DNA of 64,000 bases from positions 1,364,001 through 1,428,000 of the forward strand of contig NZ_CP099546.1 of NCBI RefSeq assembly GCF_023973145.1, written 5' to 3'. The stretch is from Natronosalvus vescus (GTDB taxonomy: Archaea > Halobacteriota > Halobacteria > Halobacteriales > Natrialbaceae). Each line of letters starts with the position of its first letter. Positions within the stretch are counted from its first letter, which is position 1. The position numbers and the translations under genes are program-made. The notes under the pieces were generated by a model. That model was not told where the DNA came from. It did no database searches and saw nothing but the letters and a program-made list of their open reading frames with translations. This document shows positions 1 to 64,000 of the stretch, piece by piece.

Positions 1-1
1 C

Positions 2-466
2 GACACCGAAACCGTCGCTCTCTCCGGGGACTATACCGAACGCGGCGACGTCGACCTGGACGTCGACACCGACCTCGAGGAGTCCGTCGAACTCGTCAAG
101 TTCACGCCCGGGATGGATCCTGCGTTCCTCGACGCGGTTTCCGGTTCTGCCGGCCTCGTCCTCGAGGGCACCGGGCTCGGACACGTCCACACCGACCTTA
201 TCCCGCAGGTCGAGTCGCTCGTCGAGGACGGTACGACGGTCGTCATGACCAGTCAGTGTCTCGAGGGGCGCGTGTGTGACCGGGTGTACGACACCGGTCG
301 CGACCTGCTGTCGGCGGGAGTTCTCGAGGGTGAGGATATGCTCCCCGGGACGGCGAAAGTCAAACTGATGTGGGCGCTCGCGAACGCGGACGATCCAGCA
401 GAAGCCATGCAAACCTCACTGGCGGGCGAGATTCAGGAACGGTCGGTGCCGTGGGAGAGCCAGTGA
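2..466 (+). CDS. gatD: Glu-tRNA(Gln) amidotransferase subunit D, C-terminal part
   Basis: The reading frame is open from the window edge, so only the last 154 residues are visible. They match the end of the asparaginase-like domain of archaeal GatD: a beta/alpha region with FTPGMDP, GLVLEGTGLGHV and the near-terminal AKVKLMWAL. GatD works with GatE to release ammonia from glutamine or asparagine and amidate Glu-tRNA(Gln), the usual archaeal route to Gln-tRNA. The catalytic Thr region lies outside the window. The family assignment is firm because L-asparaginases of the plain type lack the KLMW-type ending in this context. The acetyltransferase gene follows within about 10 bases, so co-transcription is possible. 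Confidence 0.9.
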   Translation, partial: DTETVALSGDYTERGDVDLDVDTDLEESVELVKFTPGMDPAFLDAVSGSAGLVLEGTGLGHVHTDLIPQVESLVEDGTTVVMTSQCLEGRVCDRVYDTGRDLLSAGVLEGEDMLPGTAKVKLMWALANADDPAEAMQTSLAGEIQERSVPWESQ

Positions 467-476
467 GGTGCCTTCG

Positions 477-1421
477 ATGACGAACGAGAACTCCACGGCT
501 GCCCCAGACGACCTCGAGATTCGACGCGCCACGCTCGACGACCAGGAAGCCGTCGCCGCGATGACCAGCGACATCTGGAGCGACCGCGGCGGCGACTACC
601 TATCACGGGTCTACCCGGACTGGCTCGAGGAGCCGACCGACGACCACAAACGGACGTTCCTGATGGACGCGGGGGACGCCGTCGCCGGTATCGTCCAGGC
701 CGTAATGCTCTCGGACGACGAAGCCTGGTTCCAGGGACTGCGCGTCCACAGCGACTACCGTCGCCGGGGCGTCAGCCAGCGGCTCAACGAGGCGTGTTTC
801 GACTGGGCAGTCGATCGGGGGGCGACCGTCGGCCGGCTCATGATCTTCTCCTGGAACGCGCCGGCACTCGGCGCGTCCCGGGCTGCTGGCTACGAACCGG
901 ACACGGAGTTCAGGTGGGCACATCCGAAGCCCGACGCGGAGGCAGAAGGGCCACATCCGGTCACAACCGCCGGCAACGTAGACCGGGCCTGGCGGTACTG
1001 GACGGCGAGCACCGCTCGAGACCACCTCCGCGGGCTCGCGCTCGACCTCGAGGAATCGTGGGCGCTCAGGGAACTCACTCGATCGGATCTCGAGACCCTG
1101 GCCGACGAGACGGTCGTGTTCACCGTCGATCGACCCGACGGCGTCGCCGGAATGAGCTACCGAAACCGCACCTACGAGCGCCACAACGACGACGGCGATA
1201 CCGACCTGTGGGTCGAGTATGGCGTGTCGGCCTGGGACGACATCGACGCCGCACGGTCGCTGTTCGCTTCCATCGCTCGAGATGCGGCGTCGCTCGAGGC
1301 CGACCGGACACGCGTGTTGATCCCCGAAACCGTGGGGGTAGTCAGCGATGCCTCCTACGCCGGGGCCCAAATCTCCGAGGAGCCGGATTTCGTCCTCGGT
1401 GTGGATCTCAGCGCCTGGTAA
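477..1421 (+). CDS. GNAT family N-acetyltransferase
   Basis: A protein of about 314 residues. The N-terminal half carries a GNAT fold, with the acetyl-CoA loop region around VHSDYRRRGVSQRLNE (motif A, R/Q-x-x-G-x-G/S type) followed by GASRAAGY, a typical motif B. The C-terminal half is a second, weaker domain, perhaps a degenerate GNAT-like repeat, as in several two-domain haloarchaeal acetyltransferases. The substrate cannot be told from sequence. I chose ATG 477 over an in-frame GTG at 468. The gene follows the gatD stop at once, so it is probably in the same transcript. Confidence 0.75.
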   Translation: MTNENSTAAPDDLEIRRATLDDQEAVAAMTSDIWSDRGGDYLSRVYPDWLEEPTDDHKRTFLMDAGDAVAGIVQAVMLSDDEAWFQGLRVHSDYRRRGVSQRLNEACFDWAVDRGATVGRLMIFSWNAPALGASRAAGYEPDTEFRWAHPKPDAEAEGPHPVTTAGNVDRAWRYWTASTARDHLRGLALDLEESWALRELTRSDLETLADETVVFTVDRPDGVAGMSYRNRTYERHNDDGDTDLWVEYGVSAWDDIDAARSLFASIARDAASLEADRTRVLIPETVGVVSDASYAGAQISEEPDFVLGVDLSAW

Positions 1422-1556
1422 GTGCTCGCGTTTTTCCTTTGCGTGACTCGCTCTGGCGGGAGGTATCGTCATCGCATGGAACGGATTCGGCCGTCAGCAC
1501 CTCGTCCCACACGGAGACGACGAAAGTGTTAACTGCCGTGGGTCGGAGCGTCGAGT

Positions 1557-1691
1557 ATGGGTCTCGGTGATCTCCTGTTTACCTACGAGGAAAAGATGCT
1601 CCCGCCGATCGTCGTCGTGACCACGACGCTTCTGATCGCGATTCTCGTCCTCGGCGCGGCGATCCGCGTCCTCCTGACGGTGCTATTCTGA
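1557..1691 (+). CDS. Small single-span membrane protein (44 aa)
   Basis: An ATG-started frame of 44 codons. It has a short amphipathic N-terminus (MGLGDLLFTYEEKMLPP) and one strong hydrophobic stretch of about 25 residues (IVVVTTTLLIAILVLG and on), then stops. Third codon positions are mostly G or C, as in neighbouring genes, which supports coding. AACTG at about 1530 may be part of its promoter region. No family is recognised. The function is unknown; a membrane-anchored micropeptide is the plain reading. Confidence 0.5.
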   Translation: MGLGDLLFTYEEKMLPPIVVVTTTLLIAILVLGAAIRVLLTVLF

Positions 1692-1734
1692 CCGTCTCTC
1701 GAGTTTCCAAGGTCGACGTCGATACTCGAGGAGA

Positions 1735-2031
1735 CTACGTTTGAGAGCCACCGCTCACCGGTGGAAACAGCGCAAGTTCGTCGTCCTCCTCGAGTTTCGT
1801 CTCTAATCCCTGCTCCTGACTGCGGACGTCCTTCCCGTTGCGAAGCACGTTGATCTGTGAGCGGAGTTCTCCGTGCTCGTCCTCGAGTACCCGTTCCGAC
1901 AGCGCGGATCGATCCGCGAGCAATGCCTCGAGGGCGTCACCCACGGTGTCTCCGGCACCGACGTCGACGGTGACGGTTCGGTCGCCGGCGTGTTCGGCGA
2001 GATCCGCGAACAGCTTCCACTCGATAGCCAT
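1735..2031 (-). CDS. samp1: SAMP1/MoaD-type ubiquitin-like small modifier protein
   Basis: A 98-residue beta-grasp protein. It opens with MAIEWKLFADLAEHAGDRTV and ends in ELALFPPVSGG followed by SQT. As recalled, Haloferax SAMP1 shares the EWKLFADLAE start, INVLRNG in the middle and LFPPVSGG at the end. SAMP1 is activated by the E1 enzyme UbaA, serves as sulfur carrier for molybdopterin synthesis and is attached to protein lysines through the terminal glycine. Here three residues follow the Gly-Gly, so the C-terminus would have to be trimmed before adenylation. ATG 2031 fits the family start; the frame runs further upstream but that part is not conserved-looking. It sits just downstream of the RCK_C pair on the same strand. 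Confidence 0.85.
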   Translation of the reverse strand: MAIEWKLFADLAEHAGDRTVTVDVGAGDTVGDALEALLADRSALSERVLEDEHGELRSQINVLRNGKDVRSQEQGLETKLEEDDELALFPPVSGGSQT

Positions 2032-2062
2032 ACTGGCGGGTAACGCCGCCGACGGCAAGTAG

Positions 2063-3268
2063 CTACCGCTCCCGGGAACGAAGTCGGGTGATCGCGTCGG
2101 CGTCGGCCAGCACGTAACACGTGTCGCCGACCTCGAGTCGACGATCCGGTTCCGGGAACGGAACGCTGGAAGCAGAACCAGAATCTCCCCCGCTCGAGCA
2201 ATCGATACCGAGCACGAGTCCCGGCAGGGATTCGACGCGCTCGCCAACCAGCGAATCTCCGGCGTCGATCGAGAGCGCCGTAACCGTTTCCGCGGTCGTC
2301 CGCAACAGCGCGCGAAGCGCTCTCGCCGCGTCGGCCGTTCCTGGACGGGTCACGAGACGATACTCCCGGCCGGTCTCGAGACTCGACGCGTCCGCAGCGT
2401 CGACCGAGAGGGTGACGACGTCGTCCGCGGTTCCCCGCAGTTCACCGTTGCCAATCCGTCGAACCTGGTCGCCGTTAGCCGACCAGACCTCGATCGTGTC
2501 CCCCGGCGTGGCATCGTGTGCCGGATCGCCGCGGAGCGCGATGGCGACCGATCCGGGGGCGAGCGTCGGCCCGATCCCGGCGGGGGTACTCCCGACCGCG
2601 AGTCGGCCGACCGTTCCGTCGGCGTCGATGTCGAGGTCCACGTATCCGATCCCGTAGTCGGACTCGAGACGTTTCCGGAGTCGATCCCGTAGCTCCTCGA
2701 CGGTCAATCGCCGCGGGAACACCAGCGTCCGCCCGGCGATGGCTGCTCGCGTCGATTCGTCGACCGGGTCGTACCCCGCTGCATCCTCGATTTCGGCCGG
2801 AAGATCGACGGTGATAACGCGGCCGGCCGCTCGGACGAACTGCCCTACCTCGTCGATACTGGTCGGCGAGGTGAGTCCCGCCTCGCTGGCGACGTACTCC
2901 CCGATTCGTCGCCCGCCGTCGGCCGCGATTGCGCTCACGGCGAACGTACCCACGGTGAACAGCGCCGTCGACGGGTCGAGCACGTCCGCGTCGCCGATGA
3001 TGGCGTCCTGTAACACCGTCTGTGTGTTCAGCCAGATAGCCACGAGCGCGACGCCGGACAACACGGCCACGCCCTCCGGTATCGACTCCCTGCTGTACCA
3101 GCGATAAGACACCGTCACGGCGAGCCCAACCCCGCCGGCGAGCAACGCGAACCCCAGAACTCTGACGAACACGTCGAGGACGATACTTGAGCCGGCGAAC
3201 TGTCCGACGGCGGGTGCGGTGATTGTCCCAAACGGCACCGCCTCGAGTGCGAGTTGTGCCCGTCTCAT
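2063..3268 (-). CDS. Membrane protein with C-terminal TrkA-C (RCK_C) domain, second of pair
   Basis: 401 residues. Three hydrophobic segments lie in about the first 130 residues (FVRVLGFALLAGGVGLAV; VAVLSGVALVAIWL; a third after DPSTALFTVG). A soluble part follows and ends in an RCK_C-like fold (SIDAGDSLVGERVESLPG, later LEVGDTCYVLADADA). RCK_C domains bind ligands such as c-di-AMP or ions and gate K+ channels or transporters. No NAD-binding RCK_N domain is seen. Start ATG 3268 overlaps the stop of the upstream gene by four bases (ATGA), so the two are translationally coupled and probably form a complex. Association with the channel gene at 4677 is inferred from position. Confidence 0.7.
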   Translation of the reverse strand: MRRAQLALEAVPFGTITAPAVGQFAGSSIVLDVFVRVLGFALLAGGVGLAVTVSYRWYSRESIPEGVAVLSGVALVAIWLNTQTVLQDAIIGDADVLDPSTALFTVGTFAVSAIAADGGRRIGEYVASEAGLTSPTSIDEVGQFVRAAGRVITVDLPAEIEDAAGYDPVDESTRAAIAGRTLVFPRRLTVEELRDRLRKRLESDYGIGYVDLDIDADGTVGRLAVGSTPAGIGPTLAPGSVAIALRGDPAHDATPGDTIEVWSANGDQVRRIGNGELRGTADDVVTLSVDAADASSLETGREYRLVTRPGTADAARALRALLRTTAETVTALSIDAGDSLVGERVESLPGLVLGIDCSSGGDSGSASSVPFPEPDRRLEVGDTCYVLADADAITRLRSRER

Positions 3269-4500
3269 CGTTCCTCCCCGAGATACCGCTCGAGAGCAGC
3301 CGGTCGGCCAGCGAGGTAGCACTCGTCGCCGGGCTCGAGGGGCTGCTCGAGCGACGGCGCAAACGTCCACTCAGGCTGGCGGTCGGCAGTGTCGTCGGCT
3401 CGCCGTTTGACGGCGATTGTCGTCAGATCGTGTGTCGTCGGATCCGGGAGTGGTTCCCCGTCCGTCGACCGGATCGTCACGTGTCGAATTTCCTGGCCAG
3501 CGCGTTTGACGAGCGAGAACGCTTCGAACGCGTCGCTGGTCGCGCGGGGATGAACCAGACACTGCACTCGGGGAGCGGCCAGCAACGGCTTCGTTTTCCT
3601 CTGCGGGACGGCGACGGTAATCCGGCCGACGCCGCCAGCGGTGGCGAGGCTGCTGGTGTGATCCGGTAGATCCGTGGGCTCGTCGACGCCGCCGTCCGTG
3701 GCCGGCGTTTCCGTCGATCCAGTTACGGGTGTCGCGTCGTCCGCCTCGCTCCGAACGCTGCACACGGTACCGCGAATCGACGTGTCTCCTGCCTCGAGGG
3801 TCACTTCGTCACTGGGTGCCAACCCCGTTGGAACGAGCGTGGTGAGGGACACGGCTCGAAACCCGTCGGGGATCCGGTTCGACAGCCCGCTCAAGGGTGG
3901 GGCGGCGGCGATCGTCGCCCGCCCCTTCTCGTCGATGGAGACGGACACGTCGGCGAGATCGTGTTCAGTTCGCAGGCGATCTTCGAGACGCACGGCGAGT
4001 TCCGACAATGGGAGATCGGCGGGGAGACGCCAGGAACCGGATCGAAGGGAGGATCGGAGACTGAGTGAGAGCGACGGATACCCCTCGAGATCCTGGATCT
4101 CGCCGGTCGGTCGAACGGTCACCTGGCCGACAGTGCCGACGAACTCGACGACGTCGGCCGAGAGCGTTCGCTGGCGGAGCGCGGTCAGCGAGAGCCGTCG
4201 CGGCATTGTGGCACCGAGCGTGTCACCCTGGCTGTGCGCGTAGAGGGCGAGCATCAGTACGACGAGAACGGCGACGAGCAGTCGCGGGGACTGCGCAATG
4301 TCGGGTTCGATTAGTCCGAGCAAACCACCCTGGACGCTCGCGATAGAGAGCGCCAGGACGACGACACCGAACCCCGGGAGTGTTACGCCGGTAAAGTATC
4401 GAACTACAAAGCCGAGTGCACCGGCGACGAACGCAGGCACGATCCCGGTCAGCAATCCGAGGTAAATGCCGAGAAGGATCTCGAGCGGAAGCGCCGTCAT
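3265..4500 (-). CDS. Membrane protein with C-terminal TrkA-C (RCK_C) domain, first of pair
   Basis: 411 residues with three or four N-terminal membrane helices (ILLGIYLGLLTGIVPAFV, FGVVVLALSIASVQ, LLVAVLVVLMLALYA). A long soluble region follows and ends in an RCK_C-like module (KRAGQEIRHVTIRSTDGEP, then LEPGDECYLAGRPAALERYL). It has the same architecture as the next gene, so the pair looks like an old duplication. ATG 4500 is chosen because membrane helix 1 begins directly after it; the frame extends 16 codons further without such support. The gene is divergent from the K+ channel gene across about 175 bases, so a shared control region is likely. Confidence 0.7.
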   Translation of the reverse strand: MTALPLEILLGIYLGLLTGIVPAFVAGALGFVVRYFTGVTLPGFGVVVLALSIASVQGGLLGLIEPDIAQSPRLLVAVLVVLMLALYAHSQGDTLGATMPRRLSLTALRQRTLSADVVEFVGTVGQVTVRPTGEIQDLEGYPSLSLSLRSSLRSGSWRLPADLPLSELAVRLEDRLRTEHDLADVSVSIDEKGRATIAAAPPLSGLSNRIPDGFRAVSLTTLVPTGLAPSDEVTLEAGDTSIRGTVCSVRSEADDATPVTGSTETPATDGGVDEPTDLPDHTSSLATAGGVGRITVAVPQRKTKPLLAAPRVQCLVHPRATSDAFEAFSLVKRAGQEIRHVTIRSTDGEPLPDPTTHDLTTIAVKRRADDTADRQPEWTFAPSLEQPLEPGDECYLAGRPAALERYLGEER

Positions 4501-4676
4501 TGTCCGACACTTACGCTGGATGGATAAACCAGTACCGGCGACGGACACCTGTCCACGGCATCGACCCGTAGGGATGTCGCTCGAGTGTCGAGCACTCTCA
4601 GTGAGTCGAACGGCCTCGAACTGGCTTCTGCTGGTGAAGCGAAGCCTGTTTACATCCCGGATTCGATCAACTCTGT

Positions 4677-5855
4677 ATGGTCGGTGAGCGGATCACCAGT
4701 CGGCTGCCACACAACTGGGCGTGGATCGTCACTACTCGATCAGCCGTGGTGCTCGCGCTCGCCGTTGCGCTCCTCTCCGTGGGGACGGGGATCGTCAACA
4801 TAGAGCAACCGACTGCCGACTTCGGCCCACTCGCAGAATACGTTCCGGCGTTCGTCACCCAGACGGTCGGTTTCACCGGGGCGCTCACCGGGTTTCTGAT
4901 GGTCGGCAGCGCGCTCGCCCTTCGACGCGGACTCCGTGCTGGCTGGTACGCGACCATCATTTTGCTCCCGATTACGGCCCTTCAGGGGCTCTTACAGACG
5001 AGCATCTACTCGATTCCGCTCGTCTTTCTCTCCGTGATTTCGCTTCCGACGCTGCTCGTCACGCGCCGGAAGTTCGATAAGTCCCTCGAGCTCACGACCA
5101 CGCAGTTGGCCGCCGGCGGTGCCCTCGTCGGCGTCCAGGCCTACGGTACTTTTGGCTCGTACGCCCTTCGAGAGGACTTCGACGGGATCGAAGACCTCCT
5201 CGATGCGTTCTACTTCACGCTCGTGACCTCGAGTACGGTCGGGTACGGTGACATCGGACCGGAGAGCGCGGAGGCCCAACTGTTCACCATGTCCGTCGTC
5301 GTCCTCGGGGTGGCCAGTTTCGGTATCGCTATCGGGGCCCTCGTCGGCCCGGCCATCCAGGCCAGAATCACGAAGACACTCGGAAAAATGACTGACTCAG
5401 AACTCGAACTCCTCGACAACCACATTCTCGTCCTCGGCTACGGCGAGTTGACCGAACCGATCATCGACGAACTTCAGGCGGCGAATCACCCGTTCGTCGT
5501 GATCACGAACAATCGCGAGGCGGCGACCACCCTCTCCGAACGGGAGATACCGGTCATCACCGCCAATCCGAGCGACGAACAGCCCCTCGAGCGAGGCCAC
5601 ATCGAACGGGCGAACGCCGTGGTCGTGGCGACGAATCACGACGCCGAAGACGCACTGGCCGTGCTCACCGCTCGAGAACTCGCCGAGGAGATTCGTATCG
5701 TCGCCGCCGCAACCGACCGGGAGAACACCAGAAAACTCGAGCGTGCAGGTGCCGACGTCGTGTTGAGCCCCGCCGTCCTGGGCGGAAATTTACTCGTGCG
5801 TTCCGCACTTGGAGCAGACGAGTCGGCCGTCCTCGAACGCATTTTCGAGGAGTAG
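4677..5855 (+). CDS. Potassium channel with TrkA-N (RCK) NAD-binding domain
   Basis: 392 residues. About four membrane segments come first (residues 20-40, 65-82, 90-128), then a pore helix and the selectivity filter TVGYGD at residues 187-192, then an inner helix (SVVVLGVASFGIAIGALVG). Residues 247-392 form a Rossmann TrkA-N domain starting HILVLGYGELTEPIIDEL. This is the two-pore-helix RCK channel plan with extra N-terminal helices. It conducts K+ with gating by a nucleotide or ion bound to the RCK domain. The gene is divergent from the RCK_C pair. The GYGELT loop departs from GxGxxG at its last glycine, so NAD binding may be altered. Confidence 0.88.
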   Translation: MVGERITSRLPHNWAWIVTTRSAVVLALAVALLSVGTGIVNIEQPTADFGPLAEYVPAFVTQTVGFTGALTGFLMVGSALALRRGLRAGWYATIILLPITALQGLLQTSIYSIPLVFLSVISLPTLLVTRRKFDKSLELTTTQLAAGGALVGVQAYGTFGSYALREDFDGIEDLLDAFYFTLVTSSTVGYGDIGPESAEAQLFTMSVVVLGVASFGIAIGALVGPAIQARITKTLGKMTDSELELLDNHILVLGYGELTEPIIDELQAANHPFVVITNNREAATTLSEREIPVITANPSDEQPLERGHIERANAVVVATNHDAEDALAVLTARELAEEIRIVAAATDRENTRKLERAGADVVLSPAVLGGNLLVRSALGADESAVLERIFEE

Positions 5856-5867
5856 GTCACACGATTG

Positions 5868-6125
5868 TTATCGATCCGTCTGTGGCCCCCACAATCGCGC
5901 TCGGGTGGTATCGCGTCGAGCGCGGTCGGCATCTCGTTCTCGTAGCCAGGTTCGAACTCGATTGTACGTCGAGGCTGCGAGCGCCCCGCTGATCGCCGCC
6001 ACCACGAGCGTCGGATAGGACAGTGCGACGAGCAGACCGAAGAACACGACGAGGACGGCGATGGAAACGCCGACCCGTGGCGCGAGCCTGTGGGTGGGGG
6101 CAGGGTGTGGATGTGGTTGCATCAT
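5868..6125 (-). CDS. Small membrane protein (85 aa), unknown function
   Basis: A basic, His/Pro-containing N-terminus (MMQPHPHPAPTHR) is followed by one long hydrophobic region (VSIAVLVVFFGLLVALSYP then TLVVAAISGALAAS), probably two spans. The C-terminus is strongly basic and charged (RVRTWLRERDADRARRD). The gene converges on the K+ channel gene, with stops 12 bases apart. A competing frame on the same strand lacks membrane helices and is rejected. No family is recognised. Confidence 0.5.
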   Translation of the reverse strand: MMQPHPHPAPTHRLAPRVGVSIAVLVVFFGLLVALSYPTLVVAAISGALAASTYNRVRTWLRERDADRARRDTTRARLWGPQTDR

Positions 6126-6325
6126 ACAGGTGGTGAGAGGACACGACCGGGGATAAGTGTAATCTGAAAATCATTTCTGTAATCGTCGTTACTGAATTCG
6201 TCTTCAGTCAGCGGACAGGACGTTTCCCGAGGGGGCGTTGCAACTCTCGTCTCAGGGACAGACACAGAACAGAACAGGCACAGACACAGGCACTCGAGGA
6301 TTCACCCCAATCCCGGACAACTCGC

Positions 6326-7390
6326 TCAAAACCGTGCGCCGCTCCGGACGCCGGTGAATTCGAAGCTTGCCCCACCGTCGGCGCTCTCGGTGACGGTAAC
6401 CTCCCAGCCGTGGGCGTCCGCCACGGCCCGAACGATCGCCAGACCGAGCCCGGAACCGTCGGGGTTCGAGGAAACGCCCTGTTCCAGCACGGTGTTTCGC
6501 TTTTCGGGTGGGATACCCGGTCCATCGTCCTCGACGTAGAACCCGTTCCGGAGGGCACCGACGCCGACGCAGACGTCTGCACTGCCGTGTTCCACTGCAT
6601 TTCGAAACAGGTTCTCGAAGAGTCGTTTCGTTCGGTGGGGGTCGGCGTGTACGGTTCGAGTCGACTCGAGTTCGTAGCTCGCGTCTCCCGTTTCGACGAC
6701 CGACCAGGCTTCCGAGACGAGGTCGACCAGTTGCACCGGTTCGGGGTCGTCGACCTGGGCTCCGTTCCGAGCGATCGAGAGGGAATCTTCGATCAGTTCG
6801 TCCATTCGCACGAGTGACTGATCGACGGCACTGAGGTGCTCCGGGTCGCCCGTTCGGAACGTCTCTTTGAGCCGTCCGCGGGCGACCATCAACGGATTCC
6901 TGAGATCGTGTGAGACGATGCTTGCAAACGCTTCCAGGCGCTCGCTCTGCCGTCTTGCCTCGCGAACCGCTGCACGCTGGCGAATCTCGTACATCCCGGC
7001 GACGGTGCCGGCTGCGACCCCAACGGTGCCGCTCATGAGCGTCAGATACAGCGGCGTCGCGACACCGGTGCCGTGTAAGGCCAGCACGTGGAGGTGCAGC
7101 GCCGTTACCAGCGCCGCAGCCAGGAACCCGCCGAGCCCGTAGGCGAAGACCGACAGTCGATCCCGGATTCCGACGCCAGTGGCGACCAGATATTGGTCGG
7201 CGAGGACGACAGCCGTCGCGGCGACGAGCGGGAACGCGCTCTCGAGTATCACCTGACTCGAGAGGTTCTCCGCGGCGATTCGCAAGCCGATGGTGGCCGC
7301 GAGAAACAGCCCGAGCGCGGAGAGTGGGGATACCGGTAGCTGTTCGCCGAGATCCGTGAGCCAGTCGCCGTCGGACGTCACGCGTTGCAC
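6326..7390 (-). CDS. Membrane-bound sensor histidine kinase
   Basis: 354 residues. Five or six hydrophobic helices occupy residues 20-135. A short linker helix (IRQRAAVREARRQSERLEAF) leads to the H-box FASIVSHDLRNPL with phosphoacceptor His161. The ATPase domain shows the N box (NLFRNAVEHG), G1 (DDGPGIP) and G2 (GSGLGLAIV). No PAS or GAF domain is present, so sensing must be through the membrane part. No response regulator lies nearby, which makes this an orphan kinase, as is common in haloarchaea. The stimulus is unknown. The start is the first ATG of the frame and places helix 1 directly downstream. Confidence 0.85.
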   Translation of the reverse strand: MQRVTSDGDWLTDLGEQLPVSPLSALGLFLAATIGLRIAAENLSSQVILESAFPLVAATAVVLADQYLVATGVGIRDRLSVFAYGLGGFLAAALVTALHLHVLALHGTGVATPLYLTLMSGTVGVAAGTVAGMYEIRQRAAVREARRQSERLEAFASIVSHDLRNPLMVARGRLKETFRTGDPEHLSAVDQSLVRMDELIEDSLSIARNGAQVDDPEPVQLVDLVSEAWSVVETGDASYELESTRTVHADPHRTKRLFENLFRNAVEHGSADVCVGVGALRNGFYVEDDGPGIPPEKRNTVLEQGVSSNPDGSGLGLAIVRAVADAHGWEVTVTESADGGASFEFTGVRSGARF

Positions 7391-7468
7391 GATGTCGTTG
7401 CCACCACGATGATAGCTATCACTCTACGGGACAATCCCAATATCATTTCGGTCAAATGTACCTCGACC

Positions 7469-8413
7469 TCAGGTGAACAATAGCCAGATGAACACTGCAT
7501 AACAGCCGACGAGGATCGCCCCATCGGCTCGAGTCAATCGACGGCCGTAGCCCATCATCCCGACGAGCAACAGCGTGAACCCGAGAACGAGTGGGAGTTC
7601 GAAGCGAAGGGTCGACGGCGACACCGTGACCGGGACGGCGACGGCGAGTATCCCCAGGACGGCCACGATGTTGTAGATGTTCGACCCGATCACGTTCCCG
7701 ATGGTAAACCCAGTTTCCCCGCGGGCGGCCCCCACGGCCGAGGCGGCGAGTTCCGGCAGCGAGGTGCCCAGCGCGAGCACGGTCACCCCGACGACGAACT
7801 CGGGGACGTCCATCGCCAGCAAGAGGGAAGAGCCACCCGAAACGAGCCAGCGAGAGCCAACGAGGAGCGCGAGCAGGCCGCCGACGACGAACCCGACGTC
7901 TCTGGTGGAAACTGCCTTCGTAGCGTCGACCTTCGTCGAAACCGGTGCGGGCTGTGTTTTCGCGTAGTAGAGGAGATACCCGGAGAAAACCGCCAGCACG
8001 ACGAGAAAGAAGCCGCCCTCGAGTCGACCAATCCGGCCGTCGATCGCGACCACTGGCAGGAGCAGGGCGGTAAACAGCATGAACGGCACGTGGCGGCGCA
8101 TGACGGTGTCGCTGATCGTGAGCGGCCGAATCAACGCGGAGATGCCGAGAACGAGACCGATGTTGGCGATGTTCGACCCGACGATGGTGCCGAGCCCGAC
8201 GTCAGCGGAGACCTCGAGGGCTCCGAGCATGGCGACGAACAGTTCGGGGGCCGTCGTCGCGAACGCGACCACCGTGACACCGACGGTTGCTGCCCGAAGA
8301 CCGAACCCGAGCGCGAGTCGACCAGCCCCCTTGACGAGCAATTCGGCACCAGCGAACAACGACAGTACCCCGAGGACGAGCGAGAGTACGGAAAGGGTTA
8401 CGCCGTCGATCAT
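7469..8413 (-). CDS. Calcium/sodium antiporter (CaCA family, YrbG-like)
   Basis: 314 residues with about ten membrane helices in two inverted halves. Each half carries an alpha repeat. The first is [18 protein letters not shown] with [16 protein letters not shown]; the second is [17 protein letters not shown] with [17 protein letters not shown]. These GSN(I)xN and T(T/S)xPE motifs line the ion sites in Na+/Ca2+ and Ca2+/H+ exchangers. The protein probably exports Ca2+ in exchange for Na+ across the cell membrane. It is transcribed alone, divergent from aroE. Ion specificity is inferred from the family. Confidence 0.9.
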
Positions 8414-8558
8414 GACACTCGCTGAGACGTACTGCCGTTGTGGCTATAAGCCGTGTGAAACGGGTCGTTCGGCAGCCTCTCAGTCGCGCCCCGATCGCTC
8501 GAGCGACACCTGCCGGAGTCAGACCCGTTATTACGTCGGAGCACCCAGCACTGAGCAA

Positions 8559-9362
8559 ATGGACGTCTTCGGTCTCCTCGGGAACCCAGTTGGACACTCC
8601 CTCTCGCCACCGATGCACGAAGCGGCCTACGCCGAACTCGGACTCGAGGCCCGGTACGTCACCTTCGAACCGGCACCCGAAGCCCTCGGGGATGCGGTCG
8701 CAGGTGCCCAGGCACTCGGTATTACCGGCCTCAATGTGACGGTGCCGTTCAAACGGGACGTCCTCGAGTTCGTCGAACCCGACCCGCTCGCCGAGCGCAT
8801 TGGCGCGGTCAATACGATCGAGTTCGGCGGGGACGGCCCGCCAACCGGATACAACACGGATGCGATTGGGGCGGTTCGATCCCTGCGCGACCACGACGTC
8901 TCGCTTCGGGGCGAATCGGCCGTCGTCGTCGGTGCTGGCGGGGCCGGTCGGGCGATCGCGTTCGGTCTCGCCGACGAGGGCGCGACGGTGACGATCGCCA
9001 ACCGGACGGCCTCGAAAGCCGAGCGGCTCGCCGACGCGATACCGGGGGCGACGGGTGGTGGCCTCGAGATCCTTCCCGACGTCGTCCCCAGAGCCGATGT
9101 CCTCGTCAACGCGACTACGGTCGGGATGGACGAGGATCGCTCACCCGTCCCCACAACTGCCCTCCACGACAACCTCGCTGTGATGGATGCGGTGTACAGC
9201 CCCCTGGAAACGCGACTGCTCCGTGAGGCGACCACTGCGGGAGCGACACCGATCGACGGCGCGTGGATGTTGCTGTATCAGGGTGTCGACGCACTAGAGC
9301 GATGGACGGGAACGGAAGCACCAGTTGCGGCGATGAACGAGGCGCTTCGTTCCCACCTGTAA
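8559..9362 (+). CDS. aroE: Shikimate dehydrogenase
   Basis: 267 residues. The N-terminal substrate domain starts [20 protein letters not shown], with the conserved SxS site for shikimate, NVTVPFK carrying the catalytic Lys, and the Asn/Asp pair in GYNTDAIG. The NADP domain has [10 protein letters not shown] and the NRT motif ([11 protein letters not shown]). The C-terminus shows [12 protein letters not shown]. AroE reduces 3-dehydroshikimate to shikimate with NADPH. ATG 8559 matches the family start; the frame runs on upstream into the antiporter promoter. The stop codon lies inside the first unit of a degenerate tandem repeat. pabBAC and aroC follow within 5 kb on the same strand. Confidence 0.95.
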
Positions 9363-9440
9363 TCGGTTACGGTTACCTGTTATCGGTTCCTAACCACGTG
9401 TAATCGGTTGCAGTCTACCTGTTATCGGTTCCCAGGACTG
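9356..9440. repeat. Degenerate tandem repeat spanning the aroE stop codon
   Basis: Four units of about 21 bases share the core C(C/G)TGT(A/T)ATCGGTT. The units begin near 9356, 9376, 9397 and 9418. The first contains the TAA stop of aroE (9360-9362); the rest lie in the intergenic region. The spacers between cores differ, so the array is old or decaying. Confidence 0.75.
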
Positions 9441-9526
9441 TCACTATCTGACGACTCCCGATGATCCACTGAATCATCGACTGCCGTTCGAGTCGACATG
9501 GTCGCTCGTGTCCGATATCAGACGAC

Positions 9527-9534
9527 TTTAAGTA
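9527..9534 (+). promoter_or_regulatory. Candidate TATA box of the HhH-protein gene
   Basis: TTTAAGTA lies about 28 bases before ATG 9558, the spacing of haloarchaeal leaderless promoters. It supports 9558 rather than the upstream in-frame ATG at 9498 as the start. Confidence 0.5.
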
Positions 9535-9557
9535 GCGGTGGAAATTACCCATCAGTA

Positions 9558-10259
9558 ATGGGACTCCTGCAGAAAATACAGTCGTTGCTCGGACTCGATG
9601 GCAACGACACCGACTCGAGATCGACCGACGATCGATCGGTGGGTGTAACCGTCGAACGCGAGCGAGGCGAGCCGACAACAGCGGACGCTGGCGACCTCGA
9701 GGAGCCAGCCGAGCCCAAATCGATCGGAACGGCCGGTGAATCGACCGCAAACGACGAAGACGAACACGAAGACGTGGGTGTGGGTGTGGAGGGTGAAGCC
9801 GAGGATTTCGATGCCGGCGCCGACGAGGGCCAGGCCGATAAAACCGAAAGCAGCGCCGGCGACGCTGACGTCGAGGACGTTGTAACCGAAGCCGAGTCTG
9901 AGACTGACGCCGACGCCGATGCCGACGAATCGGCCGCGGCTGGCACGTCCGCCTCGAGTTCGACTGGATCGATGACGGACGTTCCGGACGAACCCGCGGA
10001 GGCGGTCGAACCGGCCGAAGCAGCAGGGCCAACGACCGAAGACGCCGTCCCGGAAACCGAGAAGCGTCCGGACGAATCCGCGGGCGAACCGGTCACTGTT
10101 ATCAAGGGTATCGGGCCAGCCTACGCGGATCGCCTCGCCGAGGCGGGCATCGAAACGGTTGCTGACCTCGCCGCTGGCGACGCCGACGAACTCGAGGGGA
10201 CGACGGACATCTCGGCGACGCGGATCCAGGGCTGGATCGATCGGGCGAAGGTTCGCTGA
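9558..10259 (+). CDS. Acidic protein with C-terminal helix-hairpin-helix domain
   Basis: 233 residues. A short N-terminal helix (MGLLQKIQSLLGLDG) is followed by about 150 residues of disordered, Asp/Glu/Ala/Ser-rich sequence. The last 50 residues form a helix-hairpin-helix pair (IKGIGPAYADRLAEAGI, TVADLAAGDADEL, then ATRIQGWIDRAK). Such HhH modules bind the DNA backbone without sequence specificity. The N-terminal helix may be a second contact or targeting element. Many haloarchaea carry proteins of this plan, but the role is not known. It lies between aroE and pabB and is probably transcribed alone from its own TATA box. Confidence 0.75.
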   Translation: MGLLQKIQSLLGLDGNDTDSRSTDDRSVGVTVERERGEPTTADAGDLEEPAEPKSIGTAGESTANDEDEHEDVGVGVEGEAEDFDAGADEGQADKTESSAGDADVEDVVTEAESETDADADADESAAAGTSASSSTGSMTDVPDEPAEAVEPAEAAGPTTEDAVPETEKRPDESAGEPVTVIKGIGPAYADRLAEAGIETVADLAAGDADELEGTTDISATRIQGWIDRAKVR

Positions 10260-10367
10260 GAGCGACGGTTCGTTGACCACGATTCCGGTAACAAATTCTC
10301 GCGTCAGTCGCCGGCACCAGACCTCGAAAACCGCAAGAGCGTTAGGCCACCCCTTCGTTGTGAGCAC

Positions 10368-12041
10368 ATGAACGAACCGCGTGTCGTCATCGACGAGGCG
10401 GACGTGCTCCATCTCGTCGAGGCGATCGGGGATGGGGACGAGGGTGGGAACGGGGCCATCGACGGCGCCCCCTCCCTCCGCGTTCCCGTCGAAGTCCGGG
10501 TTTCCGTCGACGATCCATTTCTCGCCTACCGGCGAGCCCGAGACGATTCCGGCGGTGCCTTCTTCGAGACGACAGGCGGCCAGTCGGGATGGGGATACTT
10601 CGGCGTCGAGCCGGTGGAGCGGGTGACGGTCGGCGCTGACGCCGAGATCTGCCCCATCGAATCGGCAGGCCAGCCACCGATCACCGCCGAGGAATCGGAG
10701 GCGACGATCGACACACCCGAGACGATTTCACCGACGCTCGCAGCACTCGAGGGCCTGCTCGAGACGGCGACGCTCGTTCGCGGCGACTGCGACGTGCCCT
10801 ACCCCTGTGGCGTCCTCGGCTGGCTCTCGTACGACGTCGCCCGAGAACTCGAGTCGCTGCCGGGGTCGGCCGTCGACGATCGTGGACTGCCCCGACTGGA
10901 GGTGGGCCTGTTCGACCGCCTCGCCGCCTGGGAGTGTCCTGTCGACGACGGCCCAGTCACGCTTCGGGTGACTGCGTGCCCGCGAATCCATCGGGAGGAG
11001 CTACTCGAGGACGGCGAACTCGAGGACAACTGGGAGGACGTCGCAACGGCGACCTACGAACGCGGTCGCGAGCGTGCGCTCGAGTTAGCACGTTCGGCGG
11101 TCGAGGGCGACCCTACCGTTGGATCGCCTGCAGTGGCCGCCCCGGACGCAACCTTTGAGAGTACCTGCGGGCGCGAGGCGTTCGCCGACCGCGTTCGGCG
11201 GGTCAAGGAGTACGTGCGCGATGGCGACACCTTCCAGGCGAACATCTCTCAGCGACTGGCCGCGCCAGCGGCCGTCAACCCCGTCGCCGCCTACGACGCG
11301 CTCCGCGAGGTGAACCCCGCGCCGTACTCGTGTCTGTTCGAGGGACGAGCCGCCGATCTCGTGAGTGCGAGCCCGGAACTGTTGCTCGAGCGCGACGGCG
11401 ACTTCGTCCGAACGGAGCCGATCGCTGGAACCCGCACGCGCGGTGGGACGAAGGCCGAGGACGAGGCACTCGAGGCGGACTTGCTCGGCGACGACAAAGA
11501 GCGGGCCGAACATGCCATGCTCGTCGACCTCGAGCGGAACGACTTCGGGAAAATCTGTGCCTACGGCAGCGTCGACGTATCGGAGTACCGGCGGGTGGAT
11601 CGCTACTCCGAAGTAATGCACCTCGTCTCGAACGTGACCGGTCGGCTGCGCCCCGACGCATCGCTGGCCGACGCCATCGCGGCAACGTTCCCCGGGGGGA
11701 CGATTACTGGTGCGCCGAAGCCGCGGACGATGGAGATCATCGACGAACTCGAAGACACACGTCGCGGGCCCTACACCGGTGGCGTCGGGATCTTCGGCTT
11801 CGATGGACGAGCGACGATCAACATCATCATCCGGACGCTCGTCCGATACGAGGACGAGTACCACCTCCGTGTGGGTGCCGGGATCGTCCACGACTCCGAC
11901 CCCTACCGGGAGTACGACGAGACGCTCGCGAAAGCCCAGGCGCTGTTGAACGCGATCAACGCCGCGCTCGGCGAGCGGGCGGGGATGGCAGTGTCGCTCG
12001 AGGCCGGCGTCGGGGTTGAGGAGGGTGAGAACGATGACTGA
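10368..12041 (+). CDS. pabB: Aminodeoxychorismate/anthranilate synthase component I
   Basis: 557 residues of the chorismate-binding family. The last 300 residues carry the catalytic core: FQANISQRL, SPELLLERDG, PIAGTRTRG, ERAEHAMLVDLERNDFGKI, SEVMHLVSNVTG, FPGGTITGAPKPRTMEII and GVGIFGFDGRATINIIIRT. It combines chorismate with ammonia from the glutaminase subunit. PIAGTR and VMHxVS resemble TrpE, but the following glutaminase and class IV aminotransferase genes point to p-aminobenzoate synthesis. I therefore favour PabB and hold TrpE as the alternative. The stop overlaps the start of the glutaminase gene. Confidence 0.8.
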   Translation: MNEPRVVIDEADVLHLVEAIGDGDEGGNGAIDGAPSLRVPVEVRVSVDDPFLAYRRARDDSGGAFFETTGGQSGWGYFGVEPVERVTVGADAEICPIESAGQPPITAEESEATIDTPETISPTLAALEGLLETATLVRGDCDVPYPCGVLGWLSYDVARELESLPGSAVDDRGLPRLEVGLFDRLAAWECPVDDGPVTLRVTACPRIHREELLEDGELEDNWEDVATATYERGRERALELARSAVEGDPTVGSPAVAAPDATFESTCGREAFADRVRRVKEYVRDGDTFQANISQRLAAPAAVNPVAAYDALREVNPAPYSCLFEGRAADLVSASPELLLERDGDFVRTEPIAGTRTRGGTKAEDEALEADLLGDDKERAEHAMLVDLERNDFGKICAYGSVDVSEYRRVDRYSEVMHLVSNVTGRLRPDASLADAIAATFPGGTITGAPKPRTMEIIDELEDTRRGPYTGGVGIFGFDGRATINIIIRTLVRYEDEYHLRVGAGIVHDSDPYREYDETLAKAQALLNAINAALGERAGMAVSLEAGVGVEEGENDD

Positions 12042-12792
12042 CGAACCGACGAGGACGACGACGGGAGAAGCGTCCACCAGAATCCTCGTAATCGACAACT
12101 ACGACTCGTTCGTGTACAACCTGGTGCAGTACGTCGGCGAAGTCGCCGACGAGGTGATCGTCCGCCGGAACGACGCGCTGACCCTCGAGGCCGTTCGCGA
12201 CCTCGATCCGACCGGGATCGTCGTCTCGCCCGGGCCGGGCACGCCAGCGGAGGCGGGGATCTCTATTCCGCTCTTCGCCGACCTCGAGCGCCCAATTCTG
12301 GGGGTGTGTCTCGGCCACCAGGCGCTGTGTGCGGCCAACGGGGCACCCGTCGTCTATGCCCCTGAGGTCGTTCACGGCAAGCCGTCGGTGATCGAGCACG
12401 CAGGGGAGGGGCTATTCGAACACCTGCCCGACCGCATCCAGGTCGGTCGCTATCACTCCCTGGCGGTCGAACGTGACGCGCTTCCGGATTCGCTGGTCGA
12501 GACCGCGAGTACGGCCGACGAACGCGACGTGTTGATGGCCGTTCGGCACTGTGAGCGGCCGCACATCGGGGTTCAGTTCCACCCCGAGAGTATTCTGACT
12601 CGAGAGACGGTCGGTGGGAACGGGACAGGCGGGACGGGAAGGACCGACGGGACAGACGGGACAGTCGAAGCAATATCCAGTTCCGCCGATTCCGCCGCCT
12701 CGAGCGGCGAACGGATCTCCCTCGAGATGGGAAAGACGATGATTCGAAACTTCTGTACGCTGGCGGTCGATCACGCCGGGAGGGAGTCGTGA
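12034..12792 (+). CDS. pabA: Aminodeoxychorismate/anthranilate synthase glutaminase subunit
   Basis: 252 residues of the class I glutamine amidotransferase family. It has VIDNYDSFVYNLVQYVGE at the N-terminus, the oxyanion loop SPGPGTP, nucleophile Cys in GVCLGHQALC, and the His-Glu pair in VQFHPESILT. A Gly/Thr-rich insert of about 35 residues follows HPES and is encoded by a short degenerate GGGACAG-type repeat. Start ATG 12034 lies 4 bases after a strong GGAGGGTGA ribosome site and overlaps the pabB stop, which decides it over an earlier TTG. It supplies ammonia to the component I subunit. Confidence 0.88.
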   Translation: MTDEPTRTTTGEASTRILVIDNYDSFVYNLVQYVGEVADEVIVRRNDALTLEAVRDLDPTGIVVSPGPGTPAEAGISIPLFADLERPILGVCLGHQALCAANGAPVVYAPEVVHGKPSVIEHAGEGLFEHLPDRIQVGRYHSLAVERDALPDSLVETASTADERDVLMAVRHCERPHIGVQFHPESILTRETVGGNGTGGTGRTDGTDGTVEAISSSADSAASSGERISLEMGKTMIRNFCTLAVDHAGRES

Positions 12793-13682
12793 CCGACGAC
12801 GGAACCACCGAGCGTCAGTACCACCTCGACGGGGAACTGGTTCCGGCATCAGCCGCAACCGTCAGCGTCGACGACCGGGGTTTTCGCTACGGTGACGGGG
12901 CGTTCGAAACCCTCCGAGCGTACGGCGGACAAATTTTCGAGTGGGAGGCCCACGCCGACCGCCTCGAGCGAACCTGCGAGACGATCGGGCTCGAGCACGG
13001 ACTGTCGCGGACGGAACTCGCACGCCGAATCGACGAGACGCTCGCAGCGAACGACCTCGAGGACGCCTACGTTCGGCTGTCGATCACGCGCGGCGTGCAG
13101 CCGGGGACGTTGACGCCCAGGGAGGACGTCGATCCGACCGTCGTCGTCTACGTCAAGCCACTCCCTCGAGGCGGACGCTCGGGCGACCCCGTCTGGGACG
13201 GGCCGGCGACGGTTCAGACCGTCAAGCGCCGGCGGATTCCCGACGCAGCACTTCCCGTGGACGCGAAGACTCACAACTATCTCAACGGAATATTGGCGAG
13301 ACAGGAGCTGTACGACGCCGACGAGGCCCTCCTCCGTGATATGGACGGCTACGTCGCCGAGGGGACGACGAGCAACCTCTTTTTCGTCGACGAGAACGGC
13401 CTGCACACGCCCACGACCGAGGGGTCGGTGCTCCCGGGAATCACCCGGAAGGTGGTACTCGAGCTCGCCGCCGACACCGGGGTGCCGGGACACGAGGGAT
13501 GGTACCGACCGGACGACATCCGTGAGGCTGACGAGGTCTTCCTGACGAATACAACGTGGGAGATTCGCCCCGTCGAAACGGTCGATGGTATCACGTTCGA
13601 GGGAGAGGACGGCCCGGTTACGACGCTCCTCTCTCGGCTGTTCGACCAGCGGGTCGAGGACGTCTGTTACGCCCCGTCGTAG
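12789..13682 (+). CDS. pabC: Class IV aminotransferase, probable aminodeoxychorismate lyase
   Basis: 297 residues, fold type IV PLP enzyme. It opens with the typical VSVDDRGFRYGDGAFETLR. The PLP lysine is in AKTHNYLNGILARQEL. The cofactor region DGYVAEGTTSNLFFVDENG is followed by LPGITRKVVLELA and EVFLTNTTWEIRPV. Family members include branched-chain aminotransferase, D-amino acid aminotransferase and PabC. The GTG start overlaps the pabA stop (GTGA), so the three genes form a coupled operon. This context supports PabC, which releases pyruvate from 4-amino-4-deoxychorismate to give p-aminobenzoate for folate or pterin synthesis. Confidence 0.8.
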   Translation: MTDDGTTERQYHLDGELVPASAATVSVDDRGFRYGDGAFETLRAYGGQIFEWEAHADRLERTCETIGLEHGLSRTELARRIDETLAANDLEDAYVRLSITRGVQPGTLTPREDVDPTVVVYVKPLPRGGRSGDPVWDGPATVQTVKRRRIPDAALPVDAKTHNYLNGILARQELYDADEALLRDMDGYVAEGTTSNLFFVDENGLHTPTTEGSVLPGITRKVVLELAADTGVPGHEGWYRPDDIREADEVFLTNTTWEIRPVETVDGITFEGEDGPVTTLLSRLFDQRVEDVCYAPS

Positions 13683-13796
13683 CAGCCACCCTGACGACGT
13701 CGCTATTTGGCGGAACGCGCGAGAACGCTGCGACGATATCGTCCGTTCTTGCACAATCCTGCACGCATAAGTGCACCCATCCCGGAGGGACGGCTA

Positions 13797-14951
13797 ATGA
13801 ACGGCAACCGCTTCGGTCGCCTCTTCCAGGTGACCACGTTCGGCGAGAGCCACGGGGAGGCGATGGGCTGTACGATCTCGGGGTGCCCCGCTGGCCTCGA
13901 GCTCACCGAAGACGACATTCAGGCCGACCTCGACCGGCGCAAGCCCGGCCAGTCGATGATCACGACCAGCCGCGGCGAACCCGACGCCGTCTCCATCAAG
14001 TCGGGGATTCAGGACGGCTACACCACGGGGACGCCGATCGGTCTCGTCATCCAGAACAAGGACGCCCGCTCGGGCAAGTACGAGCCGTTCATCACGGCCC
14101 CGCGTCCCTCCCACGGCGACTTCACGTACTCCGCGAAGTTCGGCACCCGGAACTGGGGCGGCGGCGGCCGGTCGTCGGCTCGTGAGACGGTCAACTGGGT
14201 CGCCGCCGGCGCCATTGCCAAGAAAGTGCTATCGCTCGAGGGGATCGAACTCAAAGCCCACGTGAACCAGATCGGGGACGTCGAGGCTCCTGACGTCAGT
14301 TTCGAGGAGATACTCGAGTACAGCGAGGAAAACGACGTGCGGTGTGCCCATCCGGAGACGGCCGAACGTATGCAGGCGCTGATCGAGGAGTACCAGGAAG
14401 CTGGCGATTCGATCGGCGGCTCGATCTACTTCGAGGCCCGCGGCGTTCCCGTCGGCCTCGGTGCTCCACGGTTCGACTCCCTCTCCGCGCGGCTGGGTCA
14501 GGCGTTGATGGCGATTCCTGCGACGACGGCGGTCGAGTTCGGACTCGGGCGGGAGGCTCGCGAGTACTCGGGGAAAGAGCGCAACGACGACTGGGAGTTC
14601 GATTCCGATGGGAACCCGGTACCAGTCGAAAACGACCACGGCGGTATCCAGGGCGGCATCTCGAGTGGCGAACCGATCTACGGGGAGGTCACGCTCCACG
14701 CGCCGACCTCGATTCCGGCCGAACAGCAGACGGTCGACTGGGAGACCGGTGAGGTCGTCGACGACGCACAGGTGATCGGGCGTCACGACCCCGTGCTTCC
14801 GCCGCGTGGCGTCCCCGTCGTCGAGGCGATGCTCGCGCTCACGCTCGTGGACTTCATGCTCCTTTCAGGACGACTCAACCCCGACCGTGTGGATGGAAAT
14901 CCGGGCGAGTACGATACCGAGTATCACCCGAGCAATCCCCGGCGGGAGTGA
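13797..14951 (+). CDS. aroC: Chorismate synthase
   Basis: 384 residues. It begins MNGNRFGRLFQVTTFGESHG with the family signature GESHG. It also has GCPAGLELTEDDIQ, RRKPGQSMITTSR, GTPIGLVIQN, and RNWGGGGRSSARETVNWVAA in the FMN-binding region. Near the C-terminus is RHDPVLPPRGVPVVEAM. The enzyme removes phosphate from EPSP to form chorismate, the substrate of the pab enzymes upstream. ATG 13797 is chosen by family alignment over an earlier in-frame ATG at 13707. The stop codon lies within the first unit of a tandem repeat. Confidence 0.96.
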   Translation: MNGNRFGRLFQVTTFGESHGEAMGCTISGCPAGLELTEDDIQADLDRRKPGQSMITTSRGEPDAVSIKSGIQDGYTTGTPIGLVIQNKDARSGKYEPFITAPRPSHGDFTYSAKFGTRNWGGGGRSSARETVNWVAAGAIAKKVLSLEGIELKAHVNQIGDVEAPDVSFEEILEYSEENDVRCAHPETAERMQALIEEYQEAGDSIGGSIYFEARGVPVGLGAPRFDSLSARLGQALMAIPATTAVEFGLGREAREYSGKERNDDWEFDSDGNPVPVENDHGGIQGGISSGEPIYGEVTLHAPTSIPAEQQTVDWETGEVVDDAQVIGRHDPVLPPRGVPVVEAMLALTLVDFMLLSGRLNPDRVDGNPGEYDTEYHPSNPRRE

Positions 14952-15075
14952 TCGACGGGCGAACTGACGGGAGTGATCGGCAGACGAGAACGGACGTGAT
15001 CGACTTGTGATCTGGCGGGAATGATCGCCAGGCGACTGGCTTGGGTGATCGGCAGGCGATAACGGGTGTGACGAC
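14940..15075. repeat. Degenerate tandem repeat spanning the aroC stop codon
   Basis: Five imperfect units of about 23-26 bases share a GGGAGTGATCG(A/G)CxGxCGA core. The first contains the aroC TGA at 14949-14951. A sixth, weaker unit may follow. The array fills about half of the gap before the oxidoreductase operon. Confidence 0.75.
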
Positions 15076-15119
15076 ACCTGGCTGGTGGTCGCGCTCGCTC
15101 GAGCGCCCATCCAAACCTA

Positions 15120-15295
15120 CCGCTGGTCAGAAGTAAACAATCAATCTGTTTCTCGAGTTATTCATGAACAATCTTGATCAATCTTCCACGGCTATTCATT
15201 CTTCATGAAAGATCCTTGGTAATCTATAGCAAAGGCTTTAGGTTCGCTGGGGCAAAAATTCGAGTACTGCTGGCCAACGAGGCCGCTTATCCACC
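15120..15295 (+). promoter_or_regulatory. AT-rich control region of the 2-oxoacid oxidoreductase operon
   Basis: This stretch is much richer in A and T than its surroundings. It contains two copies of the perfect palindrome TTCATGAA (15161-15168 and 15202-15209), 41 bases apart or about four helical turns. Between them is a third palindrome, TTGATCAA, at about 15174. It is suited to binding one regulator at two sites on the same DNA face. No gene was found here. The TATA box could be the CTTTAGG at 15236 or the CTTATCC at 15287. Confidence 0.55.
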
Positions 15296-17197
15296 ATGAG
15301 CGATCATGAACTTATCTGGCGAGTCGCAGGGGGTTCCGGAGACGGGATCGACTCGACGAGCCAGAACTTCGCGAAGGCCCTCATGCGGTCGGGCCTCGAC
15401 GTGTTCACCCACCGACATTATCCGTCGCGGATCCGCGGTGGCCACACCTACGTCGAGATCCGTGCCGCAGGGCACGATGTACAGTCACGAGGCGACGGCT
15501 ACAACTTCCTGCTTGCACTGGGTGACTCCTTCGCCCGGAACCCACAGGAAGAAGCATACTACGGCAACGAAGAGCTCAAGCCGCTCTCGGAGAACCTCGA
15601 CGAACTCCGTGAGGGCGGGATCATCGTCTACGACTCGGGACTCCTCTCGGAGGACGACATCGCCGAACTGAACCTCGAGGAACGTGCCGAGGAGAACGAC
15701 TGGCACGTCTTCCCGATCGATCTTCGAGCGATGGCCAAAGAACACGGTCGAGAGGTCATGCGGAACACCGCCGGTGTCGGTGTGACGGCCGCGCTGCTCG
15801 AGATGGATCTCTCCCACATCGAGGATCTGATGACGGACGCGATGCCCGAGAAGATCCTCGAGCCGAACCTCGAAATCCTCCACGACGCCTACGAGATGGT
15901 GCAGGAGGACTACGAGTTCGAGCACGACCTTCGAATCCCCACGGGCGACCACGACGAAGAGCAGGCGCTGCTCTCGGGCTCGAACGCGATCGCCTACGGC
16001 GCACTCGACTCGGGCTGTCGGTTCATCGCGGGCTACCCGATGACGCCGTGGACGGACGTGTTCACCATCATGTCCCAGCACCTGCCCGACATGGGCGGGA
16101 TCTCCGAGCAGGTCGAAGACGAGATTGCCGCGGCCGCACTCGCCGTCGGGGCGAGCCACGCCGGCGCGAAAGCCATGTCCGGTTCCTCCGGCGGTGGCTT
16201 TGCGCTGATGAGCGAACCGCTCGGCCTCGCGGAGATGACCGAAACGCCGATCGTCCTCCTCGAGTCGATGCGCGCCGGCCCCTCGACCGGGATGCCGACG
16301 AAACCCGAGCAGGGCGACCTCGAGTTCACCCTCTACACGAGCCAGGGTGACTCCGCCCGCGTCGTTTTCGCGCCGGGTACCATCGCCGAAGCCTACGAGC
16401 AGACGCGACTGGCGTTCCACATCGCCTACGAGTACCAGATCCCGACGATCATCATGTACGACCAGAAGCTGAGCGGGGAGAACTCGAACATCCCCGTCAG
16501 CTTCCTCGACCGCGAGCCGGATCCGTCGCTGGGCTCGACGCTCACCGAGGCGGAACTCGCGGAGATGCCCCACGACGCCTCTGGGAAGTTCCACCGTTTC
16601 CAGCACGACGTCGAAAACGGCGTCAGCCCGCGCTCCTTGCCGGGCCAGAAGGATGGTCGCTTCCTCGCGACCGGGAACGAGCACACGCCGGAAGGACACA
16701 TCTCCGAGGATGCGGACAACCGCGTGGCCCAGATGGATCGCCGGATCGAGAAACTCGACGCCATCCGTCGCGAACTCGACGAAGAACACGAGTCGAACCA
16801 GACGTACGTCGGCGACGAGTCGGCTGACTTCGGCATCATCACCTGGGGATCCGCCCAGGGTGCCGTCGTCGAGGCGACCGAGCGCCTGAACGACCAGGGC
16901 CACTCGGTCAAGGCCGTCGGCGTCTCGGACATGATGCCGTTCCCCGAGGCCGAACTCACCGAGTTCATCGAGAGCGTCGACCAGGCGATGGTCGTCGAGA
17001 TGAACGCCACGGCGCAGTTCCGCGGCCTCATCCAGAAGGAACTCGGCCGCTACGGTGAGAAACTGACCAGCCTGCTCAAATACAACGGCAACCCGTTCGA
17101 ACCCGCCGAGATCGTCGAAGGCTACGAACTCAACGTCGAGGGTTCGGACGCGGAGCCGACCGCGCAGGTTCGCATCGAACCCGCTGCAGGTGACTGA
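15296..17197 (+). CDS. porA: 2-oxoacid:ferredoxin oxidoreductase, alpha subunit (probably pyruvate)
   Basis: 633 residues. The N-terminal third is the gamma domain (GGSGDGIDSTSQNFAKAL, HRHYPSRIRGGHTY, LALGDSFARN). It is fused to the alpha pyrimidine-binding domain (SGSNAIAYGALDSGCRFIAGYPMTPWTD, MSGSSGGGFALMSE, MRAGPSTGMPTKPEQGDL). The C-terminal domain has DFGIITWGSAQGAVVEA. With the beta subunit it oxidises a 2-oxoacid to acyl-CoA and reduces ferredoxin. Haloarchaea use two such enzymes, for pyruvate and 2-oxoglutarate. From memory the size (633 plus 310 residues) fits Halobacterium pyruvate oxidoreductase better. The substrate remains an inference. Confidence 0.85.
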   Translation: MSDHELIWRVAGGSGDGIDSTSQNFAKALMRSGLDVFTHRHYPSRIRGGHTYVEIRAAGHDVQSRGDGYNFLLALGDSFARNPQEEAYYGNEELKPLSENLDELREGGIIVYDSGLLSEDDIAELNLEERAEENDWHVFPIDLRAMAKEHGREVMRNTAGVGVTAALLEMDLSHIEDLMTDAMPEKILEPNLEILHDAYEMVQEDYEFEHDLRIPTGDHDEEQALLSGSNAIAYGALDSGCRFIAGYPMTPWTDVFTIMSQHLPDMGGISEQVEDEIAAAALAVGASHAGAKAMSGSSGGGFALMSEPLGLAEMTETPIVLLESMRAGPSTGMPTKPEQGDLEFTLYTSQGDSARVVFAPGTIAEAYEQTRLAFHIAYEYQIPTIIMYDQKLSGENSNIPVSFLDREPDPSLGSTLTEAELAEMPHDASGKFHRFQHDVENGVSPRSLPGQKDGRFLATGNEHTPEGHISEDADNRVAQMDRRIEKLDAIRRELDEEHESNQTYVGDESADFGIITWGSAQGAVVEATERLNDQGHSVKAVGVSDMMPFPEAELTEFIESVDQAMVVEMNATAQFRGLIQKELGRYGEKLTSLLKYNGNPFEPAEIVEGYELNVEGSDAEPTAQVRIEPAAGD

Positions 17198-17199
17198 CC

Positions 17200-18132
17200 A
17201 TGAGTGCATTCAACGCAATCGGAGACGACCGCGAGATCGACCGTAACGAGTTTACGCCCGGTCTCGAGCCCCAGCCGACCTGGTGTCCAGGATGCGGTGA
17301 CTTCGGCGTCCTCAAGGCGCTGAAACAGGCGCTTCCGGAAGTCGGACTCACCCCCGAGGAAGTCCTGACCGTCACCGGAATCGGTTGCTCGGGCAAGCTG
17401 AACAGCTACCTCGACACATACGGGTTCCACACGATCCACGGCCGCTCGCTGCCGGTTGCTCGCGCCGCAAAACTCGCGAACGACGGCCTCGAGGTCATCG
17501 CCGCCGGCGGTGACGGCGACGGCTACGGGATCGGTGGCAACCACTTCATGCACACGGCTCGAGAGAACCACGACATGACCTACATCGTGTTCAACAACGA
17601 GGTCTTCGGCCTGACGAAGGGCCAGACCTCGCCGACGAGCCCGAAAGGCCACACGTCGAAGACGACGCCGCACGGTAACGCCAAGTCGCCGATCCGGCCG
17701 CTCTCGCTGGCGCTGACCTCGGGGGCGACCTACATCGCTCGTACCGCGGCGGTGAACCCGAACCAGGCCAAAGAGATCATCAAGGAGGCCATCGAGCACG
17801 ACGGCTTCGCGCACATCGACTTCCTGACCCAATGTCCGACCTGGAACAAGGACGCCCGCCAGTACGTCCCGTACGTCGACGTCCAGGAGTCCGACGACTA
17901 CGACTTCGACGTCCACGACCGTCAGGAGGCCCAGGAGATGATGTTCGAGACCGAAAACGCGCTCTACGAGGGTACCGTCCTCACTGGCCGGTACTTCGTC
18001 GACGAACGCCCGTCCTACCAGCAACAGAAGAAGGAGCTGGGCGAGATGCCCGAAGAGCCGCTCGCGGAGCGGTACTTCGACGAGGACGCCGAGTGGGAGC
18101 GCAGCTACGACCTGCTCGAGCGACACAAGTAG
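17200..18132 (+). CDS. porB: 2-oxoacid:ferredoxin oxidoreductase, beta subunit (probably pyruvate)
   Basis: 310 residues, the thiamine diphosphate subunit. WCPGCGDFGVLKAL provides a CxxC pair for the single Fe-S cluster, with GIGCSGKLNSYL contributing more Cys. The TPP/Mg motif is AAGGDGDGYGIGGNHF with FNNEVFGLTKGQTSPTS downstream. A C-terminal tail of about 70 acidic residues extends beyond the TPP domain. The gene starts 2 bases after the alpha stop, in the order usual for haloarchaea. A hairpin terminator follows directly, so the operon holds two genes. Confidence 0.88.
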   Translation: MSAFNAIGDDREIDRNEFTPGLEPQPTWCPGCGDFGVLKALKQALPEVGLTPEEVLTVTGIGCSGKLNSYLDTYGFHTIHGRSLPVARAAKLANDGLEVIAAGGDGDGYGIGGNHFMHTARENHDMTYIVFNNEVFGLTKGQTSPTSPKGHTSKTTPHGNAKSPIRPLSLALTSGATYIARTAAVNPNQAKEIIKEAIEHDGFAHIDFLTQCPTWNKDARQYVPYVDVQESDDYDFDVHDRQEAQEMMFETENALYEGTVLTGRYFVDERPSYQQQKKELGEMPEEPLAERYFDEDAEWERSYDLLERHK

Positions 18133-18135
18133 TCG

Positions 18136-18177
18136 AATCGACGACGACGTCGATTTTCATCTCGATTTTCTTTTCTT
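18136..18177 (+). terminator. Hairpin terminator after the oxidoreductase operon
   Basis: A perfect 8-base stem AATCGACG / CGTCGATT with a 4-base loop (18136-18155) is followed by three runs of four T in 18154-18175. It begins 4 bases after the porB stop. Confidence 0.75.
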
Positions 18178-18356
18178 GACGACCGACAGCGGCGATGCTA
18201 CCGCTGACGGCCGGTACAGCTAGTGTTAGACGATCTGCCAGAACCTGCGTCGGTGCTCGAGCCCCCACTCCCGCGCGGCCAGTGTTCCTTCGAGGACCGA
18301 TGGTTGTTGAGTCAACCGCTAGCTGCAGGCTCGAAGCGATCGGATCTGAAAACGCG

Positions 18357-19520
18357 TTACCGCAAACAGGCAGCGACGACCTCGAGCATCGCCTCCCCTT
18401 TCACCTCGTCGGCGAACAGCGGCACCCGCCGGACGTCGGTACCCCGAAAGAGCTCCTGGGCTTCCATGAGCGCGTTTTGCTGGACGTCCCAGCGACGCTG
18501 ACAGAACGCACAGGACTCGAGGTCGGGCTGGAGGAACTCGCCCTCTACGTCGTCGGTCACCTCCGCGAGTGGCTCCATCACGCGGTTGACGACGACGGTG
18601 CCGACGGGAATCTCGAACTCCTCGAGCTGACTGCGCAGGCGCTTCGATTCGAGCACGCTCATCTCCTCGGGCACCATGACGATCCGGAAGTCGGTACGCT
18701 CGGGGTCGCGGAGGACGGCTCGGAGGCGCTCGATGCGCGCTCTGAGCACCTCGAGATCTTCCATACCGTCGGGTTCTTCGTCCATCGGGCCGCCGAACAT
18801 TCCTTTGAGGCCATCGACCATGCTGCCGACGCGCTGGCGGAAGCTGATGATTCGCCCCATCATCGTGTCCATGATCTCCGGGAGCTGGAGCAGTCGGAGG
18901 GTGTGGCCCGTGGGTGCCGTGTCGACGACGACACGATCGAACCGATCGTCGTCGAGGTACTCGAGGAGGGTTTGCATCGCGACGGCCTCGTCGGAGCCGG
19001 GCATGGCGCCGCCGAAGAGCATCTCCATCGGGGACTCCTCGCCCATGAACTGGCCGAGGCCTCCCAGGGCGTCCGGCCCGCCTTCGGCCGCGAACGCGGC
19101 CTGCCCCTCCTCGAGGGCCGCGTCGGGGTCGATCTCGGCGGCGTAGAGTGGGATCTCGTCGTCCAGTGGCTCCGGTTTCGGACCGATGTCGGTCTCGAAA
19201 GTGTCGGAGAGGGAGTGTGCGGGGTCGGTGGAGACGACGAGCGTCCGCGTTCCGCGGCGAGCGCTGTCCAGCGCGGTGGCAGCCGCCATCGTCGTCTTGC
19301 CGACGCCACCTTTCCCGCCGTAGAGGACGTACGACGGGCCGTCGACGGGGTCGTCCGTGGGTTCGACGTCGATCGTCTGACGATCCTCGTCTGCGTCTTG
19401 TACGGGGTCGGCCGGGCCGTCGTCGACGGAATCCGTCGGCGTTACTTCGATCGTGTTGGTTTCGCCCGTCGCCTCGGCTTCCGCCTCTTCGTCGACGGGA
19501 TCGACCTCGAGTCCGCTCAT
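18357..19520 (-). CDS. ArsA/Get3 (TRC40) family ATPase
   Basis: 387 residues. About 60 acidic, disordered residues precede the deviant Walker A GGKGGVGKTT (68-77). Switch motifs follow: VVSTDPAHSLSD and VVDTAPTGHTLRLLQLP. A CxxC (Cys337, Cys340) near the end is the zinc-binding pair of Get3 homologues. A Met/Gly-rich stretch (MLFGGAMPG, MKGMFGGPM-like) lies in the client-binding part. One ATPase domain means it acts as a homodimer. It probably targets tail-anchored membrane proteins; no arsenite pump is present, so an arsenic role is less likely. ATG 19520 is taken because upstream sequence lacks coding character. Confidence 0.82.
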   Translation of the reverse strand: MSGLEVDPVDEEAEAEATGETNTIEVTPTDSVDDGPADPVQDADEDRQTIDVEPTDDPVDGPSYVLYGGKGGVGKTTMAAATALDSARRGTRTLVVSTDPAHSLSDTFETDIGPKPEPLDDEIPLYAAEIDPDAALEEGQAAFAAEGGPDALGGLGQFMGEESPMEMLFGGAMPGSDEAVAMQTLLEYLDDDRFDRVVVDTAPTGHTLRLLQLPEIMDTMMGRIISFRQRVGSMVDGLKGMFGGPMDEEPDGMEDLEVLRARIERLRAVLRDPERTDFRIVMVPEEMSVLESKRLRSQLEEFEIPVGTVVVNRVMEPLAEVTDDVEGEFLQPDLESCAFCQRRWDVQQNALMEAQELFRGTDVRRVPLFADEVKGEAMLEVVAACLR

Positions 19521-19612
19521 GTCGGCAGGTAGCGGATGAAGCCCTGAGTACCCGTCGGTTGGGGAGCCTCGAACATCGCTAGATTGATAAAAAGTTCGGG
19601 CGATGGTTCGGT

Positions 19613-19795
19613 ATGCTCGCTGAACTATTCCTCTCACTGTTGGCATCGTTCATCTTCCTCGTGGCAGCCGTGTACGTGGGAACGACGATGGCGCTCCGCG
19701 GGTTCTTCGGGCCCCAGTACCTCGAGGACAGGTCGTTCTCGATCGAGTATGCGGGGGCGGATTCCGAGCGGGACGACGAACCGTCCCGAGCGTGA
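19613..19795 (+). CDS. Small membrane protein (60 aa)
   Basis: One long N-terminal hydrophobic helix (MLAELFLSLLASFIFLVAAV) is followed by GTTMALRGFFGPQYLEDRS and an acidic tail. It is divergent from the ArsA-family ATPase gene and convergent with the aminotransferase gene, with a stop only 15 bases from the latter's stop. TTGATAAAAAG at about 19585 could be its TATA region. Haloarchaeal genomes often carry such short proteins. No family is recognised. Confidence 0.55.
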   Translation: MLAELFLSLLASFIFLVAAVYVGTTMALRGFFGPQYLEDRSFSIEYAGADSERDDEPSRA

Positions 19796-19809
19796 TCAGC
19801 CGAGGCCGC

Positions 19810-20910
19810 TCACTCGAAATAGGCCGCCAGCCGATCGGCAGCCTCCTCGAGGCGCGGCGTCACCAGTGCGAAGCGAAGCCAGTCGTCGCGAGCGGTGCCG
19901 AACGCTTCGCCGGGCATGCCGGCCACGCCCGCCTCGTCGATCAGTCGCTCGACGTTCTCGAGAGTCCCCGGGTAGCCCTCGAAGCGAGCCATCACGTAAA
20001 ATGAGCCCTCGGGACGAGTGTACTCGGCACCGGCGGCCTCGAGCGCCGCGGTGAAGGAGTCGACGCGCTCGCGGAGGAGGTCGCGGTTGGCCTCGTAGTA
20101 CGCTGGTTCGGTCTCACGAAGCGCCTGCAAGACGGCGTACTGGGAGGGGTAGCTCCCGGCGACGTTCACCAGCATGTGGCGGCTCTTGGCGTTCTCGACG
20201 AGGTGGAGCGGGAAGATGGCGTAGCCGACCCGGAAGCCCGTGATCGCCATCGACTTCGAGAACGCGTTCGTGACGATCCGGTGGTCGGAGTCGACGGTGA
20301 GCGCGCTCGTGAACGTTCCCGAGAGGTCGTAGTGGTCGTACACCTCGTCGATCACCGCGATGGCGTCGTACTCCTCGGCGATGGCGACGAGTTCGCGCAC
20401 CGTCGATTCGGGATAGACCGCTCCAGTCGGGTTATTGGGGGTGTTCACGACGATGGCCGCCGTTTGCTCGTTCGCGACTTTTCGGACGTCTTCGGGGTCG
20501 AGTTGGCCGTCCGCAGCCGTCTCGACGAACCGGGGCGTCCCCCCGAGCATCGTCGTCTTGCCGGGGTAGTACGGGTAGACTGGATCGGTCAGAATGATCT
20601 CCTCTCCGGCGTCGCGCTCGAGCGCTCGCGCCATCGCGAGGTAGTTCGCCTCGCCGGCCCCGTTGGTGATGACGACCTGCTCGACGTCGACGCCGCGTCG
20701 GGCGGCGACCTCCTCTCGAAGCTCCCGCAATCCTTCGCTCGGCGGGTACTGGAAGTGGTCACTGTCCAGGTCGGCGTACTCGTGAAGCGCCTCCCGGAGC
20801 GCGGTCGGGGGCTCCCAGTCCGGGTTGCCGCTGACCATGTCGACGACGTCTCGATCCGCTCGAGCGGCGTAGCCCATCACGTGGAAAAACAGTGGCGTCT
20901 CGTACTCCAT
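19810..20910 (-). CDS. PLP-dependent class I/II aminotransferase
   Basis: 366 residues, fold type I. It shows VSGNPDWEPPTAL at the N-terminus, YPPSEGLRELREEVAARRG, NNPTGAVYPES with the conserved Asn-Pro, VIDEVYDHYDLSG, and the PLP Lys in NAFSKSMAITGFRVGYA. These are marks of the aspartate/aromatic aminotransferase superfamily (group I). The amino donor cannot be told; aspartate, alanine or aromatic acids are possible. ATG 20910 starts the conserved part; an earlier in-frame ATG 75 codons upstream is rejected as it would run through the promoter region of the divergent gene. Confidence 0.85.
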   Translation of the reverse strand: MEYETPLFFHVMGYAARADRDVVDMVSGNPDWEPPTALREALHEYADLDSDHFQYPPSEGLRELREEVAARRGVDVEQVVITNGAGEANYLAMARALERDAGEEIILTDPVYPYYPGKTTMLGGTPRFVETAADGQLDPEDVRKVANEQTAAIVVNTPNNPTGAVYPESTVRELVAIAEEYDAIAVIDEVYDHYDLSGTFTSALTVDSDHRIVTNAFSKSMAITGFRVGYAIFPLHLVENAKSRHMLVNVAGSYPSQYAVLQALRETEPAYYEANRDLLRERVDSFTAALEAAGAEYTRPEGSFYVMARFEGYPGTLENVERLIDEAGVAGMPGEAFGTARDDWLRFALVTPRLEEAADRLAAYFE

Positions 20911-21016
20911 GCCCGAGTGTGTGCGGGCCGCGGTCGTGATTCTTTCGTCCGTGCGCGTCGCGTTGAGTGGGGCGTGATTACGCAGGAGGATGGGGTGACC
21001 TGTGGTGTCGTAGAAC

Positions 21017-21472
21017 ATGCTTATGGCGAATGCCGTCCGAATGCGAGATATGCCCGCCGAAGCACCCGATGAGAGGACGACGGACGACAGCGCTGCCGGG
21101 TCACCCGAGACTGATGCGAATCTCGAGTCGCACATCAGGCGCTACTACGAGCGCGTCGACGCCGAGGATATCGAAGGCTTGCTCGAGCTGTTCGCCCCTG
21201 ACGTCACCTACTACCGACCGGGCCAGGACGTGATCGACGGGAAAGCCGACCTCCGGGCGTTCTACGAGGAGGGTCGCCCCCTCGAGGACGGCAGCCACGA
21301 CCTCGAGATGGTGCTCGTCGACCCGGATCGTCGAGCGGTTGCCGTTCGAGGTCGGTTTTCGGGCGTGCAGGGGGGCGAATCGGTCGAGTTTGGCTTCGCC
21401 GATCATCACGAGTTCGACGCAAACGGCCTGATCACGACCCGCCACACTTACACCGATCGAGATTCGGTGTGA
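21017..21472 (+). CDS. NTF2-like (SnoaL-type) protein
   Basis: 151 residues. The conserved part is an NTF2-like cone: a first helix (LESHIRRYYERVDAEDIEGLLELFAPDVTYYRPGQD), GKADLRAFYEEGRP, then strands with VAVRGRFSGVQGGESVEFGFADHHEFDANGLITTRHTY. Such folds act as small enzymes (isomerase, cyclase) or as ligand-binding pockets. No catalytic pair could be assigned. The start may instead be ATG 21050, which drops 11 residues. It follows the divergent aminotransferase gene. Confidence 0.7.
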   Translation: MLMANAVRMRDMPAEAPDERTTDDSAAGSPETDANLESHIRRYYERVDAEDIEGLLELFAPDVTYYRPGQDVIDGKADLRAFYEEGRPLEDGSHDLEMVLVDPDRRAVAVRGRFSGVQGGESVEFGFADHHEFDANGLITTRHTYTDRDSV

Positions 21473-21578
21473 TCGCCGTTCTTGCGCGGTCGCTCTCGAG
21501 TCGTTCGAGGCTGTTGGCCGCAACCGAATCATGACTTGAACCCGACGATTGACGACGGTGGGGGCCGTCGGGTGACCC

Positions 21579-22199
21579 ATGGACGACTCCAATAGCGCGA
21601 CCGGCGGAAACGAGTCACCGACCGATGGCTTGTCGACGCCGGCGAACCGATCCGCCACGGCGGACCTCGAGTCCGACCTCGAGACGGCTATCGACCTGGC
21701 GTCGTCGCTCGGCGACCGGCTTCGTGCGCGAGGAGACACGCTCGCCGTCGCCGAATCCTGCACCGGCGGGTTACTCGGTGGCGCCCTGACGGCCGTCCCG
21801 GGCTCGAGCGACTACTTCGAGAGCGGGCACACGGTCTACGCCTACGAGGCGAAACGCCGCCACCTGGCCGTCTCCCGGGAGTCCCTCGACGAACACGGTG
21901 CCGTCTCCGAAGCGGTCGCCCTCGAGATGGCCCGCGGCGTTCGGGACGTGGCCGACGTCACCTGGGGAGTGGCGATCACCGGGGTCGCCGGCCCGGGCGG
22001 TGGTTCCCCGGATGCGCCCGTTGGAACGGTGTACGTCGGCGTAGCGTACGCCGGCCCGTGGGGAACCGAATCTTCGTATGCACACGCACGTCGACATCAC
22101 TTCGACGGCGACCGACGCGCCGTTCGTCACCAGAGCGTGACCGTGGCACTCGAGGCCGTGGTCGAGGTGCTCGAGGACACACCAGACGAGTCGGCATAG
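21579..22199 (+). CDS. CinA C-terminal family protein (NMN amidohydrolase-like)
   Basis: 206 residues. After about 55 variable residues comes a complete CinA_C domain: LAVAESCTGGLLGGALTAVPGSSDYF, VYAYEAKRRHLAVS, GAVSEAVALEMARGVRDV and AITGVAGPGGGSPDAPVGTVYVG. PncC-type members hydrolyse nicotinamide mononucleotide to nicotinic acid mononucleotide in NAD recycling. Ser and Lys residues of the SCTGG region form the active site in that family. The N-terminal MoCF domain of full CinA is missing. It stands alone on the plus strand. Confidence 0.85.
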   Translation: MDDSNSATGGNESPTDGLSTPANRSATADLESDLETAIDLASSLGDRLRARGDTLAVAESCTGGLLGGALTAVPGSSDYFESGHTVYAYEAKRRHLAVSRESLDEHGAVSEAVALEMARGVRDVADVTWGVAITGVAGPGGGSPDAPVGTVYVGVAYAGPWGTESSYAHARRHHFDGDRRAVRHQSVTVALEAVVEVLEDTPDESA

Positions 22200-22214
22200 G
22201 AACCGTTCTGCCTA

Positions 22215-22250
22215 CAAAATGTATAGCGTAATACTACAAATACTGTATTT
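22215..22250 (+). promoter_or_regulatory. AT-rich inverted repeats upstream of the metal chaperone gene
   Basis: AAATAC-T-GTATTT (22238-22250) is a perfect 6-1-6 inverted repeat. A second, GTAT-6-ATAC, lies at 22221-22234. They sit about 130 bases before the HMA gene and just after the CinA gene. They are a candidate operator and could equally serve as an AT-rich promoter. Confidence 0.4.
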
Positions 22251-22381
22251 TGACTACGTCTGCGTTTCGTCAGCGATCCGCGCTATTGTCACGACACGGC
22301 TTTAGAATCAAAGGTACCTGGTCGGATAAATCGAACTCTGGAATGAGAAACTGGCAAAAGGCAGGAGGACGAACACAGAGT

Positions 22382-22579
22382 ATGGCACAAACCATTACGG
22401 TAACCGGTATGAGTTGTGGCGGCTGTGAATCGACGGTCGAATCGGCACTCGAGGAACTAGACGGCGTCTCCGCCGTCTCGGCGGACAACGAATCGGACAG
22501 CGTCACCGTCGAAGGCGACGCCGATACGGACGCCATCGTCGCCGCGATCGAAGACGCTGGCTACGAACCCGCCGTCTAA
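22382..22579 (+). CDS. Heavy-metal-associated (HMA) domain copper chaperone
   Basis: 65 residues forming a single ferredoxin-like HMA domain. It begins MAQTITVTGMSCGGCESTVE with the metal-binding MxCxxC loop. DGVSAVSADNESDSVTVEG and a closing AIEDAGYEPAV complete the beta-alpha-beta pattern. CopZ-type chaperones carry Cu(I) to P-type ATPases or regulators. No copper ATPase is in the window, although a CDF exporter follows 276 bases downstream. A GGAGG element lies about 17 bases before the ATG. The frame extends upstream without conservation. Confidence 0.88.
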   Translation: MAQTITVTGMSCGGCESTVESALEELDGVSAVSADNESDSVTVEGDADTDAIVAAIEDAGYEPAV

Positions 22580-22854
22580 GCGCGCCGTTTTGCAGCAGCA
22601 GACTGCACTTTCTTCGGATAAGTTTGTCGAGCACACAAATAGAGTGCGTCACTCGACCCTCGTACGGATCATTCGCTCGGTTCAGATCGCTGACTCGACC
22701 GTTTTCCGACGCCAATCCACTCAGCCCTCACCCACACGCCGGTCACGGGTCAGTATCGTTTCTCGATGGCCCTCCCACGGACTGCTCGAGCGAATTGCGG
22801 AAAGGGTGCGTGCATTCGGGAGAATTTAGGGGGTGACGTGACTAACGACTGGTA

Positions 22855-23811
22855 ATGGCGATATCCGAGCGACTCATCGTAATTCTCGTGGCGTTCGTTG
22901 CCAACGTCGCCCTCGCGTCCCTCAAATTCGTCGCCTTTCTGCTCACCGGCAGTCCGTCCATGCTGGCGGAAACGTACCACTCCATTTCGGACACCGGCAA
23001 TCAAATTCTCCTGCTCGTCGGGCTCTACTACAGCCGAAAACAGGCCGACAGTCGTCATCCCTTCGGGTACGGGAAAGCGAGTTTCTTCTACGCCTTTCTC
23101 GTGTCAGTGCTCCTGTTCGCCATTGCGGGCTGGGAGAGCCTCAAACACGGCGTTGGTACCCTCCAGCACGGTGCCGTCCTGGCCAGCGGAACTGTAACGA
23201 TCGGCGAATGGTCGTTCCCTGCGGTGTCTCTTGCCTACCTCGTGCTGGTTGCCACGATCATCATAGAAGGGTTCTCCTACTGGCGAGCGCGTGTCGCCCT
23301 CGAGGAGGAGGCCGAAACGCGTGGTTGGCAAAGTTTCAGGGAGGCGTTCGCGAAGACGAGCGATACGCCCGTGCTCGCCGTCCTCACCGAAAATGCAGTC
23401 GCCGTCGCAGGTGGGGCAATCGCGCTCGTCGCCATCGTCCTCTCACAGGTGACTGGAAACCCGGTGTTCGACGCGCTCGGCGCGGTACTCATCGGCCTCC
23501 TGTTGATGGGGTTCGCCCTCGCGCTCGGCATCGAGAACAAACGTCTGTTGATCGGCGAAGGATTGTCCAGGCGCCACCTGGAGCCACTCGAGTCCATCGT
23601 GAACGGCCATCCGGGCGTCGTCGACGTACCCGAACTGCGAACCGTCTACTTCGGCCCGGATAGCGTCCTCGTGACCGCGGACGTGGCGTTCGATCCCGAC
23701 CTGGATACCGAGGAGATCGACGCTCGCATCACCGAGATCGAAACGGCGCTCATCGATCAGGAGCCGTTAATCGAAAAGGTCTACATCGAACCGGAAATCG
23801 TCGCGGAGTGA
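22855..23811 (+). CDS. Cation diffusion facilitator (CDF) transporter
   Basis: 318 residues with six membrane helices. Helix 2 carries the metal site AETYHSISDTGNQ (His42, Asp46). HPFGYGKASFFYAFLVS follows, and helix 5 carries the ENAVAVAGG region in place of the more usual HDxxD. A cytoplasmic C-terminal domain with IDARITEIETAL ends the protein. CDF proteins export Zn2+, Co2+, Ni2+ or Mn2+ against protons. The altered helix 5 site leaves the metal open. A TTTAGGG element 28 bases before the ATG may be the TATA box. The gene is convergent with the end of the ABC operon. Confidence 0.85.
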   Translation: MAISERLIVILVAFVANVALASLKFVAFLLTGSPSMLAETYHSISDTGNQILLLVGLYYSRKQADSRHPFGYGKASFFYAFLVSVLLFAIAGWESLKHGVGTLQHGAVLASGTVTIGEWSFPAVSLAYLVLVATIIIEGFSYWRARVALEEEAETRGWQSFREAFAKTSDTPVLAVLTENAVAVAGGAIALVAIVLSQVTGNPVFDALGAVLIGLLLMGFALALGIENKRLLIGEGLSRRHLEPLESIVNGHPGVVDVPELRTVYFGPDSVLVTADVAFDPDLDTEEIDARITEIETALIDQEPLIEKVYIEPEIVAE

Positions 23812-23888
23812 ACCATCACCTCGGTAGAGAGCCAAACCGTTCGGCTTCGAGCCAGCGCGACTCCACAGTGAGTCGGTGGGCGGTCGAA

Positions 23889-24500
23889 TCAGCGGTCGAC
23901 CGGATCCCGAATCCAGTTGTAACACCGGTACGTTTCGGGCCCCTTCTCGCCCGTGAGCATCTCGAGCGGAATGAACCCCTCGCCACCGCGAGCGCCCGCC
24001 TGTCGTTCGTCCGGATCGTCCGAATACGTCATCAACTTCGCTTTTAGTGAGAACGTCACCTCGAGGGTACCGGTGTGATTCTCGTCCGGCTCGAAGGACA
24101 TCGAGACGTCGCCCCCGCCGACGCCGAAGATAGCCGCATCGGTCGGCGTCGAGACGCCCACGTCGTGGCTGGCGAGGCCACCCGAGAGTTCCTCGAGCCA
24201 CGCCTGCATCTCCTCGCGACCGAGCGATTGCTCGAGGTCGAACCCGCCGTCGTCGGCCATCTTTCCGTCCTCGAACTCGAAGTCGGGGTAGACCAGTTTT
24301 TCGTCGGGGAGGACGTGCGACGCCGTTTCCGGATCGGGCTGGTGGTCGGGTACCTCGAGTTCGTCGCTGATGGTCGATCGGGTGGGCTGTTCCGGGTTCT
24401 GCTCTGGACACGCCTCGTCGGCGTCCACAGACGAGTTGCCGTCGGATACGTCTGAGGAGGGGCTGTCGTCGGCTACGTCGGAGTCGGTATTTTGCGTCAT
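23889..24500 (-). CDS. Uncharacterised acidic protein at the end of the ABC operon
   Basis: 203 residues. The first 85 are acidic and disordered, with one Cys (ADEACPEQNP). The rest is a compact domain: EEMQAWLEELSGGLASHDVGV (helix), AAIFGVGGGDVSMSFEPDE, TGTLEVTFSLKAKLMTYSD (strands), ending in ETYRCYNWIRDPVDR. The helix-then-strands order recalls the haloarchaeal amphi-Trp proteins, a weak resemblance only. Its ATG overlaps the stop of the second ATPase gene by four bases (ATGA), so it is translationally coupled to the transporter and may serve it. Confidence 0.6.
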   Translation of the reverse strand: MTQNTDSDVADDSPSSDVSDGNSSVDADEACPEQNPEQPTRSTISDELEVPDHQPDPETASHVLPDEKLVYPDFEFEDGKMADDGGFDLEQSLGREEMQAWLEELSGGLASHDVGVSTPTDAAIFGVGGGDVSMSFEPDENHTGTLEVTFSLKAKLMTYSDDPDERQAGARGGEGFIPLEMLTGEKGPETYRCYNWIRDPVDR

Positions 24501-25552
24501 GGGGTCTGAACTCCGTCCTGTTCGGTACGTACACGTTCTGCGAAGTGACACTTGGACGCACTGGTTTCGACGTCCACGGCCGGTGGCACCTCACTCCGAC
24601 ACCGATCTTCGGCGATGGGACACCGCGTGTGGAACACGCAGCCACTCGGCGGATCCACGGGGCTCGGCACGTCGCCCTCGAGCACGAAAGCGTCGAGAAC
24701 CGACGTGGTCGGATCCGTGTCCGGAATCGCCTCGAGCAGCGCCTTCGTGTACGGGTGTGCTGGCGTCTCGAAGAGCGGTTCGGCCGATCCGACTTCCATC
24801 AACTCGCCCAGGTACATCACCGCGATTCGGTCGGCGATGTGTTTGACGACGCTCAGGTCGTGGCTGATGATGACGTACGTGAGACCGAGTTCACGCTGTA
24901 ATCGCATCAGTAGGTTGATGATGCTTCCTTTCACCGAGACGTCGAGTGCTGAGACCGGTTCGTCGAGTATCAGGACGCGTGGCTCCGTGGCGATCGCCCT
25001 GGCGATCGCCACGCGCTGAGCCTGGCCACCGGAGAGTTCGTGTGCGTATCGATCCGCGTACCGCTCCGAGAGGTTCACCAACTCGAGTAACTCTGCGATG
25101 CGCTGCTGGCGCTCGGTACGGCCGTCCCCCTGCGTCTTGAGCGGTTCGGCGATCGCTTGGCGCACGGTCAGCCGAGGATCGATACTCGATTTCGCGTTCT
25201 GGAAGATAACGCCGACGTCGGCGAGCAACTCCGGCGACCGACGCGTCACCGAACGAACTTCTTCACCGTTGATTCGTACTGTCCCCTGCGTAGCGGTGTG
25301 CAAACCGGTGATCAGGTTCGCGAGCGTCGACTTCCCGCTGCCACTCTCCCCGACGATTCCGAGTGTCTCACCCTCGTACGCCGTGAGCGAGACGTTCGAA
25401 ACGGCTGTTATCGTCGTCCGCGTGCCCATGAGTCGGTCGAGCAGCGAATCCTCGAGTGCGAACTCTTTCGAGACGTTCTCGAGTTCGATGACGGCCGGTG
25501 GTTCACGACCCTCGTCACGCCCGTCGCTCACGTGCCTGGAGTGGGAACTCAT
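24497..25552 (-). CDS. Peptide/nickel ABC transporter ATPase (DppF/NikE type)
   Basis: 351 residues. It carries Walker A GESGSGKST, the Q loop FQNAKSSIDPRL, signature LSGGQAQR, Walker B RVLILDEPVSALD and the switch His in IISHDLSVVKHI. The C-terminal oligopeptide-transporter extension follows, with SGCVFHTRCPIAEDRCRSE and more Cys. This subfamily powers Dpp, Opp and Nik importers. ATG 25552 overlaps the stop of the first ATPase gene (ATGA). A 25-residue hydrophilic N-terminus precedes the ABC domain. Confidence 0.9.
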   Translation of the reverse strand: MSSHSRHVSDGRDEGREPPAVIELENVSKEFALEDSLLDRLMGTRTTITAVSNVSLTAYEGETLGIVGESGSGKSTLANLITGLHTATQGTVRINGEEVRSVTRRSPELLADVGVIFQNAKSSIDPRLTVRQAIAEPLKTQGDGRTERQQRIAELLELVNLSERYADRYAHELSGGQAQRVAIARAIATEPRVLILDEPVSALDVSVKGSIINLLMRLQRELGLTYVIISHDLSVVKHIADRIAVMYLGELMEVGSAEPLFETPAHPYTKALLEAIPDTDPTTSVLDAFVLEGDVPSPVDPPSGCVFHTRCPIAEDRCRSEVPPAVDVETSASKCHFAERVRTEQDGVQTP

Positions 25553-26619
25553 TGTCCCCCTCCTGTGTTGGAAGAGTGTGCGGCGGTCTCTCCGTCGTTG
25601 ACACGCTGCAGTTCACAGCACTTCGCCTGGTGACTCTCACCGCAGTCGACGGTCGGCATGTCTCCACTCCAGCACACCTCGTGTGCGTAGTCACACCGTG
25701 ATGCGAACGGACAGCCGCTGATCCCACCGAGTTGTGCGGGTACCTGTCCCTCGATCGTCTCCAGTTTCTCTTTGCGTGGAGTCTCTTGAGGCATACACTC
25801 GAGCAGGGCCTGCGTGTAGGGGTGCTGTGGATTGCGTATGATCTGTTCGACCGGACCGTGCTCCATTATCTCACCGCCGTACATCACGATCACGCGATCG
25901 CAAATGTCGGCGACGACGCCCAGGTCGTGGGTGATCATCACGACTGACATGCCGTGCTCTTCGCGAAGTCGGGCGATGATCTTGAGGATCTGGGCCTGAA
26001 TCGTGACGTCGAGAGCGGTGGTTGGCTCGTCGGCGATCAACAGATCCGGTTCGCTCGCGAGCGCGATTGCCAGCATGGCTCGCTGACGCATCCCTCCGGA
26101 GAACTCGTGGGGGTAGGCGTCGAGGCGCTCGGCCGGGTTTGGAATGCCGACTTCTTCCATTAACTCGACGACTCGATCGCGCTTTTTGCGCCAGTCCGTC
26201 CGATCGTGGAAGAACGGGATCCGGAGGTACTCACGGAGCGTTTGCGCCTCAGGGTTGTCGTGGACTTTCAGGGATTCGACGATCTGTTCGCTCACCGTGA
26301 AGACGGGATTGAGCGTCGTCATCGGATCCTGAAACACCATCGAGAGTCCGCTGCCCCTGAGCTGGCGGATCTCGCGGTCGGTCGCGGTCGTCAGTTCCGT
26401 TCCCTGAAACCGAATCGACCCCTCGACGATCCGGCCGGGATCCTCGAGTCGCATCGTCGAGAGCGCGGTGACGGATTTCCCGCTCCCGCTCTCGCCGACG
26501 ATGCCGACGATTTCGCCGGGTTCGATCTCGAAACTCACGCCGTTTACGGCGTGAACGGTACCGTCGTACGTGTCGAAGTGCGTGTGCAGGTTGTCGACCG
26601 AAAGCAGTGGTTCTGTCAT
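25549..26619 (-). CDS. Peptide/nickel ABC transporter ATPase (DppD/NikD type)
   Basis: 356 residues. Walker A is GESGSGKSV, signature FSGGMRQR, Walker B LLIADEPTTALD and switch His MITHDLGVV. The C-terminal oligo_HPY region has several Cys (SGCPFASRCDYAHEVC, MPTVDCGES, AKCCEL), which in related proteins bind a metal cluster. The start lies 2 bases after the permease stop. Two ATPases, two permeases and one binding protein make a complete type I importer. Confidence 0.9.
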   Translation of the reverse strand: MTEPLLSVDNLHTHFDTYDGTVHAVNGVSFEIEPGEIVGIVGESGSGKSVTALSTMRLEDPGRIVEGSIRFQGTELTTATDREIRQLRGSGLSMVFQDPMTTLNPVFTVSEQIVESLKVHDNPEAQTLREYLRIPFFHDRTDWRKKRDRVVELMEEVGIPNPAERLDAYPHEFSGGMRQRAMLAIALASEPDLLIADEPTTALDVTIQAQILKIIARLREEHGMSVVMITHDLGVVADICDRVIVMYGGEIMEHGPVEQIIRNPQHPYTQALLECMPQETPRKEKLETIEGQVPAQLGGISGCPFASRCDYAHEVCWSGDMPTVDCGESHQAKCCELQRVNDGETAAHSSNTGGGQ

Positions 26620-26621
26620 CG

Positions 26622-27548
26622 TTAGAGCCCCTTGTTTTGAACCGTATCCGTGTCACGCGGATCGAGGACGTCCCTGAGTCCGTCACCGAGCAAGTTGAAC
26701 CCGAGAACGGCGAGCATGATCGCCATCCCCGGGAAGTTCACGACCCACCAGGCGTCCTGGAGGTAGTTTCGCCCCTCGGAGATCATCGTTCCCCACTCGG
26801 GGGTCGGCGGCTGGGCACCGAGCCCGAGGAACGACAGCCCGGCCGTTCCGAGGATCACGCCGGCCATATCGATGGTGGCGAGGACGACCACTGGTCCGAT
26901 GACGTTCGGGAGGATGTGTCGCCCGACGATTCTGACCCGACTGACGCCCATCAACTGACTGGCTTTGATGTACTCCTGTTCTTTGACCGAGAGGACGCTC
27001 CCGCGTATCACGCGAGCGTACCGCGTCCAGCCGACGACGGCCAGTGCGATCATGATGTTCGTCAGACTGGGGCCGAGGATGCCAGCGATCACGAGGGCGA
27101 GCAATAGCCCCGGAAACGCCAGCAGGATGTCGACAAATCGCATCAACACCTCATCCACATAGCCTCCGGCGTATCCGGCGGTGACGCCAACTACCGTGCC
27201 GATTGCGAGCGAAATTGCGACGACGATAACGCCGATCCGAAGTGAAATCTGCGCTCCGTATACCAGTCTCGTGAGGATGTCACGGCCCAGTTGGTCAGTT
27301 CCCATCGGATGTTCGAGCGACGGCGATTCAAGCCGGTTCTCCAGGTTTTGCTCGGTTGGATCGTACGGCGTCAGAAACGGTGCGAAGAGTGCACTGCCGA
27401 TGATCGCGAGTACGATGACCAGTCCGATGACGTTTAGCGTGTTCGATCGGAACTGCCGGGCCTTACGGGAGTGATACAGCGACCGCAGCCGTGTACGTCT
27501 GGTCGACGTCGACGCGGAGGCGACCGTGGTATCGTCAGCGTCAGTCAT
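26622..27548 (-). CDS. Peptide/nickel ABC transporter permease (DppC/NikC type)
   Basis: 308 residues. A cytoplasmic N-terminus is followed by one helix (VIGLVIVLAIIGSALFAPF) and the family-specific TDQLGRDILTRLVYGAQISLRIG. Four more helices follow. The coupling EAA loop is EYIKASQLMGVSRVRIVGRHILPNV. WGTMISEGRNYL and a C-terminal NLLGDGLRDVLDPR complete the DppC pattern. The ATG overlaps the stop of the other permease (ATGA). Confidence 0.9.
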   Translation of the reverse strand: MTDADDTTVASASTSTRRTRLRSLYHSRKARQFRSNTLNVIGLVIVLAIIGSALFAPFLTPYDPTEQNLENRLESPSLEHPMGTDQLGRDILTRLVYGAQISLRIGVIVVAISLAIGTVVGVTAGYAGGYVDEVLMRFVDILLAFPGLLLALVIAGILGPSLTNIMIALAVVGWTRYARVIRGSVLSVKEQEYIKASQLMGVSRVRIVGRHILPNVIGPVVVLATIDMAGVILGTAGLSFLGLGAQPPTPEWGTMISEGRNYLQDAWWVVNFPGMAIMLAVLGFNLLGDGLRDVLDPRDTDTVQNKGL

Positions 27549-28492
27549 TTTGGGGCACCTTCAAACGAGATTCGGGGGTCGACGTAGCGATAGGCGACGT
27601 CGACGAGGAAGTTCGTGACGACGAACAGTACGGCGATCACGAGCACGAGACCCTGAACGATCGGATAATCCCGGGCGAAGATGGAATCGATGAGTAACCG
27701 ACCGAGTCCAGGACGTTGAAACACGATTTCGATGATGACGGCCCCGTTCAGCAGGTAGCCAAACTGGAGGCCGACGATCGTGATCACCGGGATTAGCGCG
27801 TTTCGAAGCGCGTGTTTGTAGACGACGATTCGTTCGCGAAGCCCCTTCGAACGAGCCGTTCTGATGTACTCTTCGTCCAGTACCTCGAGCATCGACGAGC
27901 GGAGGAGGCGGGTGATGATCGCCGCCATGCCGGTTCCGAGGGTGATCGCCGGAAGGACGAGTTGGTCGATCGTTCCGTATCCGGAGGTCGGGAGGACGCT
28001 CAGATAAATTGCGAAGACGAGCATGAGCAGGTACCCGAGCCAGAAGTTGGGCATCGACAATCCCAGCAGGGCAGCCAACTGGCTGCCGTAATCGAGGCGA
28101 CCGCCTTTGTGGACGGCGCTAATGACGCCGGTGGGAACGGCGATGAGGAGTGCAACGGCCATCCCGGCGAGTGCCAGTTCGAACGTCGGCCAGAGGTTGT
28201 CGATGATCAACTGCGTGACGGAGGAGTCACTGTGGTACGATTGCCCCAGGTCACCCTGGAGGATGCTCGTCACCCAGTCGACGTACTGAACGGGGATGGG
28301 GTCGTTTAACCCCTGGTCTGACCGAAACTGCTGGATCGCTTCGGCCGAGGGCGTTTGTCCCCCCATCTGTTGTCGGAGAATCGTCTCGGCTGGATCTCCT
28401 GGCGTGAAAAATACGAGGAGAAACGTCAGTACAGACACGCCGAAGAGAACGAAAACCGCCGAGACGGATCGTTGAAGTACGAATTTCCACAT
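27545..28492 (-). CDS. Peptide/nickel ABC transporter permease (DppB/NikB type)
   Basis: 315 residues, six helices. It begins MWKFVLQRSVSAVFVLFGVSVLTFLLVFFTPGDP-like, as DppB/NikB do. The periplasmic-side region has DQGLNDPIPVQYVDWV. The EAA loop is EYIRTARSKGLRERIVVYKHALRNALIPV and the end is FLVDVAYRYVDPRI. It forms the translocation path together with the second permease. The binding-protein gene lies 18 bases upstream in the same operon. Confidence 0.9.
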   Translation of the reverse strand: MWKFVLQRSVSAVFVLFGVSVLTFLLVFFTPGDPAETILRQQMGGQTPSAEAIQQFRSDQGLNDPIPVQYVDWVTSILQGDLGQSYHSDSSVTQLIIDNLWPTFELALAGMAVALLIAVPTGVISAVHKGGRLDYGSQLAALLGLSMPNFWLGYLLMLVFAIYLSVLPTSGYGTIDQLVLPAITLGTGMAAIITRLLRSSMLEVLDEEYIRTARSKGLRERIVVYKHALRNALIPVITIVGLQFGYLLNGAVIIEIVFQRPGLGRLLIDSIFARDYPIVQGLVLVIAVLFVVTNFLVDVAYRYVDPRISFEGAPK

Positions 28493-28510
28493 CGTAGATA
28501 GTGTGTCGCG

Positions 28511-30124
28511 TTATTCCCAGTGCTCGAGATCAGTCCAGCGAGAGAACTGCGGGACGGCACCGAGGTTTGCGCCATCGATATTCTCGTGGGCTGCAGCGAT
28601 GAACTCGCTGTAGTAGAGTGGAATCGTGACGGCCTCGTCGGCGATGTGTTGTTGTGCTTCCTTGTAGGCGGCTGCCTTTTCGTCCTCGTCGCCAGTCTGG
28701 AAGCCCTGTTCGATGAGGTCGTCGACCTCGCCACCCAGGTTGTGGAGCCCGGTTCCTTCCTCTTCGTACAGCCGCTGATTGACGTCGCCTTCGGAGTGGA
28801 ACCCCTCGTAGATGATGTAGTCAGCGTCACCGCTGTTCGATCCGCTCTCTTTGAGGATCAGGTGTGCCTCTCCGTCGCGCTCGGCCTCGGAGTAGGCCGC
28901 CCGCTCGAGCACCTGAATGTCCGAGTTGACGCCGATTCCGTCGAGTGAGCCCTGGATGACCTGCGCCATCTCACGGCCGTCGACGAGGTCGTTTGCCACG
29001 AGGATTTCGAGGGTTTCGCCGTCGTAGCCCGACTCGGAGACGAGTTCGGCTCCGAGATCGTCGTCCTTTTCGTAGTCGGTAATTTCGTCGTGAGCAGACC
29101 AGTAGATGATCGGGGAAATCGGTCCGCGACCGGGATCGCCGACCCCTTCGAGAATCGTGTCGACGATGGTCTCCTGGGAAATGGCGTGATTCAACGCCTG
29201 GCGGAGCGCCACGTCGTCGGTCGGTGATTTGTGTATGTTGATACCGACGTAACCTGCCCCGGGTCGACTCTGTCGATCGAGATACAACGAGTCGTCGGAC
29301 TCGATCGAAGCAATACGGCTCCGTGGCGGGGCGAGTGCTACGTCAATTTCGCGGTTTTCAAGGGAGAGCGTTCGCGTGTTGGGATCCTCGATCACCCGGA
29401 ACGTGAGTTCCTCGAGGATCGGTTCGTCGTTCCAGTAGTCTTCGAACGCGCTCGTCCGTACCTCCTGATGTTGTTCGATCTCCTCGACCTGGAACGGGCC
29501 GGTTCCGATCACTCTGTCTTCGGTGTGATCCCGGTCGGGGTGCTGGATCGCGACCATATTGTGCGCAATCGTTCCTGGGAACGTGGGGAACGGATCGGTC
29601 GTGGTGAACTCGACCAGGTGCGTATCGAGCGCCTCGATGTTGCCCGATTCGAGATGTAACCAACCCGGTGCCCAGACGTACTCGTCGAGGATGTTTTCGA
29701 ACGAGAACACGACCTCGTCTGCAGTGACTTCCTCACCGTTGTGAAATTGTACCCCCTCTCGAAGCGAGAACTCCCAGGTTCGCTCCCCGGTCTGTTCCCA
29801 TTCGGTGGCCAGCCACGGGACGAGTTCCATCTCGTTCGAAACCCACACGAGTGGCTCGAGAATGTTCGTCCAGTACGGCGTCACGCCACCGTAATGGTTC
29901 CAGTCGTCTCGAGTCGGATCGTCGTTGATGGCGATGGTGGCGTGGGGGACTCGATTCTGGTCGCTCCGATCCCGGTCTTCCTGATCGTCGCCCCCGTTAC
30001 CATCTCCGTTGTCGCTTTCGCTCGAGTCGTCACCACCCAGACAACCAGCTACGCCGACTACCCCAGCAGCTCCAACTGTCTTCAGAACGGTTCGCCTTGT
30101 TTTGTCGCTTGTGTCGTATGTCAT
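28511..30124 (-). CDS. Peptide/nickel ABC transporter solute-binding lipoprotein
   Basis: 537 residues. A Tat-type signal (TRRTVLKTVGAAGVVG) ends in a lipobox with Cys28 (VAGCLG), so the protein is lipid-anchored outside the cell. An Asp/Gly/Asn-rich linker leads to the SBP_bac_5 domain: ILEPLVWVSNEMELVPWLATEW, VQFHNGEEVTADEVVFSFENI, IGTGPFQVEEI, ALRQALNHAISQETIV and near the end IPLYYSEF. Family members bind peptides, nickel-chelates or other solutes. The neighbouring NikR-type and TRASH-domain regulators make a metal-complex substrate plausible, but this is an inference from context. It is the first gene of the six-gene operon. Confidence 0.85.
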   Translation of the reverse strand: MTYDTSDKTRRTVLKTVGAAGVVGVAGCLGGDDSSESDNGDGNGGDDQEDRDRSDQNRVPHATIAINDDPTRDDWNHYGGVTPYWTNILEPLVWVSNEMELVPWLATEWEQTGERTWEFSLREGVQFHNGEEVTADEVVFSFENILDEYVWAPGWLHLESGNIEALDTHLVEFTTTDPFPTFPGTIAHNMVAIQHPDRDHTEDRVIGTGPFQVEEIEQHQEVRTSAFEDYWNDEPILEELTFRVIEDPNTRTLSLENREIDVALAPPRSRIASIESDDSLYLDRQSRPGAGYVGINIHKSPTDDVALRQALNHAISQETIVDTILEGVGDPGRGPISPIIYWSAHDEITDYEKDDDLGAELVSESGYDGETLEILVANDLVDGREMAQVIQGSLDGIGVNSDIQVLERAAYSEAERDGEAHLILKESGSNSGDADYIIYEGFHSEGDVNQRLYEEEGTGLHNLGGEVDDLIEQGFQTGDEDEKAAAYKEAQQHIADEAVTIPLYYSEFIAAAHENIDGANLGAVPQFSRWTDLEHWE

Positions 30125-30540
30125 CTATTAACACTCTCGCGTTCGATATCGATACCACCTCTCTATAGCGGGTGTAAATAAAGGTTATAGCTCCGCAAGG
30201 CGTGTTATTTATATACTATCGGGATTCACGCCACCATGAACTTTAATATTGCATCTATATTTACTGGAATAATTAGCAAACTATTGAATATCTTGATATT
30301 GCTTTGTATAGATAGGCGAATTGGCGACTTTGGAAAATATTCATTTGTTAAACATGTGAATTGAATGGTATGGTGACCACGAACATCGTCTGGGAATAGC
30401 GTGTGCGTAATGTATACATTCCCAAGTCTGAAACCACTACAACTTCAGAACTGTGCGTATGGTGGCAGTGATACTTTGGTATGATAGGAATTGAGCGCCG
30501 CCAAGCAAAAATATATGATGGTCGATTCGAAACGTCCAGT
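30125..30540. promoter_or_regulatory. AT-rich divergent control region between ABC operon and TRASH regulator
   Basis: These 416 bases hold no gene and are unusually AT-rich. On the minus side, CTTTATTTAC near 30176 is a candidate TATA box for the operon. AATGTATACATT (30409-30420) is a perfect 12-base palindrome, nested in a wider pair TGGGAAT (30391-30397) and ATTCCCA (30418-30424). These are candidate operators for the divergent regulator. Confidence 0.55.
30507..30517 (+). promoter_or_regulatory. TATA box of the Lrp/TRASH regulator gene
   Basis: AAAAATATATG lies about 27 bases before ATG 30541, which fits a leaderless transcript and favours this ATG over the in-frame one at 30481. Confidence 0.55.
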
Positions 30541-31137
30541 ATGCAACGGTTTGACGAAACTGATCTCGAAATTCTTCGACTGCTCGCCGAAGACGGCCGT
30601 CGGCCGTTCAACGAGGTTGCGAGCGCTATCGACCTTTCAGCACCCGCCGTTTCAGATCGCGTCAGTAAACTCGAGGAACAGGGCATTATTCGCCAGTTTA
30701 CGATCGATATCGATCGATCACAGCTTCGTCGAAGCCTTCCAATTCTCGTCGATGTTACGGTTCGTCCACAGTGTTTCGATATCGTGAAACGACAACTCCT
30801 GTCGATTCCGGAGGTAGAGCACGTCTATGCGACGGTGAGTTCGGATCTCGTCTTTTACGCAAACGTTCCCGAAACGAACCCTCGCGAGTGGATCGTGAGC
30901 CAACTCGATCAGTCGATGATCAGCGAGTACGACGTCAAACTGCTCGCTGAAACCGATCGTTCCTTTACGTTGAGTGGAACCGAATTCGCCCTCTCCTGTG
31001 CTGAGTGTGGCAACACCGTCACCAGCGAAGGGGTGGTAACTCGGATCAACGGCGAACTCAAACAGTTCTGCTGTACCTCCTGTGAGACGCAGTTTACCGA
31101 GCGTCACGGACGAATTCAGGGCCAATCTAACCACTAA
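30541..31137 (+). CDS. Lrp/AsnC-type regulator with C-terminal TRASH-like metal-binding domain
   Basis: 198 residues. The winged helix is at residues 1-60 (ETDLEILRLLAEDGRRPFNEVA, SAPAVSDRVSKLEEQGII). An Lrp-like ligand domain follows to about residue 140. The last 50 residues are a Cys-rich TRASH/YHS-like module: Cys153 and Cys156 in CAECGN, then Cys177, Cys178 and Cys181 in FCCTSCETQF. Haloarchaeal Lrp-TRASH proteins are linked to copper response in Halobacterium. Here the partner gene set is a divergent peptide/nickel-type importer, so it probably controls that operon by sensing a metal. That target is inferred. Confidence 0.82.
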   Translation: MQRFDETDLEILRLLAEDGRRPFNEVASAIDLSAPAVSDRVSKLEEQGIIRQFTIDIDRSQLRRSLPILVDVTVRPQCFDIVKRQLLSIPEVEHVYATVSSDLVFYANVPETNPREWIVSQLDQSMISEYDVKLLAETDRSFTLSGTEFALSCAECGNTVTSEGVVTRINGELKQFCCTSCETQFTERHGRIQGQSNH

Positions 31138-31224
31138 GTATCGCGTTCGACGGAACGGTATTACGAAGGTGGCTGTTTCGTCATAACAACATTCATACTA
31201 ACTTGCCGATTTCGGATAATCAGC

Positions 31225-32466
31225 ATGGACTTCAAAGTGGATTTGCCAACTTCACCTATTATTCTAAAGTACTATCTGTACAAATCCACCAAAGCCGTCG
31301 AGTTTTATCGCCCCATCATGTACCTGTATTTTCTCTCGCAGGGACTCACGTTCACCCAGGTTGTGTTGCTCGAGGTGGCGTACAATTTGACGACGCTCCT
31401 CGGAGAAGTTCCGACCGGGTACGTCAGCGATCGGTTTGGCCGACGCCCATCCCTGCTCATCGGATCGGTCTTGATTACGCTGACGCTCATCGGGATCGGT
31501 TTCGCCAGCTCCTTTCTCGGGTTGCTCGTGCTGTTCGTTTGCTGGTCGATGGGGTACAATTTTCGGTCGGGGAGTGAGGATGCCTGGTTGTACGACAGCC
31601 TTACCGATAACGGGTGGAGCGATCGATTTGCCCACGTTCGTGGACGCGGCGAAGCACTCGCACTCGTTATCGGTGCTGGTGCGTCCGTCGTCGGTGGGTA
31701 TGTGGCCGGATTCAATCTCGCATACCCCTTCTTCCTCGCGGCTGGGGTCATGGCAGTCGGTGTCGGCGTCGTGCTGACGATGCCCGAACCGACCAGTTAT
31801 CAGTCGGCGAATACGGATCGGCTGCAGTTTCGTGAGTCGGTCGACGTGATCAGACGAACCATCGGAATTCGACGAATCAGGGCGTTCGTGTTGTACTACT
31901 TCGTGTTGTTCGCGGCCGTTCTCTACATCACGTCGATTTTCCTGCAACCCGTGTTCGAGACGGCGGTGCTCGAGCTCGGCACCCCAGAAGGAACCGTCGA
32001 ACCGCTGTTGGGCTGGTTCTATGCGGTAATTAGCCTCTTTGCGGCCGCGTTGAGTTACCACACGGGCCGGATTTACGAGACGATCGGCATCAAAGGGTGG
32101 TTCCTGGCGGTTCCATTTATCGTCGGTGTCGGGTTGACGAGCATCTGGTTCCTTCCGGTACTTGCGATTCCGGTATTGCTCGTCTCACGCAGCGTCGTGG
32201 AGACCTCGCGGTCGCTCGCGATCCAGCACATTAACTCCCACGTCGGGACGGTCGGACGGGCATCCGTGCTCAGTGCCATGGCGATGGTGAGCTCGGTGAC
32301 GGTGATCCCGTTCCAACTCGGAAGCGGTGTCATCTCGGACGTGGCCTCCCCGCTTCTCGCGCTTTCGCTCGCCGGCATCGCCTGTATCGCCGGTTCTGCC
32401 CTCCTGCTTGCTGTGAGTTCACCGCTCCAGAGCGCCGAAACGACCGTCAAAGCGGCGTCGGACTGA
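31225..32466 (+). CDS. Major facilitator superfamily transporter
   Basis: 413 residues with 12 predicted helices. The loop 2-3 motif is GEVPTGYVSDRFGRRPSLLIGS, the A-motif of the superfamily. RSGSEDAWLYDSL follows, a feature shared by a group of small-molecule exporters of unknown substrate. The second half is set off by a soluble loop (TDRLQFRESVDVIRRTIGIRRIR). It starts 87 bases after the TRASH regulator on the same strand and ends about 100 bases from the convergent NikR-type gene, so a link to metal or metallophore transport is possible but unproven. Confidence 0.85.
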   Translation: MDFKVDLPTSPIILKYYLYKSTKAVEFYRPIMYLYFLSQGLTFTQVVLLEVAYNLTTLLGEVPTGYVSDRFGRRPSLLIGSVLITLTLIGIGFASSFLGLLVLFVCWSMGYNFRSGSEDAWLYDSLTDNGWSDRFAHVRGRGEALALVIGAGASVVGGYVAGFNLAYPFFLAAGVMAVGVGVVLTMPEPTSYQSANTDRLQFRESVDVIRRTIGIRRIRAFVLYYFVLFAAVLYITSIFLQPVFETAVLELGTPEGTVEPLLGWFYAVISLFAAALSYHTGRIYETIGIKGWFLAVPFIVGVGLTSIWFLPVLAIPVLLVSRSVVETSRSLAIQHINSHVGTVGRASVLSAMAMVSSVTVIPFQLGSGVISDVASPLLALSLAGIACIAGSALLLAVSSPLQSAETTVKAASD

Positions 32467-32570
32467 GCGCCGACAGGTGACCCACCATTGCGATAGGTAT
32501 TCGGTTTTCTCACCTGGTTCAGTCCGTTATCGGGTGACAGAAGCAGATACGTGTATTGCCAGTCGGTCTG

Positions 32571-33005
32571 TCAGTGATCGTGAGCCGATTCGTGATCGGC
32601 GATCGACTGTCCGCTATCGGTTCCATCGACGATCATCAACTTCACCCGATTGACCGCGTCGAAATCCCGGAGCCGATACACGAGTTCGCGTATCCCATCC
32701 GGATCGCCCGTGCAGTGGACGGTTTCGAGACACCAGTTTCCGTGGTGGACGTGACTCGAGGAGTTGACGAGATGTTCGTACGCGTGCTGGATTTCGTGAA
32801 TATCCTGTACGACGGCGTCGTAACTGTAGTCGAAGACGATGACTGCGGCGACGGTACCGGCCATCTCGTCGAGATCCTGATGGGATTCGATGTACTCCTG
32901 CATAGCTTCTCGGACGGCACGGGAACGGGAGCTAATGCCCTGTGATTGCCACACCGCGTCGAACGCGTCCAGGGTCTCATCGGGGACGTTCAAACTCGTT
33001 CGCAT
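32571..33005 (-). CDS. nikR: NikR-type (CopG family) metal-responsive regulator
   Basis: 144 residues. The ribbon-helix-helix at 1-42 (MRTSLNVPDETLDAFDAVW, SSRSRAVREAMQEYI) is followed by the ACT-like domain (GTVAAVIVFDYSYDAVVQDI). Ligand candidates are His74 and His77 (IQHAYEH), His85, His87 and His88 (SSHVHHG) and Cys92 (NWCLE). In E. coli NikR the nickel ligands are His76, His87, His89 and Cys95. Here the HxH to Cys spacing is one residue shorter. A His-rich tail (HESAHDH) closes the protein. It probably represses nickel uptake genes; the ABC operon 2.4 kb away is the best target. ATG 33005 fits the RHH start. Confidence 0.82.
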   Translation of the reverse strand: MRTSLNVPDETLDAFDAVWQSQGISSRSRAVREAMQEYIESHQDLDEMAGTVAAVIVFDYSYDAVVQDIHEIQHAYEHLVNSSSHVHHGNWCLETVHCTGDPDGIRELVYRLRDFDAVNRVKLMIVDGTDSGQSIADHESAHDH

Positions 33006-33220
33006 GTCCCGTGAGAGTTCGGCCGTTCCCAAAAGCGTGACTGTCCCGAATTGGTTTTTCGTTGTAGAAGGCACGTCGCCATGTTCAGGAAGCCACTCTC
33101 GAGAGGGCCATCTCCCTCGAATCGACGAATGCGGATCGGCGATCGGATCCGAGGAACGCACCGCTGGAGATCCATGGGTTGGGGTAACACTATTCAAGGA
33201 GGCCAGCGTACTCCCTGTTC

Positions 33221-33952
33221 ATGCGGTTTGTCATCATCGGTGCCGGTCGAGTCGGGCTCCGAACCGCGCGCGTTCTCCGCGAGGAGGGACACCACGTGAC
33301 CCTCATCGAGCGCGACGAGACGGCGGTTCGTCGCGCTCACACCCAGGAGTTCGAGGTCGTTCAGGGCGACGGTTCCCGCGAAGCGTTACTCGAGCAAGCA
33401 GGCATTCAAAAGGCGGACGCACTCGGTGCGCTGACGAGCGACCTCAACGCCAACTTCGCGGCCTGTATGATCGGGAAACACTACGGCTGTCGGACGATCA
33501 TGCGGATCGACGAGGACTATCGCGAAGAGATCTACCGGAAGTACGCCGACGAGGTCGACGACGTGATCTACCCCGAACGACTCGGTGCGATGGGCGCGAA
33601 AAACGCCTTGCTCGGCGGGACGATCCGGGCCATCGCGGACATCGCTCAGCACCTCCAGGTCGTCGAACTGACGATCACCGACGAGGCCCCCGTTCGCGGC
33701 TACACGATCAGCGAACTCGAGTTGCCGGCCGACGCGACGGTGTTGGCGTTTGGCAAACAGGACGCACCACTCGCTATTCCGACGGCCGATGAGTCACTCG
33801 AGACCGGCGATCGGCTCGTTGTACTCGCCGATTTCGACGTGTTGAGCGACATCAGACAGATCCTCGTCGGGGAGCAAGACACTCAGGGGAACTCGTCGAG
33901 GTCGTCTGCAGGGACGGCCTCGAGAGCGGAACACGGATCAGGAGGAATGTAA
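33221..33952 (+). CDS. trkA: TrkA family potassium regulatory protein
   Basis: 243 residues. The N-terminal Rossmann RCK_N domain opens MRFVIIGAGRVGLRTARVL with full GxGxxG, then Glu/Asp at the end of strand 2 (LIERDE). An RCK_C domain follows (TITDEAPVRGYTISELELPADATVLAF, LVVLADFDVLSDI). A short Gly/Ser tail ends the protein. TrkA-type proteins gate TrkH-like K+ importers on binding NAD(H) or ATP. No trkH is nearby. The RAM-domain gene starts 1 base after the stop. Confidence 0.88.
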   Translation: MRFVIIGAGRVGLRTARVLREEGHHVTLIERDETAVRRAHTQEFEVVQGDGSREALLEQAGIQKADALGALTSDLNANFAACMIGKHYGCRTIMRIDEDYREEIYRKYADEVDDVIYPERLGAMGAKNALLGGTIRAIADIAQHLQVVELTITDEAPVRGYTISELELPADATVLAFGKQDAPLAIPTADESLETGDRLVVLADFDVLSDIRQILVGEQDTQGNSSRSSAGTASRAEHGSGGM

Positions 33953-33953
33953 C

Positions 33954-34184
33954 ATGGTAACTGCATTTGTGATGATCAAAGCGAACACCGGCGAGGCGGA
34001 TCGACTGCGAGACACGATCGAGGGAATCGAGGGCGTCGAATCGGCGCACATCGTCGCCGGTGACGTCGACATCATCGCGAAGGCACGCGTCGATACACCA
34101 GCGGCGGTCAAGGAGATCGCGGCGACGCGCATTCAGGGCGTTCGGGGCGTCGAGGATACCCAGACGTACATCGCGATGGATTGA
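33954..34184 (+). CDS. Stand-alone Lrp/AsnC ligand-binding (RAM) domain protein
   Basis: 76 residues: the Lrp effector domain without a DNA-binding part (VTAFVMIKANTGEADRLRDTI, VESAHIVAGDVDIIAKARV, IQGVRGVEDTQTYIAMD). Such RAM proteins form rings that bind amino acids and may modulate partners. It sits 1 base after trkA, an arrangement known from other haloarchaea, so it probably acts with TrkA in K+ transport control. Confidence 0.85.
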   Translation: MVTAFVMIKANTGEADRLRDTIEGIEGVESAHIVAGDVDIIAKARVDTPAAVKEIAATRIQGVRGVEDTQTYIAMD

Positions 34185-34208
34185 TCTGATATTTCGACTG
34201 CGAACCAA

Positions 34209-35255
34209 TCAGTGCTCGAGTTCCTGCACGTCTCGCTCCTCGAGGAACCCGTCGAGCCACTCGCGCTGCTCGAGTAGTCGCGGCGTCGCGTCGCTGTAGA
34301 CGGGGTCGAACACGTCCGCCGGATCGGGAGCAGGCGTCGATTCGGCGATCTCGACCGCCTCCTCGAGTTCGGCCTCGACGTCATCTCGAACGGACTCGAC
34401 GATGGAGTCGTCGAGGATCCCCTGCTCACGGAGATAGGCCTCGTACCGCTCGAGCGGGTCGGCAGTTCGCCACTCGGGGAGGTCGTCGCGCTCCTCGCGG
34501 TACCTGGAGGGATCGTCGCTCGTCGTGTGGGCCCCCTGTCGGTAGGTGAGGCTCTCGACGAGGATCGGCGTCCCTTCGCGTGCCTGCTCGAGTGCGCGGT
34601 GGGTGATCTCCCAGACGGCGAGCGGGTCGTTGCCGTCGACCTGGACGCCGTTGAAGCCGTAGGCCTCGGCCTTCTGGGCGATGGTCGCGCTGGCTGTCTG
34701 TTTCTCCCGGGGGAGCGAGATCGCCCAGTCGTTGTTCTCACAAAAGAAGACGACGGGGGCGTCGAAGACGCCGGCGAAGTTGAGTCCCTCGTGGAAGTCG
34801 CCTTCGCTCGTCGCGCCGTCGCCGAAGTAACAGAGGATAGCGTCGTCGTCGCGACGGTAGTTCGCCGCCATTCCAAGACCGGCCGCGTGGGGAATCTGGG
34901 TCGCGATCGGCACCGCCTGCGGGAAGACGTTCAGGTCGTGGTCGGAGGTGTACTCGGGGTGGCCCCGTCGGAATAGGAAGATGTCGCTCATCGGTACGCC
35001 GTGTGCGATCTGGAGGGCGTTCGAGCGGTACGTCGGGACGACCCAGTCGCTCTCGGAGAGAGCGTGGGCAGCCCCCACCTGGGACGCTTCCTGCCCCTTG
35101 TACGGTGGATAGCCGCTCATCCAGCCGCGGCGCTGGAGAGCCAGCGCCCGTTCGTCGAAGCGCCGCGTCCGTACCAGATCACGGTAACACGCCAGCGCGT
35201 CCGCCGTGGAAAACGGCGTCTCCTCGAGGTCGTAGGCCCCGATAATTCGTTTCAT
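34209..35255 (-). CDS. Thiamine-dependent 2-oxoacid dehydrogenase E1 alpha subunit, orphan
   Basis: 348 residues. The N-terminal part has RRGWMSGYPPYKGQEASQVGAAHAL. The TPP motif begins GDGATSEGDFHEGLNFAGVF and ends NNDWAIS. The regulatory loop region is YRQGAHTTSDDPSRYRE. This is E1 alpha of pyruvate or branched-chain 2-oxoacid dehydrogenase. Beta, E2 and E3 genes are absent on both sides, so it must pair with subunits coded elsewhere or act alone. Haloarchaeal genomes often hold several such dehydrogenase sets with unclear substrates. ATG 35255 matches the family start. Confidence 0.85.
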   Translation of the reverse strand: MKRIIGAYDLEETPFSTADALACYRDLVRTRRFDERALALQRRGWMSGYPPYKGQEASQVGAAHALSESDWVVPTYRSNALQIAHGVPMSDIFLFRRGHPEYTSDHDLNVFPQAVPIATQIPHAAGLGMAANYRRDDDAILCYFGDGATSEGDFHEGLNFAGVFDAPVVFFCENNDWAISLPREKQTASATIAQKAEAYGFNGVQVDGNDPLAVWEITHRALEQAREGTPILVESLTYRQGAHTTSDDPSRYREERDDLPEWRTADPLERYEAYLREQGILDDSIVESVRDDVEAELEEAVEIAESTPAPDPADVFDPVYSDATPRLLEQREWLDGFLEERDVQELEH

Positions 35256-35331
35256 GGGATGGGATCGAACGCAGCCGTAAAAGTGATTCTGGTTCCGATA
35301 CCGAAAAGAGCGTCGGGCCGCTATTCGAGGT

Positions 35332-35652
35332 ATGGTCTCGCCCGTCGACGCGATCGGTCTCCTCGTCATCGTGGGTCTCCACACGCTGTTTGCGGCCATC
35401 GCCACGCGATTTTTCCGCATCAGGCTCGAGACGCAGTGGGGGTCGCTGATCTACATCGCTTTTCTGATCCCGGTCGCGCTGTTCGCTTCGATGCTCGTCC
35501 TCTCGGGAACGCTCGGCCTGGGCCCCGACCTTGGCTCGGCGGAGATGGTGTTCGTCGTCGTGATCGCCCTGCCGGTGCTGCTCGGCTACACCATCGACGT
35601 CTTCTGGATGCCCCATCCGGAGGACGTCGAGTTACCGGATACGGCGGAGTAG
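35332..35652 (+). CDS. Three-span membrane protein (106 aa), unknown function
   Basis: 106 residues with three hydrophobic helices (IGLLVIVGLHTLFAAIATRFF, LIYIAFLIPVALFASMLVLSG, MVFVVVIALPVLLGYTIDVFW) and an acidic tail (MPHPEDVELPDTAE). It is divergent from the E1 alpha gene. I do not recognise its family. A tandem repeat begins 14 bases after its stop. Confidence 0.7.
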   Translation: MVSPVDAIGLLVIVGLHTLFAAIATRFFRIRLETQWGSLIYIAFLIPVALFASMLVLSGTLGLGPDLGSAEMVFVVVIALPVLLGYTIDVFWMPHPEDVELPDTAE

Positions 35653-35665
35653 TGGGAAATCTCTG

Positions 35666-35751
35666 TGTTCAGCGTTCAGTGTTCTGCGTGCAGTGTTTCA
35701 GCGTGTAGTGTTTCAGCGTGCAGTGTTCAACGTTCAGTGTTCGGCCTCGAG
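35666..35751. repeat. Tandem repeat of 14-15 bases spanning the tmk stop codon
   Basis: Six units follow the pattern TGTT(T)CxGCGTxCAG. The fifth and sixth run into the 3' end of the thymidylate kinase gene (stop at 35734-35736 on the minus strand). The array fills the whole gap between two convergent genes. Confidence 0.8.
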
Positions 35752-36336
35752 TCGGTCGGCTAGCACCGTTTCAATTTGCTCGAGCACGTCTTCGGGTGGC
35801 TGGCTTGCGTCGATGCGGACGAAACGTCTCGGATCGTCGGCGATCAGTCGGTCGTAGTTGTCCCGCACCTGCGCGAGGTAGGCGGCGTGTTCGAACTTGT
35901 TCGTCGCCCCGGCGCGGGCGGCGGCAGTCTCGGGATCCAGATCGAGGTAAATCGTCAGATCGGGCTCGATCGTGAACGCTCGGTGAATGCCGATGATGTA
36001 CTCCATCGGCCGGGTGATCCGCCCCTCGAGTGTGGCGCCCTGGTAGGCGTAGCGGGAGTCGGCGTACCGATCGGAGATCACGAGGTCGCCGCGCTCGAGG
36101 GCGGGTTCGATGACCCGTGAGAGGTGGTCGGCGTGATCGGCAGTGTACAGAAACAGCTCCGCCAGCGAGTCGGCATCGTCGTCCTCGATCGATCGGTAGA
36201 CGGCCTCGCCGTACCACGAACCGGTCTCGCCGGCGGTGGGTTCGCGAGTGAACGTCGCCTCCGGGTAGAAGTCGTGCAACGCCTCCCAGACGGTCGTCTT
36301 TCCGGTGCCGTCCAGTCCCTCGAGCGTGACCAGCAT
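35734..36336 (-). CDS. tmk: Thymidylate kinase
   Basis: 200 residues. P-loop GLDGTGKTT at residues 7-15. The DR motif is [14 protein letters not shown]. The LID region is short ([16 protein letters not shown]) and lacks the usual Arg-rich stretch, as in other archaeal forms. The enzyme phosphorylates dTMP to dTDP for DNA synthesis. [11 protein letters not shown] is also typical. ATG 36336 puts the P-loop six residues in, as in the family; an earlier ATG nine codons upstream is less likely. Confidence 0.93.
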
Positions 36337-36366
36337 ACACGGATATCGCCGCGTGGGGTACAATTA

Positions 36367-36480
36367 TGTGTCGACGGCCGCTCGAGGGGTGGTCGTGTGT
36401 CGACGGCCGCTCGAGGGGTGGTCGTGTGCCGACGGCCGCTCGAGGGTGTGTTGATATGTTAAGAGTGGCTCGAGGGATGC
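36367..36480. repeat. Tandem repeat of a 29-base unit between tmk and the NDUFA9-like gene
   Basis: Two perfect 29-base copies (36367-36395, 36396-36424) are followed by a third that decays after about 24 bases (36425-36453). Looser CTCGAGGG-containing copies run to about 36480. The core is GTCGACGGCCGCTCGAGGGG. It is not a CRISPR array because there are no spacers. Confidence 0.85.
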
Positions 36481-36554
36481 TGCTATGTTGATGACCGCCC
36501 GCGGCGGACTGTAACTCGTGCTCGAGGTCGCCAGACCTTACAGGGTAGGTCACA

Positions 36555-36562
36555 CTTATATT
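36555..36562 (+). promoter_or_regulatory. TATA box of the NDUFA9-like gene
   Basis: CTTATATT lies about 27 bases before ATG 36587, consistent with a leaderless transcript and with this start. Confidence 0.6.
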
Positions 36563-36586
36563 GGGGACGACATCGTACAGTCGGAC

Positions 36587-37504
36587 ATGAACGTACTGGT
36601 CGCTGGCGGAACCGGCTTCATCGGGACGAACCTGTGTGCGGAACTCCGGGATCGGGGCCACGCGGTGACTGCGCTGTCTCGAAATCCCGACCCAACGTCC
36701 GTTCCCGAGGGCGTCGAAACGGCGATGGGCGACGCACAGGCGTACGATTCGATCGCCGAAACGGTCGCCGACCACGACGCGGTCATCAACCTCGTTTCCC
36801 TGTCCCCGCTGTACCAACCTCCAAGCGGCACGAGCCACGAGGAGGTACACTTACAGGGGACGGAAAACCTCGTTCGAGCGGCCGAGGAGGGCGGCACGGA
36901 TCGCTTCGTCCAGATGAGTGGCCTCGGTGTCGACCCCGACGCTCCCACGGCGTTCCTTCGAGCGAAAGGGCAGGCTGAGGAGGTCGTCAGGGACTCCTCG
37001 CTCGCGTGGACGATCTTCTGTCCGTCGGTCGTCTTCGGTGACGGAGCCGAGTTCGTCGAGTTCACGAAAAAACTCACGACGCCGTATCTCACCGGACTCC
37101 CCGGCGGCGGAAAGACCCCGTTCCAGCCCATCTGGGTCGGTGACCTGGTACCGATGCTGGCGGACGCCCTCGAGGACGACCGTCACATTGGGAAACGCTA
37201 CGAGATCGGTGGCCCCGAAGTGCTCACGATGAAACGAGTGGCCGAACTGGCCTACGAGGCCGAGGGGAAATTCCTGACGGTGCTCCCCGTGCCGATGGCG
37301 CTGGCGAAGCTCGGACTGACCGTCGCCGGGCCAGTACCGTTCATTCCCTTCGGCCCCGACCAGGCACGCTCGCTCAAAGTCGACAACACCGTCGACGACA
37401 ACGACATTGCAGCCTTCGGCCGCACCGAGGACGAGTTGCGGACGCTCGAGGAGTACCTCGGACTGACGCCGTCGTCGTCTCCTGCCCATGCGGAAGCCGT
37501 TTAA
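36587..37504 (+). CDS. Complex I NDUFA9-like NAD(P)-binding protein
   Basis: 305 residues of the atypical short-chain dehydrogenase class. The Rossmann motif is VLVAGGTGFIGTNL. It has INLVSLSPLYQPPSG, FVQMSGLGVDPDAPTAFLRAKGQAEE, FCPSVVFGDGAEF and YEIGGPEVLTMKRVAELAYE. The YxxxK pair is replaced by FLRAK, so ordinary oxidoreductase chemistry is doubtful. NDUFA9-like proteins bind NADPH and stabilise complex I; in archaea the role is unknown. Confidence 0.82.
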   Translation: MNVLVAGGTGFIGTNLCAELRDRGHAVTALSRNPDPTSVPEGVETAMGDAQAYDSIAETVADHDAVINLVSLSPLYQPPSGTSHEEVHLQGTENLVRAAEEGGTDRFVQMSGLGVDPDAPTAFLRAKGQAEEVVRDSSLAWTIFCPSVVFGDGAEFVEFTKKLTTPYLTGLPGGGKTPFQPIWVGDLVPMLADALEDDRHIGKRYEIGGPEVLTMKRVAELAYEAEGKFLTVLPVPMALAKLGLTVAGPVPFIPFGPDQARSLKVDNTVDDNDIAAFGRTEDELRTLEEYLGLTPSSSPAHAEAV

Positions 37505-37530
37505 GTGGTGTCGATCCAATCAGCCACCGG

Positions 37531-38205
37531 CTACCCGATTCCCAGCACCCGCAGCAGTCCGTGGGAAACGCCGACCAGCAACGAAAAATACAGGACGTTG
37601 GCGACGAGGGTCATCGCGAGGAACCACTTCACCGGGTAGGAACTGACGCCAGCGGGGATGGCCACCAACCCCCTGACGATGGGGAGGAAGGTGGTCACAA
37701 AGATGCTCGCACCGCCGTAGCGGTCGAACACCCGCTCGATGTATCGAAAGCGGCTCTCGCCGATCCGCTCGAGGGCTCTTCCAGGTAGTGTTTCCAGAAA
37801 AACTCGCTGTCGGAGCCGTCCGACTGGTCTGGGGGTATTGGTGTCGAAACTCCGGTAGGTCGTCCACTGTCCGGCCACAACCGAGAGCGTACAGCCCCCA
37901 CACAGGAGGGCGAGAATCGGCCACGACGGAGTCGTGACTGCGACGACGGACACGAAGACGACAGGCGGCTGGAATAGTTTGCCGACCACGAGCCCCTCCA
38001 GGTAAAAGAGGCCGATCAAGAGCGGAAGGCCGACGAAGAGGATGAGCCGGGTGACGGCGTCGGCAGCCGATTCGAAAATCATCTCTCTCAGGTTCTCCAG
38101 ACGGGGTGATTTTGGTTTCGGCTGGTTTCGGGTCGTGCAGGTTGCAGTCGGTGGTTCGCGGGCTTCCTGTCGTTCTGGTGTGGTGGGTTGTTCGGTGGCA
38201 AGCAC
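37531..38205 (-). CDS. DedA/VTT-domain membrane protein
   Basis: Up to 224 residues. After a Pro/Thr-rich N-terminus come hydrophobic helices and the DedA region: FDRYGGASIFVTTFLPIVRGLVAIPAGVSSYPVKWFLAMTLVANVLYF. The F/Y-x-G and RxxxxxPAG motifs are typical. DedA proteins are linked to lipid flipping and membrane potential. The GTG start at 38205 overlaps the TAG of the upstream kinase gene. The first 41 codons have a poor third-position GC content, so ATG 38082 is a real alternative. Confidence 0.75.
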   Translation of the reverse strand: MLATEQPTTPERQEAREPPTATCTTRNQPKPKSPRLENLREMIFESAADAVTRLILFVGLPLLIGLFYLEGLVVGKLFQPPVVFVSVVAVTTPSWPILALLCGGCTLSVVAGQWTTYRSFDTNTPRPVGRLRQRVFLETLPGRALERIGESRFRYIERVFDRYGGASIFVTTFLPIVRGLVAIPAGVSSYPVKWFLAMTLVANVLYFSLLVGVSHGLLRVLGIG

Positions 38206-39092
38206 TACTGCTCGTGTTGTGCGGCGAGTAACGCGTCGACGCTGCTTGACGTGGGCGCGCTGCGGGCTCCTTCAGTACTCGCGGCGAGCGCCCCACAGGC
38301 GTTCGCGAACTCGAGGACGCGCTCGATGTCGTCGGTCTGCAGATAGGTGGCGATAAAGCCCGCGGCGAACGCGTCACCGGCCCCGGTCGTGTCGACCGGG
38401 TCGATATCGAATCCCGGATGGTGAACCGAGCCGGTCGGGGTGTGTACTTCGGCACCGTCGCCGCCGTACTTGATCGCGAGGATCCGATCGCTGTACTCCG
38501 AGACGGAATACGTTTCCTCGAGTATGGCCTCGACTTCCCGGTCGTTGAGGAAGATGATGTCGGCGAGTTCGATCGTGTCGGAGTAATCTCGACTGGCGAG
38601 GCGTCTGCCGGGATCGACGCTGACGGTCGCTCCGGATTCGCTGGCCAGGCGGGCGAGTCGGCTCGCCGTCTCCGGGCGCTGACTCGTCAGATGGATGTGG
38701 GTGGCACGCTCGATCCGCTCGGGAACGATGTCGTCCGGGCGGACGGCTTCGTTGACACCGTCGTTGCCGAGCACGGCTACCTCACCGGCGTCGTCGACCA
38801 GAATGTACTTGACTGCCGTGTCGGCGTCCTCGACGATCCGCAGACCATCGAGCGAGACGCCCGTGGCCTCGAGTTCGCGTCTGGCGAGTAATCCGTTGTC
38901 GTCGTCGCCGATGCTGCCGATAAGGCCGGTGTCGACCTCGAGCCCGGCGAGGGCGGTGGCGACGTTGGCGGCGCTTCCACCCCCCGACTGGCGCTGTAAT
39001 CGGATGGCGGCTTCACCGTCCGGCTCGGGGAAATTGTCGACGCGAAGCGTCACGTCCCAGTTGACGTGACCGGCGGTAAGTACGGTAACCAT
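38205..39092 (-). CDS. PfkB family sugar/nucleoside kinase
   Basis: 295 residues. It starts VTVLTAGHVNWDVTLRVDNFPEPDGE, followed by the GGGSAANVATALAGL signature. The anion hole and catalytic base are in DTTGAGDAFAAGF. PfkB kinases phosphorylate sugars, nucleosides or sugar phosphates with ATP or ADP. A ribose-1,5-bisphosphate isomerase lies 1.2 kb upstream on the same strand. Halophilic archaea have a pentose bisphosphate route that uses a PfkB ribose-1-phosphate kinase, so this is a candidate for that step. Ribokinase or a general sugar kinase is the alternative. Confidence 0.8.
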   Translation of the reverse strand: MVTVLTAGHVNWDVTLRVDNFPEPDGEAAIRLQRQSGGGSAANVATALAGLEVDTGLIGSIGDDDNGLLARRELEATGVSLDGLRIVEDADTAVKYILVDDAGEVAVLGNDGVNEAVRPDDIVPERIERATHIHLTSQRPETASRLARLASESGATVSVDPGRRLASRDYSDTIELADIIFLNDREVEAILEETYSVSEYSDRILAIKYGGDGAEVHTPTGSVHHPGFDIDPVDTTGAGDAFAAGFIATYLQTDDIERVLEFANACGALAASTEGARSAPTSSSVDALLAAQHEQ

Positions 39093-39207
39093 TCGGTGGA
39101 TGTAGAGTGACGAGAGCCGCCCAAAAAACGTTATCGTCTCTGCCAGCCCGATGGAGATATCGAATGGTTGTTTCCAGGTCGCTGTACGCGCTGGGGCGTG
39201 ACCGGGG

Positions 39208-40035
39208 CTACCCCATGCTCACGGTAAAGAGCAGGAGGTTGTGAACTCCTGGCCCGAGGCCGACCGCGGCGATCAGGGCGAGAATAAGTCGTGCCTGACG
39301 GGGTTCCTCCCGGACGTACTCCTTGAACAGTGTGACGATGAGGAGCGCGAGGGCGACCTTCACGAGGATGAATAGCCAGCCGGCACCGATGTACTCGGCT
39401 GTCGGCAACATACCGCCAACCTCGAGGATTAACTGCGATGCCGGTACCTCCTCGGTTGCACCGAGGATGTCGTAGCCGATTGCCGTCGAAACACCGTCGA
39501 GTGCGTGTCCGAACACGACGAGCGCACCCGTCAGGCTGGTGATTGCTGCGACCTCGGTCTGCCAGAGGCTGATCGCGAGCCACGCGATCGCGGCGACGAT
39601 ACCGGTAACGACGATGGTTATGACGGGCCACAGCGGGGCAAAGTTCCCAACCTGCCAGCCGGCGATGATCGTGAACATCGCGAACACCACGACGAATCCC
39701 GTTCCGGTGATCCCGACGAACCGTTCGATCGAACGCTGTAATCCGGCCGCGTACAGAAAGCTCCCGGCAATCCAGGCGAAGCCGCCGATTGCCGCCGTCG
39801 TCGCGTACACCGTCGGCGCGCTGAACAGTAACTCGATGCTCGGGGGAAACTCCTCGAGTTTGTACAGTACGTGGAACGTCGAGCCGAGCATCATCCACGG
39901 TGCGAAGGCGATAACCGTCTCGTCAGTCACCGGCGGTTCCAGCACCCACAGGAGGGCGACGATTCCCGAGAGCACCACCAGCAGCGGTACCACCATATAC
40001 CACGGTGGGATCACAAACCCCTCTGGAAACACCAT
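39208..40035 (-). CDS. DUF63 family membrane protein
   Basis: 275 residues with eight or so hydrophobic helices. DUF63 marks include GFVIPPWYMVVPLLVV, a DETVIAFAPWMMLGSTFHVLYKL region, GHALDGVSTAIGYD and a C-terminal LGPGVHNLLL. The family is archaeal and its function is unknown; the conserved polar residues inside the helices suggest an intramembrane activity. ATG 40035 is chosen because the first helix begins soon after it. Confidence 0.8.
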   Translation of the reverse strand: MVFPEGFVIPPWYMVVPLLVVLSGIVALLWVLEPPVTDETVIAFAPWMMLGSTFHVLYKLEEFPPSIELLFSAPTVYATTAAIGGFAWIAGSFLYAAGLQRSIERFVGITGTGFVVVFAMFTIIAGWQVGNFAPLWPVITIVVTGIVAAIAWLAISLWQTEVAAITSLTGALVVFGHALDGVSTAIGYDILGATEEVPASQLILEVGGMLPTAEYIGAGWLFILVKVALALLIVTLFKEYVREEPRQARLILALIAAVGLGPGVHNLLLFTVSMG

Positions 40036-40291
40036 AGCACAATAGGTACAGACCAGCGTAAAACAGTTTCCGGTTATCGTTGATGTTCGGTTGTCATCTT
40101 CCCGTGGCCCCTCGACCAACGGGCTTGATCGGCAAGACGAATCGGGTGACTCGTCTCGAGATCGTCTTCGTCCCCAGAAGCTGGCGACAGGGAGCTGTCC
40201 TCAGGCCCGAGGATGGCTATTGAAGGACGTCTTCGGATTGGGGAGTGGTGCTGGCTCGAGAGCGTTACCCGCTCACTTCAGCTTCCGGCCG

Positions 40292-41284
40292 TTACTGCGT
40301 CCAGGGATCGGTCGTCGTCTCCCCGAACAACTCGCGCATGAGCATCACGATACTCTCCGGAGGGTACTGTCCGTGTTCGGTGACGATGGCGTCGACGTGG
40401 CGCGGCGGTGTGACGTCGAAGGCCGGGTTTTCGACGACCAGCCCCCCGTCGGTACCTGGTTCGTCCCCGGAACCGTCGGCAATGGTCGCGAGGGCGTCCG
40501 CCTCGAGCACCTCCCGTTCGTCGCGCATCTCGATTTCGACGGTGTGGCCCGTCATCGTATCCGGGTGGAGTTTGATCGACTGGGCGGCGACCATCACCGG
40601 AACACCGCGCTCACGGGCGTTGACCGCGAGTCCGCTCGTCCCGATTTTGTTGATGACGCTGCCGTCGGCGGCGATGCTGTCGGCACCCACGAGCACGTGA
40701 TCGGCTTCGTCCAGGTACCGGCGGGCGGCGTTGTCGACGACGAGCGTCACCGGGACGCCCATCGCGCGCAACTCCCGGGCGGTGATGTGTCCCTGGAGAC
40801 GGGGTCTGGTTTCCTTGACGATGGCTTCGATGTGTTTACCGTCCTCGATAGCCGCCTCCACGCAGGCGAGGGCGTCCGTCGAGTGACAGTGGGTCATGAC
40901 GACGTCGCCGTCCCGCAACCGGTTGGCACCGACGCTGCCGAGGGTTTCCTGGGCGGCCTCGAGATCGTCCCGAAACTGCTCGGCGCGGTTGATCGTCGCC
41001 GCACGCATCTCAGCGGCCGTTTCCCCGTCCATTCCGCGCAGGACGTACCGGAGCGCGTTCGGCAAGCTAACTGCTGTCGGGCGCGTTTCATAGAGGGTCG
41101 TCGCTGCCGCCTCGAGTTCCGCTCTGAACGCCTCGGTGCTCTCGGCATCCGAAGCCTTTGCTTGAGCAGCGAGGGCAGCTGCAGCAGCGTCAGCAATGGT
41201 GGCAGCGCCGCGGATCTCCATGTCGGCGATGTCGACGGCCGTCGATTCGACGCTCGGAGCGACGTCGGGCGTTTCGGAGGTCAT
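40292..41284 (-). CDS. Ribose-1,5-bisphosphate isomerase (eIF2B-like fold)
   Basis: 330 residues. An N-terminal helical part ends in SLPNALRYVL. The active-site region is DVVMTHCHSTDAL with Cys133, and VLVGADSIAADGSVINKIGT with Asp202. These positions match the catalytic Cys133 and Asp202 of the Thermococcus enzyme in number as well as in context. The enzyme turns ribose-1,5-bisphosphate into ribulose-1,5-bisphosphate in nucleoside breakdown. Haloarchaea use this in a pathway without RuBisCO. An eIF2B role in translation is less likely given the residue match. Confidence 0.88.
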   Translation of the reverse strand: MTSETPDVAPSVESTAVDIADMEIRGAATIADAAAAALAAQAKASDAESTEAFRAELEAAATTLYETRPTAVSLPNALRYVLRGMDGETAAEMRAATINRAEQFRDDLEAAQETLGSVGANRLRDGDVVMTHCHSTDALACVEAAIEDGKHIEAIVKETRPRLQGHITARELRAMGVPVTLVVDNAARRYLDEADHVLVGADSIAADGSVINKIGTSGLAVNARERGVPVMVAAQSIKLHPDTMTGHTVEIEMRDEREVLEADALATIADGSGDEPGTDGGLVVENPAFDVTPPRHVDAIVTEHGQYPPESIVMLMRELFGETTTDPWTQ

Positions 41285-41438
41285 GCGCGTTCGTTCGTCC
41301 CCCGATAATAAAAGCCCGCGGACGGTAATTTGCGTTCACGCCATCTATGAGATGGAGTGGCAGCTTTCGCTCGAGTCGGACGGCAGATGGAAACGACAGG
41401 TGTTATAGTCGCTCACTCACTCGAAGGTGCCAACGGAT

Positions 41439-42023
41439 ATGGAGTTACAGATCGCGGGCGTCGTTGCAGCCCTCGCCGTCACCGCCCTCGCCCTCTGGAT
41501 CGTGCGCCGCGGGCACGAGACCGAACCCGCCGAGCCCTGGAGCGCGGCCGACGTCGACGCCTATCTCGAGTCGTCAGAACTGTACGATGTCGACCAGTTG
41601 AAAGAGATCGGAGCCTACGACGTGCTCCTTGGAGTGGCCGAAGCGGGCGAGGTCACTGACGAGGAAGCGTTCGAACGGCTGTGTGATGCGGTCGTCGCCG
41701 CCGGTGCCGACTGGGAGGACGCTGTCGAGGAGTTCGCCGATGGCGACCTTGACGACATCTCTCGTTCCTGGCAGGCCCATCAGGACGCTCGAGAGCGCGA
41801 GCCGCCAGTGGACATCGGGGAGGAGGTACGACTGGGCGTCCTCGAACTCGAGACTCACCACTCGGGCGACCGTCGTGCCGTCGGCAAGGTCGAGGGGTTC
41901 GTCGTCTTCGTCCAGGACGTCCCCAAGCACGTCTCGGAGGGTGACATCCTCCGGGCGAAGGTGATGTACTTCAACCGACGAAAGACCTCCGCATCGGCCT
42001 CGTTGCTCGAGGTACTCGAGTGA
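41439..42023 (+). CDS. Membrane-anchored protein with C-terminal TRAM domain
   Basis: 194 residues. One N-terminal helix (LQIAGVVAALAVTALALWIV) anchors the protein. A helical acidic middle (AADVDAYLESSELYDVDQL, VTDEEAFERLCDAVVAAG) follows. The last 65 residues are a TRAM beta-barrel (VGKVEGFVVFVQDVPKHVSEGDILRAKVMYFNRRKTSASASL). TRAM domains bind RNA; most haloarchaeal ones are soluble, so membrane anchoring is notable. It is divergent from the isomerase gene. Confidence 0.75.
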   Translation: MELQIAGVVAALAVTALALWIVRRGHETEPAEPWSAADVDAYLESSELYDVDQLKEIGAYDVLLGVAEAGEVTDEEAFERLCDAVVAAGADWEDAVEEFADGDLDDISRSWQAHQDAREREPPVDIGEEVRLGVLELETHHSGDRRAVGKVEGFVVFVQDVPKHVSEGDILRAKVMYFNRRKTSASASLLEVLE

Positions 42024-42052
42024 GCCGTGGAACGAAACTGACCAAAACGTAT

Positions 42053-42072
42053 TTAGGTTTAGGCTCACCTAA
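42053..42072 (+). promoter_or_regulatory. DtxR/IdeR-like palindromic operator overlapping a TATA box
   Basis: TTAGGTTTAGGCTCACCTAA is an imperfect 20-base palindrome (TTAGGT and ACCTAA arms). It closely matches the bacterial DtxR consensus in size and sequence. TATTTAGG at its left edge is the expected TATA box about 27 bases before ATG 42082, so a repressor bound here would block transcription. Confidence 0.65.
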
Positions 42073-42081
42073 TCTCTGGTA

Positions 42082-42255
42082 ATGGACGTGCCCGCCCGGA
42101 AGAATGCTGACGACGCTCTCGAGGGTGATCTGACTGCTGCACTCGATCGACTCGTTACCTGCCACGAACCGCGACCCGGCAAAGCAGTGTTTACCGAACG
42201 GAACAACACCGACGGCTGGATCGCGACGGATCTGATCGTCGAACTCGAGCGATAA
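42082..42255 (+). CDS. Small protein (57 aa) under a DtxR-like operator
   Basis: 57 residues, MDVPARKNADDALEG at the start and GWIATDLIVELER at the end; one Cys-His pair (VTCHEP) lies in the middle. The size and WIATDLIVEL ending recall small haloarchaeal proteins of unknown function (the DUF7331 type comes to mind, weakly). It has its own promoter, whose TATA box is covered by an iron-type operator, so expression in metal limitation is expected. Coding is supported by codon use and by the leaderless promoter spacing. Confidence 0.6.
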   Translation: MDVPARKNADDALEGDLTAALDRLVTCHEPRPGKAVFTERNNTDGWIATDLIVELER

Positions 42256-42445
42256 GTACTGGCTTCACCGGCTCTTCACCGGTGATCGCCTTTCCTGTCG
42301 GTTGAGCCTCTAACGCCGGTCGTCGACGAAACACGCTCGTTCTCGGTACTGACCGGATTGGTCTCTGCAGGCGCTTGTTCCGAAATCCGATCGGAGGAAG
42401 GCACCGTTACTGGTGGCCTCTGTTCGAAATCATCTCGAGCCCTGC

Positions 42446-43054
42446 TTATTCGACGTCGATTTCACCGATCATCGTCGTCCGATGTGGATTACAGACGTAG
42501 TAGGCCATCTCCTCGCTCGCGGTGAACTCGAGGAACTGATCCTCGTCGGGGTCATCCGTGACGTCAGTCTCGAGGTCGTCGACGACCACTTCGTCCTCGT
42601 CCCAGATTTCGATATTGTGAGCGGCACCGTCACCCTCTTCCCAGCCGATTTCGTACTCTTCGTCGGCTTCGAGGACGAGCGTCGGGTTCGTTTCGCCTTC
42701 GATCGCATCGGGCTCGAGTCCCTCCCACCCCTCGGTCTGGCCGTCGAAGACGATCGTGGTGCCGGGTTCGATGGATTCTCCGTCGCCGTTGCCGTTTTCG
42801 TCTTCCTCCTCGTCTTCGTCGACGGTTTCGTCGTCTTCATCCTCCTCCTCGTCATCTGCATCGTCTTCCTCCGTTTCATCGTCCGTCACACCGTTGTCTT
42901 CTTCCGTTTCATCGTCCGTCACGTCGTCGTCCGGTACCCCGTCGTCTTCTTCGCCCGGGCCTTCGTCGGTACAGCCGGCGACAATCGCAGTTACAGCGGC
43001 AACGCCGCTGAGTCGTAGCAATCGCCGTCGAGAGTACGTAGAATCGTTTGACAT
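42446..43054 (-). CDS. Halocyanin-like blue copper lipoprotein
   Basis: 202 residues. A Tat signal (SRRRLLRLSGVAAVTAIVAGC) ends in a lipobox Cys. A strongly acidic linker of about 80 residues, with VTDDETEED repeated twice, leads to a cupredoxin domain. Copper ligands are His in GDGAAHNIEIW and the Cys, His and Met of YYVCNPHRTTM. The His-to-Met spacing is one residue shorter than in plastocyanin. It is divergent from nirK across 269 bases and so is a probable electron donor to nitrite reductase. The start at 43054 is fixed by the Tat motif. Confidence 0.85.
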   Translation of the reverse strand: MSNDSTYSRRRLLRLSGVAAVTAIVAGCTDEGPGEEDDGVPDDDVTDDETEEDNGVTDDETEEDDADDEEEDEDDETVDEDEEEDENGNGDGESIEPGTTIVFDGQTEGWEGLEPDAIEGETNPTLVLEADEEYEIGWEEGDGAAHNIEIWDEDEVVVDDLETDVTDDPDEDQFLEFTASEEMAYYVCNPHRTTMIGEIDVE

Positions 43055-43085
43055 GGTGGTTGTAGAACACCGCTGTGAGATGGAT

Positions 43086-43104
43086 AAGTGACTGCCCGTC
43101 ACTT
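43086..43104. promoter_or_regulatory. Inverted repeat at the halocyanin promoter
   Basis: AAGTGAC-TGCCC-GTCACTT is a perfect 7-base inverted repeat with a 5-base gap. On the minus strand it abuts CTTATCC, the likely TATA box of the halocyanin gene. It is a candidate operator of a nitrite, oxygen or redox regulator. Confidence 0.5.
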
Positions 43105-43288
43105 GCGTGCAGAGTAGTCGAAACCGCTGATTACATCAAGGACGACCGTTGTTCGATGAACTGTCATCTTTGGTGCGTGAAAGCGCAGTCAGATTTCCGT
43201 CTGTAAGGTGCCCTTTTCGGCGGTAAACTACTCCGAAGGCAGTCTATCGACCCAACAACGTCGATCACACCAACGGCTGCAAGCCACC

Positions 43289-43296
43289 GTTTTATT
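43289..43296 (+). promoter_or_regulatory. Candidate TATA box of nirK
   Basis: GTTTTATT lies about 30 bases before ATG 43324, compatible with a nearly leaderless transcript. Confidence 0.45.
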
Positions 43297-43323
43297 CAAA
43301 GACAGACGGAATCCTGGGACGAC

Positions 43324-44409
43324 ATGACCATCACATTGGGTTCGGCTCGAAGACAGTTCCTGAAGGGAATCGGCGGCGGGAGTGCGCTGTTTTTCGCGAG
43401 CCAGGTCACGCAAGACGACGATGACGACGGGTACGATGCCGACAGGGAGGACGAACTCGATTCGCCAGAAGACACTGACGTCGACCGCATCGCGGCGGAT
43501 CCGACCGACGTTCCGGATCCGGTGGACTGGGACGAGCCACGATACCACGAGATCACGATGACGAGCGAAGAGTACGTCGCGGAGGTCGAACCTGGCGTAA
43601 CCTTCCGATACATGACGTTCGACGGTCAGGTTCCCGCGCCGTTGATCCGCGTCCGCCGGGGCGATACGGTTCACCTCACGTTCGAAGTGCCCGACGACCT
43701 GAACATCGACGCCCACAACGTCGATTTTCACGCGGTGTACGGGCCTGGCGGGGGTGCCGAGGACACGACGCTTGCGCCCGGCGACGACCCCGCCAAAATC
43801 GAGTTCAGTGCCGAGTACCCGGGGATCTTCATCTACCACTGCGCGGTGCCGAACATGGATCAGCACATCAGCGCGGGCATGTTCGGGGCGATCCTCGTCG
43901 AACCGGAAGACGGACTGCCGTCGGTCGATCGAGAACTCTACTTCGGCCAGCACGAACTGTACACGAACGGCGACCCCGGCCAGGAAGGCCACCACCAGTT
44001 CGATTTCGGCGCGATGGCCGACGAAGACCCGACGTACGTGTTGACGAACGGGGAAGCATACGCCTACGCCCAGGACGGGCCGTACGGCCCAGTCGACGTG
44101 GAGAAAGGCGAACGCATCCGGATCTTCTTCGCCAACGGCGGCCCGAACTTGACGTGTTCGTGGCACGCAATCGGGAACGTCTGGGAGACCTACTATCGGG
44201 ACGGAAGCTTCGCGTCAGAACCGGATCGGTACGTCGAAACAACGCCAGTGCCCCCCGGAACGGTCTCCGCCGCCGAGATCGAGACACCCGTCCCCGGGCC
44301 AATACACCTCGTCGATCACGCCCTCTCGAGAGTCGTTCGGAAGGGGAACCTGGCGACCCTCGAGGTAGACGGGGACGCAGAACCGGACATCTACAATCCC
44401 GACCCGTGA
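43324..44409 (+). CDS. nirK: Copper-containing nitrite reductase
   Basis: 361 residues with two cupredoxin domains. A Tat-type signal (ARRQFLKGIGGGS) lacks a lipobox Cys. Type 1 copper ligands are His131, Cys173, His181 and Met186. Type 2 ligands are His136, His172 and His332. The catalytic pair is Asp129 (IDAHNVDFH) and His281 (SWHAIGN). The CAVPNMDQHISAGM loop and the SWHAIG context put it in the AniA-like class II. NirK reduces nitrite to nitric oxide in denitrification outside the cell membrane. No nor, nar or nos gene is in the window. Confidence 0.9.
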   Translation: MTITLGSARRQFLKGIGGGSALFFASQVTQDDDDDGYDADREDELDSPEDTDVDRIAADPTDVPDPVDWDEPRYHEITMTSEEYVAEVEPGVTFRYMTFDGQVPAPLIRVRRGDTVHLTFEVPDDLNIDAHNVDFHAVYGPGGGAEDTTLAPGDDPAKIEFSAEYPGIFIYHCAVPNMDQHISAGMFGAILVEPEDGLPSVDRELYFGQHELYTNGDPGQEGHHQFDFGAMADEDPTYVLTNGEAYAYAQDGPYGPVDVEKGERIRIFFANGGPNLTCSWHAIGNVWETYYRDGSFASEPDRYVETTPVPPGTVSAAEIETPVPGPIHLVDHALSRVVRKGNLATLEVDGDAEPDIYNPDP

Positions 44410-44762
44410 TCTTCGAAACGGCGTCTCGATCGAGCGGTGGGTGTGGCTCAGTACCGTCTCACAGAGCGTGTCCGTCTATCGATTCGTCGATGCTACGGTC
44501 GGCTGGTCACACTCGAGCGGGGAGTGATCGGGCATTGTCGTCGCCGTTTCTCGACCACTGCCTCGAACGGCTGTTCCTCGTGTCGGCAAATCTGTCACAC
44601 ATATTGAAAGTATCCCGTCATATTACGGTACTGGTTTTCTCCAACGAGAGCCGTTCCAGGTGCCTGCTACGGAATTCACGCCCCAGAACCGGTATTGACA
44701 CACGTTCTCACTTGTCGATACGTTTTTCCCCTTCCAAAGCAACCTCCTGATGGTGAACCACT
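44410..44762. other. Gene-free stretch after nirK
   Basis: I see no credible gene here. The only structure noticed is a loose inverted repeat, AGTA-2-CCGT-6-ACGG-TACT (44609-44632), in an AT-richer segment. The last 60 bases are pyrimidine-rich and contain CGTTTTTCCCC, which may be the upstream part of the DUF2062 gene promoter. Confidence 0.4.
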
Positions 44763-45266
44763 ATGGTTCGTGAGCGACTCGCCAGATATCGTGATCGCGT
44801 CCGCCGGGAACTCCTTGCGGCGTTCCGGGAGGAGCACACGCCACACGAGATTGCGGCGAGTTTCGCGATTGGAATCTTTATTACTGCGATGCCCAGCGGC
44901 GGACTCGGTATCGGATTGTTCTTCCTGTTCGTCTACTGGTGGTCCTGGGTGAGCAAGACGGCCATCTTCGCCTCGGTGCTCGTGTTAAATCCCTTGATCA
45001 AACCGGCCGTCTACCTCGCGAGCTATCACGTCGGCGCGTTCATTTTCGGCACCGAGCCAGTTCTGACGGTGAATAACGTGCATCTCGACACCGTTCTCAC
45101 GATCGTGCAGCTCATCCTCGTGGGCAACCTGATCATCGCGATCGTCCTCGCGCTCGCGAGCTACGTGACCGTCTACCACCTGACCCAGGCGCATCGGAAA
45201 CGAAAAGAGGAACGGAATGCGTCCTCGATCTCGACGACGATGTCGCTGCTCTTTTCGCGGAAGTAG
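44763..45266 (+). CDS. DUF2062 domain membrane protein
   Basis: 167 residues. HTPHEIAASFAIGIFITAMPSGGLGIGLFF is the DUF2062 signature, with three or four helices, then NPLIKPAVYLASYHVG. A basic C-terminus (AHRKRKEERN) faces the cytoplasm. The family is found in bacteria and haloarchaea, and its role is unknown; links to polysaccharide or peptidoglycan genes exist in bacteria only. Confidence 0.82.
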   Translation: MVRERLARYRDRVRRELLAAFREEHTPHEIAASFAIGIFITAMPSGGLGIGLFFLFVYWWSWVSKTAIFASVLVLNPLIKPAVYLASYHVGAFIFGTEPVLTVNNVHLDTVLTIVQLILVGNLIIAIVLALASYVTVYHLTQAHRKRKEERNASSISTTMSLLFSRK

Positions 45267-45369
45267 CGTCGTTCACGCCGTTCCGATTGTTCACGACTGG
45301 ATTCAGATCACCTGCTCTCGTGAGCCCGTGTTCCTGTAGTTCTTTGTGCTCGAGCGACGAACCCCGCCC

Positions 45370-46608
45370 ATGAAACTCCCACTCGGGAACGACTCCGTTG
45401 CCGTGTCGCTCCCGGATTGTACCGTTACCGTCGCCCAGCCGGCCGTGACCGAACCGATCGACGTGCACACGGCGGCCACGACGGCGCTCGAGGCACCACA
45501 CGGCCCGTCGCTCGCCGACCGCGTCGACCCCGACGACGAGGTGGCCATCGTCGTGACCGATGGGACGCGAACCGTCCCGGACGACGTGTTGCTCGCGGTT
45601 TTACTCGAGGAGTTGGCCGACTGTGGGATCGCTCGCGAGCAGATTATGGTCGTGATCGGCCTCGGTCTCCACCGACCGATGACGGACGACGAGATCGAGC
45701 GGATGCTCGGCCCCCATGCGGATCTCGCCCGAAACCACGACCCGAAGCGGACGGTCGAGGTGGGGACGGTCGACGGCTGCCCAGTCAAGATCGGAAGGCC
45801 GGTTGCGGAGGCCGACGTCGTCTGCTCGACTGGCGTCGTCGAACCCCACCAGTACGCGGGTTTTTCCGGCGGGGCGAAAACCGTCGTCATCGGGGCCGGT
45901 GGGGAGTCACTCATCGGCTACACCCACGGCCCGGACGTGCTCGCTCGAGACGGCGTCAGACTGGGGCGAGTCGACGGCAACCCGTTCCGGGAAGTTCTCG
46001 ACCGGGCTGGCGACTTGGTCGACGTCGATTTCTGCCTCAACCTGACACACGGCCCCACGGGAGTCATCGGCGTCAGCGCGGGCGACCACCGCGCCGTGGT
46101 GAGCGAGCTGGCCGCGACGGCCCGAGACGCCCTGGCAGTGTCGCTCGAGGACGGCGAGTTCGACGCCGTCGTCTGCGGTGTCGGGGCACCCAAAGACGCA
46201 AACCTGTATCAGGCCAGTCGAGCCGCGACGTACGTCGCCCTCGGCGATCACAACCCGCTTCGACGGGGTGGCCGCCTCGTCGTTCCCGCCGCGCTTCCGG
46301 AGGGTGCTGGTGAGGGAACGGGTGAACGGCGATTTTACCGACAGCTCGCACGTGCGCCAGATCCCGACTCGCTTTATAAACGGCTGCTCGAGGGGTACGA
46401 GCCCGGCGCCCAGCGAGCATTCGTCCTCACACGCGTCCTCCGGGATCACGAAGTGTTCGTTACTAATAGCGAGGCTCCTGGGGTCGTGGAGGAGTGTCTC
46501 ATGACCGCAGCAGACGACGTCGGTTCGGCGGTCGAACCGGGGAGCAACGTCCTCGTCGTCCCGGACGCACTCAATACGTTGTTCGTTCGCAGGACGAGTC
46601 GAATTTGA
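45370..46608 (+). CDS. larA: Lactate racemase (LarA) family protein, nickel-pincer dependent
   Basis: 412 residues. Conserved residues of LarA are all present: Arg67 in TDGTRTVP, His101 in GLGLHRPM, His160 and Lys170 in EPHQYAGFSGGAK, and His186 in GYTHGPD. In LarA a Lys carries the nickel-pincer nucleotide and the two His act in proton transfer. LarA homologues racemise lactate or other 2-hydroxyacids. The maturation genes larB, larC and larE are not in the window. ATG 45370 is chosen; a GTG eight codons earlier is possible. It converges on the AIR-synthase-like gene. Confidence 0.82.
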   Translation: MKLPLGNDSVAVSLPDCTVTVAQPAVTEPIDVHTAATTALEAPHGPSLADRVDPDDEVAIVVTDGTRTVPDDVLLAVLLEELADCGIAREQIMVVIGLGLHRPMTDDEIERMLGPHADLARNHDPKRTVEVGTVDGCPVKIGRPVAEADVVCSTGVVEPHQYAGFSGGAKTVVIGAGGESLIGYTHGPDVLARDGVRLGRVDGNPFREVLDRAGDLVDVDFCLNLTHGPTGVIGVSAGDHRAVVSELAATARDALAVSLEDGEFDAVVCGVGAPKDANLYQASRAATYVALGDHNPLRRGGRLVVPAALPEGAGEGTGERRFYRQLARAPDPDSLYKRLLEGYEPGAQRAFVLTRVLRDHEVFVTNSEAPGVVEECLMTAADDVGSAVEPGSNVLVVPDALNTLFVRRTSRI

Positions 46609-46625
46609 ATTGCCCCCGAGGGACG

Positions 46626-47615
46626 TTAGTCGCCGGCATCCGCCGCTTCCCAGAGTGGATACAGCTCGTCGGTTACCGGATCGACAATCGACTCGCCGTC
46701 GAGGGCGAGCGTCGGCGTCTCTCCCGCACGTGCTCGCACCGTACCGATCGAAGCCGCTTCGATGTCGGCAGCCTCGAGCGCCTCGAGACAGTCGTCGAGG
46801 TCGGTTTCGGGAACCGTCGCGAGCAGGGCTCCAGAACCGAAGATCGCCAGGGGATCGACGTCGGCTGCCCCACACAGCGTCGCCGTCTCCTCGCGGACGG
46901 TGACGGCCGCCCGGTCGACGATCAGATCGACGTCGGAGGCGCGCGCCAGCTCGAGCAGGCCGGTGATAACGCCGCCTTCGGTCGGATCGTGCATGGCCGT
47001 CGCGAACGATCGGACGGCTCGTGCATCGGGGACGACGCTGATCTCCTCGAGAAACGCTTCCCCGCGGGTTCGAAGCGCCTCGTCGATGCCCAGTTGGTCG
47101 CCGAAATCGGCCGCCAGGATCGCCGTCCCTTCGATGGCGGCGGCTTTCGTCATGATGACGTGATCGCCAGGTTCGGCTCCACCCGTGGGGACGACGCGGT
47201 CGGCCGCGCCGAGGGCCGTGAGCGAGACGAGCGGGCGCTCGAGGGCGTCGACGTACTCGGAGTGACCGCCGACGATCGTCGCGCCGATCGTGCGGGCGGC
47301 CGCGTCGAGATCGCGGGTGATGGTCTCAAGGGTGGCGTCGTCGCTCTCTGTTGGTAACAGCAGCACGGTCGTCAGCCAGCGCGGATCGGCTCCGGAGGCG
47401 GCCACGTCGTTGCAGGCGATGTGGACGCCGAGGGTGCCGACTTCGGCGGCGGCGAGGGAGATCGGATCCGAACTCACCACGAGGGTGCCGCCGGGCCAGT
47501 CGATGGCCGCAGCGTCTTCACCCTCTGCGGGTCCCAGGAGGACGGTGTCGTCGGCCTCGCCGGTGCGTCCGAACACGTGTTCGATGAGTGCGTCAGGGTG
47601 AACTTTGCCGGGCAT
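46626..47615 (-). CDS. AIR synthase-related (HypE/ThiL/PurM fold) protein
   Basis: 329 residues. The N-terminal AIRS domain shows GEDAAAIDWPG, VGTLGVHIACNDVAASGADPRWL and GGHSEY. The C-terminal domain has MHDPTEGGVITGLLEL and DPLAIFGSGALLATVP. This is closest in plan to HypE, but it lacks the C-terminal Cys of HypE that accepts carbamoyl. It binds ATP and activates an unknown substrate. Its stop is 17 bases from the convergent larA stop. Confidence 0.8.
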   Translation of the reverse strand: MPGKVHPDALIEHVFGRTGEADDTVLLGPAEGEDAAAIDWPGGTLVVSSDPISLAAAEVGTLGVHIACNDVAASGADPRWLTTVLLLPTESDDATLETITRDLDAAARTIGATIVGGHSEYVDALERPLVSLTALGAADRVVPTGGAEPGDHVIMTKAAAIEGTAILAADFGDQLGIDEALRTRGEAFLEEISVVPDARAVRSFATAMHDPTEGGVITGLLELARASDVDLIVDRAAVTVREETATLCGAADVDPLAIFGSGALLATVPETDLDDCLEALEAADIEAASIGTVRARAGETPTLALDGESIVDPVTDELYPLWEAADAGD

Positions 47616-47692
47616 ACGACCACCGTGGGTAAAGTGGGGCTTGTAGCTGTCGAAGGCCGGTCGATCGTCTCAGGGGGCTGGTGTCGGTCGAC

Positions 47693-48091
47693 TCAGCGAC
47701 TCGCTGGCTCGGTTTCGAGGTCGGCGAGCACGGGTTTGAGCACCGAGGCGAGTTCCTCGAACCGCTCGATCGACATCGAGTCGGCCGTCACCCAGACGCC
47801 GCTCGATTCGTCGAGGACGCGAACCAGATACCCGTGTTCGAACATCCGAACCGTGGCGACGTACTCCCCCAGCTGGGTCTCTCGATAGGCTTGCTGTGAG
47901 CGAAATCCCAGCCGTTCCTGTTCGGCAAAGCCGACGAGATCCGCCGTCCGGCTCAGGTCGGAGCGAAGATACACCTGCTCGACCCCATCGTCGGTGAAGA
48001 AGGTGATGCTTCGCAGTTCGTCACCGACGGTCGTCCGGCAGGCGCTGACGAGTTCCTCACGGGCGGTCTGGGTCAGCAGGGAATCGTCCAT
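47693..48091 (-). CDS. Conserved haloarchaeal protein of unknown function (132 aa)
   Basis: 132 residues. A helix (LTQTAREELVSACRTTVG) is followed by strands (ELRSITFFTDDGVEQVYLRSDL), LGFRSQQAYRETQLGEYVATVRMFEHGYLVRVL and GVWVTADSMSIERFEELASVLKPVL. The pattern resembles a small alpha/beta sensor-like domain found in haloarchaea. ATG 48091 is chosen over an upstream one in the repeat-rich segment. No function is known. Confidence 0.65.
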   Translation of the reverse strand: MDDSLLTQTAREELVSACRTTVGDELRSITFFTDDGVEQVYLRSDLSRTADLVGFAEQERLGFRSQQAYRETQLGEYVATVRMFEHGYLVRVLDESSGVWVTADSMSIERFEELASVLKPVLADLETEPASR

Positions 48092-48129
48092 GCCAGCCGG
48101 TAGCACCTTATCAGGCAAAGTGGTATCGG

Positions 48130-48220
48130 TGTCGACAGCGCACCGTCCCCCTGAGCAACGAATCGACCACCCCTCGAGCAACGATTCCCCTCACCCCTCG
48201 AGCAACGAATCGACCAGCCG
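48130..48220. repeat. Tandem repeat spanning the stop codon of the winged-helix gene
   Basis: Read on the minus strand, three units of about 23 bases share a GA(T/A)TCGTTGCTC(G)AGGGG core. The first holds the TGA of the regulator gene (48191-48193); the others lie downstream of it. It fills the gap before the next gene. Confidence 0.75.
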
Positions 48221-48703
48221 TTCGAGTCTATCGACCAGCCGCGAACCCGGATGTGGATCAACCGTCTCGAGCAACGCGACCGTCTCTGCGGGACGCGTTA
48301 ACGAGAGGACGACGCGGTTGCCCCGCTCGTATCGCCGCTCGACGACCCCACACTCGCGAAGGTGGCCGACGTGGTGCTCGAGGGTGCTTCGTGGGATGCC
48401 CAGTGTCTCCACCAGTTCGTTCGGCCGGGCGCTCTCTTTGCTATAGAGTGCTGTCGTGATCGCTGCTGCCGTTTCCCGACGCAGAATCGACAGCGCGTCG
48501 CGTTCCCACTCGTCGTAGGACGGCGCGAAGTAATGCGTTCGCCCGAATCGTTCGTGTCTGACGATCGCACCACCTTCGATCAATCGCCTGACGTGATACT
48601 GAATCTGTCCCGGTGCGAGCGAGAGGTCACGAACGAGAGCGTTAAAGTGAACGCCGGGGTCAGCGGTGATCGCTCGGTAGATCCGGCGTCGAGTTTCGCT
48701 CAT
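48191..48703 (-). CDS. Transcriptional regulator with two winged-helix domains
   Basis: 170 residues. The first winged helix is RRRIYRAITADPGVHFNALVRDLSLAPGQIQYHVRRL. The second is NELVETLGIPRSTLEHHVGHLRECGVVERR. This tandem wHTH plan is common in haloarchaea. The C-terminus ends in a helix (RLVDRLERLVDSLLEG) lying inside the tandem repeat. The ATG overlaps the stop of the membrane-protein gene (ATGA), so the two are coupled and the membrane protein may act as its sensor. Confidence 0.82.
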   Translation of the reverse strand: MSETRRRIYRAITADPGVHFNALVRDLSLAPGQIQYHVRRLIEGGAIVRHERFGRTHYFAPSYDEWERDALSILRRETAAAITTALYSKESARPNELVETLGIPRSTLEHHVGHLRECGVVERRYERGNRVVLSLTRPAETVALLETVDPHPGSRLVDRLERLVDSLLEG

Positions 48704-49140
48704 CGACGCTCACCGCCATCGGGTGTCCCGTCAGGGTCTGATCGATTGGGCTCCAGGCGGCCGACAGAGATGATCGCCATCAGCAAGAAGCCAGCGATCA
48801 GGACATCCAGGAGGTGCTCGACGGTGTGATGAGTTCGCATCGACACGTAGCCGAACACCGTGCCGGTGCCAACAATCGGTCGCACCAGTAGCGCTCCGAG
48901 TGCAGCCGTGATGAGCAAGTATGGAACCGACTTTCGACGGCGGAACGCGGATGCGGCGAGCAGAAAGACGACGACCGAAACGATTCCGGAGAGGGCGAGC
49001 AAGAGGAGGAGATACCAGTCGCCGGCGATACGCTCGGACTCGATTGCTGTCTCGAGACAGACGGGAGCGAGCCACCCTTGGATGCTTCCCGACGTGGTCT
49101 GCCCCGTCGAGCGCAACTCCGGCGACACGATCGAGTACAT
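48700..49140 (-). CDS. Membrane protein coupled to the winged-helix regulator
   Basis: 146 residues. A short outside segment is followed by four hydrophobic helices (WYLLLLLALSGIVSVVVFLLA, YLLITAALGALLVRPIVGTG, VEHLLDVLIAGFLLMAIISV). It has a His pair (RTHHTVEHLLD) near the third helix. A charged tail runs into the overlapping stop. Translational coupling with the regulator suggests a membrane sensor that controls it, which is not established. No family name is certain (possibly DUF7471). Confidence 0.65.
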   Translation of the reverse strand: MYSIVSPELRSTGQTTSGSIQGWLAPVCLETAIESERIAGDWYLLLLLALSGIVSVVVFLLAASAFRRRKSVPYLLITAALGALLVRPIVGTGTVFGYVSMRTHHTVEHLLDVLIAGFLLMAIISVGRLEPNRSDPDGTPDGGERR

Positions 49141-49263
49141 ACGTTCGGTTGTCGCTCGAGTCTCTTTGCTGGCTCGGTTTTTCGACGAACGTACTACTCA
49201 GCACCGCTCTTCGAAACAGATAGCGTGCCGTTCTGAACCGATCTGGGTGTCGATCCAACCCAG

Positions 49264-49893
49264 TTACTCGAGGGCGCCACTGAGTAACGCCAGGGCCACA
49301 ACCACGCCGATCGCGACGATACCGGCACCGACGTACGCCGCCGTGCCGCCGATGACGGCCGCCGTTGACCAGGCAAGCACCACCGCCAGCAGCGCCAACA
49401 CGGCCACGCCGAGCGTACCGGAATCGAGCCTCGTTACGGCGGAGACTCGCTCGAGCCCGGCCTCGAGTGCTGGCTGTTCGGAGTCCTGACGAGCGGGTTC
49501 GCCGAGTTGTTTATCGACGTCTACTGGCCGCGGGCCGGGAACCAGTCGAATATCGATCGTCGTCTCGACGGCACCGTAGCCGGTAGCTAAAACGAGCGTT
49601 CCCTCGATCGGGCGTGTGAGGGTCGTCGGCTCGAGATCGACGAGCAGTTTCCTCGGTTCGTCCGGTGCAACGTAGTAGTTCCCGTCGGCACCATCGCCAT
49701 CGTCTGATCCGAATGCCTCGAGTGTGGCGACGTTCGCGAGATCACCAGCGAGGCGGCCGTGAACGTGTGCCGGCCCACCGGTACTCTCGAGGTGTACCTC
49801 GAGTGGCCCCTCGGCCTCGACTGCGGCCGCACTTGCCGTGAGTTCGTCGGTGCCGGTTCGATCGGCGGTGACGGTGACTACGTCGGGAGACAC
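49264..49893 (-). CDS. Membrane protein with extracellular-type beta domain, unknown function
   Basis: 209 residues from GTG 49893. A beta-rich part (VSPDVVTVTADRTGTDELTASAAAVEAEG, LEVHLESTGGPAHVHGRLAGDL) looks immunoglobulin-like. Two hydrophobic helices close the protein (GVAVLALLAVVLAWSTAAVIGG, YVGAGIVAIGVVVALALL). It starts 8 bases after the Trm112-like gene stop, so both are in one transcript. No family is recognised with confidence. Confidence 0.65.
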   Translation of the reverse strand: MSPDVVTVTADRTGTDELTASAAAVEAEGPLEVHLESTGGPAHVHGRLAGDLANVATLEAFGSDDGDGADGNYYVAPDEPRKLLVDLEPTTLTRPIEGTLVLATGYGAVETTIDIRLVPGPRPVDVDKQLGEPARQDSEQPALEAGLERVSAVTRLDSGTLGVAVLALLAVVLAWSTAAVIGGTAAYVGAGIVAIGVVVALALLSGALE

Positions 49894-49901
49894 GTGACCA
49901 C

Positions 49902-50105
49902 CTATGCTGGCGACTCCTCTCGCATGTCCGGCGGGAGGAGGTTGGGAATGCCATCTTCGATTGGGTACCGTTCGCCACAGCCCACACAGACGAGCGTGCC
50001 GGAGACGATTTCGTCGCTTTCGTCGCCGTCGTATTCGGCCATCTCGAGTGTGAGGTCGTCTTTGTCGAGCGGACAACAGAGGATTTCCAGCAGCGACTCT
50101 TTCAT
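49902..50105 (-). CDS. Trm112-like zinc-ribbon protein
   Basis: 67 residues. The first Cys pair lies in MKESLLEILCCPLDKDDL and the second in VCVGCGERYPIEDGIPNLLPPDM. IEDGIPNLLP is the family hallmark. Trm112 activates methyltransferases for tRNA, rRNA and release factor; archaeal partners are several. The frame continues upstream but ATG 50105 starts the conserved domain. Confidence 0.85.
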   Translation of the reverse strand: MKESLLEILCCPLDKDDLTLEMAEYDGDESDEIVSGTLVCVGCGERYPIEDGIPNLLPPDMREESPA

Positions 50106-50255
50106 AGTTCGACAGGAGACCGCATACAGCAAAAGGCTTCGGGAACGGAATTGACTGGACGGCCGCAACTATCATACCTGTGAAGAGTTATGGTAATCAC
50201 ATGAACTACCCCACGCAGTATCCGACGTCGATGCTGTCCCCACCCACCCCGTGCC

Positions 50256-51794
50256 ATGTCAGGTATGCGTTTTGCTGACGATGTCGACCGCCTCGGCGAT
50301 ATCGCCGCCGAACTCGAGTCCTGTGAGTCTACCGACGAAGTGTACGACCACGCGCTCACGGCGGCGTCACGCGTTCTGAACTTCGAGGCGGCGAGCGTCG
50401 TCACTCAGGAGGGCGAACACCTCGTTCCGAGGGCAGTCCACTCGACACGACTCGTGCCCGGCGAACCGCTCTCAGCAGCCGACGGCATCGCCGGTCGGAC
50501 GTTCGAAACGGGGCGGACACACGTGGTTGGTGACCTGGCGGAGGATGATGTGGCCGTCCCCTCGTGTGACACCTTTCGATCGGTGCTGTCTATTCCTATC
50601 GAGGATCGGGGTGTCCTCCAGTTTCTCTCGTGTGAACCGAACGCGTTCTCGACGCTCGACCGCGAACTCGGGGAATTGTTGGTCACGACCGTCGTCAACG
50701 CCCTCGCTCGAGTGAGTTACGAGACGGCACTGAGCAGGGAACGGGATCAGTTCGCGGCGCTGTTCGAAAACATTCCAGACGCTGCCTTGCAGTATCGCGT
50801 CGTCGACGGAGAGCACCGGATCGAGACTGTCAACACGTCGTTCGTCCGCGTGTTCGGGCTCGACGTCGAGGCGGTCGTCGGTGAGCCGATTGCTGCCGCG
50901 CTCGAGACGCAGGACGGACACACCCCCGGCCACCGTGGGGAGACTGCTGGGGACGTCAGTGGAGACGAGGACGTCGAGATCGTCGTGGAGACCGCCACTG
51001 GCCCTCGTCCGTTTTTACTCCGTACCGTCCCAATTGCAACGGACGCCGATCAGGAACGAGGGTACCGCATCTACACCGACTTGACGGCGTTGAAGGTACG
51101 AGAACAGGAATTGGAACGACAGAACGAACGACTCGATCAGTTCGCGAGTATCGTCAGTCACGATCTCCGTAATCCACTCGCTGTTGCCAACGGATACCTC
51201 GAACTCGTCCGCGACGAACTCGGCGACGATCACGATGCTGTCACAGAGATTCAACAAGCACACGGTCGGATGGAAGAACTCATCGATGACGTGTTGACGG
51301 TCGCCAGGGAGACCAATCAGATTGACACTCTCGAGCCGGTTCACCTCCATTCGATAGCGACTCGAGCGTGGGAACACGTCGAGACCCGATACGCACAGCT
51401 CGAACTCGATGATGCCGAGGGCTGGATCGACGCCGATCCGAACCGACTGCTCCAGTTGTTCGAGAACGTGTTCCGCAACGCTGTGGAACACGCGGCCTCG
51501 GACGACGAATCCGACGAGGGGGTTATCGTCCGAGTCACCACCGACGAGGACGGATTCGGTATCGAGGATAATGGTTCGGGCATTCCGTCGGAGCGCCGCG
51601 AAGACATTTTCGCGTCGGGATATACGTCGGAAACGGCTAATACTGGCCTCGGACTCGCTATCGTCAAACGTATCGTTGAGGAGCACGAGTGGTCGGTCAA
51701 CGTCTCTGACGGCACCATGGGCGGTGCCCGATTCGCCATTACGGGGGTTCGATATCGAGATCCACCCGAACACGCCTCGGGCATCCCTCCGTAA
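50256..51794 (+). CDS. GAF/PAS sensor histidine kinase
   Basis: 512 residues without membrane helices. A GAF-like domain (residues 20-155, ASVVTQEGEHLVPRAV, PIEDRGVLQFLSCEPNAFS) is followed by a PAS domain (FAALFENIPDAALQYRVVDG to RIYTDLTALK) and a coiled linker. The H-box is ASIVSHDLRNPL with His302. The ATPase boxes are FENVFRNAVEH, EDNGSGIPSERREDIFASG and NTGLGLAIVKRI. It senses a soluble signal; no response regulator is near. The CHAT-like gene starts 68 bases downstream on the same strand. Confidence 0.88.
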   Translation: MSGMRFADDVDRLGDIAAELESCESTDEVYDHALTAASRVLNFEAASVVTQEGEHLVPRAVHSTRLVPGEPLSAADGIAGRTFETGRTHVVGDLAEDDVAVPSCDTFRSVLSIPIEDRGVLQFLSCEPNAFSTLDRELGELLVTTVVNALARVSYETALSRERDQFAALFENIPDAALQYRVVDGEHRIETVNTSFVRVFGLDVEAVVGEPIAAALETQDGHTPGHRGETAGDVSGDEDVEIVVETATGPRPFLLRTVPIATDADQERGYRIYTDLTALKVREQELERQNERLDQFASIVSHDLRNPLAVANGYLELVRDELGDDHDAVTEIQQAHGRMEELIDDVLTVARETNQIDTLEPVHLHSIATRAWEHVETRYAQLELDDAEGWIDADPNRLLQLFENVFRNAVEHAASDDESDEGVIVRVTTDEDGFGIEDNGSGIPSERREDIFASGYTSETANTGLGLAIVKRIVEEHEWSVNVSDGTMGGARFAITGVRYRDPPEHASGIPP

Positions 51795-51862
51795 GATGGT
51801 GATGACCGCCGATGAACGACACGGACGTACAACCGCCGCAGTACGCGTGAGCACGTGATGGA

Positions 51863-53950
51863 ATGATCGACAGTAACTTACTTTCAATCGAAAGTACGGA
51901 TACCACACTCGACGTCACCGATATCGCCGGAAACGACCTATCGTTCGGATTGACGGGCTGGGATCCGATCGAGGACGGCTACGACCTCGAGAAACCAATC
52001 GACGGACACGTGTCTGGCCGCCTTTCGGAGCTCCGATACCCCCTCCAGAACGTCTTCTGGGTCGAACGACTTGATGGTGAGTTCTACGGAACGGACGCAA
52101 ACCACGATCACGAGCCCGTCCAGTCGACAGAAGTCAATGCTGGGGACACGACACGGCTGGCGCTCCCGGCCGGCCAGTACCTCTGTCGACTCGAGCAATC
52201 CTTTTTCGTCTACATTCGCTTCGACGGCTCGGCGACGATCACGAACCGTCCGGGTTCGTCGCTCGTCCTGTCGTTCCCGCACCCGACCACGGTATCGATC
52301 GGCTTCAAGACGAGTCTCGAATATCCCCGTCACGAACTCACCATCGAGCCGACCACACGTGGCATCGCCACTGCCCTCTCACACATGAGCGCCTCGATCA
52401 GTACCATCTCGGTCGACCGCGTGCACCGAAACTATCGAGGATATCCTCCACTGATCTCGGTCGGCGAGGAGACCGTGGTTCCACCAGACGTCGTCGACGC
52501 AACGCCAGATACGGGGATCGAACTGCGCGTCCCGGATCGACTCGAGTTTCTGTTTCCGGCGGCCCCGCTCGCGTATTACCTCGGGGCGACCGTCACGATC
52601 ACTGATGAGCCAGCCCCGGTGTTGGCTATCCCGAATGCCGACGTTTCCTACGAATTCGATCCGTTACCGGCGTTCGAGCGTCAGTCGATCGACATGCTTC
52701 GTCGCGTCTTTTTCCTCGACATGCTTACCTCCTGGGTACCCGACCTGGAGCTTTCGGTCGTCGAAGCAACCACTCTCGAGGACGCCGGCATCGACCTCAA
52801 GCCACTGTTCGATGCGCCAATCGCGTCGCGTCTGGAGCACTATCTCTCGCTTCCGGCGGCGACTATCGATTCTGTGTTACCACCATGGCCGTACCGAATG
52901 ACGGTCGAACCCAACGTCGAGTGCGTGGCCCAACTCCCCCACCTCCTCAACGATATGGCCGCCATCGAACTGCCAAACGGGGGCTCGACCGAGACGATCG
53001 TCTCCACCGAGAGTCCCGTCGCCGACGAATTACACAATATCACGCGAATGCGCGGATCGCTCTCGTGTTCGAATACGATGGCCACAGATCTCGAAGCCGC
53101 GGATGAGACCGCTTCATTCGTGTCCATGCCTTCGGCATACGAGAACCGCCTCAGGTATCTCAGCGAGGAGCGTCAGTTGTACTCCGTCGTCGTCGTCTTC
53201 GCCCGTTCACTGTCCGAAGAGACGAAAGAGGAGGTGATCGAACGATACGCTCGTCGCGACGAGATTGGATCGCCACACGTCAGGCGACTCGACGATCCGA
53301 ACCGGTCACAACTCCACGAGGCGTTCAGGGAGGGTGCCGACTTCCTCCAGTTCGTCGGTCACGCTGACGACGACGGACTCCACTGTCGTGACGGTGTGCT
53401 CGAGCCAGCCAGCCTCTCGACGAACAATGTCCAGTTGTTTCAGCTCGAAACGACAGACGGGAGCGACGTCGCACTGAACCTCATCGAGACGGGTAGCGTT
53501 GCTGGCGTCGTTGCAACACCAGAGTCGCCTGATTCCGATCGGGTTCCGACCTTGATTGGCGAGTTAGTCCTGTACGGACAGAGCATCGCCACGGCGGCCG
53601 AGTGTCGGCGTCGGTTGTCACCGACACCACCGTCCACACAGACGGTCGTCGGTGACGGTGCCCACCGATTCAGCACGAAGTGGTTGCCACGCCCGATCCA
53701 CGTGCTCGAACCTTACCAAAACGGCGAACGCGCCCGTATGACGGTCGTTCCGTTCTCGATCGACCCAGTCGGTGCTCACTGGTATCCCAACCTGGGTGCA
53801 GAAAAGCGATTCCAGCCGGCTGTTCTGTCCTACGACCTAGAAACGGCGGATCTCATCGACAGCCTCGACGGGATTCCACATCCGATCTACTTCGCGGGGC
53901 GCTGTTACTGGCCGGAGGAACACCAGCAACTCGCGTTCCCGGTCGCGTGA
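51863..53950 (+). CDS. Large haloarchaeal protein with CHAT-like domain lacking the catalytic Cys
   Basis: 695 residues. The first 420 form a beta-rich region of unknown family. Residues 445-620 resemble a CHAT (caspase HetF-associated) protease: SVVVVFARSLSEETKEEV, then FLQFVGHADDDGLHCRDG with His500, NNVQLFQLETTDGSDVALNLIETGSVAGVVA, and YGQSIATAAECRRRL. In active CHAT domains the strand after His ends in LSAC-type Cys; here that position is Leu528. A catalytic pair is therefore missing. The protein may be a pseudoenzyme that binds partners. It follows a histidine kinase gene by 68 bases. Confidence 0.65.
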   Translation: MIDSNLLSIESTDTTLDVTDIAGNDLSFGLTGWDPIEDGYDLEKPIDGHVSGRLSELRYPLQNVFWVERLDGEFYGTDANHDHEPVQSTEVNAGDTTRLALPAGQYLCRLEQSFFVYIRFDGSATITNRPGSSLVLSFPHPTTVSIGFKTSLEYPRHELTIEPTTRGIATALSHMSASISTISVDRVHRNYRGYPPLISVGEETVVPPDVVDATPDTGIELRVPDRLEFLFPAAPLAYYLGATVTITDEPAPVLAIPNADVSYEFDPLPAFERQSIDMLRRVFFLDMLTSWVPDLELSVVEATTLEDAGIDLKPLFDAPIASRLEHYLSLPAATIDSVLPPWPYRMTVEPNVECVAQLPHLLNDMAAIELPNGGSTETIVSTESPVADELHNITRMRGSLSCSNTMATDLEAADETASFVSMPSAYENRLRYLSEERQLYSVVVVFARSLSEETKEEVIERYARRDEIGSPHVRRLDDPNRSQLHEAFREGADFLQFVGHADDDGLHCRDGVLEPASLSTNNVQLFQLETTDGSDVALNLIETGSVAGVVATPESPDSDRVPTLIGELVLYGQSIATAAECRRRLSPTPPSTQTVVGDGAHRFSTKWLPRPIHVLEPYQNGERARMTVVPFSIDPVGAHWYPNLGAEKRFQPAVLSYDLETADLIDSLDGIPHPIYFAGRCYWPEEHQQLAFPVA

Positions 53951-54026
53951 CGTATCGTCGCGTCAACTCCCCATCAGCGTTCGGTGTTCGACACGTACCG
54001 TTATAAGAAGTCTCACAGCCGAGCAG

Positions 54027-55409
54027 CTAGCTGTCGTACGGCCGCTCGAGAATCACCGTTTGCTCCCGGCCCGGCCCGACCCCGATAGCGTACAGCGGTG
54101 CGTCGAGTTCGTCGGCGAGGTACTCGAGGTAGGTGCGTGCGTTTTCAGGGATGGCCTCGTAGCCTTCCTCGGCGACCGCAGTCCAGTCGACCTCGGGCCA
54201 GCCGTCGAACGTCCGATAGTTTGCCGTACACCGACCCCACTGTTCGGTCGTCGGCGGGACGGTGAATATCTCCTCGCCGTCGAACTCGTAGCTATGGCCG
54301 ACCTCTACTTCCTCGAGGCCAGCGAGCACGTCGATGTGATTGACTGCCAGTCCGGTAAAGCCGCTTGCGCGGGCGGCGTGGCGCAGCATCGGTACGTCGA
54401 GCCAGCCGACTCGGCGGGGACGGCCGGTGACGGTGCCGTACTCCCCGCCCTCGTCGCGGATGTAGGTTGCCAACTGTTCGGCCTCGTCTTCCTCGTCGAC
54501 GCCCTCGGAGTCGTAGTCGGGCGTCTGACCCTCGACACCGCCGAGTTCGGTCGGGAGTGGGCCGGTTCCGACCCGCGAGAGGTAGGCCTTGACGATACCG
54601 ATAATCTCACCCTGGCCGACGACAGTCGGCCCGAGTCCAGTCCCGACGGACGCACCGCCAGCCGTCGGGTTCGAGGAGGTCACGTACGGGTAGACGCCGT
54701 GGTCGATGTCGATTGAGGTTCCCTGTGCACCCTCGAGGAGGACGTTTTCGCCAGCGTCGATGCGGTTCTGGAGGAAGGTGCCACAGTCGACGGTCATCCC
54801 CTCGGTGGCGAGGCGTTCCCCGTAGGCGCGATAGCTCTCGAAGAGGTGATCGACGTCGAACGCGTCGGCCGTTTCGCCCTCGAGCGTCACGCCGAAGACG
54901 TCCTCGGCCAGTGCGCGTTTCTGGGGGACGACGTATTCGAGGCGCTCGCGGAGTACCGCAGGATCGAGGAGGTCGCCAATGCGGACGCCGCGTCGCCCCA
55001 TCTTGTCTTCGTAAGCCGGTCCGATTCCTCGGCCGGTCGTTCCCGCGGCGAGGTCTGCTTTCTCTTTCTCCTCGATCCCGTCCAGGACGCGGTGGTACGG
55101 AAGTATCGCGTGTGCCCGTTCGGCGACGCGGACGTCGGGCTCGAGTCCGCGTTCGCGAAGTTGGTCGAGTTCGCTGAACAGCGTTTCGGGGTTGACGACA
55201 CAGCCGTTTCCGAGGACGCCGATTTTCCCGCGGACGGCCCCGGAGGGAACCAGCGACAGTTTGTACTTCTCGCCGTCCGAGACGACGGTGTGGCCGGCGT
55301 TGTCGCCGCCCTGGTAGCGCGCGACGATGTCGGCGGCGTCGCCATAGAGGTCGACGACGCCACCTTTGCCTTCGTCGCCGAGTTGCGACCCGACGATAGT
55401 GACGGTCAT
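54027..55409 (-). CDS. purA: Adenylosuccinate synthase
   Basis: 460 residues. It has the GTP-loop-like GSQLGDEGKGG with catalytic Asp, GGDNAGHT with catalytic His, and GTTGRGIGPAYEDK. Later come LLEGAQGTSIDIDHGVYPYVTSSNPT with its Arg/Thr surroundings, and RPRRVGWLD. The enzyme joins IMP and aspartate using GTP to make adenylosuccinate in AMP synthesis. An extra acidic stretch of about 20 residues (DYDSEGVDEEDEAEQLATYI) replaces a shorter loop. The start is the first conserved ATG. Confidence 0.95.
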   Translation of the reverse strand: MTVTIVGSQLGDEGKGGVVDLYGDAADIVARYQGGDNAGHTVVSDGEKYKLSLVPSGAVRGKIGVLGNGCVVNPETLFSELDQLRERGLEPDVRVAERAHAILPYHRVLDGIEEKEKADLAAGTTGRGIGPAYEDKMGRRGVRIGDLLDPAVLRERLEYVVPQKRALAEDVFGVTLEGETADAFDVDHLFESYRAYGERLATEGMTVDCGTFLQNRIDAGENVLLEGAQGTSIDIDHGVYPYVTSSNPTAGGASVGTGLGPTVVGQGEIIGIVKAYLSRVGTGPLPTELGGVEGQTPDYDSEGVDEEDEAEQLATYIRDEGGEYGTVTGRPRRVGWLDVPMLRHAARASGFTGLAVNHIDVLAGLEEVEVGHSYEFDGEEIFTVPPTTEQWGRCTANYRTFDGWPEVDWTAVAEEGYEAIPENARTYLEYLADELDAPLYAIGVGPGREQTVILERPYDS

Positions 55410-55701
55410 AACAGCGGCGGATTCTTTCCCAGCCGATAAACCGGTTACGGTCTAGATGGAGCGTGCCCCTCAGATTTATCCACACACGTGCATATCGCGG
55501 GGGCTTTTCGGTGGAAAATCTGTGTGGTCGTGAATACGACCGTCCCGTCGGGATCCGCGATCCGTCATACCGGATGGCCCTGAACTGTTGTGGTGAACCC
55601 GAAACGTTAACTACTGTCACAACCGATGATCGGTTTGCTACTGATTTTGCCGCCACTCGAGGGCAATCTTTAAAAGGTGGAAAGACAAGTTAACAAATGC
55701 C

Positions 55702-56007
55702 ATGATAGACCGACTGGAGAAGGAAGTCGATATGCTGGAACGACATCTGCAGGTACTGAAGATGGTTATCGAGAACGAACCGATCGGTATCGTCAAGATG
55801 TCGAACGAAACGGGTTACCCACACCACAAGGTACGCTACTCGCTTCGCGTGCTCGAAGAGGAGAACCTCATCGAGCCCTCGAGTCAGGGTGCGATTAAAA
55901 CCGAGCGGACGGTCGAGTTCGTCGACGAACTCGACGGGAAACTCGACGATATCGTCACCAAACTCGAGGCCATGAAAATCGAAGACGTCGCCGAAGTCGA
56001 AGGCTAA
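55702..56007 (+). CDS. Small winged-helix transcriptional regulator (101 aa)
   Basis: 101 residues. A coiled N-terminal helix (LEKEVDMLERHLQVLKMVI) precedes the helix-turn-helix (IGIVKMSNETGYPHHKVRYSLRVLEEENLIEPS). A C-terminal helix pair (DELDGKLDDIVTKLEAMKI) is a likely dimer contact. CTTTAAAAGG at about 55670 is the probable TATA box, about 30 bases before the ATG. The family is archaeal with no known targets. The gene converges on the coiled-coil protein gene. Confidence 0.78.
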   Translation: MIDRLEKEVDMLERHLQVLKMVIENEPIGIVKMSNETGYPHHKVRYSLRVLEEENLIEPSSQGAIKTERTVEFVDELDGKLDDIVTKLEAMKIEDVAEVEG

Positions 56008-56016
56008 CCGGTTCGT

Positions 56017-58629
56017 CTACAGCTCTGGAACGTTCATGTGGAAGCCGCCTGAGCGCGATTCCACGAGACACAGGTGGTATCCACCCTGTTTTCGCGACAG
56101 CGACACGTGACTGAGTCGTGAGTCCCGACTGAGGAAGCCCCCACCGCCGGTGACCTGTTCGGTCACCTCGAGTGCGCCCGGTTCGAAGAAACTGGACGTG
56201 ACGACGAAGGCCGCGCCGAACTCGTTGTGGTTCGCTTTGACCGCCGACGCGGATTCCTCGAGCGTCTCGAGCATCTCACGACTCGCCGGATCACGCGAGT
56301 CGTTGAGGTTTGCCCCGACGAGCGGGTTCCCCATTTTGTCGAAGGCGACGACGTCGAAGGTGACCGACTCGGGAACACCTTCCGTCTCGTCGTCGGCGAG
56401 GGATATCGACGCGTGTAACTCCGCCCGGTCGACGTAGGGCAAGACGTCGTACAGGTCGCTGAGTCCGTCGGCGTGGCCCGTATCTCGAATCTCGAACGGA
56501 AGCGTCGCCGTCAGCCAGTCGACGAACTGGTACTCCATGGTGGAGGTGAGGAACTCCTCGTACGGCTGCCCGTCGACGACGACGTCGCTAGTTTCGAACT
56601 GCGTGTGGTGTTCGAGCCGCAAATTCTCGACCACGGCGTTGCGCTCAGCGTTCTCTTCGTGTGCCGTCTTCAGCGTCGGTTGACTTTTCGAGGCGTAGCG
56701 GACGAACAGGTTCGTTCCGGAGAGCGCCTCCGACGGCGACAACTCCGTGCCGTCGAGTGGGACGCCCGCCTCGCGTTTCGATCGCACGCGCTCGAGTTCG
56801 GTCTCGAGTTCCTCGATTCGCCGTTGCAATCGGGTGACGGTGGCCGAGAGTTCCTCTGTTTCCTGTTGTAACTGATCGCGCTCGTTGCGGTAGCCGTCGC
56901 GCTCGGTGGCGAGCTGTTGTCGTTGCTCCTCGAGGGTCGATTTCTCCGCTTCGAGCTCGTCGACGCGCTGGGTGAGCCGATCGATCTTGTCTTCGCGCTC
57001 GAGCATGTCCTGCTCGAGCGTCTCTCGTGAGGTAGTCGGCGACTGTGATCGCGACCGATTTCGGTTCTGGTTCCGATGCTGCTTCCGATTTGTCGTCCCA
57101 CTCGGCGTCGAGTCACGGCCACTGGAGTTCGTTCCCGAGTCCGTGCCCGAGCGCGAGCGCGATTGAGCGTTGTTCTGTGGGCCCGACTCTGACGTGGCTG
57201 GCGAGGTAGAGGAACCAGATCGGTCGGTCGATTCCGTTGGCTCCTTCGAACGTGCATCGGCGGATCCACGCCGCCCACTCTTCCGATGGCTCTGTGAGCG
57301 TGATCGACCGGTAGAAGCAGACGTTGGGCGCTCGGCGTTCGTCGAGTTCGCTGGATCGATCGAGGGAATGCGCCGCGTTTCCTGCCATCGAGCCTCCTGT
57401 TTGAACCGCTCCTCGAGCGGATCGTCCGTCGCTGACGCGTCGGTTTCAGTACCGTCGGTCTGCTCGTCGTCAGGTTCCGACCAGGAGATATCGCTTTCCT
57501 CGAGTTCGGTCGCGGCGGCCTCGACGTCGTCCGGGTCGAGGGAGTCACTCGAGGCCGGTGGCATCGGCTGGGCCGGCTCCGACTCGTTACCGTCGGCTAC
57601 TTCTTCGGTGTCAGAGACGCCTTCGGGGGTATCGGTTCGTCGTTCCGGTGATGCGGGTTGGGAGTCGGTTGGGTCTGACGTCGACTCTTCGCCGGCTTTG
57701 GCACCTGAGTCCGGTGTCGTCTCGTCAGTGGCCTCGGTCGGTGGCATCGGCTGGGCTGGCGCCGCCTCGGTTTCGGTTTTCGCTCGACCGTCATCATCAC
57801 CGCCACCACTGATATCGGCATCAGTCCGGACATCGGCATCAGATTGGGCATCGGTTATCCCCGACGACGTTTCGTCGCCAGGGGCTGGCTCAGTCGTCGT
57901 AATGCCGCTCGAGGCGTCGGTGAGTGTGGCTTCTCCCTCGGTGTCGGCGACGTCTGGTTCGGTGGCCCCGGTTGCCGACTGGTGGTGGCTCGCTGTGGTT
58001 TCTCCCCCTGTAGCGGCCGATGGGTTGGCGGTCGCCGGTTCTGACCCCGACTCTGACGCTGACGCTGGCTCTGATTTTGACGCCGCTTCGCTTCCAGGAA
58101 TCGTCTGAATCTCGATATCGACGTCGATCACTTCGTAGATACCGACTTCGTCGTCGGCTCGGTCGAACGCCTCGTCGCCGGTCAAGAGGCGTTCGGCGTT
58201 ACCGATGTAGGCGGCGGCCATCCGTCGGCCCCCGTAGTAGATCAGATAGTAATCACCACTGAGCACCTGTTCACTGAGTTCGACGTACCCCGTAAACGAT
58301 CCCTGCTGGAGGGTTTCGTCGACCTCGCTCAGCGGCGTGTCGTTCGTGTAGTACTTCGCTCTGGTCTCACCACCCTGTTCGTCCATCGTACAGAGCAGCG
58401 GCAACGAGGGATATGGTGCGTCGTACGCTGTCCCGCTCGCCCCGTCGAACTGCTCGAGGCTGCCGTCGACGACGCCAACGATACGGCCGTTGAGCATAAA
58501 GGCCCAGGTACCACCAGCGGTAATGGCACCCGAAAAGTCCTCGTCGGCGAGCGAGGCGAGTCCGTCGTAGCCGCCCGAATACGAACGGGACTCCCATCGT
58601 TCGACGCGCTCTTGCGTGCGCGGATCCAT
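56017..58629 (-). CDS. Large acidic protein with disordered middle and coiled coil
   Basis: 870 residues. Residues 1-175 form a compact N-terminal domain (YDGLASLADEDFSGAITAGGTWAFMLNGRIVGVV). About 330 residues of Ser/Thr/Glu/Asp-rich disorder follow. A coiled coil of about 100 residues (residues about 530-630; EDKIDRLTQRVDELEAEK, LQQETEELSATVTRL) leads to a C-terminal globular domain with YASKSQPTLKTAHEENAER. No enzyme motif is seen. It may be a structural or signalling scaffold. It ends 9 bases from the convergent regulator gene. Confidence 0.7.
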   Translation of the reverse strand: MDPRTQERVERWESRSYSGGYDGLASLADEDFSGAITAGGTWAFMLNGRIVGVVDGSLEQFDGASGTAYDAPYPSLPLLCTMDEQGGETRAKYYTNDTPLSEVDETLQQGSFTGYVELSEQVLSGDYYLIYYGGRRMAAAYIGNAERLLTGDEAFDRADDEVGIYEVIDVDIEIQTIPGSEAASKSEPASASESGSEPATANPSAATGGETTASHHQSATGATEPDVADTEGEATLTDASSGITTTEPAPGDETSSGITDAQSDADVRTDADISGGGDDDGRAKTETEAAPAQPMPPTEATDETTPDSGAKAGEESTSDPTDSQPASPERRTDTPEGVSDTEEVADGNESEPAQPMPPASSDSLDPDDVEAAATELEESDISWSEPDDEQTDGTETDASATDDPLEERFKQEARWQETRRIPSIDPANSTNAERPTSASTGRSRSQSHRKSGRRGSADARSKEPTESTDRSGSSTSPATSESGPQNNAQSRSRSGTDSGTNSSGRDSTPSGTTNRKQHRNQNRNRSRSQSPTTSRETLEQDMLEREDKIDRLTQRVDELEAEKSTLEEQRQQLATERDGYRNERDQLQQETEELSATVTRLQRRIEELETELERVRSKREAGVPLDGTELSPSEALSGTNLFVRYASKSQPTLKTAHEENAERNAVVENLRLEHHTQFETSDVVVDGQPYEEFLTSTMEYQFVDWLTATLPFEIRDTGHADGLSDLYDVLPYVDRAELHASISLADDETEGVPESVTFDVVAFDKMGNPLVGANLNDSRDPASREMLETLEESASAVKANHNEFGAAFVVTSSFFEPGALEVTEQVTGGGGFLSRDSRLSHVSLSRKQGGYHLCLVESRSGGFHMNVPEL

Positions 58630-58695
58630 ATTTCAACAAGCGGGAACCGGTGTAAATACGTTTCGCCTATAGCACCAACTGACATGAGTCACATA

Positions 58696-58831
58696 CTGAT
58701 CGCCGACACGTCTGGCGATCAGGTGGGCAAGACGTGCAGTGGCTATTGTAACGACTGAAACGATTTACACACCGGTCGCAGACTCCGCTTGCGATCGGAT
58801 GTGCATTGACTTCCAGTGGCTACTATAGTAG
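58696..58831. mobile_element. Possible remnant of a small mobile element or MITE
   Basis: A perfect 9-base hairpin (CTGATCGCC-9-GGCGATCAG, 58696-58722) is followed by two copies of CAGTGGCTAYTRTA (58737-58750 and 58814-58827), 77 bases apart. The perfect 12-base palindrome CTACTATAGTAG lies at 58820-58831. The region is AT-richer than its flanks and carries no gene. This fits a decayed element, but no target-site duplication was found. The rest of the 300-base gap shows nothing. Confidence 0.35.
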
Positions 58832-58931
58832 TGCTGCATCAGCGAGTAAACGGAACCGCGCTCACCAGGGCGTGCCGATTCTTGCCTGCGTTGATCGCAT
58901 CGAGGAGCGTCCAGTTCGAGCCTCGCCAGGC

Positions 58932-59210
58932 TTAGATCTTCGACTCGGCGTCGTCCGCGAGCTCCTGCATCCGCTTGCCGATCCGACCGGCGCTCGAGAA
59001 CTCGTCCTGACTCATCGCGTTCGCGAGGGCGTTTCCGAGGACGAAGACGGCGTGTTTGTGCTCGCTCTTCGATTTGTGGACGTCGTCCGGATCGACGTCG
59101 AGCTGATGGTAGGCATCGAAGAGGCCGGCATCGACGTTCTCGCGGTCGGAAAAGTACTCCATGATGACGACGAGTTCGCCGTGCAATTCGAGGAGTTCGT
59201 CTTTATGCAT
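58932..59210 (-). CDS. UPF0058 family protein
   Basis: 92 residues, mostly helical. It begins MHKDELLELHGELVVIMEYF and has HKSKSEHKHAVFVLGNALANAMS, both typical of the UPF0058 family. The role is unknown. It is found across haloarchaea as a single short cytoplasmic protein. ATG 59210 is taken over an earlier ATG in the same frame. Confidence 0.85.
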   Translation of the reverse strand: MHKDELLELHGELVVIMEYFSDRENVDAGLFDAYHQLDVDPDDVHKSKSEHKHAVFVLGNALANAMSQDEFSSAGRIGKRMQELADDAESKI

Positions 59211-59325
59211 ACACGCGAGTATGAACGGTTCCAAGTTAAGAGTTGTGTGGCTCAGCGTGGCAAATTCGTCCGAACGCTGGTGACTCGTCCGCAGGGAAAT
59301 ACATCGCTTCGTCGGTGTCCGACGA

Positions 59326-59871
59326 TCAGTGCGTGGCCTGCTCGAGGACGAGCGTTTCGTCCTCGAGATAGTGCTCGAAGTGGTGAGCGTCGTCTTCGAC
59401 CTCGAAGAGGATCTCCCGGAGCATGTGAGCGGTCGCGTGATCGCCGAGGTTCGTTGCGAGTTCGATGCTGTCGCGCATCGATTCGATGATGTCGCCGTAC
59501 ATCTCGAGGTCGTTTTCCATCATCGTCCGGAGGTCGTAGACGTCCTCGCCCTCGAACTCGACGGTCGCGCGTTGCTCGAGGTTCGTCGGGCCCGATACCG
59601 GGACGCCACCGAGTGCCTGGGCACGCTCGGCGATCAGGTCAGCGCCTTCCTCGGCGTGTTCGTAGGCCTCTTCGAAGAACAGGTGCAGGTCGCGGAACTC
59701 TGCACCTTCGACGACCCAGTGGTGTTTCTTGAGCTGGTGGTACAGGACGTACGCGTTCGCGAGTTCGGAATTGAGCGCGTCGACGATCTGTTCGGCCTTC
59801 TCCTGCTCGAGTCGTAGGGCGTTCTCCTCGACGGTATCGGCCTGCTGGCGGACGGTCTTTTGAGTACTCAT
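59326..59871 (-). CDS. dpsA: DNA protection protein, ferritin-like Dps
   Basis: 181 residues, four-helix bundle. The ferroxidase site residues are in YHQLKKHHWVVEGAEFRDLHLFFEEAYEHAEEGADLIAERA, with His and Glu/Asp ligands between subunits. It matches halophilic DpsA in length and in the N-terminal QQADTVEENALRLEQEKAEQIV. Twelve subunits form a shell that oxidises and stores iron and shields DNA. Expression in haloarchaea rises with iron and oxidative stress. The promoter is AT-rich with a candidate TTTAAGGG TATA box about 30 bases upstream. Confidence 0.92.
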   Translation of the reverse strand: MSTQKTVRQQADTVEENALRLEQEKAEQIVDALNSELANAYVLYHQLKKHHWVVEGAEFRDLHLFFEEAYEHAEEGADLIAERAQALGGVPVSGPTNLEQRATVEFEGEDVYDLRTMMENDLEMYGDIIESMRDSIELATNLGDHATAHMLREILFEVEDDAHHFEHYLEDETLVLEQATH

Positions 59872-59924
59872 CTCGTTCGAAGGTACGCCGTCAACACCCT
59901 TAAACCCTTCCCATTAGAAAATTA

Positions 59925-59941
59925 TTCTTCGTTATTAAGAA
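59925..59941. promoter_or_regulatory. Inverted repeat in the dpsA control region
   Basis: TTCTT-7-AAGAA lies about 55-70 bases upstream of the dpsA start, behind its probable TATA box. It is a weak operator candidate. The surrounding 100 bases are AT-rich. Confidence 0.3.
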
Positions 59942-60113
59942 CCATTGTTTCCCACTCGACGAAAATAATTACTCGAGAGAGACGTTTAGTCGCTGCCCGC
60001 TACAGTCAGTTCGACAGGAGTTTCACGCAGGTCCCCGCTTGCGCCCGGGTGCTCGCCGGCAGGATCTCGACCCAATCCGTGCCATTATACAGCGTGGTCG
60101 CCGATACTGAGGT

Positions 60114-61085
60114 ATGAACCAGTCCGTGCTCGTAGCCGGCGAAACGCTCGTCGACTTTCTTCCCGACCGGCCGGGGCCGCTCTCGTCGGTATCAGGGTTC
60201 GAACGGCGGGCCGGTGGAGCACCGGCAAACGTCGCCGTCGCCCTCTCGCGTCTCGAGCATCCACCGGCGTACTGGACCCGGGTCGGCGACGATCCATTTG
60301 GTCACTACCTTACTGGAGTACTCGCAGAACACGGGATCACAGATCGGTTCGTCGAAATCGATCCGGACGCCCAGACGACCCTCGCGTTCGTCACCCACGA
60401 CGAGTCTGGGGATAGAACGTTCTCGTTCTACCGCGACGATACGGCCGACACGCGTCTCGAACCGGGCACTATCGACGAGTCGACGCTCGAGGAACTCGAG
60501 TGGGTGCACGCCGGCGGCGTCACCCTCTCGAGCGGCCGATCGCGAGCGGCCACGTTCGACTTGCTCGAGCGGGCCGCTGCCCGGGGCTGTACGGTGTCGT
60601 TCGATCCCAACTTCAGACCGGAACTGTGGGCCGACGAAGCGACCTTCAGGCGGGTCGGCCGCGAAGCGCTCGCCCACACGGACGTCTGCAAGGCAACCGT
60701 CGAGGAACTCGAGGCCCTCGGCTGTACCGGCGCGACACCCACGGCTGTCGCTCGAGACGCACTCGAACTCGGGCCACACACCGTCTTTCTCACTTGCGGA
60801 AGCGAGGGAGCGATGGTCGTCACCGATGATGACGAGCGAGCACTCGAACCCGACCTCGTCCTCGAGCATCCCGGCTTCGACGTCGACGTAGTCGACACCA
60901 CTGGTGCCGGTGACGCCTTCGTCGCCGGTCTCATCGACTCGCTCCGCGGGGGCCGCAGTCTCCAGAAAACGCTCGCGTTCGCCAGCGCGGTTGCCGCCCA
61001 GGCGACGACCGAACCGGGGGCGATGACGGCGCTGCCGATTCGAGCAACTGCTGCAGCGTTCCTGGAGTCGGTTGACGAGAGCTGA
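60114..61085 (+). CDS. PfkB family carbohydrate kinase (fructokinase-like)
   Basis: 323 residues. It begins VLVAGETLVDFLPD, then RAGGAPANVAVALSRL (substrate signature), and ends in the catalytic VDTTGAGDAFVAGLIDSL. NFRPELW and CKATVEELEALG resemble fructokinases and ketohexokinases rather than ribokinases. It phosphorylates a sugar with ATP. A fructose role is favoured but not shown. It is divergent from dpsA, about 240 bases away. Confidence 0.85.
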   Translation: MNQSVLVAGETLVDFLPDRPGPLSSVSGFERRAGGAPANVAVALSRLEHPPAYWTRVGDDPFGHYLTGVLAEHGITDRFVEIDPDAQTTLAFVTHDESGDRTFSFYRDDTADTRLEPGTIDESTLEELEWVHAGGVTLSSGRSRAATFDLLERAAARGCTVSFDPNFRPELWADEATFRRVGREALAHTDVCKATVEELEALGCTGATPTAVARDALELGPHTVFLTCGSEGAMVVTDDDERALEPDLVLEHPGFDVDVVDTTGAGDAFVAGLIDSLRGGRSLQKTLAFASAVAAQATTEPGAMTALPIRATAAAFLESVDES

Positions 61086-61153
61086 CGGGTCGATCCACGG
61101 AAACTGGGTATAGCCGACGCTGACTACCCGGCTCGCAATTCCGTGTCGCCATG

Positions 61154-61162
61154 TTTCTTATA
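61154..61162 (+). promoter_or_regulatory. TATA box of the 138-aa protein gene
   Basis: TTTCTTATA lies about 27 bases before ATG 61185 and supports that start over ATG 61151. Confidence 0.55.
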
Positions 61163-61184
61163 CCGGCTCGATCCAGTCACGGTC

Positions 61185-61601
61185 ATGACCGACTCGGAGA
61201 CGGCTCGAGCGATCGAACGGCAGCTTCACCGCGAACACGACGCGACGCTATCGGCCGTCAACGCGTGTGCGGACGCCGTTGCCGCCGACTGGTCGACATC
61301 GACCGTTTCGGATCGCCAGGCCGTCGTCGACCCGCTTCGCACCCGACTCGAGTCGTCGGGTGTGCTCGAGTCCCTGCCAGGGGTGTTGATCGACCTCGCC
61401 GACGCCGCGGGCTACACCCTCCCTGCCCCACCCGTCGCCGGGCCGCCGTACGTCGTCGTCACGAGTCGCGGACCGATGCTCCGGGCGACTATTGATCCAG
61501 GGCGGCTCGTCGTCCGATTCGACGTGTTCGACCTCGAGCGCGAGCAGAATCCAGTCTATCGTCGCCTCGAGGAGGTTGACGTCTCGGTTCGCGTTCGGTG
61601 A
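61185..61601 (+). CDS. Conserved haloarchaeal protein of unknown function (138 aa)
   Basis: 138 residues. The N-terminal half is helical (TARAIERQLHREHDATLSAVNACADAVAADW). The C-terminal half is beta-rich (YVVVTSRGPMLRATIDPGRLVVRFDVFDLE, LEEVDVSVRVR). No Cys pairs or catalytic motifs are seen. It resembles haloarchaeal family DUF7988, a weak recollection. It is followed by the YbaK gene after about 90 bases on the same strand. Confidence 0.65.
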   Translation: MTDSETARAIERQLHREHDATLSAVNACADAVAADWSTSTVSDRQAVVDPLRTRLESSGVLESLPGVLIDLADAAGYTLPAPPVAGPPYVVVTSRGPMLRATIDPGRLVVRFDVFDLEREQNPVYRRLEEVDVSVRVR

Positions 61602-61689
61602 TCGCTGCTGGCCGCGGAGTCGCGTTCCGACCATCTGATCGGGGTGCCCTACCGCTACCTTTTCATCATTGCGTGAGAATACCACGCCA

Positions 61690-62166
61690 ATGCATCCGCG
61701 CGCAGCGACGTTCGTCGCACAGGCTCGAGAGGAGTACGGCTTCGATCCCTCGGTGACGGAGTTTCCGGAAGGAACGAAGACCGCCGCCGATGCGGCCGAC
61801 GCCATCGGCTGTGCGGAGGCCCAGATCGCGAGTTCGCTCGCGTTCGACGCCGACGGCGACCTGATCGTCACGATCACGAGTGGTGCCAATCACGTCGACG
61901 AAGCGGCCCTCGCCGACCAACTCGAGGTGTCTCCGGAGGACGTCGAGATGGCCGACCCCGACCGGATCAAATCCCGACTCGGCTGGGCCATCGGCGGCGT
62001 GCCTCCAATTTGTCACGACCTCCCCGTGCCGACGCTGCTGGATGAGACGTTGCTCGAATACGAGACGGTCTGGGCTGCCGCCGGGACGCCGTCTGCGGTG
62101 TTCCCGATCGATCCGGTGGAACTCGAACGGCTGACGAACGCTGACGTCGTTTCCGTCGTCGAGTGA
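61690..62166 (+). CDS. YbaK/aminoacyl-tRNA deacylase family protein
   Basis: 158 residues of the YbaK/EbsC fold. It contains GTKTAADAADAIGCAEAQIASSLAF, the conserved Lys-Thr and Cys-area of the family, ITSGANHVDEAALADQL, and GWAIGGVPPICHD (GxxPP-like). Members remove wrong amino acids such as Ala or Cys from tRNA. The tRNA target is not evident. ATG 61690 fits the family start. Confidence 0.85.
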   Translation: MHPRAATFVAQAREEYGFDPSVTEFPEGTKTAADAADAIGCAEAQIASSLAFDADGDLIVTITSGANHVDEAALADQLEVSPEDVEMADPDRIKSRLGWAIGGVPPICHDLPVPTLLDETLLEYETVWAAAGTPSAVFPIDPVELERLTNADVVSVVE

Positions 62167-62395
62167 TTTGACCTCTGCTCGACCTTCTGAACTTGTAGCG
62201 GGCATGCGTGCGTGTCCAGTCTTGCCCTTCAGCGTTTCTTGATCCACGTTGTCTGAGTCGCGCTATGCCGGTGCGTAAGTCTCGAGCGAGCTCTCCAGGC
62301 GGCTTACCGTGCAGATGAAATAGGATACACAACACCGTTAACAAAACCAACACCTTAATTAGTAACTACACATAACTCGCTGGTAGAGTCTAATA

Positions 62396-63118
62396 ATGAG
62401 TGCTGACGAACCCACACTATCGCGTCGCAGATTGCTGATCACGTCCGGTTCACTCGGGGCATTCGCCCTCGCCGGTTGTCTGGGCGGGGACGATGACGAC
62501 GGGTCAGATGCCGATGACAGCAACGACGACCAGAGCGGTGGTAACGGTGGGGATGACGATACTAACGATACTGACGATACGGACACCCACGACGGCCATG
62601 ACGATGGCCACGACGTCGATGCGGAGCCGTTCGATCACATCGGCATTGGGTCGTTCAGTCTCCTCGATCGGTCACACGATCCGGCCGAAGAAGCGGCCTG
62701 GGTACACGACGATCACTGGGACGGGAACCTTCCACAGATTCCCGTCGACGAGTCGATTTCCCTCGGCGCGGTTATCGAGGACGACGATGGCGAGCCGATC
62801 GAACTCGGCGATGCGTACGAACTCCGTGCAGCCCTCGCCCACGACGCGCCTGACGGAGTCGTTTCGTTCGAATCTCACGGCGACCACGTGTCAATCGCCG
62901 GCGAGACGGTAGGTGTCACCGACGTCGTCTTCCAGATTTGGCACGACGATCATGCGGATTACCAGTCCCCCGAGATTACGGCACAGGTGGTCGAGGAAGT
63001 CGATGAGGACGGTCACGACCACGACGACCACGACGACCACGACCACGACCACGACGACCACGACGACCACGACGACCACGACCACGACGACCACGACCAC
63101 GACGACCACGACCACTGA
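62396..63118 (+). CDS. Tat lipoprotein with metal-binding domain and His/Asp repeat tail
   Basis: 240 residues. A Tat signal (SRRRLLITSGSLGAF) ends in a lipobox Cys (LAGCLGG), followed by an acidic linker rich in His. Residues about 78-205 form a compact domain: GIGSFSLLDRSHDPAEEAAWVHDDHWDGNLPQIP and FQIWHDDHADYQ. The last 37 residues consist of HD, HDD and HDHD repeats. The Zn/Ni-binding capacity must be large. The domain is shared with the ZnuA-type protein downstream (HVDHWDGGLPDVPLEG), so it probably collects zinc outside the cell for that importer. Confidence 0.75.
   Translation: MSADEPTLSRRRLLITSGSLGAFALAGCLGGDDDDGSDADDSNDDQSGGNGGDDDTNDTDDTDTHDGHDDGHDVDAEPFDHIGIGSFSLLDRSHDPAEEAAWVHDDHWDGNLPQIPVDESISLGAVIEDDDGEPIELGDAYELRAALAHDAPDGVVSFESHGDHVSIAGETVGVTDVVFQIWHDDHADYQSPEITAQVVEEVDEDGHDHDDHDDHDHDHDDHDDHDDHDHDDHDHDDHDH
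63007..63117 (+). repeat. GACCAC codon repeat encoding the His/Asp tail
   Basis: About 110 bases of GACCAC and GACGACCAC units at the 3' end of the lipoprotein gene. It translates to His-Asp repeats on the plus strand, giving an all-Val frame on the minus strand. Such tracts change length by slippage, so the number of units may vary between strains. Confidence 0.9.
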
Positions 63119-63348
63119 ACGATTCCCGTTCCCCGCTGACGTGTTTGGTCTCGAGGTGCGTTTTCCAAAATTCGATTTTCACGTCTCAAACCGCTCGAGC
63201 ACGCCGTCTAGGACGCGTCCGCATATCGTACCCCGGTCTCGTCAGGTGACTGGCGGCTAGTATCGAAAAGGGTGCTGACCGGTGCTGTTTAATAACTTGG
63301 GGAAGGGGAATAATAACTCTTTTATCAATGAGGCGATTGTCTGACTGT

Positions 63349-64000
63349 ATGAAGCTGACACGCCGAACTGCGTTACGCCGCGGTGGGGCGGCGGTCGCGC
63401 TCGGTGCACTCGCGGGCTGTCTCAGCGAGCCTGGCGACGATACCGAGAATGGCAGTGGCAATGAAAGTGGCGAGAACGCGATCTCCGGCTACGCCGCCTT
63501 CTTCGCACTCTGGGACTGGAGCAATCAAATCGTCGGCGACCACGGCGCATTCGAGAACCCCGTTGACGTAGGCGAGATGGGACACGGCTGGAACCCTGGT
63601 GGAGATCTCACTCGGGACGTAGCTGAAACGGATGCGTTCGTGTACCTGGATACGCCCGAATTCTCGTGGGCACAGGATCTCGCCGCTCAACTCGAGGCGG
63701 AAGAGGAGTCTGTCGACAGTACCGTCATCGACGGAATGGCCGGGTTGACGGCAGATCAATTACTCCCATTTTCAACGGGTGAGCGTCCGGATCCTGACGA
63801 AGAGTACACGGTCGACCCGTCGAACGTCCAGGTCGACGGGTTCGATATCATCGATCCGCGGACGGGTGAGACGGTCGCCTACTGGCACGTCGATCACTGG
63901 GACGGTGGCTTACCGGACGTCCCGCTCGAGGGATCGATGAGATTCGAAGCAGTCGTCGAGGTCGACGGCGGACACGTCATTCCACTCGGTGGGGACGAGG
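63349..64000 (+). CDS. znuA: Zinc/metal ABC transporter solute-binding lipoprotein (ZnuA-type), partial
   Basis: At least 217 residues; the gene runs past the window end. A Tat-like signal (RRTALRRGGAAVALGAL) is followed by a lipobox Cys (LAGCLSEP). The next part is ZnuA-like: YAAFFALWDWSNQIVGDHGAFENPVDVGEMGHGWNPGGDL, with His ligands at GDHG and MGHGW, then DAFVYLDTPEFSW. An insertion then begins (FDIIDPRTGETVAYWHVDHWDGGLPDVP). It matches the domain of the preceding lipoprotein. TTTTAT about 27 bases upstream favours ATG 63349; ATG 63328 is in frame. Confidence 0.8.
   Translation, partial: MKLTRRTALRRGGAAVALGALAGCLSEPGDDTENGSGNESGENAISGYAAFFALWDWSNQIVGDHGAFENPVDVGEMGHGWNPGGDLTRDVAETDAFVYLDTPEFSWAQDLAAQLEAEEESVDSTVIDGMAGLTADQLLPFSTGERPDPDEEYTVDPSNVQVDGFDIIDPRTGETVAYWHVDHWDGGLPDVPLEGSMRFEAVVEVDGGHVIPLGGDE

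Follow-up and report, generated by a model that had tools for sequence, protein, structure and literature searches.

Why would a His/Asp-rich lipoprotein and the zinc-binding protein encoded downstream of it carry the same stretch of sequence? The question is raised by the end of a 64,000-nucleotide stretch of the Natronosalvus vescus genome (contig NZ_CP099546.1, positions 1,364,001 to 1,428,000, forward strand; hereafter the window). A preliminary description, made from the sequence alone, had seen an HWDG-type motif and its surroundings in both proteins and had proposed a new zinc-delivery module, in which zinc collected by the lipoprotein is delivered to the importer. We followed up this proposal by computational analysis of the genes, of the shared region and of their relatives.

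Gene organization of the locus

The genes concerned and the main features of the lipoprotein are as follows.
61669 to 62166, plus strand: YbaK-type aminoacyl-tRNA editing gene (PF04073), a syntenic neighbour
62396 to 63118, plus strand: Tat-type His/Asp-rich lipoprotein of 240 aa (ORF with an SRRR...LAGC lipobox)
62420 to 62479, plus strand: twin-arginine signal and lipobox cysteine of the lipoprotein, residues 9-28 (read from the sequence)
63014 to 63115, plus strand: C-terminal His/Asp tail of the lipoprotein, residues 207-240, with 14 His (read from the sequence)
63328 to 64000, plus strand, on to genome position 1428767: znuA-type substrate-binding lipoprotein (PF01297)

The lipoprotein gene and the downstream znuA had been placed correctly in the preliminary description, and genome sequence beyond the window completes znuA, whose stop codon lies 767 bases past the window end. 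Counted from the first ATG (63328), ZnuA has 479 aa; the true start is probably the in-frame ATG at 63349. The gene is directly followed by znuC (1428768-1429571, PF00005 ATPase) and, after a gap of 2 bp, by znuB (1429574-1430626, PF00950 ABC-3 permease), which are the two partners that had been expected past the window end. ZnuA scores 148.1 bits against PF01297 (curated cut-off 29), as a member of cluster A-I of the binding proteins does, and is the sole PF01297 protein encoded in the 3.84-Mb single contig. Candidate metal ligands His, His, His and Glu fall in GHGW, DPHVW, GHDSF and PFE, in line with AdcA, and the first and third ligand His are invariant across 54 alignment rows.

The twin-arginine/lipobox pattern of the lipoprotein is common to nearly all its homologues; 38 stand-alone relatives were compared. 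Tested against the equivalog model of the His-rich protein ZrgA (NF047873), the lipoprotein reached 26.4 bits for a cut-off of 185, and only its His-rich C-terminal stretch aligned. The best reading of the sequence is that of a putative Tat-exported, membrane-anchored accessory protein of the ZnuABC importer.

The YbaK-type gene and a PfkB-type sugar kinase gene (60114-61085) are kept beside the znu cluster in many haloarchaea; a YbaK-type gene was found near it at 23 of the 68 loci whose neighbourhoods we read. Further upstream, on the minus strand, positions 59326-59871 encode what was judged by eye to be a Dps/ferritin-like protein.

A domain common to the lipoprotein and ZnuA

The similarity between the two proteins extends far beyond the motif, with 41% identity over 106 aa in a BLASTP comparison of the pair (E=2e-18) and a domain match of E=3e-14 in a genome-wide search. 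A likeness confined to the short motif, which the preliminary description had named as a refuting outcome, is therefore not what we found. An iterated profile built on relatives set the borders of a domain of about 120 residues, the whole of which is common to both proteins.
62642 to 62998, plus strand: domain in the lipoprotein, residues 83-201, with the motifs HDDHWDGNLPQIP, SHGDH and WHDDHADY (profile match)
63829 to 64000, plus strand, on to window-equivalent position 64191: domain inserted in ZnuA, residues 168-288 (BLASTP and profile)

The host genome has no further copy. Searches of Pfam, NCBIfam and PDB with the domain profile returned no family, the few matches being weak and scattered. 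AlphaFold2 predicts an all-beta sandwich for the lipoprotein copy (mean pLDDT 94.3). Foldseek, run with this model, gave weak Ig-like matches only (S-layer, Rib, filamin), none of them with E<0.001.

In an alignment of 61 diverse members, one Trp is invariant and the His of HxxHW are near-invariant. The HxxHW pair is present in all 51 lipoprotein copies and all 59 ZnuA copies, as expected for a functional site, and is missing from some short copies of the domain. The other His pairs are mainly a lipoprotein feature: the HGDH pair occurs in 96-98% of the lipoprotein copies versus about 35% of those in type-1 ZnuA (ZnuA1), and the HDDH pair in about 75% versus 30% and 0%. Hence, the lipoprotein copy looks the metal-richer of the two from its sequence, and the ZnuA copies, from which the other two His pairs have largely disappeared, may bind metal poorly.

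Position of the domain in ZnuA

The PF01297 match of ZnuA is split in two pieces (residues 56-166, the N-lobe, and 279-448, the C-lobe), and the domain separates them, immediately before the DPHVW ligand motif. In the model of the full protein (pLDDT 90.7), the fold is predicted to resemble those of AdcA, AdcAII and AztC, and the sandwich stands apart as an insertion. Haloarchaeal ZnuA proteins without the domain have a classical His-rich loop, a mark of zinc-type binding proteins, at the same place. In the host ZnuA, the linkers hold one His outside the domain, and the domain fills the place of the loop. The insertion seen in the preliminary description is thus real, with the correction that the domain replaces the usual His-rich loop or sits within it.

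The presence of the lipoprotein seems to be linked to the state of this loop. In the genus of the host, the ZnuA linkers hold 1, 1, 1 and 2 His in the four species that have the lipoprotein, versus 10, 14 and 15 in the three species that have the domain in ZnuA only; in the latter three, znuA closely follows a YbaK-type gene, and no gene for a lipoprotein separates the two. Over all loci, none of 37 ZnuA proteins with a companion has a loop rich in His (8 or more), versus 18 of 36 without one; G086 and G149, with few His and no companion, are exceptions. On the tree, only one or two of six independent pairs differ, all as expected, so that the trade-off is not significant (p about 0.5). Given the small number of independent cases, the contrast within the genus is only suggestive.

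A different domain (HACGHM...GYVTFEGEPGTYAFF) was observed inside a long His-rich ZnuA loop at L219 (positions 340-1968), L238 and L239 (G136, G246). By eye, both the L105 lipoprotein and the 760-950-aa proteins described below have a similar HACxH repeat. The ZnuA loop seems to serve as a common insertion point for domains of this sort.

Distribution and neighbourhoods

The domain is present in 51 of 292 sampled haloarchaeal genomes, of which 241 encode ZnuA. At the 68 loci read, four classes of protein carry it. The first comprises His-rich lipoproteins with one or two copies, encoded immediately before znuA-znuC-znuB, an arrangement found at most lipoprotein loci, in dozens of haloarchaea. 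The domain is also inserted in 50 type-1 and 9 type-2 ZnuA proteins, and it occurs in proteins of 760-950 aa, encoded in some loci next to znuA, and in lipoproteins of about 150 aa.

The large proteins (L063, L068, L072, L076, L083) are exported and combine one or two domain copies with HACxH repeats; those of L068, L076 and L083 adjoin znuA. Four of them, scanned against Pfam, gave no match above cut-off.

In a quick tree built on few columns, the domains of ZnuA1 group in a single clade (SH-aLRT 98) that excludes those of the lipoproteins, which implies that the insertion is old and that the lipoprotein is no recent copy of its own ZnuA. Descent of the lipoprotein from the ZnuA of its own genome was considered and is unsupported by this tree.

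Outside the haloarchaea, the domain was found in three genomes, all of one other archaeal family. In two of them (L233, L237; G386, G329), the gene for a tandem-domain protein immediately precedes that for CbiM within a cobalamin-synthesis cluster; at one of these loci, CbiQ and CbiO also lie within the stretch read. Since these relatives adjoin a cobalt importer, the domain appears to be a companion of metal importers more broadly. The zinc-delivery module proposed at the outset is supported in part, by the shared domain, the adjacency of znuC and znuB, the conserved arrangement and the common operator described below; strict zinc specificity of the domain does not hold.

In the same non-haloarchaeal family, domain proteins at L234 and L236 are encoded near formate-dehydrogenase-like (molybdopterin oxidoreductase) genes, the L234 protein having an uncharacterised N-terminal part. 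One scan of genome contigs gave matches from archaea only, and a tblastn search of a plasmid collection gave no convincing relative.

A common operator

Both genes are preceded by the same two-box element.
62337 to 62366, plus strand: operator before the lipoprotein gene, GTTAACAAA-N12-ATTAGTAAC, 29 bp from the start codon (exact pattern match)
63288 to 63317, plus strand: operator before znuA, TTTAATAAC-N12-AATAATAAC, 31 bp from the ATG at 63349 (exact pattern match)

The pattern, KTTANYAA-N14-WTANTAAC, describes two 9-bp boxes 21 bp apart. Its only exact matches in the 3.84-Mb genome are these two, and the reversed control pattern has none. With up to two mismatches, it is found before lipoprotein genes in 33 of 38 cases and before znuA1 genes in 34 of 50, versus about 0.6% of shuffled upstream DNA, counts that are partly circular because the pattern was derived from the same sequences. 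Independent support comes from its genome-wide rarity and from its occurrence before genes outside its definition set.

The operator was also found before znuA genes without the domain (among others in G215, G194, G108, G222 and G138, and at L220-L223) and before COG0523 GTPase genes at no fewer than 11 of the 20 sites read, with PF02492 confirmed for one. The haloarchaeal COG0523/CobW GTPase genes with the znuA operator were recorded at L204, L205, L207-L213, L214, L216 and L217. COG0523 genes and znuABC together make up the classical Zur regulon, the targets of zinc starvation. On this sequence pattern, an operator that znuA has in common with COG0523 genes would define a candidate haloarchaeal zinc regulon of the Zur type. 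The COG0523-type genes of the host itself were checked and do not carry the operator, and two sites with one mismatch (L227, L228) have no obvious zinc gene downstream. Archaea have been reported to be without a recognisable Zur; for Methanosarcina, a related regulon under a DtxR-like regulator has been predicted (PMC2770081).

Comparison with known zinc-transfer systems

The closest precedent is the AztD-AztC pair of Paracoccus denitrificans. AztD hands zinc to its binding protein AztC, which needs its D-loop (residues 117-133, before the ligand H138) and the three His of that loop to accept it (PMC7463823). As in the present case, an accessory zinc protein is encoded beside a cluster A-I binding protein, and the transfer loop sits just before the ligand, where the ZnuA domain lies. 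However, AztD is a beta-propeller, while the lipoprotein domain is predicted to be a beta-sandwich, and AztC, which has a short three-His loop, shares no domain with AztD, whereas the lipoprotein and ZnuA have one in common. AztD was absent from the 50 best structure matches to the domain model.

In streptococci, likewise, the His-rich surface proteins Pht are made with a zinc-binding protein, and transfer from PhtD to AdcAII has been demonstrated by NMR (PMC3842936). Unlike the pair described here, Pht proteins are built of HxxHxH repeats with another fold and have no domain in common with AdcAII; a profile search of the PDB with the domain matched no Pht chain. Zinc-collecting domains that stand on ZnuA, or work with it, are known from AdcA (ZnuA plus ZinT) and from the ZinT-ZnuA pair. 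In AdcA, ZinT is C-terminal, whereas the sandwich of the present ZnuA is unrelated to ZinT and separates the two lobes. ZrgA resembles the lipoprotein as a His-rich accessory protein for zinc uptake, the sequence match being confined to the His-rich C-terminal stretch. ZepA, an exported zinc-uptake protein of cyanobacteria and others, has an Ig-like sandwich domain with an H-x(2-9)-H-F/Y-H motif, and its authors found no archaeal homologue (PMC10957091). From the published description, this motif resembles HxxHW(H/D) of the present domain; ZepA has a second domain, B, which the present domain is without.

Hence, an accessory zinc protein working with a binding protein is already known; an uncatalogued domain common to the proposed donor and acceptor is new. 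Of the papers listed on haloarchaeal zinc uptake, none apparently covers the lipoprotein or the domain, and our searches found no archaeal donor protein for ZnuA.

Discussion

We lean, with some reserve, towards a model in which a zinc-capture lipoprotein supplies ZnuA by way of a new metal-handling domain, of which each protein has its own copy, both genes being co-induced under zinc shortage. We infer that the two proteins bind metal, that they dock and pass it on directly, and that zinc regulates their genes. The lipoprotein would be exported by the Tat route and anchored in the membrane, where its His/Asp tail and His-rich sandwich domain would collect zinc outside the cell. It would then dock on the related domain of ZnuA, which would stand in for the His-rich loop beside the second ligand (DPHVW), and pass its zinc to ZnuA, so that ZnuB and ZnuC could bring the metal into the cell. 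The common two-box operator would turn on both genes when zinc is short. We prefer transfer mainly because the domain occupies the place of the AztC D-loop.

The lipoprotein might instead be a zinc buffer or store that releases its metal near ZnuA without contact, the shared domain being a mere common building block. Such His/Asp tails are weak binders of many ions, the lipoprotein tail has 14 His, and the trade-off with the ZnuA His loop would fit a reservoir. We nevertheless regard this as unlikely, for it gives no account of why 59 ZnuA proteins keep the domain in place of the loop, with HxxHW invariant. It is improbable, too, that the domain, like the Ig-like sandwiches of S-layer proteins, serves only in docking or at the cell surface and has no role in metal handling, leaving zinc to the His-rich stretches. 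The best fold and profile matches, all weak, do include S-layer and other Ig-like domains, and the His pair is missing from some short copies; against this, the pair is invariant in the lipoproteins and in ZnuA, and relatives of the domain cluster with metal importers.

As for the metal itself, manganese and iron carriers are found among cluster A-I binding proteins, and related domains adjoin CbiM, CbiQ and CbiO. Yet the ZnuA site is read as His, His, His, Glu, two zinc proteins, AdcA and AdcAII, are among the nearest relatives of solved structure, and COG0523 genes carry the same operator; a system for another metal, manganese or cobalt, is thus quite improbable. There is only a slim chance that the ZnuA domain is a gate or sensor that regulates loading, with a lipoprotein that competes for or reports zinc and guards against excess. 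A regulatory role has been proposed for the His-rich loop of ZnuA, to go by the title of Wei et al. 2007 as cited in PMC7463823, but an operator common to uptake and zinc-sparing genes leads one to expect expression under shortage, not excess.

Direct transfer from the lipoprotein to ZnuA may also be part of something wider, which we put forward tentatively as a possibility. A mobile Ig-like metal-handling domain would have entered free lipoproteins and the chaperone-docking loop of ZnuA, perhaps in two lineages independently. Donor and acceptor would recognise each other, or relay metal, through homologous domains. The family would also serve cobalt importers, and an archaeal zinc regulon would run the whole.

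Archaeal zinc uptake has been little studied, and the domain, uncatalogued in Pfam, NCBIfam and PDB, is present in about one sixth of the haloarchaeal genomes sampled. The operator offers a handle on the haloarchaeal zinc regulator. If the proposed mechanism is true, a donor and an acceptor with the same domain would represent a new way of passing metal from protein to protein.
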